Below, piece by piece: positions 1-35,532 of a stretch of DNA of 35,532 bases. The DNA lies in NCBI GenBank assembly GCA_949295035.1, contig CASFJO010000054.1, forward strand, positions 1 through 35,532, in the 5' to 3' direction. A model generated the notes under the pieces. That model was not told where the DNA came from and searched no databases. It saw only the letters and a program-made list of their open reading frames with translations. Every line of letters begins with the position of its first letter. The stretch's first letter is position 1. Origin of the DNA: an uncultured Gemmiger sp. (GTDB taxonomy: Bacteria > Bacillota > Clostridia > Oscillospirales > Ruminococcaceae). Both the position numbers and the translations under genes were made by a program.

Positions 1-1
1 C

Positions 2-88
2 CCGCTGCCGCCCGCCGCCCCGAAAGCGCCGGGCGCGGACTATGGCCCGCTGTACGCCAAGCCGGAACCCCCCAAAACAGAGGAGTAA
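2..88 (+). CDS. C-terminal tail of an unidentified protein (partial)
   Basis: The frame is open from the window edge to a TAA at 86-88. It gives 28 residues rich in proline and alanine, ending in Pro-Lys-Thr-Glu-Glu. The stop lies 3 bases before the next ATG, and the GGAG that serves that gene is inside the last codons, which supports a real co-transcribed gene end. Nothing in so short a low-complexity tail identifies the family. It could be the cytoplasmic or extracellular tail of a membrane protein. Confidence 0.5.
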   Translation, partial: PLPPAAPKAPGADYGPLYAKPEPPKTEE

Positions 89-91
89 GCG

Positions 92-550
92 ATGACCCGT
101 ATACTGTTCGTCTGCCTGGGCAATATCTGCCGCAGCCCCATGGCGGAGTATGTGATGGCCCGTATGCTCAAGGAGGCGGGTCTGGCCGGCGCGGTGACGG
201 TGGCCAGCGCCGCCACCAGCCGGGAAGAAGAGGGCAACGATCTCTATCCGCCCGCCCGGCAGACCCTGCTGGCGCACGGGGTGCCCTGCCCGCCCCGGGC
301 GGCCACCCCGCTGACCCGGCAGGATTACGCGGCCTGGGACCGGATCATCGGTATGGAGCCCCGTAACCTGACCGATATGCGCCGTATCTTTGGCGGTGAC
401 CCGGAGAACAAGCTGCGGCTGCTGCTGCACTACGCGGGGGAGGAGCGGGGGATCGCGGACCCCTGGTACACCGGGGATTTTGAGACCACCTATGCGGACG
501 TATGCGCCGGCTGCGCCGGCCTTCTGGAAGAACTGAAACGATCCCGTTAA
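92..550 (+). CDS. Low-molecular-weight protein tyrosine phosphatase
   Basis: This is a 152-residue cytoplasmic phosphatase that hydrolyses phosphotyrosine through a cysteinyl-phosphate intermediate. The signature loop C-x5-R-S sits at the N-terminus (Cys8, Arg14, Ser15, within VCLGNICRS). The general acid loop is DPWY with Asp123. The length is normal for the family (about 150). The start is the ATG 3 bases after the upstream stop, with GAGGAG ahead of it. Families sharing this fold include ArsC arsenate reductases, but the NICRS form of the loop and the DPWY loop fit the phosphatase branch. In Firmicutes such enzymes often act on tyrosine-phosphorylated polysaccharide regulators or stress proteins; no partner kinase is visible here, so the substrate is unknown. 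It ends at a terminator shared with the convergent MATE gene. Confidence 0.93.
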   Translation: MTRILFVCLGNICRSPMAEYVMARMLKEAGLAGAVTVASAATSREEEGNDLYPPARQTLLAHGVPCPPRAATPLTRQDYAAWDRIIGMEPRNLTDMRRIFGGDPENKLRLLLHYAGEERGIADPWYTGDFETTYADVCAGCAGLLEELKRSR

Positions 551-553
551 AGC

Positions 554-587
554 AAAACGCGCCGCCCGGCCCGGGCGGCGCGTTTTT
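554..587. terminator. Bidirectional terminator between phosphatase and MATE genes
   Basis: A near-perfect inverted repeat (554-569 and 571-586) has an A4 run on one side and a T5 run on the other, so it can end transcription from both converging genes. The MATE stop codon (TAA, complement of 586-588) lies inside the T run. Confidence 0.88.
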
Positions 588-1881
588 ATGTCCGGGGATC
601 GGGGCGGCGGCGATCCATCCAAAAGCTGAGCAGCAGGGTAAAGGCCTCCGAAGCGGGGAAGGCCAGCCACACCCCGGTAACGCCCCATACCGCCGCCAGC
701 AGCGCCGCGAACAGCACGATGCTCACCACCCCGCGGAAAAGGGCGATCACCGCGGCCTCTCTGCCCATGCCCACGGCGCTGAAATAGCCGGCCCGCACGA
801 TGTTGAAGCTGGCCAGCAGAAAGCCGAGAAAGTACAGCCGCACCCCCGGCACCGCATAGGCGGCCAGCTGCGCCGAGCCCTCACTGTTGAAGGCGGCCAC
901 CAGCGGGTCGGCCGCAAGCAGCACCGCCCCGGCCAGGGCCGCCGCCAATACCGCCCCCACCTGCAGACACCGGCGCAGGATCCAGGCCTCGCCGTCCCGG
1001 TCGCCGGCGCCGTGAGCAGCGCTGGCCAGAGGCTGAAGCCCCTGGGATACCCCGTTGAACAGGGCCGAGCCCACCAGCGCCGCGTTGGCGATGACCCCGT
1101 AGGCGGCCACCGCCACGTTGCCGCCCAGGTTCAGCAGCAGAAAATTGAACGCCAGGGTGGTCACCGCGCTGGAGATCTCCCCCACAAAAGCGGCCACCCC
1201 CAGGCTGCAGCAGGCGGCCAGCCGCCGGATGGAGGGAAGCGCCCACACGAACCGCACCTTGTTGCGCGGGGACAGATAGTGAAACAGGCATACCCCCATG
1301 CTCACCAGCGGAGAGATGCCGGTGGCCAGGGCCGCGCCCACCATGCCCATCCCCAGCGGAAACATGAAGAGATAATCGAACAGGATGTTGAAGATCCCGC
1401 TGGCCAGGGTGGCGCTCATGGCTATTGCGGGGGCGCCGTCGTTGCGTGCAAAGGCGGTAAAGGTGTAGTTGAGCATGAAGAAGGGCGCGCACCACAGCAC
1501 GATCCTCAGATATTCCCGCCCCACCGCCAGGATAGCGCTGTCCGCCCCCAGCAGGGTCAGCACGCCGTCCACCGCGAAAAAGCCCAGCAGCACAAAGGGC
1601 AGGCTGGCCAGGAGAGCGGCGATCACCGAGCCGGAAAAGTACCGGTCGGCGTCGCCCCAGCCCACCGCCTTGCCCAGGGAATACCGGGTGGCCGACCCGA
1701 CGCCGATCATCGAGCCGATGGCAAAGATCAGCCCGTAGACCGGCAGCGCCAGGTTCAGGGCGGTGATGCCGTTGGCGCCCTGGGTCACCGAGATAAAGTA
1801 GGTGTCGGCCAACAGATAAAAGGACAGCCCGGTCATGGCGATCAGGTTAGACAGGATGTAGCGCCGCAGCTTGGCTTTCAT
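586..1881 (-). CDS. MATE family multidrug/cation efflux pump
   Basis: This 431-residue integral membrane protein has about twelve hydrophobic segments arranged as two similar halves, as in MATE antiporters (usual length 430-470). These pumps expel cationic drugs or metabolites in exchange for Na+ or H+. The sequence from Met-Lys-Ala-Lys onward fits the MepA/NorM-like branch; the drug specificity cannot be read from it. I chose the ATG at 1881 because GGAGGAA lies 5 bases upstream. A start 9 codons earlier in the same frame would lie inside the upstream hairpin. The upstream context is unusual: a promoter at about 2009-2017, a possible leader peptide ending in an ATGA overlap with this start, and a strong hairpin with a U run just before the ribosome binding site. 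Confidence 0.92.
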   Translation of the reverse strand: MKAKLRRYILSNLIAMTGLSFYLLADTYFISVTQGANGITALNLALPVYGLIFAIGSMIGVGSATRYSLGKAVGWGDADRYFSGSVIAALLASLPFVLLGFFAVDGVLTLLGADSAILAVGREYLRIVLWCAPFFMLNYTFTAFARNDGAPAIAMSATLASGIFNILFDYLFMFPLGMGMVGAALATGISPLVSMGVCLFHYLSPRNKVRFVWALPSIRRLAACCSLGVAAFVGEISSAVTTLAFNFLLLNLGGNVAVAAYGVIANAALVGSALFNGVSQGLQPLASAAHGAGDRDGEAWILRRCLQVGAVLAAALAGAVLLAADPLVAAFNSEGSAQLAAYAVPGVRLYFLGFLLASFNIVRAGYFSAVGMGREAAVIALFRGVVSIVLFAALLAAVWGVTGVWLAFPASEAFTLLLSFWMDRRRPDPRT

Positions 1882-1961
1882 GAAACTTCCTCCGTAAAAA
1901 AGCAGCATCCCGGTTTACGACTGCAAAGACCTAACGCCGTAAACAGAAATGCTGCGCGCAT
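1878..1961 (-). CDS. Possible 27-residue leader peptide of the MATE gene
   Basis: An ATG at 1961 opens 27 codons (MRAAFLFTALGL then a Cys/Phe-rich end, EEVS) whose TGA overlaps the MATE ATG as ATGA. It lies wholly in the MATE 5' leader and spans both arms of the hairpin at 1902-1955, so a ribosome translating it would open that hairpin. Only a weak AGAAG precedes the start. The codons (TTA, GGT, CTT, AGT, CGT, GGA, TCA) are far more AT-ending than those of neighbouring genes. That suits a regulatory sequence under RNA-structure constraint, but also suits a chance ORF. Confidence 0.4.
   Translation of the reverse strand: MRAAFLFTALGLCSRKPGCCFFTEEVS
1896..1955 (-). promoter_or_regulatory. Attenuator-like terminator hairpin in the MATE leader
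   Basis: Read on the minus strand, GCAGCAT (1955-1949) and TTTACG (1943-1938) pair with CGTAAA (1919-1914) and ATGCTGC (1908-1902). The intervening five bases pair by two G-U, two G-C and one mismatch, giving an 18-position stem. It is followed by six U (1901-1896) and then the MATE ribosome binding site. Only 20 bases separate the hairpin from the MATE start, too few for another promoter, so MATE transcripts must pass through it. It may double as the terminator of the upstream gene. Confidence 0.7.
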
Positions 1962-2008
1962 TGCTTCTACCCGGTGGCAGAAGAATATTCCAGGATCACA
2001 GAGGTGAG

Positions 2009-2017
2009 TATACCATA
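2009..2017 (-). promoter_or_regulatory. Promoter of the MATE transcript (extended -10)
   Basis: The minus strand carries TGGTATACT, an extended -10 box. A weak -35-like TTGCTT lies about 18 bases upstream, overlapping the end of the preceding gene. It predicts a leader of about 120 bases before the MATE ATG. Confidence 0.55.
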
Positions 2018-2040
2018 TACTTTGGACAAAAAGCAAGCGA

Positions 2041-3642
2041 TCAGCGGTCCCACTTGTCGCACAAAGCGTTGATTTGATCGGCAAAACGGGCCAGGTCCTT
2101 GTTGGCGCCGCCCTCGTTGCGGCCGATGACCGCCAGCAGCCGCTGCCCCGCGTTGAGCAGCCGCTGGAACACGGGGCTCGTCTTGCGGGCGGAGGCGGGC
2201 TTTTTGACGCGGGCGCTGTTGCCCACATCCAGGCACCGGCCGGTGAGCAGGTCGTACTCCGCCCCGTTGTAGGGCGCCTCGGCCCGCAGGCCCAGTTCCC
2301 GGGTGAGCAGCCCGGCAAACTCATCGCAGACCGCGTCGTCCCCATGCACCACGAATACCTGCCGGGGCGGGGGCTGGATGCCCTTGGCCCAGCGCAGCAG
2401 GCCGCTCTGGTCCGCGTGGCCGCTGACCCCCGCCAGCACCTGGATCTTGGCCTGCACCTGTACCGGCTCGCCAAAGAGCTTGACCTCCTTCGCGCCCTCC
2501 ACCAGGGCCCGGCCCAGGGTACCCGCGGCCTGGTAGCCCACAAAGAGCACGGTGCACTCCGGCCGCCACAGGTTGTGTTTGAGGTGATGACGGATACGGC
2601 CGGCCTCGCACATGCCGCTGGCGGACAGGATCACATGGCTGCCCTGCAGCATGTTGATGGCCTGGGACTCCTCCTTCTTTACCGACAGGTGCAGCCCCTG
2701 GAACTGGATCGGGTTTACCCCCTTTTCCAGCAGGGCGCGGGCCTCGTCGTCCACGCAGTCCCACAGATTCTCCCGGAACACGTGGGTGGCCTCCACCGCC
2801 AGCGGGCTGTCCAGATACACCTCAAAGTCCGGAAAATGGGGAGCCAGGTTCTGCTCCTTGATCTGGCGGAAGAAATAGAGCATCTCCTGGGTGCGGCCCA
2901 CCGCGAAGCAGGGGATCACCAGGTTGCCGCCCCGGGCGAAGGTATCCTCCACCAGAGCGGCCAGTTCCCGGGCACAATCCGGCCGGGATCGGTTGTGGTT
3001 GCGGTCGCCGTAGGTGCTCTCCATCACCAGGATATCCGCCCCCGGCGGGCACTGGGGGTCCCGCAGGATGGGCTGGCCCACATTTCCCACGTCGCCGCTG
3101 AACACGATCTTTTCCTCGCTGCCGTTCTCGGCGGCCCAGACCTCGATGCAGGCGGAACCCAGCAGGTGCCCCACGTCGGTGAATCGCACCCGGATGCCGG
3201 GCAGGATCTCCCGCTTTTCCCCGTAGGGCACCGGCACAAACTGCTTCATCACCGCCTGGGCGTCCGCCACGGTGTACAGCGGCTCATACAGTTCGCCGCC
3301 GCTGCGGGCCGCCTTGCGGTTGCGCCATTCGGCCTCGCTCTCCTGAATATGGCCGGAATCCTGCAGCATGATGGCGCACAGATCGGCGGTGGCGTCGGTG
3401 CACCAGACCGGTGAGGAAAACCCCTGCTTATAAAGCAGCGGGATGCGGCCGGAGTGGTCGATGTGGGCATGGGTCAGCAGCAGGCCGTCCAGCTGGCCCG
3501 GGGGCATGTCCAGGGGCTGGTTCTCGTACAGATCGGGGCCCTGCTCCATGCCGCAGTCGATCAGCAGCCGGTGACCGGCCGCCTCCAGCAGAAAACAGCT
3601 GCCCGTCACCTCATGCGCGGCGCCCAGAAAGGTCAGTTTCAT
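2041..3642 (-). CDS. MBL-fold/beta-CASP RNA-processing nuclease-like protein
   Basis: This 533-residue cytoplasmic metallo-hydrolase has an N-terminal metallo-beta-lactamase domain with the HAHIDH motif (His58, His60, Asp62, His63). A further His in DVGHLLGS and Asp in SGDVGN complete the zinc site. A beta-CASP domain and a C-terminal RMMBL segment containing SGHADQ follow. This is the CPSF-73/Ysh1-like architecture of single-strand RNA endo/exonucleases, at normal length. A C-terminal extension of about 100 residues follows SGHADQ. The ATG at 3642 is preceded by AAAGGAGGCAA; an in-frame ATG 7 codons upstream overlaps that site and was rejected. It lies downstream of recG in the same direction, with its own -10 box between them. 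The RNA target is not deducible. Confidence 0.9.
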   Translation of the reverse strand: MKLTFLGAAHEVTGSCFLLEAAGHRLLIDCGMEQGPDLYENQPLDMPPGQLDGLLLTHAHIDHSGRIPLLYKQGFSSPVWCTDATADLCAIMLQDSGHIQESEAEWRNRKAARSGGELYEPLYTVADAQAVMKQFVPVPYGEKREILPGIRVRFTDVGHLLGSACIEVWAAENGSEEKIVFSGDVGNVGQPILRDPQCPPGADILVMESTYGDRNHNRSRPDCARELAALVEDTFARGGNLVIPCFAVGRTQEMLYFFRQIKEQNLAPHFPDFEVYLDSPLAVEATHVFRENLWDCVDDEARALLEKGVNPIQFQGLHLSVKKEESQAINMLQGSHVILSASGMCEAGRIRHHLKHNLWRPECTVLFVGYQAAGTLGRALVEGAKEVKLFGEPVQVQAKIQVLAGVSGHADQSGLLRWAKGIQPPPRQVFVVHGDDAVCDEFAGLLTRELGLRAEAPYNGAEYDLLTGRCLDVGNSARVKKPASARKTSPVFQRLLNAGQRLLAVIGRNEGGANKDLARFADQINALCDKWDR

Positions 3643-3683
3643 CGGGTTGCCTCCTTTGGCCATGCGGCCGTCTTTTGCCTTTT

Positions 3684-3689
3684 ATTATA
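3684..3689 (-). promoter_or_regulatory. -10 box upstream of the MBL nuclease gene
   Basis: A perfect TATAAT on the minus strand lies 42 bases before the start codon, in an AT-rich gap after recG. No good -35 is visible at 16-18 bases; TTACCA at 19 bases is the nearest. Confidence 0.45.
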
Positions 3690-3762
3690 CGCGCTTTCGG
3701 GCAGCTTGTGGTAAATTTTCTATAAACAATCCAAAAATTTGTGGAGATTTTTCTTTTTCGGG

Positions 3763-5808
3763 TCAGTTCATTGTCCCCTCGGCCCGCTCAAACAGGCGTT
3801 CCACCGCCCGGGCCAGGGGCTGGTTTTCCGGTTGCTGCAGCTGAGGGTCGGCCCGCAAAATCGCGCCGGCCTCCTCCTGGGCCGCGTAGAGGGCCCGGGT
3901 ATCGGTCATCAGATCCGCGATCTGCAGCACCGGCAGCCCGTGCTGGCGGCTGCCGAAGAAATCCCCCGGCCCCCTGTGTTCCAGATCGTACTTCGCAATG
4001 GCAAACCCGTCGGATGTGCCGCACAAAAACCGCAGACGCTCCCGTACCGCTTCGGAATCGTGGTCGCTGATCAGGATGCAGCAGCTCTCTGCCGCGCCCC
4101 GGCCCACCCGGCCCCGCAGCTGGTGCAGCGCGCTCAGACCGTACCGCTCCGCGTTTTCGATCACCATCACCGTGGCGTTGGGCACGTCCACCCCCACCTC
4201 GATCACAGTGGTGCTCACCAGAACGTCCAGTTCCCCGGCCTGGAAGGCCTCCATCACCGCCGCCTTTTCTTTCGGCTTCATCCGCCCGTGCAGCAGCCCG
4301 ATCCGCCGCCCCGGCAGCAGCGGCGCCGCTACCTTGTCCCGGTAATCCGCCGCCGCCTGCATCTCCTCTTTGTCGCTCTCTCCCTGCTCGATCCGCGGGC
4401 ACACAATGTATATCTGGTGCCCCGCCTCGATCTGCTTGTTCAAAAATCCGTACATATCCCGGCGTTTTCTACTGGTGGTATAATATGTCTTGACCGGTTT
4501 GCGGCCCGGAGGCAGTTCGTCCAGGATGGATACATCCAGATCGCCGTAGATCAGCAGCCCCAGCGTGCGGGGGATAGGGGTGGCGCTCATCACCAGCAGG
4601 TGGGGGCTGTCCGCCTTGGCGGCCAGCAGCCCCCGCTGGCGGACTCCGAACCGGTGCTGTTCGTCCACCACGGCCAGCCCCAGCCGGGCAAACGCGACCC
4701 CCGCGCCGATCACCGCATGGGTGCCCACGATCAGGTCCGCCTGCCCATCGGCGATGGCCTTCAGGGTCTGGCGGCGGGGGGCGGCCTTCATCCCGCCGGT
4801 GAGCAGCGCCACCTGCACCCCCAGCGGCCCCAGCATCGTCTGCAGACTGCGGGCGTGCTGGGTGGCCAGGATCTCGGTAGGGGCCATCAGGACGCTCTGC
4901 CAGCCGCTGCGGGCCGCGATGTAGACGGCCGCCGCCGCCACCAGCGTTTTGCCGCTGCCCACGTCACCCTGGAGCAGCCGGTTCATGGGAGCGGGGCCCC
5001 GCAGGTCGGCTGCGATCTCCCCGGCGGCCCGCCGCTGGGCCCCGGTAGGGGCAAAGGGCAGCGATTTCCAGAAGGGCTCCAGGTCCACCCGGCCCATCCG
5101 GGCGCCGGCCTGCCCCGCGCCCCGGCTCTTCATCAGGCTGACCCCCAGCTGCAGGGTCAGCAACTCCTCAAAGATCAACCGCCGCCGCGCCCCGGCCGCC
5201 TCCTCGGCCGAGCGGGGCCGGTGGATGGCCCGCACCGCCTCGGCCCGGCCAGGCAGCCGGTACCGGGCCCGCAAAGCGGCGGGCAGGGGCTCCTCCAGCT
5301 GGCCGGCCGCTTCCAGCGCCGTCTCCACCGCCTGGCTGATCCGCCAGCTGGGTAGCCCTTCGGTCTGGGGATACACCGGCTCCAGCGGGGCCTTGTCCAC
5401 CTGGGCGCGGGTGCGCACCAGGGGATTGGCCATCTCCCGGCGGGTCAGGGTGCCGGTCACCCGGCCCTCAAACCAGTATTCCTGGCCCACCTCCAGCTTG
5501 TCGGCGGCGTAGGGGTTGTTGAACCAGGCCAGGCTCAGCACCGCGTCCCCGTCTCCGGCCTGCACCCGCTGCAGTGTACGCCCGCCGGGCAGGCGGCGCA
5601 TCGGTTCCTTGGCGTAGACCACCGCCCGCACCACCGTGTCCGCGTCAAAGGGCGCGGCGGCCACCCCGCCGGCGTTTGAGTAGTCGATGTAGCGGCGGGG
5701 ATAGTGAGCCAGCAGGTCGGCCACTGTGCGGATACCCAGCCGGGCAAACCGCTCGGCGGTGCGGGGCCCCACGTTTTTCAGATATTGCACCGGCGTGTCC
5801 AGCTGCAT
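3763..5808 (-). CDS. recG: ATP-dependent DNA helicase RecG
   Basis: This 681-residue helicase reverses stalled replication forks and branch-migrates Holliday junctions. The N-terminal wedge domain opens with a helix-hairpin-helix-like stretch (LKNVGPRTAERFARLGI). Walker A GDVGSGKT is at about residue 281, the DEQHRFGV box at about 381, then ATPIPRT, and the motif VI region with QLRGRVGRG. The length matches RecG (about 680). The ATG at 5808 has AAAGGAG nine bases upstream; an in-frame ATG 13 codons earlier overlaps this site. It follows the fakA-like gene but is separated from it by a hairpin with a U-rich tail. An AT-rich gap follows before the MBL nuclease. Confidence 0.97.
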   Translation of the reverse strand: MQLDTPVQYLKNVGPRTAERFARLGIRTVADLLAHYPRRYIDYSNAGGVAAAPFDADTVVRAVVYAKEPMRRLPGGRTLQRVQAGDGDAVLSLAWFNNPYAADKLEVGQEYWFEGRVTGTLTRREMANPLVRTRAQVDKAPLEPVYPQTEGLPSWRISQAVETALEAAGQLEEPLPAALRARYRLPGRAEAVRAIHRPRSAEEAAGARRRLIFEELLTLQLGVSLMKSRGAGQAGARMGRVDLEPFWKSLPFAPTGAQRRAAGEIAADLRGPAPMNRLLQGDVGSGKTLVAAAAVYIAARSGWQSVLMAPTEILATQHARSLQTMLGPLGVQVALLTGGMKAAPRRQTLKAIADGQADLIVGTHAVIGAGVAFARLGLAVVDEQHRFGVRQRGLLAAKADSPHLLVMSATPIPRTLGLLIYGDLDVSILDELPPGRKPVKTYYTTSRKRRDMYGFLNKQIEAGHQIYIVCPRIEQGESDKEEMQAAADYRDKVAAPLLPGRRIGLLHGRMKPKEKAAVMEAFQAGELDVLVSTTVIEVGVDVPNATVMVIENAERYGLSALHQLRGRVGRGAAESCCILISDHDSEAVRERLRFLCGTSDGFAIAKYDLEHRGPGDFFGSRQHGLPVLQIADLMTDTRALYAAQEEAGAILRADPQLQQPENQPLARAVERLFERAEGTMN

Positions 5809-5837
5809 GGAGGGCGTCTCCTTTCGGGAAAATTCGC

Positions 5838-5876
5838 GCAAAAGCAAAAGGCACGGGAGAGGAAACCCCTCTCCCG
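5838..5876 (-). terminator. Terminator after the fakA-like gene
   Basis: On the minus strand CGGGAGAGG (5876-5868) pairs with CCTCTCCCG (5862-5854) around a five-base loop and is followed by a broken U run (TGCCTTTTGCTTTT). It lies 30 bases before the recG start, so recG transcription may depend partly on readthrough. Confidence 0.6.
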
Positions 5877-5982
5877 CGCCGCAGGTCGTGAAAAAGCCGC
5901 TCTCTTTTCTTGCCGAAAGGGGAGAGGATGCGCAGGGGCCGCCGGAAGCCGCGCCCGCGCGGCAGGGATCCGGCGCTTTGCC

Positions 5983-7668
5983 TTATTCCACGCTGATCAT
6001 ATAGTAGTAGACCGGCTGGCCGCCGCTGATGTGGGTGACCTCCACGTCGCCGCCCACCTTGGCGCGCACCAGTTCGGTGGTGCGCTCGGCGTCCTCCTCG
6101 CTCACATCGCAGCCGCTGATCACGGTGATGAAGCTGGTGTCCCGCTTGGCCATGCTGCGGGCAAGGCGGTAGGTCACCTTGGTCAGGTCGGTGCCGGTGT
6201 TCACGATCTTGCCGTTCTCCAGGGCCATGATCTCGCCCTTTTTGATCTTCTTGCCGTCGAACTCACTGTCCCGGGCGGCAAAGGTCACCAGACCGGTGCT
6301 CACCTTGTCGGCTGCCTGCATCATGTTGATGGTGTTGGCGTCTACGGTGGCCTCCGGGTCAAAGTTCAGCATGGCGGTGATGCCCTGGGGGATGGTGCGG
6401 GTGGGCAGCACCACGATCCGCCGGTCCGCTATCTTCTGGGCCATCTCGGCGGCCATGATGATGTTCTTGTTGTTGGGCAGCACGAATACCGTCTGGGCGG
6501 GCACGCTCTGTACCGCGGCCACGATGTCCTCGGTGGCCGGGTTCATGGTCTGGCCGCCGGCCACGATCGCGTCCACTCCCAGATCGGCAAACACCGCCCG
6601 CAGCCCCTCGCCCGCGGCCACGGCCACAAAGCCGTAGGCGCGCTCCGGGTCCACCGCCGCGTAGGGGAACTCGCTGGCGGGGGCCGCCTCGGCCTTTTTC
6701 TGCTTCTCCAGCCCCTTGCCCTGTTTCTGGCGGGCCAGGAACTGCTCGTGCATGTTCTCGATCTTGAAGCCGGTCAGGTAGCCGTACTGGATGGCGTGGC
6801 TCAGGATCTTGCCGGGATCGGCGGTGTGCACATGGCAGTTGATGACCTCGTCGTCCTCGATCACCACCACGCTGTCGCCGTTGGATTCCAGGAAGGCCCG
6901 CAGCTTTTCGGTGCTGCAATTCTCGTTTTTGTTGACCAAAAACTGGGTGCAGTAGCCGTTCTTGATGTCCTCCACCTTCATCAGGTCGTCGGTGAACACG
7001 CCCTTGCCGGCGGCGCTGGAGCCGGCGGCCTTGGCCGGGGCCTCGGCGCCGGCGATGATCTCACCGCCGTGGAATACCTGCTGCATGCCGGCAAAGATGA
7101 TCACCAGCCCCTGGCCGCCCGCGTCCACCACGCCGGCCTTTTTGAGCACCGGCAGCTGGTTGGGGGTGTTCTCTAGCGCTTCCTGGGCGGCGGCCATGAC
7201 CCGGTCCCACAGCTCGTTCACATCGGTCAGACCGCTGGCGGCGGCCTGTTCGCCGGCCACCCGGGCCACCGTGAGCATGGTGCCCTCGGTGGGCTTCATA
7301 ACGGCCTTGTAGGCGGCCTCCACGCCCTTTTGCAGCGCGGCGGTCAGATCGGCCGCGTCGGCGGTCTTTTTGCCGTCCAGCGCCTTGGAAAAGCCCCGGA
7401 ACAAAAGGCTGGTGATGACGCCGCTGTTGCCGCGGGCGCCCCGCAGCATGGCGCTGGCCGCGGCCTTGGCGGCCTCGGCCACGGTGCAGCCGTCGTCCAG
7501 AGCGTTCAGCTCAGGCACGGCGGCGCCCACGGTCATGCTCATGTTGGTGCCGGTGTCGCCGTCCGGCACCGGAAAAACGTTCAGTTCGTCCACACGGGTA
7601 CGCTGGTTGGCGATGTTGTTGGCGCCGGAAAGGATCGCGTCACGCAGGATCTTACCAGTAATCATCAT
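5983..7668 (-). CDS. fakA: DAK2-domain fatty acid kinase-like protein (FakA/YloV)
   Basis: This 561-residue cytoplasmic protein has an N-terminal DAK2/dihydroxyacetone-kinase-like ATP-binding domain with VPDGDTGTNM (Asp36, Asp38 as expected Mg-ATP ligands). A central domain and a C-terminal DegV-like FakA domain follow. In Firmicutes FakA phosphorylates fatty acids bound to FakB (DegV) proteins, feeding exogenous fatty acids into phospholipid synthesis. No fakB is in the window. The ATG at 7668 has GAGGTG six bases upstream; three codons earlier an in-frame ATG lacks that spacing. It lies directly downstream of the Gls24-like gene, the conserved yloU-yloV pair seen in Bacillus. Confidence 0.9.
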   Translation of the reverse strand: MMITGKILRDAILSGANNIANQRTRVDELNVFPVPDGDTGTNMSMTVGAAVPELNALDDGCTVAEAAKAAASAMLRGARGNSGVITSLLFRGFSKALDGKKTADAADLTAALQKGVEAAYKAVMKPTEGTMLTVARVAGEQAAASGLTDVNELWDRVMAAAQEALENTPNQLPVLKKAGVVDAGGQGLVIIFAGMQQVFHGGEIIAGAEAPAKAAGSSAAGKGVFTDDLMKVEDIKNGYCTQFLVNKNENCSTEKLRAFLESNGDSVVVIEDDEVINCHVHTADPGKILSHAIQYGYLTGFKIENMHEQFLARQKQGKGLEKQKKAEAAPASEFPYAAVDPERAYGFVAVAAGEGLRAVFADLGVDAIVAGGQTMNPATEDIVAAVQSVPAQTVFVLPNNKNIIMAAEMAQKIADRRIVVLPTRTIPQGITAMLNFDPEATVDANTINMMQAADKVSTGLVTFAARDSEFDGKKIKKGEIMALENGKIVNTGTDLTKVTYRLARSMAKRDTSFITVISGCDVSEEDAERTTELVRAKVGGDVEVTHISGGQPVYYYMISVE

Positions 7669-7732
7669 GCAAAACACCTCAAATACGATATCGGTTGTAA
7701 CCCGGGCCGCCGGGCGGAAAAGGTACGGGCGG

Positions 7733-8089
7733 TCATTCGGCGGAGAGGATGTCCTCCACCCGCACGTCGATGCGGCAGACCTTCAGGCCGGTGGCGTGTT
7801 CCACCTCATCCTTGACCTTGTGGGTGATGGCCCGCACGATGGTGGCGATGTTGAGCCCGTAGCTCACCTTGATGCGCAGCTGGATGGCCAGCTGGCCGTC
7901 CCGCTGCTCCACATGCACGCCCTTTTCCGCGTGCGCGCCGCCCAGCACCAGGCCCTTGATCTGCTGGGCCGCGGTATCGTCGCCCATGGCGGTCACCCCG
8001 TAGCAGCGCTTGGCCACCTCGGCCACAAGCTGATTGAAGTACTCGCCGGTGATGCTCACGGCGCCATGAGGGGTATAGCTGGTGATCAT
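7733..8089 (-). CDS. Asp23/Gls24 family alkaline-shock-like protein (YloU-like)
   Basis: This 118-residue protein has no signal peptide and has the Asp23/Gls24 pattern: GAVSITGEYFNQLVAEVA near the N-terminus, then VHVEQRDGQLAIQLRIKVSYG and a later VCRIDVRVEDI. Family members are abundant and associate with the membrane envelope; the YloU subgroup is always near the DAK2 gene yloV, as here. AAAGGAG precedes the ATG by 9-10 bases. The gene is 64 bases from fakA and 34 bases after the lipoprotein gene, so the three probably form one transcript. Confidence 0.88.
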   Translation of the reverse strand: MITSYTPHGAVSITGEYFNQLVAEVAKRCYGVTAMGDDTAAQQIKGLVLGGAHAEKGVHVEQRDGQLAIQLRIKVSYGLNIATIVRAITHKVKDEVEHATGLKVCRIDVRVEDILSAE

Positions 8090-8123
8090 CTTGTCATCGC
8101 TCCTTTACGAAGATTCGTCGGCC

Positions 8124-9659
8124 TTATGCGACCGCAAGGTTTGCCAGGGAATAAAACACGCCGCTCACCGAGGCGCTCACGCCGGACACGTCCCGGCTGC
8201 AAACCACGGTGCCGTTCTGCCACACCAGCGGCACCAGCGGCATCAGATCGGCAAACGCCTGTTCCAGGGCGCCGGCGGCGGCCACGTCCAGGCGGAAGGC
8301 GTCCCGGGCGGCGGGCAGTTCCTCGTTCTGGGCGAGGCCCGCGCTGAGGGCCCCGCCGGGAAGAAACGGCGTTATATCCATATTATTATACAACTTAACT
8401 TCCCCGATGTACAGTTCAAATTGGCCGCTGAGCACCTGTTCCTTGTATTGATCGAAGTTGTCCTGCTCCACCACCTGCACATAGACCCCGGCCTCGCCCC
8501 ACTGCTGGCGCAGCAGATTCGCCGCGTACCGCTTGTATACGCTGCCGGTGTACACCAGCAGCTGTACCTCCAGCCGGGCGCCGTCGGCGTCGGCAAAGTA
8601 GCCGGTCATCGGGTCCAGCGTATAGCCCAGCGTACCCAGCAAAGCGCTCACCCCGTCCGGCTGGGGATCGGCGCTGATCGTCTGGGCGTCCCGCACGCAG
8701 GGGTAAAAGCTGTTGATGATGCCGGTGGCCGGATAGGCCCGGGCGTAAAAACTTTCCTGGGCCAGGGCCCGCCGGTCGATCAGGCGGCTCAGGGCCGTGC
8801 GCCCGGTGGCGGTAGCCAGCAAGGGCTTTTCGCCGGCGCTGTTCACCCCCAGATAGATCAGTTCGTTGGTGCGGTAAAAACTCTGCTGGCTGGTCATGCT
8901 GCCGGCGGCGTCGCTGTCGCTGATGGCGTCATACAGATTCACCGATCCCTGAGAAAAGCTGCTCACCAGTTCATCATAACCGGCCACCGGCCACAGCCGG
9001 ATCTCAGCCGGGCCCTCCCCCGCGCCGAAGGGCGCGCGCGGGTTGGCGACCAGTTGATCAGCCCCCTGGCCATAGGTGTACCGGCCGCTGGCGGTGGGAG
9101 AGGCCAGGGCGGTTTCGGCGGCTTTCATCACCGGGATATCGCACAGATAGGCGAAGAGACTGTCCGGCGCGGCAAGTTCCAGCACCACCAGCCCGTCCTG
9201 CACCCGCATGGCGGTCACGCCCGCGAACCGCCCGCCGTACATGGCGCTGGCCTGAGCCGCCTGCAGGCTGGCCAGGATGTCCTCGGCGGTAACGGCGGTG
9301 CCGTCCGCGAAGGTGCAGCCGCCCCGGGGCGTGATGACCACCTGATCGCCGGCGCTTACGATGCTCTGGGCCAGCCGGTATTCCAGATCCATCTCGGGGG
9401 TGATCTCCACCAGTTTTTCAAACACCAGCCCGGCGTTCTGTGCCACCAGCGAGGAGTTGACCCGATACGGATTGAATCCGTCGGATTCGGTGTAGCCGAT
9501 GCAGAGCATCCCGCCCGAACCGCCGTCTCCGGCGGGCACCTGCAGGGTGGTCTGCCCGCTGGAGGCAGGGGCGTCATCGGGGGCGGGCGCGGGGGCGCAT
9601 CCTGCCAGCAGCAGTGCGCAGCCGGCCAGCGCCAGCGCGCGGCGAAGAACGGGGCGCAT
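8124..9659 (-). CDS. Family 5 extracellular solute-binding lipoprotein
   Basis: This 511-residue secreted lipoprotein has Arg residues, a hydrophobic stretch and the lipobox LLAGC at about residues 17-21. The mature region has the family 5 (oligopeptide/nickel-binding DppA/OppA-like) pattern: GFNPYRVNSS, FADGTAVTAEDILASLQAA and an SRLIDRRALAQ segment. The ligand is probably a peptide but this is not readable. AAGGAAG precedes the ATG. Oddly, no ABC permease or ATPase gene is adjacent; instead it leads into yloU-fakA. It may share a transporter encoded elsewhere or act as a sensor or chaperone. A promoter with TGGTATAAT lies at about 9721. Confidence 0.9.
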   Translation of the reverse strand: MRPVLRRALALAGCALLLAGCAPAPAPDDAPASSGQTTLQVPAGDGGSGGMLCIGYTESDGFNPYRVNSSLVAQNAGLVFEKLVEITPEMDLEYRLAQSIVSAGDQVVITPRGGCTFADGTAVTAEDILASLQAAQASAMYGGRFAGVTAMRVQDGLVVLELAAPDSLFAYLCDIPVMKAAETALASPTASGRYTYGQGADQLVANPRAPFGAGEGPAEIRLWPVAGYDELVSSFSQGSVNLYDAISDSDAAGSMTSQQSFYRTNELIYLGVNSAGEKPLLATATGRTALSRLIDRRALAQESFYARAYPATGIINSFYPCVRDAQTISADPQPDGVSALLGTLGYTLDPMTGYFADADGARLEVQLLVYTGSVYKRYAANLLRQQWGEAGVYVQVVEQDNFDQYKEQVLSGQFELYIGEVKLYNNMDITPFLPGGALSAGLAQNEELPAARDAFRLDVAAAGALEQAFADLMPLVPLVWQNGTVVCSRDVSGVSASVSGVFYSLANLAVA

Positions 9660-9720
9660 GGGCGTTCACTTCCTTTTTTTGGCCTGCGGGAAGGCGCAAA
9701 ACGCCCCTCCCGGTCCTGCT

Positions 9721-9729
9721 ATTATACCA
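9721..9729 (-). promoter_or_regulatory. Promoter of the lipoprotein-yloU-fakA operon
   Basis: The minus strand reads TGGTATAAT, a consensus -10 with a TGn extension. The -35 region (TTCAAA or TTTTCA) is weak. It predicts a leader of about 55 bases. Confidence 0.6.
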
Positions 9730-9832
9730 CAGCCCGGCAGCCTTTGAAAAGCCGCGCGGGCCGCCCTGCCGCAAATGTGCGAAAAAATCATGGAGACGGG
9801 GGTTTTGTCATACCTTTTTCATAAAGAGGCGG

Positions 9833-9838
9833 TATAAT
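9833..9838 (+). promoter_or_regulatory. -10 box of the CBS-domain gene
   Basis: TATAAT stands in an AT-rich patch 59 bases before the start codon. The only TTGTCA nearby is 22 bases upstream, too far for a standard promoter, so the -35 is uncertain. Confidence 0.45.
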
Positions 9839-9896
9839 AAAATTACAAAATGGTTGCAATCCGCCAACCCCATCCTACCACAAGCGAGGCATTGCT

Positions 9897-10349
9897 ATGA
9901 ACCTGTTGTTCTTCCTTACCCCCAAGCAGGACGTGGCCTTTATCTACGACGATTTTACGCTGCGCCAGACCCTGGAGAAGATGGAGTACCACCGGTACTC
10001 CTCCATCCCGGTGCTCACCCGCCGGGGCGAATACGCGGGCACCATCACCGAGGGCGACCTGCTCTGGTACATCAAAAACCACATGGACCTTTCCTGCGAG
10101 CGGGCCGAGGATGTGCCGGTGTCGGCGGTGCCCCGCAAGCGGGACTACTTACCCGTGCCGGTGACCACCACCATGGACGAACTGGTGGCCGCCGCCATGA
10201 CCCAGAATTTTGTGCCGGTGGTGGACGACAAAAAGAGCTTTATCGGCCTGGTCAAGCGCAACAGCATCATCCAGTATTGCTACGACCGGGTGTGCGGCGG
10301 CGCGGCACGGGAGCCGCGGGCCGTCCGCGGCGAAAAGGCCCGCGCCTGA
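9897..10349 (+). CDS. CBS-domain pair protein
   Basis: This 150-residue cytoplasmic protein consists of two CBS motifs: one with SSIPVLTRRGEYAGTITEGDL and one with FVPVVDDKKSFIGLVKRNSI. CBS pairs bind adenosine nucleotides (AMP, ATP, SAM or c-di-AMP) and regulate partner proteins; standalone ones of this kind are often annotated AcuB/YkuL-like. No catalytic domain is fused. The start ATG at 9897 has GAGG at 8-9 bases. It is monocistronic: it has its own -10 box and ends at a strong terminator. Its C-terminal tail is rich in Arg and Ala. Confidence 0.88.
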   Translation: MNLLFFLTPKQDVAFIYDDFTLRQTLEKMEYHRYSSIPVLTRRGEYAGTITEGDLLWYIKNHMDLSCERAEDVPVSAVPRKRDYLPVPVTTTMDELVAAAMTQNFVPVVDDKKSFIGLVKRNSIIQYCYDRVCGGAAREPRAVRGEKARA

Positions 10350-10379
10350 TCGCCCCCCACCCGACAGCCCTGCCGCGCT

Positions 10380-10412
10380 GCGGGCCGCCGATGCGGCCCG
10401 CGTTTCTTTTTA
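10380..10412 (+). terminator. Terminator of the CBS-domain gene
   Basis: GCGGGCCGC (10380-10388) pairs perfectly with GCGGCCCGC (10393-10401) around a four-base loop, followed by GTTTCTTTTT. Confidence 0.88.
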
Positions 10413-10448
10413 ACCGGCTTGACGATCCGATTTATCGTACTCTGTTTC

Positions 10449-10457
10449 TGGTATACT
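10449..10457 (+). promoter_or_regulatory. Promoter of the 40-residue protein (extended -10)
   Basis: TGGTATACT is an extended -10 box. A TTGACG upstream is 27 bases away and so is unlikely to be its -35. Transcription from here would give an 80-base leader before the small gene. Confidence 0.55.
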
Positions 10458-10469
10458 GAGGGTGGAACA

Positions 10470-10521
10470 GGGGAGGACGCCTCCCCGAAACACACAACAG
10501 ACCCGGGCTTTGCGCGCCCGG
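10470..10521 (+). promoter_or_regulatory. Structured leader with two perfect stem-loops
   Basis: GGGGAGG (10470-10476) pairs with CCTCCCC (10480-10486) around ACG. CCGGGC (10503-10508) pairs with GCCCGG (10516-10521) around seven bases. Neither has a U run, so they are not terminators. They lie between the promoter and a tiny gene and may control its translation or mRNA stability. Confidence 0.45.
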
Positions 10522-10544
10522 AACAGAGAAAGGCGGCGTGCGGT

Positions 10545-10667
10545 ATGGATTGCGTGATTCGACAGGTGGCAGGGCATGTGGAGGTGTACAGCCGCAGCGG
10601 CGTGTTCCTGTTCTCGGCGGACTCCACCCGGGAGGCCATGCAGGAGCTGCGGGAGGAACTGGCGTGA
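10545..10667 (+). CDS. 40-residue conserved-looking small protein
   Basis: The ATG at 10545 has AAAGGCGG about 9 bases upstream and opens 40 codons with GC-rich third positions like the neighbouring genes. The sequence (MDCVIRQVAGHVEVYSRSG, then a FLFSADS turn and a helical EAMQELREEL end) predicts two or three beta-strands followed by a helix. The same frame is open farther upstream to 10419, but that ATG precedes the promoter. It has no membrane segment. Small beta-beta-alpha proteins of this type are common hypotheticals in clostridia; I cannot assign a function. Confidence 0.6.
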   Translation: MDCVIRQVAGHVEVYSRSGVFLFSADSTREAMQELREELA

Positions 10668-10733
10668 TTGTACGCCTGGCACAAGACCGGCGGCACGCCG
10701 AGCGCAGAGAACGAGGTATGCGGCAGACAGAAA

Positions 10734-10764
10734 GGCCCGGCCGCGCGATGGGCGCGGCCGGGCC
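10734..10764. terminator. Hairpin between the 40-residue gene and the GT8 gene
   Basis: A perfect 13-base inverted repeat (10734-10746 and 10752-10764) with a five-base loop lies 6 bases past the GT8 stop. On the minus strand it is followed by TTTCTGTCT, a poor U run. It probably ends both converging transcripts. Confidence 0.65.
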
Positions 10765-10770
10765 CCGGTT

Positions 10771-11562
10771 TCAGGCAAACTCGTAGTAAAAGGCGCCCAG
10801 CACGCCCCGATAGTGGGCCTTCCAGGGCTTGTTGCGGCCAAAATAGTGCACGATCACCGTATGGCGGCGCACCCATTCCAGGTCCCGTTTTGGGTTTCCG
10901 GGGGAGGCATTGTACAGCCGCAGGGTCCGGTCGCTCAGATTGTACAGCAGGCTGTCCATCAGTTTGACCCGATCCCCGTACAGGGCGGTCAGGATGTCCT
11001 GGTCCGGCAGCAGCAGCCGGTCGTACCGTTCGCTGGCATAGCGGCGGATCTGATCCATATCCACCACCGGGCGCAGCGCGTTCAGATCCATCATCAGCAC
11101 CCCGCTGTTGATGTAGGGCACGTCCTCGCCGGTGCCCAGCCGCAGCTGGTTGACCCGGGTGAGCAGCCGCCGGGTGTTGGTGCAGGCCATGAAGCAGGCC
11201 CCCTCAAAGGGCGCGTCGTAGAGCGGCCCCAGCGGGTTGATGACCACCGTGTCCACATCCAGATACAGGATGCGGTCCAGTTCGGGGGGCAGCAGCAGCG
11301 GCGCGGCCAGCCGGTAGTAGATCTGGCGGGGATACCGCTTGAACTCGGGAAATCCCTCAAACAGCCGCTCGTCCACCGGTACAAAGTGCAGCGCGGCCCG
11401 GTGGCCAAATTCCGATTCCAGCGTGTGGCAGGCCGCGGGGGAAAGCCCGGAGTGCAGCACATAGACCGAGTAGGCCGGCGCCCCGCCGTTCTTCAGGACA
11501 GAGCGCAGGCAGCTGCCCAGCAGCGGCAGAAACGACTGGTTGACGCTAAACAGCAGGTTCAT
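10771..11562 (-). CDS. Glycosyltransferase family 8 protein
   Basis: This 263-residue retaining glycosyltransferase transfers a sugar (glucose or galactose in most bacterial members) from a UDP-sugar. The metal-binding DxD is at Asp102-Val-Asp104 in ILYLDVDTVV, and the C-terminal HYFGRNKPWK matches the family's HxxGxxKPW motif. The N-terminus MNLLFSVNQSFLPLL is typical of the fold. GGAAAGGAAGG precedes the ATG. It stands alone rather than in a polysaccharide cluster, so the acceptor is unknown; cell-wall or lipoteichoic-type glycans are possible. The promoter probably includes TGGTATCCT at 11611-11619. Confidence 0.93.
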   Translation of the reverse strand: MNLLFSVNQSFLPLLGSCLRSVLKNGGAPAYSVYVLHSGLSPAACHTLESEFGHRAALHFVPVDERLFEGFPEFKRYPRQIYYRLAAPLLLPPELDRILYLDVDTVVINPLGPLYDAPFEGACFMACTNTRRLLTRVNQLRLGTGEDVPYINSGVLMMDLNALRPVVDMDQIRRYASERYDRLLLPDQDILTALYGDRVKLMDSLLYNLSDRTLRLYNASPGNPKRDLEWVRRHTVIVHYFGRNKPWKAHYRGVLGAFYYEFA

Positions 11563-11610
11563 GCGGACGCCTTCCTTTCCGGGCGGGCGGCAGGCCCGGC
11601 CGTTGTCAAC

Positions 11611-11619
11611 AGGATACCA
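11611..11619 (-). promoter_or_regulatory. Possible extended -10 promoter of the GT8 gene
   Basis: The minus strand reads TGGTATCCT about 50 bases before the GT8 ATG, in a short AT-rich gap. The -35 is not convincing. Confidence 0.4.
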
Positions 11620-11658
11620 CAGAATTGTGAATAAATTTAGCGTTTGGCGGCGACCGGT

Positions 11659-12537
11659 TCAGCGCCCCTGCCGGGCCAGCAGAGCGCCCAGATCCTCAAA
11701 GATGTCGTGGGGCAGCATGGCGTACTGGCTGCGGCGGGCGGCGCAGCGGTCGGCGGCCGCGCCGTGCAGCCACACCGCGCACACCGCCGCGGCCAGCGGG
11801 TCCGGGTCCTGGGCCAGCAGGGCGGTCAGCAGCCCGGCCAGCACGTCTCCGCTGCCGCCCCGGGCCAGCCCCGCGTTGCCGGTGGTGTTTTTATACACCT
11901 GCCCGTCCGGCCCGGCCACCAGGGTGCGGTGGCCCTTGAGCACCACCACGCAGCCGTTGGCCCGGGCATAGCCGGCGGCGATGCCCTCCCGGCCCGCCTC
12001 CACCTCGGCCACCGTCAGCCCGCACAGCCGTGCCATCTCCCCCGGGTGCGGGGTGATCACCAGCGGCGCCTCCACCGGACGGGGCAAAGATTCCATGGCG
12101 GCGGCCGCGTTCAGCGCGTCCGCGTCCAGCACCACCGCGCAGCCCGCCCCCGGCACAAGCAGTTCCACCAGGGCGGCGGTGTCCGGCGTGTTGCCCAGCC
12201 CGGGCCCAAGCAGCAGCGCGTCGCAGCCCCGGCTGGCCTCCAGGATGCGCTTGCCCGCCGCGCGGCTGATGCCGCCGGTCTGGGCGTCTTGGGGGCAGGG
12301 CAGGCAGACGCATTCCGGCAGCCGGGTCAGCACCCCTGCCAGCACCGTCTCGGTGGCGGCCAGGGTCACAAGCCCGGCCCCGCCCCGCAAAAGCCCTTCC
12401 GCCGCCAGGGCCGCCGCGCCCCGGTACCGGGCGCAGCCGGCCACCGCCAGCGCCTTGCCGTAGCTGCCCTTGTGGGTCTCCTGCCGGCGCGGGGGCAGCA
12501 TCTCCAGCACCATTTCCTCCGTGATCGCCTGCGCCAT
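11659..12537 (-). CDS. nnrD: ADP-dependent NAD(P)H-hydrate dehydratase
   Basis: This 292-residue metabolite-repair enzyme restores NAD(P)H from its hydrated form. It has the ribokinase-like fold and YjeF C-terminal motifs: HKGSYGKALAVAG near residue 22, LLGPGLGN, VLDADALN, VITPHPGEM, VLKGHRTLV, and NTTGNAGLARGGSGDVLAG, the nucleotide-binding and catalytic Asp segment. The NnrE epimerase domain often fused to it is absent, so that activity must be encoded elsewhere. AAAGGAGGG precedes the ATG closely. No terminator is visible after its stop, so transcription may continue into the GT8 gene. Confidence 0.94.
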   Translation of the reverse strand: MAQAITEEMVLEMLPPRRQETHKGSYGKALAVAGCARYRGAAALAAEGLLRGGAGLVTLAATETVLAGVLTRLPECVCLPCPQDAQTGGISRAAGKRILEASRGCDALLLGPGLGNTPDTAALVELLVPGAGCAVVLDADALNAAAAMESLPRPVEAPLVITPHPGEMARLCGLTVAEVEAGREGIAAGYARANGCVVVLKGHRTLVAGPDGQVYKNTTGNAGLARGGSGDVLAGLLTALLAQDPDPLAAAVCAVWLHGAAADRCAARRSQYAMLPHDIFEDLGALLARQGR

Positions 12538-12560
12538 AGAGCCCTCCTTTACAGTTCACA

Positions 12561-12598
12561 ACAAAACGCGGCGGAGCAAACCGGGTTCGCTCCGCCGC
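12561..12598 (-). terminator. Terminator after the aldo/keto reductase gene
   Basis: On the minus strand GCGGCGGAGC (12598-12589) pairs with GCTCCGCCGC (12577-12568), followed by GTTTTGTTGTG. It separates the reductase from nnrD; the nnrD ribosome binding site lies just beyond it. Confidence 0.8.
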
Positions 12599-12606
12599 CA
12601 AACGGT

Positions 12607-13614
12607 TTATTCGCCAAAATCCTCCGCGGCTTTGCGCATCATCCGCCGGATGGGCAGCTGATAGGGGCAGCGGGTCTCGCAGACGCCGCACTCCACACAT
12701 TCGCCGGCCTTGTGGGGCAGGCTGGCGTACCGGCTGCGGGCCCAGTCCCCCAGACCGTACCGGTTCAGGTACCCCGCGAACAGAAACACGTTGGGGATCG
12801 AGATGCCCGCGGTGCAGGGGGCGCAGTAGTTGCAGCGGCGGCAGAAGTTGGTGCCCAGTTCCTTGCGGATGGCCGCCATCTTCGCCTTCTCTTCCGCCGA
12901 CAGGGGAGAGCGGTCCTCGCAGGCGGCCAGGTTCTGGTCCAGTTCGGCCGGGTCGGCCATGCCGGGGATCACCACCGTCACGTTCGGGTTGGCCAGGATG
13001 AACCGCAGCGCCAGGGAGGCATCCTCGATGGCGCCGCCGGCCAGCGGCTTCATGGCGATGAAGGCCACCCCTTTTTCGGCGGCGCGGGCGATCAGCTCCT
13101 GCCCCTGCGTCTCCACGATGTTATAAGGGAACATGATGGTCTCGATCTCCTCATGCTCCAGCGCGGCGGCGAACACCTCAAGGGAGTGGGCGGTCAGGCC
13201 GATGTGGCCCACCCGTCCGTCCGCCCTGGCGGCCAGCAGCGCCTCCATCGCGCCGCCCGGGCCGAACACCGTTTCCATCTCCGCCAGGGAGGGGCTGTGG
13301 ATCTGGTACAGTTCCACGTGGTCGGTGCGCAGATTGGCCAGGCTGACGGCGATGTCCTTCTCCATCGCTTCCCGGGTGCGGGCCATCGACTTAGTGGCCA
13401 GCACGAACCGGTCCCGGATACCCTCCAGCGCGCCGCCCAGCCATTCCTCGCTGACGGTGTAGCCCCGGGCGGTGTCGATGTAATTGACGCCCGCGTCCGC
13501 CGCCTTGCGGATCAGGGCCTTTACGCCCGCGTCGTCGATGCGCTGGATGGGGATGCCGCCGAAGCCCATGCGGCGGATCTGCAGGCCGGTGCGGCCCAGC
13601 GTAACGGTTTCCAT
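12607..13614 (-). CDS. Aldo/keto reductase with C-terminal 4Fe-4S clusters
   Basis: This 335-residue cytoplasmic oxidoreductase has an N-terminal TIM-barrel AKR domain (FGGIPIQRI; NYIDTARGY with the Asp and Tyr of the tetrad; ATKSMA with Lys; VELYQIHSPS with His). A C-terminal region carries CRRCNYCAPC and CVECGVCETRCPYQLP, two cysteine clusters of ferredoxin type. Such fused proteins are common in anaerobes; the substrate is unknown and electrons may come from ferredoxin or NAD(P)H. The frame extends far upstream, but the ATG at 13614 begins the family's METVTLGRTGL and has AAGGGGG about 10 bases upstream. It follows the small membrane protein gene by 20 bases, probably as one transcript. 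Confidence 0.92.
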   Translation of the reverse strand: METVTLGRTGLQIRRMGFGGIPIQRIDDAGVKALIRKAADAGVNYIDTARGYTVSEEWLGGALEGIRDRFVLATKSMARTREAMEKDIAVSLANLRTDHVELYQIHSPSLAEMETVFGPGGAMEALLAARADGRVGHIGLTAHSLEVFAAALEHEEIETIMFPYNIVETQGQELIARAAEKGVAFIAMKPLAGGAIEDASLALRFILANPNVTVVIPGMADPAELDQNLAACEDRSPLSAEEKAKMAAIRKELGTNFCRRCNYCAPCTAGISIPNVFLFAGYLNRYGLGDWARSRYASLPHKAGECVECGVCETRCPYQLPIRRMMRKAAEDFGE

Positions 13615-13634
13615 AAATGCGGTTCCCCCTTGTG

Positions 13635-14162
13635 TCAGGCGGGGGCGACGGGCGCCACCGCTTCTTTTACATTCAACAGCAGATAGTAGATGATGGAGCC
13701 CCGCCGGCCAAAACCCGCCTCGATCTTGTACAGATACTGCCCGGCCTCGGCGGGGGCGATGAGGATGTTCGGGTAGGCGTCCGCCAAGGTCACGAAGGCG
13801 GATAGATCGCCCTCTTCCGAGCGGCTGACCCTGAGGGTGTCCGCCTTCAGGGAAAAGCCGATCTCCAGCTTGGCCCGGGACGGCACATCCACCGGGTAGG
13901 TGCGGCTGAGGATGTCCTCGGTGGTCCATACCGGGGTGTTGATCTCGGTGGAGGTGAAAAAGTTCCACTCATACCCGGCGCGGAACACCATCTCCGGCGA
14001 CAGCAACACCCCTTCGGTGGTGATCTGGATGGAGGGCAGAGCGGTCTCCGGGTCCTTCACGTCCAGATTCTCCTTGATGAACAGGGTGATGGCGGCGGCG
14101 GCGGCTAGCGCCAGGCCCCCCGCGATCAGCTTGCGCAGCACGATCTTGACCGTATAGTGCAC
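13635..14162 (-). CDS. Membrane-anchored protein of unknown function (GTG start)
   Basis: This 175-residue protein has one N-terminal membrane segment (LIAGGLALAAAAAITLFI) and an otherwise soluble, probably extracytoplasmic, beta-rich domain. I chose the GTG at 14162 because AAGGGGGGAG lies 6 bases upstream; an in-frame ATG at 14192 has no ribosome binding site. The sequence (TEGVLLSPEMVFRAGYEWNF, later a EAGQYLYKIEAGFG stretch) is not one I recognise. It may form a two-gene unit with the aldo/keto reductase. TATAAT at 14210-14215 on this strand is a candidate promoter element. Confidence 0.75.
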   Translation of the reverse strand: MHYTVKIVLRKLIAGGLALAAAAAITLFIKENLDVKDPETALPSIQITTEGVLLSPEMVFRAGYEWNFFTSTEINTPVWTTEDILSRTYPVDVPSRAKLEIGFSLKADTLRVSRSEEGDLSAFVTLADAYPNILIAPAEAGQYLYKIEAGFGRRGSIIYYLLLNVKEAVAPVAPA

Positions 14163-14209
14163 GGTATACTCCCCCCTTGAGGCCGACGGCATAAAAATTT
14201 CCAGTTTTC

Positions 14210-14215
14210 ATTATA
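14210..14215 (-). promoter_or_regulatory. -10 box for the membrane protein/AKR unit
   Basis: A perfect TATAAT on the minus strand lies 48 bases before the GTG start. The -35 is weak. It sits about 50 bases from a divergent extended -10 for mscL. Confidence 0.45.
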
Positions 14216-14263
14216 AACGATTGCCCGGCAAAAATCCAGCACATGGAACGGCCTTGACAGGGT

Positions 14264-14272
14264 GTGGTACAC
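14264..14272 (+). promoter_or_regulatory. Possible mscL promoter (extended -10)
   Basis: TGGTACACT resembles an extended -10. A perfect TTGACA at 14253-14258 is only 8 bases upstream and so cannot be its -35 in the usual geometry. The leader to mscL would be about 95 bases. Confidence 0.4.
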
Positions 14273-14372
14273 TGAAAGCACATCGTTTGCGCAAGCCGTA
14301 TCGCGCGGGCGGGTCGGACCGCTGGCCGCCGCCGTGCGGACCGGCCGGCGAAGAAAGGGGACGGGTGGGCGT

Positions 14373-14831
14373 ATGAAGAAGATAGCGGCCGAATTCAAAA
14401 CTTTTGTATTGCGGGGCAACGTGCTGGACCTGGCGGTGGGCGTGATCATCGGCGGCGCGTTCCAGAAGATCGTCAATTCGCTGGTCAACGACGTGATCAT
14501 GCCGGTGGTCACGCTGGTCACCGGCGGGGTGGATTTCACCAGCCATTTCCTGGCGCTGGACGGGGCGCGGTACCCGGATCTGGCGGCCGCCCAGGCCGCC
14601 GGCGCGCCGGTGCTCTGCTACGGGGCCTTTATCACCCAGGTCATCGACTTTCTGCTGATGGCGCTGGTGATCTTTGCGCTGGTCAAGGGGATGAATACCC
14701 TGGCCGCGCGAACCATCAAAAAAAAGGAGAGCGAAACGGCGGTCACCCAAAAGAGCTGCCCCTATTGCCTGAGCAAGATCCCTCTCAAGGCCACCCGTTG
14801 CCCCTGCTGCACCAGCCGGCTGGAGGAATGA
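14373..14831 (+). CDS. mscL: Large-conductance mechanosensitive channel MscL with zinc-ribbon tail
   Basis: This 152-residue inner-membrane channel opens under membrane tension to release osmolytes on hypo-osmotic shock. The N-terminus MKKIAAEFKTFVLRGNVLDL, first helix AVGVIIGGAFQKIVNSLVND, periplasmic loop and second helix (VIDFLLMALVIFALVKGMN) match MscL. The C-terminus adds CPYC and CPCC separated by ten residues, a zinc-ribbon-like unit in place of the usual cytoplasmic helix end. AAAGGGG lies upstream of the ATG at 14373. The frame is open further upstream without a ribosome binding site. It ends at a strong terminator shared with the convergent symporter gene. Confidence 0.95.
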   Translation: MKKIAAEFKTFVLRGNVLDLAVGVIIGGAFQKIVNSLVNDVIMPVVTLVTGGVDFTSHFLALDGARYPDLAAAQAAGAPVLCYGAFITQVIDFLLMALVIFALVKGMNTLAARTIKKKESETAVTQKSCPYCLSKIPLKATRCPCCTSRLEE

Positions 14832-14844
14832 GCGGACCGAAACG

Positions 14845-14878
14845 AACAAAAAAGCCGCCCGGCCGGGCGGCTTTTTTT
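14845..14878. terminator. Bidirectional terminator between mscL and the AGCS symporter
   Basis: AAAAAAGCCGCCCGG (14848-14862) pairs with CCGGGCGGCTTTTTTT (14863-14878). It is a symmetrical hairpin with A and T runs and serves both converging genes. Confidence 0.9.
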
Positions 14879-14882
14879 CGGT

Positions 14883-16250
14883 TCAGTTGGGCAGGGTGTC
14901 GCCGGCTTCGTCCAGCCGGCCCTCCCAAAGAAAATACCGGGTCTCCCGCAGGATCACCCCGCTGAGCAGCAGTACGGCGATCAGGTTGGGAAACGCCATC
15001 AGCCCGTTCATCAGATCGGCAAAGTTCCACACGATGTCCAGGCTGACCACCGCGCCCAGGAACACCGCCGCCAGAAACGCCAGCCGGTACAGCAGCACCC
15101 CTCTGGCGCCGGTCAGGTATTCCATGCAGCGCTCGCCGTAGTAACTCCAGCCCAGGATGGTGGTAAAGGCAAAGATCGACAGGGCCACCGTCAGCACATA
15201 CTGCCCGCCGGGCAGCACGCTGAAGGCCAGCCGGGTCATGGCGTCATCGCCCGCGCCCGCGTACTGTTCCGGGCTGCGCAGCATGCCGCTGACCACCACG
15301 ATGCCGGTCATGGCGCAGATGATCACCGTGTCCCAGAAGGTGCCGGTCATGGACACCAGCGCCTGCCGCACCGGGTTGCGGGTCTGGGCGCTGGCCGCCG
15401 CGATGGGGGCGGTGCCCAGACCGCTCTCGTTGGAGAACAGCCCCCGGGCCATGCCGTACCGGCAGGCGATCATCAGCGCGCCGCCGGCAAAGCCGCCCGC
15501 GGCGGCCTGCCAGCCAAAAGCGCTTTTTACGATGGTGGCCACCGCCGGCAGGATGTAGGCCCGGTTCAAAAACAGAATGGCCAGGCAGCCCACGATGTAA
15601 AACAGGCTCATGAAAGGCACCAGCTTTTCGCATACCCGGGAGATCGCCTGGACCCCGCCCAGAACGACCAGGGCGGTAATCAGCGCCACGGCCAGGCCGC
15701 TGGCCCAGGTGGGCACGCCGAAGGTGGTGCGGATCACATCGCTGATGGCGTGGCTCTGCACCGTGCTTCCGGTGCCAAAGGTGGCAAGCACGGTGAGTGC
15801 CGCGAAGGCCACGGCCAGCCATTTTTTGCCAAGCCCCTGTTCAATGGTATACATGGGGCCGCCCACCACGGCGCCCCGCTTGCTGCGCACCCGGTACTTG
15901 ACTGCCAGCAGCGCCTCGCCGTATTTGGTGGCGATGCCGAACACCCCGGTCAGCCAGCACCAGAGCACTGCCCCGGGGCCGCCCAGCGCGATGGCGGTGG
16001 ACACCCCGATGATGTTGCCGGTGCCGATGGTGGCGGCCAGCGCGGTGGCCAGAGCCCCGAACTGGCTGATCTCGCCCTGGGCGCCCTCGTCCGGATGCAG
16101 GCTCATCCGGATGGCCTTGCCGGTGTACCGCTGGATGAACCGCAGCCGTACCGTGAGGAACAGATGGGTGCCCAGCAGTATCACCAGGATCGGCCCGTTC
16201 CAGATGAAGTCGCTGCACGTCTTGATCAGATGGTTGACCGTTTGCATCAT
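14883..16250 (-). CDS. Sodium:alanine/glycine symporter (AGCS family)
   Basis: This 455-residue membrane protein has about eleven membrane segments and the AGCS hallmark region: GALATALAATIGTGNIIGVS followed by TAIALGGPGAVLWCWLTGVFG. Near the middle is the family segment GLFSNESGLGTAPIAAASA. It takes up alanine or glycine with Na+ (or H+), so it could use the Na+ gradient set by Rnf. The start is the first ATG of an ATG-ATG pair at 16250, with GGAGAGGAGAG six bases upstream; the longer frame to 16331 precedes the promoter. A GC hairpin lies in its leader at about 16273-16290. Confidence 0.93.
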   Translation of the reverse strand: MMQTVNHLIKTCSDFIWNGPILVILLGTHLFLTVRLRFIQRYTGKAIRMSLHPDEGAQGEISQFGALATALAATIGTGNIIGVSTAIALGGPGAVLWCWLTGVFGIATKYGEALLAVKYRVRSKRGAVVGGPMYTIEQGLGKKWLAVAFAALTVLATFGTGSTVQSHAISDVIRTTFGVPTWASGLAVALITALVVLGGVQAISRVCEKLVPFMSLFYIVGCLAILFLNRAYILPAVATIVKSAFGWQAAAGGFAGGALMIACRYGMARGLFSNESGLGTAPIAAASAQTRNPVRQALVSMTGTFWDTVIICAMTGIVVVSGMLRSPEQYAGAGDDAMTRLAFSVLPGGQYVLTVALSIFAFTTILGWSYYGERCMEYLTGARGVLLYRLAFLAAVFLGAVVSLDIVWNFADLMNGLMAFPNLIAVLLLSGVILRETRYFLWEGRLDEAGDTLPN

Positions 16251-16301
16251 ACAAAACTCTCCTCTCCCCTCCGCGCCGCCGTGCGGCGCGGGTATTGGAT
16301 A

Positions 16302-16310
16302 ATCATACCA
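16302..16310 (-). promoter_or_regulatory. Promoter of the AGCS symporter gene (extended -10)
   Basis: The minus strand reads TGGTATGAT about 50 bases before the ATG. Downstream gene position and the TGn extension support it; no clear -35. Confidence 0.5.
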
Positions 16311-16355
16311 TAGGGGATGCCCGCCGCGCAACGGCGCGCGGGAGAAAGAGAGAAC

Positions 16356-16742
16356 TCAGGCGTCCTGATCGTCAGCTTCGGGCAGGGTGCGCACCCCAAA
16401 GAGAAAGTACAGCATGTGCCCCGCCCAGACCAGCGCCAGGATCACCCGGCCCGCCGGCACCCGCTCCATCAAGGCGAACCCCACCGCCATAGTCAGGGTC
16501 ACCAGGGTCATGATCCGCCGCTTGACCCGCCGGGTCATGCCCCGGCCGGCCACAAAGCTGGCCAGGTTTTCCTTATATAAGCGGGTGGCCAGAAACCACC
16601 GGTGCAGCCGCTCGGAACTGCGGGCGAAGCAGAAGGCCGCCAGCAGCAGAAAGGGAAAGGCGGGCAGCAGCGGCAGCGCCGCCCCCAGAGCCCCCAGCCC
16701 CAGCCCGGCAAAGCCGCCGGCCAGATACAGCAGTTTTTTCAT
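16356..16742 (-). CDS. DUF454 (YbaN-like) small membrane protein
   Basis: This 128-residue protein has two N-terminal hydrophobic segments with the family pattern GLGLGALGAALPLLPAFPFL and LLLAAFCFARSSERLHRW. A basic stretch (RRVKRRIM) and two more membrane segments follow. DUF454 proteins have no established activity. AGGAGGAG precedes the ATG at 16742, whose ATGA overlaps the stop of the YgbA-like gene. It is the last gene of a four-gene unit starting with CydDC-like transporters. Confidence 0.87.
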   Translation of the reverse strand: MKKLLYLAGGFAGLGLGALGAALPLLPAFPFLLLAAFCFARSSERLHRWFLATRLYKENLASFVAGRGMTRRVKRRIMTLVTLTMAVGFALMERVPAGRVILALVWAGHMLYFLFGVRTLPEADDQDA

Positions 16743-17095
16743 GCGATCTCCTCCGATCTGTGTGGGCGCCGCTTGTGGCGCAGGGTGTTGGCGATATGGC
16801 GCAGCGCCCATACCGGGTGGCGCAGCAGCATCCGGGGCCCCGCCCAGCGCATCACCTCCCGGATGCGCTGGCGCATGGCGGGGGCGTAGCAGGGGTGGGG
16901 GCAGCTGGAGCAGAAGGTCTTTTCCGCCATGCGGGGGCAGCGCTCGCTGCGGGCGCGGGCGTAGCGGGCCAGGGCCGCGCACTCCGGGCAGAGCCCGCCG
17001 CCGGCGCTGCCGTGATGGGCCCGGCAGTACAGCCCGATCATTTCCGATACCATCTCGCTCTCCCGCGTCCGGCGGGCTTCGATGTCCCGGCTCAT
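16739..17095 (-). CDS. YgbA-like Cys-rich protein (nitrous oxide-stimulated promoter family)
   Basis: This 118-residue cytoplasmic protein carries spaced cysteines: LYCRAHH near residue 24, CPEC, then CPRMAEKTFCSSCPHPCY. A basic tail includes VMRWAGPRMLLRHPVWALRH. This pattern matches the YgbA family, named for an Escherichia coli gene induced by nitric oxide. The cysteines and His pair suggest a metal or iron-sulfur site. The start has AAGGAGGA upstream and overlaps the transporter stop as ATGA; its own stop overlaps the DUF454 start. A role in nitrosative-stress response or metal handling is inference. Confidence 0.85.
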   Translation of the reverse strand: MSRDIEARRTRESEMVSEMIGLYCRAHHGSAGGGLCPECAALARYARARSERCPRMAEKTFCSSCPHPCYAPAMRQRIREVMRWAGPRMLLRHPVWALRHIANTLRHKRRPHRSEEIA

Positions 17096-18768
17096 GCCAG
17101 CCGTCCTCCTTCCATGGTCAGCACCCGGTCCGCCGCCTGCAGGGTGGAGGGCCGGTGGCTCACGATCAGCACCGTGCGCCCCGCCCGCTGGCGGCGCAGC
17201 GCCCGCAGGATCACCGCCTCGTTCAGGCTGTCCAGGTTGCTGGTGGGTTCGTCCAGCAGCAAAAAGGGCGCGTCGTGCAAAAACGCCCGGGCCAGCCCCA
17301 GCCGCTGCCGCTCCCCGCCGGAGAGGGCGTCCCCCAGCTCACCCACCGGGGTGTCGTACCCTTGGGGCAGGCGCTGGATGAACTCGTGCACCGAAGCCAT
17401 CCGGCAGGCGGCCTCCAGTTCCGCCTGGGTGGCGTCGGGTTTCGCGATCCGCAGATTGGCGGCGATGCTGTCCCGGAACAGGTGGGTCTCCTGGGTCACC
17501 AGCGCCTCCATCTGCCGCAGCCGGGCGGTGTCGATGGCCTCCACCGGCGCGCCGGCCACCTCCACCCGGCCTTTCTGTGCCTGCCAGAACCGCATGAACA
17601 GCCGCAGCAGGGTGCTTTTGCCGCTGCCGCTGGGCCCGCAGATGCCCACCATCGCCCCTTCCGGGATGGTCAGGCACACATCCTCCAGCACCGGCCGGTC
17701 GCCGTAGGCAAAACCCACATCCTCCGCCCGGGCCCCGGTGAAGGGGCCGGGGTCGGGCTGGCCGGTCAGCTCGGGGGCGGCGGGGGCCTCGTCCAGCAGG
17801 TCCAGCACCCGGCCCGCCGCCGCCAGGGTGGTCTGCAGGGTGCTGCCCAGCCCGGCCAGCGCCGCCGTGGGCCCAAAGGACCCCATCAGCGCCAGGGTGG
17901 GCAGCAGCACGCCGGGCAGATCCACCGCGCCGCGGGCGTAGAGCGCCGAGGCGGCGGCCAGCATCCCGATGTCAAAGGCCAGCATCACCGCGCCGGCCAC
18001 CGCCTGGGCCCGGGCCGCCTGGGCCCGCATCCGGTCCTCCCGGGCCGCCAGGTCCCGGGCGCGGCGCTCCAGCCCCGCCATCCGGGCCTCGCCCGCGCCG
18101 TACTGCAGAATTTCCGGCAGCCCCCGCAAACTCTCCAGCATATAGCCGCTCAGCTCAGCGGCCCCGTCCCGGGCCAGACGGGCGTCCTGCCCGCCCCAGC
18201 GGGCCACCGCCAGCGGCACCGCCAGCCCCACCGTCAGCCAGGCGGCCAGGGCCAGCAGCCCCAGCAGCGGGTGAAAGGAGGCGATGAACGCCCCCATCAC
18301 CCCGCTGAACAGCACCGCGATCAGCACGGGGGAGAGGGTATGGGCGTAGAACACCTCCAGCAACTCGATGTCGGAGGTGATCAGGCTGATCAGGTCGCCC
18401 CGGTCCCGGCCCTCCAGTTTGGCGGGGCAGAGCCGCCGCAGCGCCCGGAACACCTGGTCCCGCACCAGGGCCAGCAGTTTGAAGGCGATAAAATGGTTGC
18501 AGGCCTGCTCGCCGTAGCGCAGCAGCCCCCGCAGCACAGCAAACACCGCCAGCAGCGTCAGGGCCGCGCCGGCGGAGAGAGGCAGGGGATATCCGCCCGC
18601 CGCCAGCGCCGCGCCGGCCCCCAGCACGGTCAGAAAGGCCGCGCACAGATGCCCGGCCAGCCCGGCCAGCACCGCCAGAACCATATACCCGGCCAGCGGC
18701 CGCACCAGTGCCGCCAGCCGCCCCATCACCGCCGGGGCGGAGCGTTTCGTTTGTTTGTTCACAGGCAT
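17092..18768 (-). CDS. CydC-like ABC exporter, fused membrane and ATPase domains
   Basis: This 558-residue half-transporter has six N-terminal membrane segments (about residues 15-300) followed by an ATPase domain: GPSGSGKST (Walker A), the Q-loop TQET, LSGGERQRLGLARAF (signature), LLLDEPTSN (Walker B) and SHRPS (switch His). With the next half-transporter it should form a heterodimer. CydDC in E. coli exports cysteine/glutathione or handles heme; the substrate here is unknown and no cytochrome bd gene is nearby. AAAAGGAGG precedes the ATG at 18768, which overlaps the upstream stop by 10 bases. Confidence 0.9.
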   Translation of the reverse strand: MPVNKQTKRSAPAVMGRLAALVRPLAGYMVLAVLAGLAGHLCAAFLTVLGAGAALAAGGYPLPLSAGAALTLLAVFAVLRGLLRYGEQACNHFIAFKLLALVRDQVFRALRRLCPAKLEGRDRGDLISLITSDIELLEVFYAHTLSPVLIAVLFSGVMGAFIASFHPLLGLLALAAWLTVGLAVPLAVARWGGQDARLARDGAAELSGYMLESLRGLPEILQYGAGEARMAGLERRARDLAAREDRMRAQAARAQAVAGAVMLAFDIGMLAAASALYARGAVDLPGVLLPTLALMGSFGPTAALAGLGSTLQTTLAAAGRVLDLLDEAPAAPELTGQPDPGPFTGARAEDVGFAYGDRPVLEDVCLTIPEGAMVGICGPSGSGKSTLLRLFMRFWQAQKGRVEVAGAPVEAIDTARLRQMEALVTQETHLFRDSIAANLRIAKPDATQAELEAACRMASVHEFIQRLPQGYDTPVGELGDALSGGERQRLGLARAFLHDAPFLLLDEPTSNLDSLNEAVILRALRRQRAGRTVLIVSHRPSTLQAADRVLTMEGGRLA

Positions 18769-20498
18769 GCCGCCTCCTTTTCTCCCTCGTGCTCCAGCTC
18801 CTGCTGGGTGTTCCACAGCCGGGCGTACAGCCCGCCCGCCGCCAGCAGTTCCTCGTGCCGGCCCTGCTGCACCGTGCGGCCCTGCTCCAGCACATAGATG
18901 CGGTCCGCCCCGGCGGCCGCCGCCAGCCGGTGGGTGATCAGCAGCACCGCCCGGCTGCGGGCCAGCCGGCGGATCTGCGCCAGGATTTGCTCCTCGCTCT
19001 CCGCGTCGATGTTGGAGGTGGCCTCGTCAAAGATGTACACCGGGCTGTCGTGCAGCAGCGCCCGGGCCAGCGCCAGCCGCTGCCGCTGCCCGCCGGACAG
19101 GTTCGCCCCCCGCTCGGCCACCGGCGCGTCCAGGTCGCCCGCCTGCCGGGCAAACCCCGCCAGGTCCGCCTGTTCCAGCGCGGCCCAGAGCCGTTCGTCG
19201 GTGGCGCCGGGAGCGGCCAGCCGCAGGTTCTCCGCCAGAGTGCCCTTGCACAGCCAGGCGTCGTGGCCCAGGCAGGTCACGGTGCGCAAAAGGTCGGCCT
19301 CGTCCAGCGCCTCCAGCGGCACGCCGCCCATCGTCACCTCGCCCTGCCAGCCGCGCACCCGGCCGGTCAGGATGGCGGCCAGGGTGCTCTTGCCGCAGCC
19401 GCTCTCCCCCACCAGGGCCACCAGGCCCCGGGCGGGCAGCTCCAGCTCCGCTTCGCGCAGCACCTGCCGCCCCGGCTCATAGCCGAAGCGCAGCCCCCGG
19501 CAGCGGATGGCCGTCTCCCCGGCGGGCAGCCGCGCGCTGCCCCGGTGCGGTTCCGGCGTGTCCAGTAGCCGGAAGATGCGGTCGGCCGCCGCCATGCCGT
19601 TCATGGCGATGTGAAAATAGCTGCCCAGCTGCCGCATGGGCAGGAAAAAGTCCGCCGAGAGCAGCAGCACCAGCACCAGACCGCCCAACTCCAGCCGACC
19701 GGCGGCATACCCCCGCACCGCCAGGCCGATGCCCAGCGCCGCCCCGCCAAAGGCCACCAGGTCCATGATGCTGATGGAGTTCAGCTGCATGGTCAGCACC
19801 CGCATGGTGATGCGGCGGAACCGCTCCGCCTCCTGGTTCATCTCCCGGTTGCGGCGCTCGTCCGCCTGATAAATTTTCAGGGTGGTCAGCCCCTGCAGAT
19901 TCTCCAGAAAACTGTCCCCCAAAGCGGTGTACTGGCCCCAGTATTTGCCCAGCAGCTTTTTGGCCCAGGTCTGCACCGCGGCGATGGCCGCCGGGATCAG
20001 CGGCACGCAGACCAGCAAAGCCGCCGCCGCCGGCAGGCACACCGGCGCCAGCACCGCGAACAGGGTCAGCGGGGCCAGCATGCTGTAAAAGAACTGGGGC
20101 AGGTAGGCGGAGAAATAGCTCTCCAGCTGGTCCACCCCTTCCACCGCGGCCTGCACCACCTCGGCGGTGTTCACCTGCTGGCGGTAGGCCGGGCCCAGCC
20201 GCAGCAGCTTGCTATAGATCTGCCGGCGCAGGGCCAGTTTTACCGCCCGGCTGGCCTGGTGGGCCATCCGGGCCGCGGCCTCGGTGCAGACCATCCGCAC
20301 CGCCGCCGCCCCCGCCAGCGCCAGCCAGAACCCGGCCCCGGGCACCCCTTCGCCCGCTGCCAGCCGCCCGATGGCCCGGGCGATCAGCCCCATCGCCGTC
20401 AGGTTGGCCCCCAGCGCCGCCCATTGCAGCGCCACGCTGGCCGCGATCCGCGGGCGGCTCTCCCGCACCGTGCCGATCAGCCGTTTGTTGATCATCAT
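18759..20498 (-). CDS. CydD-like ABC exporter, fused membrane and ATPase domains
   Basis: This half-transporter of about 580 residues has N-terminal membrane segments and a C-terminal ATPase with GESGCGKST (Walker A), NLSGGQRQRLALARALL (signature), VYIFDEATSNID (Walker B) and ITHRLA. It is the first gene of the four-gene leftward unit and should pair with the CydC-like gene it overlaps. The start is one of two adjacent ATGs (20498 or 20495) with GAGAGGG upstream; the second has the better spacing. The frame extends to 20543 without support. The leader region carries repeated CTAAC motifs. Confidence 0.9.
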   Translation of the reverse strand: MMINKRLIGTVRESRPRIAASVALQWAALGANLTAMGLIARAIGRLAAGEGVPGAGFWLALAGAAAVRMVCTEAAARMAHQASRAVKLALRRQIYSKLLRLGPAYRQQVNTAEVVQAAVEGVDQLESYFSAYLPQFFYSMLAPLTLFAVLAPVCLPAAAALLVCVPLIPAAIAAVQTWAKKLLGKYWGQYTALGDSFLENLQGLTTLKIYQADERRNREMNQEAERFRRITMRVLTMQLNSISIMDLVAFGGAALGIGLAVRGYAAGRLELGGLVLVLLLSADFFLPMRQLGSYFHIAMNGMAAADRIFRLLDTPEPHRGSARLPAGETAIRCRGLRFGYEPGRQVLREAELELPARGLVALVGESGCGKSTLAAILTGRVRGWQGEVTMGGVPLEALDEADLLRTVTCLGHDAWLCKGTLAENLRLAAPGATDERLWAALEQADLAGFARQAGDLDAPVAERGANLSGGQRQRLALARALLHDSPVYIFDEATSNIDAESEEQILAQIRRLARSRAVLLITHRLAAAAGADRIYVLEQGRTVQQGRHEELLAAGGLYARLWNTQQELEHEGEKEAACL

Positions 20499-20554
20499 CG
20501 TCCCTCTCATCCTTTCCCTGGTGTTCACCCGATGGTTTGGCAAACAAAACTGAT

Positions 20555-20618
20555 GTTAGATAAAACTAACCAACGGGCAAAAAAAGAAGCGGCGCCTAAC
20601 AAGTTCGCGCCAACTAAC
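20555..20618. promoter_or_regulatory. Candidate operator: GTTAG-N6-CTAAC palindrome plus two CTAAC copies
   Basis: GTTAG (20555-20559) and CTAAC (20566-20570) form a perfect inverted repeat. Two more CTAAC copies lie at 20596-20600 and 20614-20618 in the same orientation. The palindrome overlaps TTTTATCTA on the minus strand, a weak -10-like element about 60 bases before the CydD-like start. The AT-rich patch contrasts with the GC-rich surroundings. The binding protein is not identifiable. Confidence 0.4.
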
Positions 20619-20708
20619 TTCCCGGCACAGCTTACCACAGCCGCCCCGGGCCTGTCAAGGGAAAAACCGGATCTGGCGGGATTTTCCGCCCCCGGCAGGC
20701 AAAACCCG

Positions 20709-20737
20709 TTTTCACCGCCGCCAAAGCGTGGTATAAT
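20709..20737 (+). promoter_or_regulatory. Promoter of the PepV-like dipeptidase gene
   Basis: TTTTCA (20709-20714), a 17-base spacer and TGGTATAAT (20729-20737, -10 at 20732-20737) form a good promoter 45 bases before the ATG. Confidence 0.72.
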
Positions 20738-20782
20738 ATCCCCAAATCGCGCGCATTTTTGCAGCAAAGGAGAACACAAAGC

Positions 20783-22168
20783 ATGACCAGTGCATACAAG
20801 GACAAGATCGAGGCCTTCGTCCGGGCCAATGAGGAGAATGTGATCCGGGATATCAAGCGGCTGGTGGACGTTCCCAGCGTGGCGGGCGCTCCCGAACCCG
20901 GCGCGCCCAATGGGGCCGGACCCGCCGCCGCCCTGAAGGAGGCGCTGGCCCTGGCCGGGGAGATGGGGCTGGCCACCGGCCAGTTCGAGGGCCACATGGG
21001 CTGGGCGGAGCTGCCCGGCGCCACCGATAAGCAGATCGCCACCATCACCCATCTGGATGTGGTGCCCGCCGGCAACGGCTGGACCGGCGATCCCTTCAAC
21101 ATGCGGGTGCAGGACGGCTGGCTGATCGGCCGCGGCGTGGCCGACGACAAGGGCCCCGGCGTGCTCTGCCTGTACGCCCTCAAGTTCCTGAAAGAAAACC
21201 ATGTGCCGCTGAAGTACTCGGTGCGGGCCCTGCTGGGCACCAGCGAGGAGACCGGCATGGAGGATGTGGACCGCTATCTGGCGGGCAACAAGGCCCCGGA
21301 TTTCTGCTTCAGCCCGGACGCGGAGTTCCCGGTCTGCAACGGGGAGAAGGGGCAGTTCCGGGCCGACCTGGTCAGCCCGGTCTGCGGCGGCGCGGTGCTG
21401 GCTTTTGAGGGCGGCGTGGCCTTCAACGCGGTGGCCGACCGGGCCGCCGCCCTGGTGCGGGCCGAGGGGCTTGCCCCCGCCGAGCACATCACCCTGGAAC
21501 CCGGCGAACAGCCGGGTACCGTCTGGGTGCGGGGCTGGGGCAAGAGCGGCCACGCCGCCATGCCGGAGGGAACCCGCAACGCCATCGGGCTGGTGGTGGA
21601 TTACCTGTTGGCCAACCGGGTGGGCAACGAAGCGGAGACCGCCTACTTCCAGGCGCTGCACAAGCTGCACGCCTCCACCGACGGCAGCGCCCTGGGCATC
21701 GCCGCGGACGACGGCCTGTTCACCCCGCTCACCGTGGTCGGCGGCACCATGCGGATGGAGAACGGCCGGATGATCCAGTCGGTGGACAGCCGGTTCCCCA
21801 CCAACACCACCGGCGAGACCATCCAAAAGGCCCTGACCGCCGTATGCGGCGGCGCAGCGGCGGTGGAACATGTGAGCGTGGCGGCGCCCTTCTACATCGA
21901 GGCGGACGCGGCCCCGATCCGGGCGCTGATCGACACCTACAACGAGGTCACCGGCGAGAACGCCCGGCCCTTCACCATGGGCGGCGGCACCTATGCCCGG
22001 CACTTCCCGCTGGCGGTGAGCTTCGGCCCCGAGCGCCAGGACCTGCAGCTGCCCGACTTTGCCGGCCCGATGCACGGCGCCAATGAGGGCGCCAGGATCG
22101 AGCACCTGATGCAGGCGCTCACGATCTACATCCTGGCCCTGCTGCGGCTGCAGGAGATCGAACTGTAA
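20783..22168 (+). CDS. pepV: PepV/Sapep-type M20 metallo-dipeptidase
   Basis: This 461-residue cytoplasmic zinc peptidase cleaves dipeptides and some beta-Ala or D-Ala peptides. Zinc ligands and catalytic residues are visible: ITHLDVVPAG (His), GVADDKGP (Asp), GTSEETG (catalytic and ligand Glu), FSPDAEFPV (Asp) and GGGTYARHFP near the C-terminus (His). The length is normal for PepV (about 465). The ATG at 20783 has AAAGGAG 10-11 bases upstream; an in-frame ATG eight codons earlier precedes this site. It runs divergently from the CydDC-like operon, and the next gene follows after a 71-base gap with a strong hairpin. Confidence 0.93.
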   Translation: MTSAYKDKIEAFVRANEENVIRDIKRLVDVPSVAGAPEPGAPNGAGPAAALKEALALAGEMGLATGQFEGHMGWAELPGATDKQIATITHLDVVPAGNGWTGDPFNMRVQDGWLIGRGVADDKGPGVLCLYALKFLKENHVPLKYSVRALLGTSEETGMEDVDRYLAGNKAPDFCFSPDAEFPVCNGEKGQFRADLVSPVCGGAVLAFEGGVAFNAVADRAAALVRAEGLAPAEHITLEPGEQPGTVWVRGWGKSGHAAMPEGTRNAIGLVVDYLLANRVGNEAETAYFQALHKLHASTDGSALGIAADDGLFTPLTVVGGTMRMENGRMIQSVDSRFPTNTTGETIQKALTAVCGGAAAVEHVSVAAPFYIEADAAPIRALIDTYNEVTGENARPFTMGGGTYARHFPLAVSFGPERQDLQLPDFAGPMHGANEGARIEHLMQALTIYILALLRLQEIEL

Positions 22169-22182
22169 CACGATGATGCGCC

Positions 22183-22218
22183 GGAAGGCGGCCCGGCCGC
22201 GGCGCCGGGCCGCCTTCC
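22183..22218 (+). repeat. Perfect 14-base intergenic stem-loop without U run
   Basis: GGAAGGCGGCCCGG (22183-22196) pairs with CCGGGCCGCCTTCC (22205-22218) around eight bases. It lies between pepV and the GT39-like gene and ends 21 bases before the latter's ATG. With no T run it is not a standard terminator; it may be a processing or stability element. Confidence 0.55.
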
Positions 22219-22239
22219 GCGGCGTGAGGAGGAACCTTC

Positions 22240-23838
22240 ATGCGTATTTTTCGCGACCGACGCCGGCTGCTGGTGCTGATCGCGCTGGCCGCGCTGATCC
22301 TGCTGGGCGGCGTGATGCGGATCAGCGCCTGCTGGAAGGGATACCCCATCCTGCAGGGGGCGGACGAATCCATTGTGGTGAACCAGGCCATCAGCCTGCT
22401 GGAACGCCATTCCCTGCTGGTGGAGTTCTACGACTGGCCGGCCCATCTGCTGATCAAGGCCTGCGCGCTGATCTTTGAAGCCTACAGCCAGCTGCGGTTC
22501 GGCCAGCCCGCCGTGGCGATCTATCCGCTGAATCCCGCCTCCTTTTATGTGCTGGCCCGGAGCTTTACGGCCCTGCTGGGGGTGCTGATGATCCCGCTGG
22601 CCTTCTGGATCTGCGAGACGGTCAAAAAAGGGGCCGGGCTTTTTGGCGCGGCGGCCTTTGCCTTCTTTGGTGTGTATGTTGAGCACTCCGGCTATGACAC
22701 GACCGACGTGCCGCTGGCGTTCTTTACCCTGCTGACCATCGCGCTGGCCATCCGGTATCTGGACAAGGCCACCTGGGGCCGGCTGGCCGCTTTGTGTGTG
22801 TGCGTGGGCGTGGGGATCACGGTCAAGTACACAGGGGCGCTGGCCTGCCTGCTGATCGCGGTGGTGGTCTGCGTCGAGGCCTGGCGCACCCGCCGGCCGC
22901 GGCTGGTGATCCTGGGCGGGGCCTTCAGCGTGGCGGTGGTCTTTGCCAGCTTCTTTTTTCTGGCGCCCAACCTGGTCATCAACTGGGGGCGCACCGTCTG
23001 GCAGCTGGGGGTCGAGGCCCGGGGCGAGTACGGCCTGCTGCCCTTTTTCATCAAACTGCGGGACTACGCCCTCACCTGGATCAACGCCGGCCCCGGGGTG
23101 GAAGGTGTGCTTTTGGCGGCGGTGGGCGCGGTCTGGCTGGCCCGCCGCTGGCGGGCGCGGTATCTGCCGTTGTTTTTGGGGTTTGTCTACTGGCTGGCCC
23201 TGAGTGCCATGGGCATGTGGTGGGTGCGCTGGGGCACCCCCTTCTACACCGCGCCGCTGCTGCTGGCTGCACTGGGCGCCAGCGCCTGCCTCGATCGGGT
23301 GCGGGCCGCCCTGGCGGCAAAACCCCGGGGCTGGAAGGCGCTGGCCAAACCGGTGCTGGCGGGGCTGGTGAGCCTGGCGGTGGCGGCGGGCACCGTGAGC
23401 GGCGGGCTGCTGGCCTGGGCCCGCTGCCTGGCCACCCAGATCATTCCGGCCTCCATCGCCTGGTGCGAGGAGAACGGCGTCGCCGAGACGGACTGCCTGT
23501 ACAACGGCTACACGGCTTTCGCGGTCTCCTGGGCGGCGGAACTGGGCTGTTCGGTGGATGAAAACGGCGCGCTGACCACCCCGAAGGGCAAGGAGGACGC
23601 CCACTACGCGCTGATCGGCACCCTGTACAAACGGTTCCTGGACGATCCGGCCCTGGCCGACGCGGCCGCCGGCTACCGCTACATCTTTGCCAACTGGACC
23701 CTTGTGCATACCTTTGAAGAATGGGCGCCGTCCAGCCCGCTGGCCTGCGTGAACACCGCCTTCAGCCTGGCCCGGATCGCCTGGCTGGCCGGGGGCGGGA
23801 TGGCCGGCGACCCGATCCTTGTCTACCAGCGGGGCTGA
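22240..23838 (+). CDS. GT39/ArnT-like integral membrane glycosyltransferase
   Basis: This 532-residue protein has an N-terminal membrane segment, an acidic extracellular loop GADESIVVNQA (Asp-Glu as expected of GT-C enzymes), and about ten further hydrophobic segments. A soluble C-terminal domain follows (CLYNGYTAFAVSWAAELG). The pattern fits the PMT/ArnT superfamily, which transfers sugars from polyprenyl-phosphate donors on the outer face of the membrane. Substrate and acceptor are unknown. AGGAGGA precedes the ATG. It ends at a strong bidirectional terminator. Confidence 0.82.
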   Translation: MRIFRDRRRLLVLIALAALILLGGVMRISACWKGYPILQGADESIVVNQAISLLERHSLLVEFYDWPAHLLIKACALIFEAYSQLRFGQPAVAIYPLNPASFYVLARSFTALLGVLMIPLAFWICETVKKGAGLFGAAAFAFFGVYVEHSGYDTTDVPLAFFTLLTIALAIRYLDKATWGRLAALCVCVGVGITVKYTGALACLLIAVVVCVEAWRTRRPRLVILGGAFSVAVVFASFFFLAPNLVINWGRTVWQLGVEARGEYGLLPFFIKLRDYALTWINAGPGVEGVLLAAVGAVWLARRWRARYLPLFLGFVYWLALSAMGMWWVRWGTPFYTAPLLLAALGASACLDRVRAALAAKPRGWKALAKPVLAGLVSLAVAAGTVSGGLLAWARCLATQIIPASIAWCEENGVAETDCLYNGYTAFAVSWAAELGCSVDENGALTTPKGKEDAHYALIGTLYKRFLDDPALADAAAGYRYIFANWTLVHTFEEWAPSSPLACVNTAFSLARIAWLAGGGMAGDPILVYQRG

Positions 23839-23860
23839 ACAGGCCTCTTTTCTCCACAAG

Positions 23861-23891
23861 AAAACCGGCCCTCGGGTGAGGGCCGGTTTTT
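23861..23891. terminator. Bidirectional terminator after the GT39-like gene
   Basis: AAAACCGGCCCTC (23861-23873) pairs with GAGGGCCGGTTTT (23878-23890) around GGGT, with T and A runs on the two sides. It also serves the leftward small membrane protein gene. Confidence 0.9.
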
Positions 23892-23918
23892 GTCTGCCGC
23901 GGAACGGATAAGACAGGA

Positions 23919-24047
23919 TCACTCCTCGTCCGATTCGTCGTAGATCTCCACGTAGCGGGGAGCCTTTTCCTGCTCCAGCAGGGACAGCCCCGCCACCAGG
24001 GCGGCCAGGGCAGCCAGCAGCACCAGAATCTTCACAAGCGTTTTCAC
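23919..24047 (-). CDS. 42-residue single-span membrane protein (GTG start)
   Basis: A GTG at 24047, with AAAAAGGAGAG seven bases upstream, opens 42 codons. The N-terminus is short and basic (MKTLVK), followed by one membrane helix (ILVLLAALAALVAGLSLL). An acidic tail with YVEIYDESDEE follows. An in-frame ATG at 24104 lies on the promoter and is rejected. A promoter (TTGCAC, 17 bases, TATACT) sits about 50 bases upstream and a terminator lies 28 bases downstream, so it is a complete single-gene unit. Function unknown; small membrane proteins often modulate transporters or kinases. Confidence 0.75.
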   Translation of the reverse strand: MKTLVKILVLLAALAALVAGLSLLEQEKAPRYVEIYDESDEE

Positions 24048-24094
24048 GGGGCAACTCTCCTTTTTCAGGGCCGGGGCCCGCTGGGATTTTCTCC

Positions 24095-24123
24095 AGTATA
24101 CCATATTGGGGCCATGGGTGCAA
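24095..24123 (-). promoter_or_regulatory. Promoter of the 42-residue membrane protein
   Basis: On the minus strand TTGCAC (24123-24118), 17 bases and TATACT (24100-24095) with the TGG extension form a complete promoter. Confidence 0.65.
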
Positions 24124-24194
24124 ACGGTTTATTTTTTAACAGGCGGAAAGGGCCGGGATCCGCATGAAAGCAGGATTTTGAGCGTAGTTTTTTG

Positions 24195-24222
24195 TTGACA
24201 GCGCCCGTGGAGGTGATACAAT
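24195..24222 (+). promoter_or_regulatory. Promoter of the rnf operon
   Basis: A perfect TTGACA (24195-24200), a 16-base spacer and TACAAT (24217-24222) lie about 80 bases before rnfC. Unlike most promoters in the window it lacks the TGn extension but has a consensus -35, consistent with high expression. Confidence 0.75.
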
Positions 24223-24235
24223 AAGATAGTATGCT

Positions 24236-24253
24236 GTTTGTCAGTTTACAAAC
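24236..24253 (+). promoter_or_regulatory. Inverted repeat just downstream of the rnf start point
   Basis: GTTTGT (24236-24241) and ACAAAC (24248-24253) form a perfect repeat with six bases between. It sits a few bases after the expected transcription start, where a repressor would block. The TTGT-N6-ACAA spacing differs from the Rex site (TTGT-N10-ACAA). It could also be an mRNA hairpin. Confidence 0.4.
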
Positions 24254-24301
24254 GGTTCTTACGGTGTACAGAATCCAAGGAAATGGGGGATCGTTCAATC
24301 C

Positions 24302-25612
24302 ATGTTCAAAAAACTGAAGCGTTCGGCCCTCGGGGCAAGCGTCCCGCACGAGAAGGCGACGGCGGGTATGGCAACGGTGAAGATGCCGCTGCCCGCGCGC
24401 ATCGTGCTGCCCATGCAGCAGCACATCGGCGCGCCCTGCACCCCGGTGGTCAAGAAGGGCGACACCGTCCAGGTGGGCACCCTGGTAGGCAAAGCGGGAG
24501 GCTTTGTCAGTGCCAACATCTATTCCGGCGTGTCCGGCACGGTCAGCGGCATCGAGACGTTGGTGGGCTCCACCGGCGCCGTGATGGAAGCCGTGGTCAT
24601 CACGCCGGACGGCCAGCAGACGGTGGACCCGTCGGTGCAGCCGCCGGTAGTCACCGATAAGGCGAGCCTGGTCAAGGCCGCCCAGGACTGCGGCCTGGTG
24701 GGCCTGGGCGGCGCGGGCTTCCCCACCGCCGTCAAGCTCAGCCCCAAGACCCCGGTGGACACCCTGGTCATCAACGGGGCCGAGTGCGAGCCCTATCTGA
24801 CCGCCGATACCCGCGAGTTTTTGGAGAACAGCGAGACGGTCATCAGCGGCATCGAAGCCGTCATGAAGTATATGGAGATCAAGCGCTGCGTGATCGGTAT
24901 CGAGCGCAACAAGCCCGAGTGCATCGATCTGATGTGCAGCCTGGTCAGCGGTATGGCCGGCGTGGAGGTCAAGCCGCTGCGCAGCCGCTACCCGCAGGGC
25001 GCGGAAAAGACCCTGATCGAGAGCACCACCGGCCGGGAAGTGCCCCGCGGCGGGCTGCCCAGCGACGTGGGGGTGATCGTGATGAACGTCACCACTGTGT
25101 CCACCCTGGGCAAGTTTTTGGCCACCGGCATGCCCCTGACCACCAAGCGCCTGACCCTGGAGGGCGACGCGGTGGCCAAACCCTGCAACGTGGAGGTCAT
25201 CGTGGGCACCCCCGTGCAGGACGTGCTGGATTTCGTGGGCCTGAAAGAGGGCGTCACCCTGAGCAAGATCATCTGCGGCGGCCCGATGATGGGCGTTTGC
25301 CTGACCGATATCAACTATCCGGTGACCCGCCAGAACAACGGCCTGCTGCTGCTCAGCGACAAGGCCGCCGCGCTGCCCGCGCCCGGGCCCTGCATCCGCT
25401 GCGGCCGCTGCATCGAGGGCTGCCCCATGGGCCTGGCCCCCGTGCAGATCGCCGGCGCGTTCCAGAAGAAAGACGTGGCCGCCCTCACCGCGCTGCAGGT
25501 GGACCTGTGCGTGCTGTGCGGCACCTGCAGCTATGTCTGCCCCGCCAAGCGCCCGGTCACCCAGACCATGAGCCTTGCCAAGGAGCTGCAGAGAAAAGGA
25601 GGCAAGAAATAA
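24302..25612 (+). CDS. rnfC: Rnf complex subunit RnfC (NADH-binding, 4Fe-4S)
   Basis: This 436-residue peripheral subunit oxidises or reduces NAD(H) at the cytoplasmic face of the Rnf complex. The N-terminal barrel-sandwich domain includes KMPLPARIVLPMQQHIGAP. The nucleotide-binding segment GLGGAGFPTAVKL starts near residue 134. Two ferredoxin motifs follow: CIRCGRCIEGCP (Cys364, 367, 370, 374) and CVLCGTCSYVCP (Cys403, 406, 409, 413). The length is that of clostridial RnfC (about 440). The ATG has a G-rich GGGGGAT about ten bases upstream. First gene of the operon; rnfD follows directly. Confidence 0.97.
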   Translation: MFKKLKRSALGASVPHEKATAGMATVKMPLPARIVLPMQQHIGAPCTPVVKKGDTVQVGTLVGKAGGFVSANIYSGVSGTVSGIETLVGSTGAVMEAVVITPDGQQTVDPSVQPPVVTDKASLVKAAQDCGLVGLGGAGFPTAVKLSPKTPVDTLVINGAECEPYLTADTREFLENSETVISGIEAVMKYMEIKRCVIGIERNKPECIDLMCSLVSGMAGVEVKPLRSRYPQGAEKTLIESTTGREVPRGGLPSDVGVIVMNVTTVSTLGKFLATGMPLTTKRLTLEGDAVAKPCNVEVIVGTPVQDVLDFVGLKEGVTLSKIICGGPMMGVCLTDINYPVTRQNNGLLLLSDKAAALPAPGPCIRCGRCIEGCPMGLAPVQIAGAFQKKDVAALTALQVDLCVLCGTCSYVCPAKRPVTQTMSLAKELQRKGGKK

Positions 25613-26542
25613 ATGGAAAACCGCTTGCTTGTTACCGCCTCGCCCCACATCACCGGCCGGGATACCACCCGCGGCCTGATGGGCAATGTGATCGCCGCCC
25701 TGGTGCCCTGCATCGTGGCCGCGGCGCTCATCTTCGGCTGGCAGGCGCTGCTGCTGGTGGGCGTGACCACCGCGGCCTGCGTGGGCTTTGAGTATCTGTA
25801 CTGCCTGATCCTGAAAAAGCCCAACCCGGTGGGGGATCTGTCTGCCGTGGTCACCGGCATCATCCTGGCGCTGAACATGCCCGTCACCATGCCCCTGTGG
25901 ATCGCCGTGGTGGGCGCTTTCATCGCCATCGTGCTTGTGAAACAGCTGTTTGGCGGCATCGGCGCCAACTTCGCCAACCCGGCCCTGGTGGCCCGTATCG
26001 CCCTGTTCAGCGGCTTTTCCACCCGGATGACCGCTGTGGTCATCCCCTCCTGCGTGGGGGTGGACGCGCTGAGCAGCGCCACCCCGCTGCAGACCGCCGA
26101 CATGGGCAGCCTGCCCCTGCTGGACCTGCTTTTGGGCAAATACGGCGGCGTCATGGGCGAGACCTGCAGCCTGGCCATCCTGATCGGCCTGGCCTGGCTG
26201 CTGATCAGCCGCACCATCAGCGCGGTGATCCCGGTCACCTACCTGGCCACCGTGGCGGTGCTGTTCGCCCTGGCGGGCGAGCCCGTGCTGGCCAACCTGC
26301 TCACCGGCGGTTTGCTGTTCGGCGCGGTCTTTATGGCCACCGACTATGTCACCAGCCCCTTTACCCTGCGGGGCAAGCTGGTGTTCGGTCTGGGCCTGGG
26401 CCTGATCACCTTCGCCATCCGTATGTGGGGCGATCTGCCGGAGGGCGTTTCCTATGCCATCCTGTTCATGAACCTGCTGGTGCCCTACATCAATGACCTG
26501 ACCCGTCAGGTACCTCTGGGAGGTGGCAAGAAACATGGCTAA
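25613..26542 (+). CDS. rnfD: Rnf complex subunit RnfD
   Basis: This 309-residue membrane subunit has about nine hydrophobic segments and a covalent FMN site expected on a Thr near the middle. The segment LFSGFSTRMTAVVIP followed by LSSATPLQT contains S-x-A-T-P-L, the RnfD/NqrB flavinylation motif (SGATPL in most). The N-terminus LLVTASPHI is typical. AAAAGGAGG precedes the ATG, immediately after the rnfC stop. The 3' end overlaps rnfG by 8 bases. Confidence 0.96.
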   Translation: MENRLLVTASPHITGRDTTRGLMGNVIAALVPCIVAAALIFGWQALLLVGVTTAACVGFEYLYCLILKKPNPVGDLSAVVTGIILALNMPVTMPLWIAVVGAFIAIVLVKQLFGGIGANFANPALVARIALFSGFSTRMTAVVIPSCVGVDALSSATPLQTADMGSLPLLDLLLGKYGGVMGETCSLAILIGLAWLLISRTISAVIPVTYLATVAVLFALAGEPVLANLLTGGLLFGAVFMATDYVTSPFTLRGKLVFGLGLGLITFAIRMWGDLPEGVSYAILFMNLLVPYINDLTRQVPLGGGKKHG

Positions 26543-27980
26543 CAAGAAGAACAACAACTATGAAAATGTGGTCAAACCCATCGTGGTGCTGGTCGTGATC
26601 TGCCTGATCACCAGTACCCTGCTGGCGGTGACCAATTACTTCACCGCGCCCATCATCAAGGCCAAGGAACAGCAGGCCGCCTACGCCGCTTACTTTGCGG
26701 TGCTGCCCGACGCGGACAACTTCACCACCGTGGAGGGCTTTGCCACCTCCGGCGTGGAGGAGGCCGTCAAGGCCGACAACGGCAGCGGCTACGCCTTCAA
26801 GGCCATCGGCAAGGGCTTCGGCGGCGATGTGCCCGTGATCGTGGGCGTGAATATGGACGGCGTGATCACCGGCGTGTCCTTCCTGCAGAACTCCGAGACC
26901 AGCGGTTTCGGCGCCCGCCTGTATGACGGCAGCGCCGACGGCCCCGCCTATGCGGCAGAGCTGACCGGCAAGAGCGGCAGCGTGGCCCTGGGGCAGGACG
27001 GCGTGAACGGCCTGGCCGGCGCCACCGTCTCCAGCACCGCCGTGGTCAGCGCGGTGAACAGCGCGCTGAGCTGCTTCGCTGAGGTGGCTCTGGGCCAGGC
27101 GGCCGTTGTGGAACAGGCCGCCCCCACCACCCTGGAGGAGGCCGTGGCCATCCTGCTGGGCGACGGCGCTTCCTATACCCCGGTGGAGTTTGCCACCGCG
27201 GGGGTGCAGGAGGCCGGCGCGCTGGATGACGGCAGCGGGTATGTGTTCCTGGCTGTGGGCGCCGGCTTCGGCGGCGACGTGCCGGTGGCGGTGGTCACCG
27301 ATGCCAGCGGCGTCATCACCGGCGTGTCCTTCCTGCAGAACGGCGAGACCAGCGGCTTTGGCACCCGCCTGTATGACGGCAGCGAGGACGGTCCCGCCTT
27401 CGCCGCCCAGCTGGTGGGCAAGAGCGGCAGCGTGGCCCTGGGCAGCGACGGCGTGGACGGCCTGTCCGGCGCCACCGTCTCCAGCACCGCGGTCGTGGAC
27501 GCTGTGAACAACGCGCTGAACTGCTACAACGAGGTCGCCCAGGGGGGCGCGCCGGTGGCGGCTCCCGTCGCGGCGCCCGCGTCCCTGGATGAGGCTGTGA
27601 CCGCCTTTTTGGGCGACGGCGCCGTGGCCGGCGAGGCCGAGGGCGCTGCCGCGGTCTACACCAGCGCCGACGGGGCGCTGACCCTGATCGCCGTGGAGGC
27701 CGAGGGCTTCTCGGACGAGACCGCGCCCCTGACCGTGGCCACCTGCTTTGACGCCGAGGGCGTCGTCACCAACCTGTGGGTGGACGTGTCCGGCCAGACC
27801 CAGGGTCTTGGCACCAAGGCCGGCGAGGCCGCCTTTACCGACCTGTTCGTTGGCCTGTCCGACGCGGCCGGCGTGGACGCGGTGGACGCTATTGCCAGCG
27901 TTACCGAATCCAGCGACGGCGTCAAGGCCGGCGTTGCCGCCTGCATGGAGATCTTCCAGACGATGAAGGGGGGCAACTGA
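26535..27980 (+). CDS. rnfG: RnfG with three tandem FMN-binding domains
   Basis: RnfG normally has about 200 residues: one membrane helix and one extracytoplasmic FMN-binding domain with covalent FMN on the Thr of an SGAT motif. This protein has 481 residues. After the membrane helix (about residues 14-34) come three domains. Domain 1 (about 70-178) has LAGATVSSTAV with Thr164, and domain 2 (about 225-330) has LSGATVSSTAV with Thr314. Domain 3 (about 358-478) keeps QTQGLGTKAGEAAF but reads IASVTESSDGV at the equivalent place (Thr457). Linkers repeat an EAV-x-LLGDGA helix. GGAGGTGGCAAG precedes the ATG at 26535. Frame and codon use are continuous, so this is not an assembly artefact by eye. 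It would place two or three flavins outside the cell membrane. Confidence 0.95.
   Translation: MANKKNNNYENVVKPIVVLVVICLITSTLLAVTNYFTAPIIKAKEQQAAYAAYFAVLPDADNFTTVEGFATSGVEEAVKADNGSGYAFKAIGKGFGGDVPVIVGVNMDGVITGVSFLQNSETSGFGARLYDGSADGPAYAAELTGKSGSVALGQDGVNGLAGATVSSTAVVSAVNSALSCFAEVALGQAAVVEQAAPTTLEEAVAILLGDGASYTPVEFATAGVQEAGALDDGSGYVFLAVGAGFGGDVPVAVVTDASGVITGVSFLQNGETSGFGTRLYDGSEDGPAFAAQLVGKSGSVALGSDGVDGLSGATVSSTAVVDAVNNALNCYNEVAQGGAPVAAPVAAPASLDEAVTAFLGDGAVAGEAEGAAAVYTSADGALTLIAVEAEGFSDETAPLTVATCFDAEGVVTNLWVDVSGQTQGLGTKAGEAAFTDLFVGLSDAAGVDAVDAIASVTESSDGVKAGVAACMEIFQTMKGGN
26859..27524 (+). repeat. Tandem DNA repeat inside rnfG (period 450)
   Basis: Bases 26859-27074 and 27309-27524 align without gaps. 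By hand count about 185 of 216 bases match (86%) and 60 of 72 residues. Many differences are at third positions or conservative. The exact 150-codon offset points to a duplication inside the gene, younger than the split from domain 3. Confidence 0.85.
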
Positions 27981-27983
27981 TCC

Positions 27984-28655
27984 ATGAATAACAAAGTCAA
28001 AATTCTGACCAACGGCCTGCTGAAGGAGAACCCGACGCTGCGCCTGGTGCTGGGCACCTGCCCGACGCTGGCCGTTACCACCGCCGCCTCCAGCGGCCTG
28101 GGCATGGGCATCGCGGCCGCCTTCGTGCTGATCTGTTCCAACATCGTGATCAGCGCGCTGCGCAAGGTCATTCCTGATAAGGTCCGTCTGCCGGCCTACA
28201 TCACCATCATCGCCACCTTCGTCACCATCGTGCAGATGCTGGTCAAGGCGTTCTTCACCGAACTGGATACCGCCCTGGGCGTGTATCTGCCCCTGATCGT
28301 GGTCAACTGCATCATCCTGGGCCGCGCCGAGATGTTCGCCTCCAAAAACAAGGTGGTGGACAGCGCCCTGGACGGCGTGGGCATGGGCCTGGGCTTCACC
28401 CTGATCCTGGTGCTGATGGGCTCCTTCCGTGAGCTGATCAGCAAGGGCAGCATCTTTGGCGTGATGCTCCTGCCCGAGAGCCTGGACCGCTTCACCCTGA
28501 TGGGTTCCGCGCCCGGCGGCTTCTTTACCTTCGGGCTGTTCATGGCCATCGTGGTGTGGATCGAGATCAAAACCAACAACCGCATCAAGCGGAGTATCGG
28601 CTGCGAGGGCTGCCCCAGCAAGGGTGCCTGCGCGGGGAAAGGGGAGTGTGAATAA
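27984..28655 (+). CDS. rnfE: Rnf complex subunit RnfE with Cys-rich tail
   Basis: This 223-residue integral membrane subunit has six hydrophobic segments, with NGLLKENPTLRLVLGTCPTL at the start and LGVYLPLIVVNCIILGRAE in the middle. RnfE and RnfA share the fold and hold a [2Fe-2S] cluster between them through conserved cysteines (TCPTL, VNCIILGR). The C-terminal tail GCEGCPSKGACAGKGECE adds four cysteines (207, 210, 216, 222) not needed for the core cluster. GGGGGG lies upstream of the ATG. The stop overlaps the rnfA start by one base (TAATG). Confidence 0.96.
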   Translation: MNNKVKILTNGLLKENPTLRLVLGTCPTLAVTTAASSGLGMGIAAAFVLICSNIVISALRKVIPDKVRLPAYITIIATFVTIVQMLVKAFFTELDTALGVYLPLIVVNCIILGRAEMFASKNKVVDSALDGVGMGLGFTLILVLMGSFRELISKGSIFGVMLLPESLDRFTLMGSAPGGFFTFGLFMAIVVWIEIKTNNRIKRSIGCEGCPSKGACAGKGECE

Positions 28656-29278
28656 TGGAGCTTGCCGCCATTTTCTTCACCATGATTCTGGTGAACAACT
28701 ACGTTCTGGTGCAGTTCCTGGGCATCTGCCCCTTCCTGGGCGTGTCCAAAAAGCTGGACTCCGCCTTCGGCATGAGCTGCGCGGTCATCTTCGTTATGGT
28801 GCTGGCCACCGCGGTGACCTGGCCCATCCAGACCTTCCTGCTCACGCCGGTGGACCCTGCCACCGGCGTGCTCAAGTGGGATCTGGGCTATCTGCAGACC
28901 ATCGTCTTTATCCTGGTGATTGCCGTGCTGGTGCAGCTGATCGAGATCGCCATGAAGAAGTATATGCCCCCACTGCATAAGGCGCTGGGCGTCTACCTGC
29001 CCCTGATCACCACCAACTGCGCGGTGCTGGGCGTCACCATCCTGAACATCGACAACGGCTACAACTTTGTGGAGTCCATCGTATGCGCCGCCGGCGCGGG
29101 CTTCGGCTTTATGCTGGCCATGGTGCTGTTCAGCGGCGTGCGCAAGCGCCTGGAAGACGCGCAGCCCCCCAAATGCTTTGAGGGCCTGCCCATCACCCTG
29201 GTCTCCGCAGCCATCGTCAGCCTGTCCTTCACGGGCTTCGGCGGCATTGTGGACGCCATCTTCAAAACTGCGGCTTAA
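28655..29278 (+). CDS. rnfA: Rnf complex subunit RnfA
   Basis: This 207-residue integral membrane subunit is paralogous to RnfE. LVNNYVLVQFLGICPFLGVS and LGVYLPLITTNCAVLGVTI carry the conserved cysteines of the membrane [2Fe-2S] site. The length is slightly above the usual 190-195. The start overlaps the rnfE stop, so translation is coupled. AAAGGGGAG in the end of rnfE acts as ribosome binding site. Confidence 0.97.
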   Translation: MELAAIFFTMILVNNYVLVQFLGICPFLGVSKKLDSAFGMSCAVIFVMVLATAVTWPIQTFLLTPVDPATGVLKWDLGYLQTIVFILVIAVLVQLIEIAMKKYMPPLHKALGVYLPLITTNCAVLGVTILNIDNGYNFVESIVCAAGAGFGFMLAMVLFSGVRKRLEDAQPPKCFEGLPITLVSAAIVSLSFTGFGGIVDAIFKTAA

Positions 29279-29293
29279 AGGAGGAACCAACCT

Positions 29294-30085
29294 ATGACCA
29301 TTGCTATGGCAATCATCCTGGTCACTGTTGTGGGCCTGCTGGGCGCCGTGATCCTGGTGCTGGCCGCCCGCTTCATGGCCGTGGAGGAGGACCCCCGCGT
29401 GGGCCAGGTGCAGGCCTGCCTGCCCGGCGCCAACTGCGGCGCCTGCGGCTATGCCGGCTGCGCCGACTACGCCAAGGCCATCGTGGAGGGCGCGCCGGTC
29501 AATAAGTGCGTGCCCGGCGGCGCCAAGGCCGCCAAGGAGGCCGCCGCCGTTATGGGCGTGGAGGTCGGTGCCACCCGTACCGTCTGCGCGGTGGTGACCT
29601 GCCAGGGCGAAAACGGCGTCTGCAAACAGAAGTACGATTACCGGGGCGTTTCCAGCTGCGCGGCGGCCAACGCCCTGTACGGCGGGCCCAATGCCTGCAG
29701 CTTCGGCTGCATCGGCCTGGGCGACTGTGTCAAGGCCTGCCAGTTCGACGCCATCCATGTGGAGAACGGCCTGGCCAAGGTGGACCCGGCCAAGTGCACC
29801 GGCTGCGGCGCCTGCAAGGCGGCCTGCCCCCACAAGATCATCTGGATGTACGAGGAAAAGCAGAAACCTGTGGTGATGTGCGCCAACCATGAAAAGGGCG
29901 CCGCCACCAACAAAGAGTGCAGCAAGGGCTGCATCGCCTGCATGAAGTGTGAGAAGAGCTGCCCGGAACAGGCCATCAAGGTGACGGACAACGTGGCCCG
30001 CATCGACTACGCCAAGTGCACCGGCTGCGGCACCTGCATGGAAGTCTGCCCCAAGAAGGTCATCCACCTGCCCGGCCAGGTATAA
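29294..30085 (+). CDS. rnfB: Rnf complex subunit RnfB (ferredoxin-interacting)
   Basis: This 263-residue subunit has an N-terminal membrane helix, then the 4Fe-4S domain with CLPGANCGACGYAGCADY. Ferredoxin-like clusters follow: CSFGCIGLGDCVKAC, CTGCGACKAACP, CIACMKCEKSCP and CTGCGTCMEVCP. It accepts electrons from reduced ferredoxin. AAAGGAGGAA precedes the ATG. It is the last gene, followed by a strong terminator. The order C-D-G-E-A-B is that of clostridial and acetogen Rnf operons. No ApbE flavin transferase is in this window, though RnfG and RnfD need one. Confidence 0.97.
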   Translation: MTIAMAIILVTVVGLLGAVILVLAARFMAVEEDPRVGQVQACLPGANCGACGYAGCADYAKAIVEGAPVNKCVPGGAKAAKEAAAVMGVEVGATRTVCAVVTCQGENGVCKQKYDYRGVSSCAAANALYGGPNACSFGCIGLGDCVKACQFDAIHVENGLAKVDPAKCTGCGACKAACPHKIIWMYEEKQKPVVMCANHEKGAATNKECSKGCIACMKCEKSCPEQAIKVTDNVARIDYAKCTGCGTCMEVCPKKVIHLPGQV

Positions 30086-30094
30086 ACCCGAAAC

Positions 30095-30130
30095 AAAACC
30101 CGGCCTCCCTCTCGGGAGGCCGGGTTTTTT
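30095..30130. terminator. Terminator of the rnf operon (bidirectional)
   Basis: AAAACCCGGCCTCCC (30095-30109) pairs with GGGAGGCCGGGTTTT (30114-30128), followed by further T. The A run also allows it to end azlD transcription from the other strand. Confidence 0.93.
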
Positions 30131-30140
30131 GTATGGTTTT

Positions 30141-30482
30141 TTATCCCAGCAGCACCGTCACGCCGAACAGGGTGCCGGCGGCCAGCGCCAGCAGCCGCTC
30201 CACGGCAAACACCGTGACGCAGCCCGCCGCCGCCACCGTCATCAGGCCTTTGTTCCGCAGCCCCAGCCCGATGGCAACCGCGAACCCCGCGACGGCGCTC
30301 ACCGGACTCTGGGTGCAGGTGAAGATGGCCGGCACCGTCATGGCGGTCAGGCAGGCGTAGGGCACGTAGAACAGAAACGAGCGCAAAAACCGGCTTTTTA
30401 CCGGTTTGCGCAGCAGGGTCAGCGGCAGCATGCGGATCAGATAGGTGACCACCGCCATCACCAGAATGTACAGATAGATCAT
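30141..30482 (-). CDS. azlD: AzlD-like branched-chain amino acid export subunit
   Basis: This 113-residue membrane protein has four hydrophobic segments; MAVVTYLIRMLPLTLL near the N-terminus and VKSRFLRSFLFYVPYACLTA are AzlD-like. It forms the small partner of AzlC in branched-chain amino acid (or analogue) efflux. GGAGGCGACGCGGC precedes the ATG at 30482, which overlaps the azlC stop as ATGA. Confidence 0.92.
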   Translation of the reverse strand: MIYLYILVMAVVTYLIRMLPLTLLRKPVKSRFLRSFLFYVPYACLTAMTVPAIFTCTQSPVSAVAGFAVAIGLGLRNKGLMTVAAAGCVTVFAVERLLALAAGTLFGVTVLLG

Positions 30483-31198
30483 GCCGCGTCGCCTCCTTCG
30501 GTGACGGCGTCCTCCACCGGGAACAGCCAGGCCCCCAGCGCCGCCGCCGTCACCGTGCAAAGAATGATGGCCGTGCCCGCCGAGATCTGCCGCAGCACCG
30601 GCGCCCAGGTCATCAGGCAGCTGCACACCAGCGCGATGCCCACCACCGCCAGCACCGGCCGACTGCGCCGGGCCACCGGGGCCACCACCGCCACGAACAT
30701 ACAATACAGCGCGATGCCCAGCGCGCTGATCACCGCCGCGGGCAGCACGCCGCTGGCCAGCGCCCCGGTCAGGGTGCCGCCGGTCCAGCCCAGCACCGGC
30801 AGCAGCCCCAGCCCGCCCATGTAGGCGGGGGTAGGCCGCCCGGGCCGGCCCATGGCCACCGCAAAGATCTCATCCGTATCCACAAAAGCGATCAGGCACC
30901 GCTTGAGGGTGCCCACCTGCGGGCCCAGCTTCTGGCCCAGCGCCAGGCTCATCAGGGCATACCGCAGGTTGATCACCAGCTGGGTCAGGGCCATTTCCCC
31001 CAGGCCGGACCCGGCGGTGATGATGGTCAGCCCGGCAAACTGGCCGGCACTGGTCAGGTTGGTCAGGCTGATGAGCCCCGCCTGAAAGGCGGTCAGCCCC
31101 GCCCGGGTGGCCAGCAGGCCAAAACTGAAACTCACCGCAAAATATCCCACCGCGATGGGCAGCCCGTCCCGCAGCCCGTCCCGCCATTCGGTGCGCAT
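30479..31198 (-). CDS. azlC: AzlC family branched-chain amino acid exporter subunit
   Basis: This 239-residue membrane protein has about six hydrophobic segments. The family start GLPIAVGYFAVSFSFGLLA and the central LVINLRYALMSLALGQKL and TDEIFAVAM motifs are present. It exports branched-chain amino acids together with AzlD. GAGAGGAGC precedes the ATG. There is no T-box or other known riboswitch in its short leader. It is divergent from the HAD phosphatase gene, and the two -10 boxes overlap. Confidence 0.94.
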   Translation of the reverse strand: MRTEWRDGLRDGLPIAVGYFAVSFSFGLLATRAGLTAFQAGLISLTNLTSAGQFAGLTIITAGSGLGEMALTQLVINLRYALMSLALGQKLGPQVGTLKRCLIAFVDTDEIFAVAMGRPGRPTPAYMGGLGLLPVLGWTGGTLTGALASGVLPAAVISALGIALYCMFVAVVAPVARRSRPVLAVVGIALVCSCLMTWAPVLRQISAGTAIILCTVTAAALGAWLFPVEDAVTEGGDAA

Positions 31199-31213
31199 GA
31201 AACCGCTCCTCTC

Positions 31214-31271
31214 TTGTTCCGGCCCCCGCCGGGATGGTATAATGATACGAACGGGGCACGGCCCCGCTCAA
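31214..31271. promoter_or_regulatory. Divergent promoters of azlCD and the HAD phosphatase
   Basis: Rightward: TTGTTC (31214-31219), 18 bases, then TGGTATAAT ending at 31243. Leftward: TTGAGC (complement of 31266-31271), 18 bases, then TATCAT (complement of 31242-31247). The two -10 boxes share two bases, so the polymerases would exclude one another. The leftward one is the less certain. Confidence 0.5.
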
Positions 31272-31331
31272 CGAACCATGATACACGCAACCGGGCGAAA
31301 AGGCAAGTGCCCGGACAAGGAGGGATCCCTC

Positions 31332-32144
31332 ATGACCATCACCGCCGTGGCACTGGACCTGGACGGCACCCTGCTGCCCCGGGGCGGCAAACAGCTCTCC
31401 GCGCGCGCCGTGGCCGCCCTGCGCGCTGTGCAAAGCAGCGGCGTGCGGGTCATACTGGCCACCGGCCGCGCCGCCTGCGCCGTGCCGCCCGGGATGCTGG
31501 GAGCCTTCGCGCCCGACGCGGCGGTGTATTCCGGCGGGGCGCTGGTGCTGGACCGGGAGGGGCGGACCCTGGCCGCCCGCTGCCTGGACGACCAGCAGAT
31601 GTACGCCCTGGTGGACTGGTGCGAGGACTACGACTACCCGCTGGCCTTCGCCTATCCGGAGGCCTACTACGCCTACGTGGGCTACGACCGGCTGGCCGGC
31701 TTCTACCCGGCGGGGATGCTGCGGGACGGGGAGGACCAGGACCGCCACCTGGCGGGCAAGCCCTTCGCCGCCCAGTGCGCCATGCCGCCGGAGGGGGCGG
31801 CGGGCTTTGAGGCCCGGCACGGGCACCTGGGGCTGCGGCTGATCCCCTTTGCTCCCGGCCGGTACGACGTATGTCCGCCCGGCGCCGACAAGGCAGCGGG
31901 GGTGCGGGCCGCGCTGGAGGCATTGGGCCTTTCCCCCGAGGGCCTGGCCGCCGCCGGCGACGCGGAGAACGACCGGCCGATGCTGGCGCTGGCGGCGCTG
32001 CCGGTGGCGGTGGAGACCGCGCCGGAGCCGGTGCGCGCCGCCGCCCGGCTGACCGTGCCCGGCCCGGAGCGGGAGGGGGTGGCCGCCCTGCTGGAGCGGC
32101 TGGCCGCCGGAGCAGAAAACGGGACACTCGTTAACTTTTTGTAA
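31332..32144 (+). CDS. Cof-type HAD-IIB phosphatase
   Basis: This 270-residue cytoplasmic hydrolase has motif I ALDLDGTLL (catalytic Asp pair), motif II ILATGR, a conserved Lys (DKAAGVRAAL) and motif IV AAGDAENDRPML. The C2 cap lies between motifs II and III. Such proteins dephosphorylate sugar phosphates, FMN or PLP; the substrate cannot be read. AAGGAGGGA precedes the ATG at 31332; the longer frame upstream crosses the promoter. It probably forms its own transcript. Confidence 0.92.
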   Translation: MTITAVALDLDGTLLPRGGKQLSARAVAALRAVQSSGVRVILATGRAACAVPPGMLGAFAPDAAVYSGGALVLDREGRTLAARCLDDQQMYALVDWCEDYDYPLAFAYPEAYYAYVGYDRLAGFYPAGMLRDGEDQDRHLAGKPFAAQCAMPPEGAAGFEARHGHLGLRLIPFAPGRYDVCPPGADKAAGVRAALEALGLSPEGLAAAGDAENDRPMLALAALPVAVETAPEPVRAAARLTVPGPEREGVAALLERLAAGAENGTLVNFL

Positions 32145-32161
32145 AGGCGGGGCCCGGCGCG

Positions 32162-32190
32162 TTGCTTTTTGCGCCCAAACCGCATACAAT
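32162..32190 (+). promoter_or_regulatory. Promoter of the xpaC-telA operon
   Basis: TTGCTT (32162-32167), 17 bases and TACAAT (32185-32190) lie 39 bases before the xpaC ATG. Confidence 0.7.
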
Positions 32191-32229
32191 AGGACTATAC
32201 CGGCGGACAAGCCGGAAAAGGAGAATGCC

Positions 32230-32889
32230 ATGAGCAGATGGGTGGAAAAACGGACCCGGCCGGTATTGCCGGTGTATTTTGCGGGGGCGGTCTGGCTGCT
32301 GGCCGGGCTGGTGCTGCCGCTGTACCGCCTGTGGGCGCTGGCCGTGACCGCGGCGGCGAGCGCGGCGGTCTGGCTGATCGCCCGCCGCCTGTGCCCGGAC
32401 CGCATCACCCGGGTGGAGATGCCCTTCATGACCGGGCGGGAGGACGCGGACGAGATGCTGGGATCGGTGCAGCAGAAGCTGGCTGATCTGCACCGGCTGG
32501 ACGAGGCCATCCCGGACACCGCCCTCTCCGCCGCGATCCGGCGGATGGAGGCCGCCGGCCGGGGCATCCTGGCCGAGGTGGAGGCCCATCCGGAAAAGGC
32601 GCCTCAGATCCGGCGGTTCGCCAACTACTACCTGCCGGACGCGGTGCGTATTCTGGAACTGTACGCCCGGCTGGAGGGGCAGGACGTGCAGGGCGGCAAC
32701 GCCGCTTCGGTGCGCCGGGAGGTGGAGACCAACGCCGCCAGCATCGCCACCGCTTTTGAAAATCAGCTTGACAGCCTGTTTGCCGCCGACGCGCTGGATC
32801 TGAGCGCCGACCTGGAAGTGCTGAACGGGATGCTGCGGGGCCAGGGGCTGACCGGCAGCGAGTTCGCAAACCGGTCCCAGGACAAGTAA
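32230..32889 (+). CDS. xpaC: XpaC-like protein (5-bromo-4-chloroindolyl phosphate hydrolysis family)
   Basis: This 219-residue protein has two N-terminal membrane helices (about residues 13-53). A cytoplasmic alpha-helical domain follows, with AIPDTALSAAIRRMEAAGR, NYYLPDAVRILELYARLE and FENQLDSLFA. This is the XpaC pattern, nearly always next to telA. Despite the name no phosphatase active site is known in it. AAAAGGAGAA precedes the ATG. telA follows after 45 bases. Confidence 0.88.
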   Translation: MSRWVEKRTRPVLPVYFAGAVWLLAGLVLPLYRLWALAVTAAASAAVWLIARRLCPDRITRVEMPFMTGREDADEMLGSVQQKLADLHRLDEAIPDTALSAAIRRMEAAGRGILAEVEAHPEKAPQIRRFANYYLPDAVRILELYARLEGQDVQGGNAASVRREVETNAASIATAFENQLDSLFAADALDLSADLEVLNGMLRGQGLTGSEFANRSQDK

Positions 32890-32934
32890 AGCGCGCGCCT
32901 TTCCCGGCGCGAGATAAGAAAGGACGATTGGATT

Positions 32935-34098
32935 ATGGAGGAAAAAGTGACCTTAAGCCTGGACGGCCTGGACGCCGCCCCCGCCGCGCCTTCCCTGACG
33001 CTGGACCCGCTGGGCGACGCCGCCGCCGCTGAAGAGAAGGCCGAACCCAAGATAGAGCCGGTGACGGTGGAGGATACCCCCCTGACCCCGGAAGAACAGA
33101 AGATGGTGGACGATTTTGCGGAGAAGATCGACATCACCAACAGCCAGATCGTGCTGCAGTACGGCGCGGCCAGCCAGAAGAAGATCAGCGATTTCAGCGA
33201 GGCCGCCCTGGACAAGGTGCGCACCAAGGACATGGGCGAGGTGGGGGATATGCTCACCAGCCTGGTGACCGAGCTGCAGAATTTTGACGCGCTGGAAGAG
33301 CAGCCCAAGGGCTTCCTGGGCCTGTTCAAACGGGCGGGCAACCAGCTGGAGGAGATGAAGACCCGGTACAACAAGGTGGAGACCAACGTGGACCGGATCG
33401 AGGGTATGCTGGAGGCCCACCAGGTACAGCTGATGAAGGACATCGCCATGCTGGACAAGATGTATCAGCTGAACATGACCTACTTCAAGGAACTGAGCAT
33501 GTATATCCTGGCCGGCAAGAAGAAGCTGAAAGCCGTGCGGGAGGGCGAGCTCGCGGCCGCCGAGGCCAAAGCCCGTTCCAGCGGTCTGCCCGAGGACGCC
33601 CAGGCGGCCCGGGACCTGGCCGATCTGTGCAGCCGGTTTGAGAAAAAGCTGTACGATCTGGAACTGACCCGCAACATCTCGCTGCAGATGGGGCCCCAGA
33701 TCCGCCTGATCCAGAACAACAACACCGTTATGGCGGAAAAGATCCAGAGCAGTATCGTCAACACCATCCCCCTGTGGAAAAACCAGATGGTATTGGCGCT
33801 GGGGCTGGCCCACAGCCAGCAGGCGATCAACGCCCAGCGGGCGGTGACCAACATGACCAACGACCTGCTCAAGAAGAACGCCGCCGCCCTCAAACAGGGC
33901 ACCATCGAGGCGGCCCGGGAGTCTGAGCGGGGCATCGTGGACATCGAGACCCTGCAGGCCACCAACCGCAGCCTGATCGAGACGCTGGACGAATTGAAGA
34001 AGATCCAGACCGAGGGCAAGGAGAAGCGCGCCGCCGCCGAGCAGGAGCTGGGCCGCATCGAGGGCGAGCTGAAACAGAAACTGCTGGAGCTGAACTGA
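32935..34098 (+). CDS. telA: TelA/KlaA toxic anion resistance family protein
   Basis: This 387-residue, mostly helical cytoplasmic protein is of the TelA family, linked to tellurite and, in some bacteria, cell-envelope antibiotic resistance. Family features include EEQPKGFLGLFKRAGNQLEE, YNKVETNVDRIEGMLEAHQ, and IRLIQNNNTVMAEKIQSSI followed by NTIPLWKNQMVLALGL. Coiled-coil segments occur after residue 120 and near the end. AAAGGA precedes the ATG. The lemA-like gene begins one base after its stop, so the unit is translationally coupled. Confidence 0.94.
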   Translation: MEEKVTLSLDGLDAAPAAPSLTLDPLGDAAAAEEKAEPKIEPVTVEDTPLTPEEQKMVDDFAEKIDITNSQIVLQYGAASQKKISDFSEAALDKVRTKDMGEVGDMLTSLVTELQNFDALEEQPKGFLGLFKRAGNQLEEMKTRYNKVETNVDRIEGMLEAHQVQLMKDIAMLDKMYQLNMTYFKELSMYILAGKKKLKAVREGELAAAEAKARSSGLPEDAQAARDLADLCSRFEKKLYDLELTRNISLQMGPQIRLIQNNNTVMAEKIQSSIVNTIPLWKNQMVLALGLAHSQQAINAQRAVTNMTNDLLKKNAAALKQGTIEAARESERGIVDIETLQATNRSLIETLDELKKIQTEGKEKRAAAEQELGRIEGELKQKLLELN

Positions 34099-34099
34099 G

Positions 34100-34759
34100 A
34101 TGGCCGCACAGAGAGACTTTGAGCCGTCGTCGTCGGCCTTTGACCCGGGTGAGGTGGGATTTGACGCCGCCTCCGGCCTGCCCGCGCTGGGAAAGGCGGA
34201 GGGCAGGCTGCCCGCGCCGCTGCGCCGTCCGCTGACTGCCCGGATCGTTGCCCTGGCGCTGGCGCTTGTGGCGGTGGTGGGGCTGGGCGGCGGCAAGCTG
34301 GCCGCCAAGGCGGCCGATACCGCGGCCCTGTATGAGCGGGGGATGCGGGGGGATGGGGTGTCCATTGCCTCCGATCTGACCGCCCGGGCCAACGCGGCCG
34401 CCAACATCCTGACCCTGGGCGAGGGCCTGCTGGGGCAGGAAGACGCGCTGGTGGCCGGTGCCCGCGCCGCCCTGGACGATCTGAACGCGGCCGAGGGCCC
34501 CGCGGCCCGGTACGAGGCCAACGCCCGTCTGGCGTCGGCGGTGGACGCGCTGTACCAGCAGCTGGCCCCGAAGGCAGAACAGGCGGGAAAGGCGGATATG
34601 CTGCAGACCCAATGGAGCGAGTTCCTGTCCCGCCAGGACATCATCCGGCATGACGGATACAATGAGGCGGCCCAGGCCTTCAATGAGACGCTGCGCGGCT
34701 TTCCGGCCGTGCTGCTGGGCCGGATCTGGCAGATCGAAGAAGTGGAGTTGTTTGCATGA
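34100..34759 (+). CDS. LemA-like membrane protein
   Basis: This 219-residue protein has an N-terminal unstructured region, a membrane helix (RIVALALALVAVVGLGG, about residues 46-64) and a helical domain. The end YNEAAQAFNETLRGFPAVLL matches the LemA pattern (YN-x3-x-FN...FP). LemA proteins are membrane-associated and of unclear function. The N-terminal extension of about 45 residues before the helix is longer than usual. The ATG at 34100 is one base after the telA stop; the stop overlaps the next start (ATGA). Confidence 0.8.
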   Translation: MAAQRDFEPSSSAFDPGEVGFDAASGLPALGKAEGRLPAPLRRPLTARIVALALALVAVVGLGGGKLAAKAADTAALYERGMRGDGVSIASDLTARANAAANILTLGEGLLGQEDALVAGARAALDDLNAAEGPAARYEANARLASAVDALYQQLAPKAEQAGKADMLQTQWSEFLSRQDIIRHDGYNEAAQAFNETLRGFPAVLLGRIWQIEEVELFA

Positions 34760-35532
34760 AAAAAAGCAAGGCATTATGGGGGAGCATTCTGGTGGTCGGG
34801 CTGCTCGCTGTTACCGTGTTCGTGATCTACAGCGCGGTGAAACCCTCCGGCGCAGAGGGAACGGTAGACTACAGCCGGGCGGACCTGACCCCCTCCGACG
34901 CCTGGTATGTGACCGACGCGGCCGGGGTGCTCAGCGCCGATACCGAGGCATGGCTGGCCGCATTGGGAGACGATCTCTACCACAATGTGCGCGAGTGCGA
35001 ACTGGTGGTGGTGACGGTGGGCTTTACCGGCAACAAATCCACCGAGGACTATGCCTATGATCTGTTCAACGACTGGCAGATCGGCAACGAGGGCACCAAC
35101 CGGGGCGTGCTGCTTCTGGTGGTGCCGGGCGCGGAGGATTACTGGTGCGTGCAGGGCGCGGGTCTGGAGACACGCCTGCCCACCAGCAGCATCAGCCGCA
35201 TTTTGCAGCAGTACATGGAACCGGATTTCGCGGCGGGCAACTACGACGCGGGGGTGCGCGCCACGGCGGCCGCCCTCTACGATGAATTGGCCGCGTCCTT
35301 CGGGGTGGACCGCAGCGCCAGCCAGGTGCAGACGGCCGGTGCGGTGCAGGCAGATCCTTCCGGCGGGCGCGCGCCGGCCGGGCGTGTGTCCACCCCGGCA
35401 ACGGTCGTTCTGGGTGCGGCGGCCGAGCTTCTGCTGATCCCGCTGCTGGCGGTGGTGCTGCTGGTCGTGGTGGTGATCTCGTTGCTGATCCCCCGGCGGC
35501 GGGCGGTCTTCCCGGGGCGGCGGCTTTACCCG
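34756..35532 (+). CDS. TPM-domain (YgcG-like) membrane protein, 3' end outside window
   Basis: The frame is open from the ATG at 34756 to the window end (259 codons). There is an N-terminal membrane segment (ILVVGLLAVTVFVIYSAV), then a TPM domain: YVTDAAGVLSADTEAWLAAL, NEGTNRGVLLLVV and a VQGAGLE turn. A Pro/Ser linker and a second membrane segment (LLIPLLAVVLLVVVVISLLI) follow, then a basic end. TPM proteins are implicated in photosystem repair in plants and are often next to LemA in bacteria. ATGA overlap with the lemA-like gene couples their translation. Confidence 0.88.
   Translation, partial: MKKSKALWGSILVVGLLAVTVFVIYSAVKPSGAEGTVDYSRADLTPSDAWYVTDAAGVLSADTEAWLAALGDDLYHNVRECELVVVTVGFTGNKSTEDYAYDLFNDWQIGNEGTNRGVLLLVVPGAEDYWCVQGAGLETRLPTSSISRILQQYMEPDFAAGNYDAGVRATAAALYDELAASFGVDRSASQVQTAGAVQADPSGGRAPAGRVSTPATVVLGAAAELLLIPLLAVVLLVVVVISLLIPRRRAVFPGRRLYP

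Follow-up and report, generated by a model that had tools for sequence, protein, structure and literature searches.

Why an RnfG subunit should carry three tandem FMN-binding domains, and where electrons held by the additional ones might go, is the question raised by positions 26535..27980 (plus strand) of the window, by which the whole analyzed stretch of 35,532 nucleotides is meant. The gene encodes RnfG, the outer flavin subunit of the energy-converting membrane complex Rnf, here complete, in a gut bacterium, Gemmiger sp. (Oscillospiraceae); the subunit is enlarged by tandem FMN-binding domains.

The rnfG gene, its operon and its three domains

The rnfG gene forms a single open frame, starting with ATG at 26535 and ending with the last base of the stop codon at 27980 (26535..27980, stop included). 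It encodes 481 amino acids with three Pfam FMN_bind matches, and the product matched TIGR01947 with 131.7 bits (cut-off 102). The program-made open reading frame began at the in-frame GTG at 26523, yielding 485 amino acids.

The operon is complete, with the order rnfC-D-G-E-A-B on the plus strand, and all products matched their families. Gene rnfC (24302..25612, TIGR01945) is followed by rnfD (25613..26542, TIGR01946), which overlaps the start of rnfG by 8 nt. On the other side of rnfG lie rnfE (27984..28655, TIGR01948), in which the cysteines of LGTCPT and VVNCII are kept, rnfA (28655..29278, TIGR01943), with those of GICPFL and TTNCAV likewise kept, and rnfB (29294..30085, NF005503, above its cut-off). 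No reductase gene was found in the rnf operon.

An N-terminal membrane helix was read from the sequence as a hydrophobic stretch at about residues 13–36 (26571..26642), and residues 17–181 align with the solved RnfG 7zc6_G. FMN domain 1 (residues 71–188, 26745..27098, motif NGLAGATVS) occupies the canonical RnfG position, as determined from the FMN_bind match and the alignment to solved RnfG. Domain 2 (residues 221–338, 27195..27548, DGLSGATVS) was recognized as a duplicate of domain 1 by repeat comparison and by the domain tree, and domain 3 (residues 368–481, 27636..27977, DAIASVTES) groups with later RnfG domains of relatives. The linkers joining the domains are rich in Ala and Pro. At the DNA level, the FMN_bind scores were 62.3, 65.8, and 26.0 bits for domains 1, 2, and 3, respectively (cut-off 22).

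Domains 1 and 2 share 73% amino acid identity and form an in-register DNA repeat with 450-nt spacing, 77% identical, in which no identical run exceeds 27 nt, whereas domain 3 is only 26–31% identical to either of them at the amino acid level. In a tree of 77 domains, about half of whose forks were weak, domain 2 fell beside the domain-1 rows of all four Gemmiger genomes (support 84), and domain 3 grouped with domains at the second and fourth positions of multi-domain RnfGs from other genomes (support 87). To judge from these comparisons, the ordinary RnfG domain is domain 1, which adjoins the membrane helix, and domains 2 and 3 are additions.

The first-pass annotation, which had described one frame of 481 residues with a single membrane helix in an otherwise ordinary Rnf operon, was borne out in these respects. 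Its description of three repeats of the RnfG FMN domain held for the number of FMN_bind matches and for the close kinship of domains 1 and 2, but domain 3 proved to be of another kind. Structure prediction of the full protein (4 sequences) gave a mean pLDDT of 52.7, too poor for inter-flavin distances, and that of domain 3 (10 sequences) gave 54.3, too poor for distances or a fold search.

Predicted flavin attachment sites and Gemmiger relatives

Thr164 (27024..27026) in domain 1 and Thr314 (27474..27476) in domain 2 are the predicted FMN acceptors, and both lie in the intact GAT motifs that had been pointed out in the first pass. The motif of domain 1, NGLAGAT, has N where D is usual. In domain 3, Thr457 (27903..27905) occupies the aligned acceptor position, with SVT in place of GAT, and its flavinylation is uncertain. 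A single ApbE match was found in the window genome, on another contig. Judged by these motifs, two flavins per RnfG chain is a lower estimate.

The gene was present in all four Gemmiger genomes compared. The metagenome-assembled genome (MAG) L044 (CALXIA010000022.1; G148 is the same record by contig position) carries the same 481-residue, three-domain RnfG at 93% identity, and two further genomes, G008 (L045) and G127 (L046), carry a two-domain RnfG composed of domain 1 and domain 3. Domain 2 is thus present in two of the four genomes and absent from the other two.

Substitution rates were compared for each domain. Between the window and L044, dN/dS was 0.17 for each of the three, based on 6, 9, and 9 nonsynonymous changes in domains 1, 2, and 3, respectively; against L045 and L046, values of 0.25–0.30 were obtained for domain 3 and 0.15–0.20 for domain 1. 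All three domains look to be under purifying selection, few changes being counted, and selection on domain 3 appears somewhat relaxed in the latter comparison, not abandoned.

Synonymous divergence between domains 1 and 2 was 0.45 in the window and 0.56 in L044, higher than that of domain 1 between the two Gemmiger lineages (0.26–0.34), which would make domain 2 older than their separation, with a later loss from L045 and L046. For domain 3, however, the divergence between the same lineages reached 0.40–0.58, so the synonymous figures do not settle the age of the domain-2 duplication.

The state of domain 3 bears on any reading of the protein. It may have lost its flavin here and serve as a docking or spacing domain of a two-flavin protein, a possibility that is compatible with all the explanations considered below and to which we give slightly less than an even chance. 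The motif DAIASVTES of the window and L044 stands against DTIAGATLS and DALAGATLS in L045 and L046, respectively, and a loss would also fit the lowest FMN_bind score of the three domains, the higher dN/dS relative to domain 1 in the comparison with L045 and L046, and QTQGLG in place of the ETSGFG of domains 1 and 2, though GAT-bearing relatives also have QTQGIG. On the other hand, the motif retains both its Thr and its Asp, the former in all four Gemmiger genomes. Among the 85 one-domain RnfGs, Val precedes the acceptor Thr in one, and Ser takes the place of the motif Gly in four; Val before this Thr is also seen in 4 of the 26 first domains, and GST occupies the same site in the solved RnfG 9eri_G. 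Residues other than Ala before the acceptor, Val included, numbered 9 among the 85 one-domain RnfGs and 7 among the 26 first domains of the family sample. Because such replacements are found in presumably essential domains, and because of the GST of 9eri_G, domain 3 may or may not bind FMN; since Thr457 is kept and the two-domain relatives have GAT there, its flavinylation is best regarded as uncertain rather than lost.

Domain number in the family and other FMN_bind proteins

P0001 was matched in 120 of the 148 genomes sampled from the family, and the survey covered the best-match region in 114 of these 120 (G046, G074, G096, G099, G113, and G118 were left out). An FMN-domain gene was located among rnf genes at all 114 loci. 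Using a profile built here, one domain was counted in 87 genomes, two in 18, three in 7, and four in 2. In five genomes (G010, G045, G051, G082, and G083) an FMN domain was fused to RnfD; with these left out, a multi-domain RnfG was present in 25 of 114 genomes (16 with two, 7 with three, and 2 with four domains). A survey of RnfG length and domain classes had been proposed in the first-pass annotation; the long form was also present in L044.

Several variants were observed in the course of the survey. RnfD is fused to one FMN domain in L118, L119, L131, and L121, the last of which also has a separate RnfG, and to two FMN domains in L144 (654 aa). In the four-domain RnfGs of L056 (3985–5895) and L057 (4602–6509), domain-1 and domain-3 types alternate as A-B-A-B, which suggests an origin from a duplicated two-domain unit. 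No hidden second domain was found, with filters off, in five long one-domain RnfG reading frames, their extra length lying upstream of the membrane helix.

Thr or Ser was found at the acceptor position in 37 of the 38 extra domains of multi-domain RnfGs (GAT in 28) and in all 85 one-domain RnfGs (GAT in 61); these counts also take in L044 and, some genomes being close kin, are not independent. Together with the low dN/dS, this retention supports a maintained function of the extra domains. Relatives whose operons are otherwise alike differ widely in domain number, and on quick RnfC trees (102–103 genomes) the one-domain or multi-domain state changed at least 12–14 times.

The window genome (92% complete) contained 14 FMN_bind matches, three in RnfG and 11 in eight other reading frames (L047–L054). 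FAD_binding_2 was detected in six of these eight, and a lipobox-like stretch near the N-terminus was found by a simple pattern in all eight, five of which show it only downstream of an internal Met. Among ten reading frames beside the reductase genes, Pfam named one (a TetR regulator) and gave no match for nine, some of which may not be genes.

The external count was defined as the number of FMN_bind matches per genome minus the RnfG domains, clipped at zero. Among the 114 genomes, at least 11 FMN domains outside Rnf were found only in G000 (the window genome), G008, and G127, all Gemmiger, and in G081; the next highest value was 6. The Gemmiger genomes and their near relative G081 combine an RnfG of two or three domains with 11–15 external FMN domains.

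Genomes with a multi-domain RnfG had more external FMN_bind domains than those with one domain (25 vs. 87 genomes, the latter including three RnfD-fused ones; Mann–Whitney p = 1.2 × 10⁻⁵, related genomes being treated as independent). With the above four genomes and the fused ones removed, the difference persisted (21 vs. 84, p = 5.6 × 10⁻⁴, kinship ignored). However, the association was not significant under a phylogenetic control, for which independent pairs were taken from a quick RnfC tree (103 genomes, 8 usable pairs). At a threshold of at least two external domains, 3.3 pairs differed in the same direction, 0.0 in the other, and 4.7 did not differ (median p 0.25, or 0.125 without the window genome); at least one external domain gave 2.8 vs. 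1.7 pairs (median p 1), and at least three gave 2.0 vs. 0.0 (median p 0.5). The direction mostly fits a link between multi-domain RnfG and external FMN_bind proteins and is suggestive, at a power too low for more. Exceptions were seen on both sides: 5 of the 25 multi-domain genomes, including the three-domain G078, had no external FMN_bind domain by this count, and 10 of the 87 one-domain genomes had at least two, with six in G114.

A search of the window genome for rival conduits covered three of them, MsrQ-, DsbD-, PepSY-, and Eet-like proteins being left out. It yielded one Fer4_5 (NapH-like) protein, no match for a DUF4405 conduit, and a second RnfD-like protein, which belongs to a cassette with replaced RnfE and RnfA cysteines.

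This cassette (L173, contig G000:C41) consists of RnfD (7915–8910), RnfE (8900–9553), and RnfA (9550–10158), with no rnfB, rnfC, or rnfG adjoining. The same D-E-A order without an FMN domain was found in all 20 loci inspected (L175–L194, the best 20 matches, the window's own included), within up to about 1.5 kb to either side of the RnfE-like match. The two cysteines of RnfE, which we take to be the holders of the membrane iron-sulfur cluster, were replaced in 20 of 20 loci, as was the first RnfA cysteine; the second RnfA cysteine was replaced in 12 of 20. RnfE-like matches, the true rnfE counted in, occurred in 135 of the 148 family genomes, two per genome being commoner than one. By its sequence, the D-E-A cassette looks like a conserved Rnf core without a redox centre, and none of the titles listed in one literature search named such a cassette.

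A possible second electron outlet and its relation to known systems

In the excerpted text of PMC12174285, RnfG is described as shuttling between the RnfA/E iron-sulfur cluster and RnfD. Starting from the observed architecture, domain kinship, low dN/dS, and motif retention, we infer flavinylation, the direction of electron flow, and the acceptors as follows. Thr164 and Thr314, and perhaps also Thr457, would be flavinylated by ApbE, encoded elsewhere in the genome. The normal electron transfer from RnfA/E to RnfD would fall to domain 1, and domains 2 and 3, on their Ala/Pro-rich linkers, would act as tethered flavin carriers, accepting some of the electrons of domain 1 and handing them over to lipoprotein reductases, themselves flavinylated, at the membrane's outer face. 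Flavin domains added on flexible linkers could extend reach or capacity, and electrons would have, besides NAD+, a second way out of Rnf, leading outward.

Such an exit is the most economical reading because the genome has a set of probably membrane-tethered external flavoreductases; it is plausible, still unproven, and we put its chances at about even. It is supported, at the level of sequence, by the canonical identity and position of RnfG, the complete operon with the RnfA/E cysteines, the same architecture in L044, the low dN/dS, the acceptor retention, the single ApbE, the eight further FMN_bind reading frames, the raw association, and the yield of the rival-conduit search. Against it stand the loss of significance under phylogenetic control, the exceptions in 5 of 25 and 10 of 87 genomes, the lack of a reductase gene in the operon, the presence of a Fer4_5 protein, the possibility that domain 3 is not flavinylated, and models that give no inter-flavin distances. 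The first-pass annotation had suggested that the extra flavins could form a wire projecting from the membrane, through which Rnf passes electrons to an external acceptor, or could buffer electrons between RnfD and RnfG; the sequence supports domains that are kept functional and leaves an external acceptor plausible, but the link with FMN_bind proteins lost significance after control. The two-domain and three-domain RnfGs within one genus provide a ready natural comparison for testing the outlet.

It is improbable that the role of the extra domains is limited to shifting or buffering electrons on the RnfA/E to RnfD path, as a flavin capacitor or a longer-reach shuttle with no outward exit. The operon has no dedicated acceptor gene and contains rnfC and rnfB, the usual cytosolic ends, and one-domain relatives do without the extra domains, all of which would suit such a role. 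The wide variation in domain number among similar operons nevertheless speaks more for an optional add-on than for a component of the coupling cycle, and buffering does not predict the raw link with external FMN_bind proteins.

Rather unlikely, too, is a drift of domain number by unequal recombination, with extra domains tolerated and having no selected role in electron transfer. The repeated changes of state on the RnfC trees and the patchy presence of domain 2 in Gemmiger would be expected from it, but dN/dS in domains 2 and 3 equals that of domain 1 (on few changes), and nearly all extra domains retain the acceptor residue. An assembly artefact is unlikely and was rejected, since L044, a second MAG, has the same gene and the domain copies have diverged in DNA, with only short identical runs.

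A broader version of the outward exit can be put forward tentatively, as possible though on balance doubtful: in this branch of the Oscillospiraceae, Rnf might serve as a respiratory hub, in which multi-flavin RnfG arms tap electrons on the way from ferredoxin to NAD+ for a battery of lipoprotein flavoreductases and the length of the arms evolves in step with the set of reductases, Gemmiger and G081 being the extreme case. Should electrons indeed leave through the additional flavins, common gut anaerobes would possess in Rnf an ion pump that at the same time feeds electrons to external reductases.

Compared with the solved one-domain RnfGs, presumably from Clostridium tetanomorphum (7zc6_G) and Acetobacterium woodii (9eri_G), the likeness is confined to the membrane helix and domain 1. 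Residues 11–181 of 189 in 7zc6_G align with the window protein with E = 1.3 × 10⁻¹⁶, and residues 12–203 of 207 in 9eri_G with E = 3 × 10⁻¹⁴. Both chains end after one domain, at 189 and 207 residues, respectively, vs. 481 in the window RnfG.

Tandem FMN_bind domains, a predicted N-terminal membrane sequence, and linkers rich in small residues are shared with SaFMN3 and CbFMN4, which carry three and four covalent FMN, respectively, according to the excerpts of Tong et al. 2023 (PMC10339131). Unlike the window RnfG, these proteins are not described as Rnf subunits in those excerpts, and their domains are more than 80% identical, vs. 73% and 26–31% here. Beads-on-a-string models of tandem multi-FMN proteins are presented in a 2024 mSystems paper (PMC11334425), as far as its excerpt goes.

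The closest precedent is the work of Méheust et al. 2021 (eLife, PMC8238504), from which the multi-domain RnfG class and the idea of a second outlet are already known: it reports RNF clusters with multi-flavinylated RnfG and proposes a second electron pathway to external acceptors. Within the literature searched, the phrase multi-flavinylated RnfG was found only there. With more than one FMN-binding domain, an RNF cluster, and the same proposed second pathway, the window RnfG is a further instance of the RnfGs in that text; it belongs to the class by domain count (three FMN_bind stretches), FMN per chain being predicted from two GAT motifs and one SVT. To this class, the present analysis adds an anatomy of two kinds of domain, in which a duplicated domain 1 is accompanied by a domain 3 with SVT, counts of motif retention, and a suggestive relation to how many other FMN_bind proteins a genome has.
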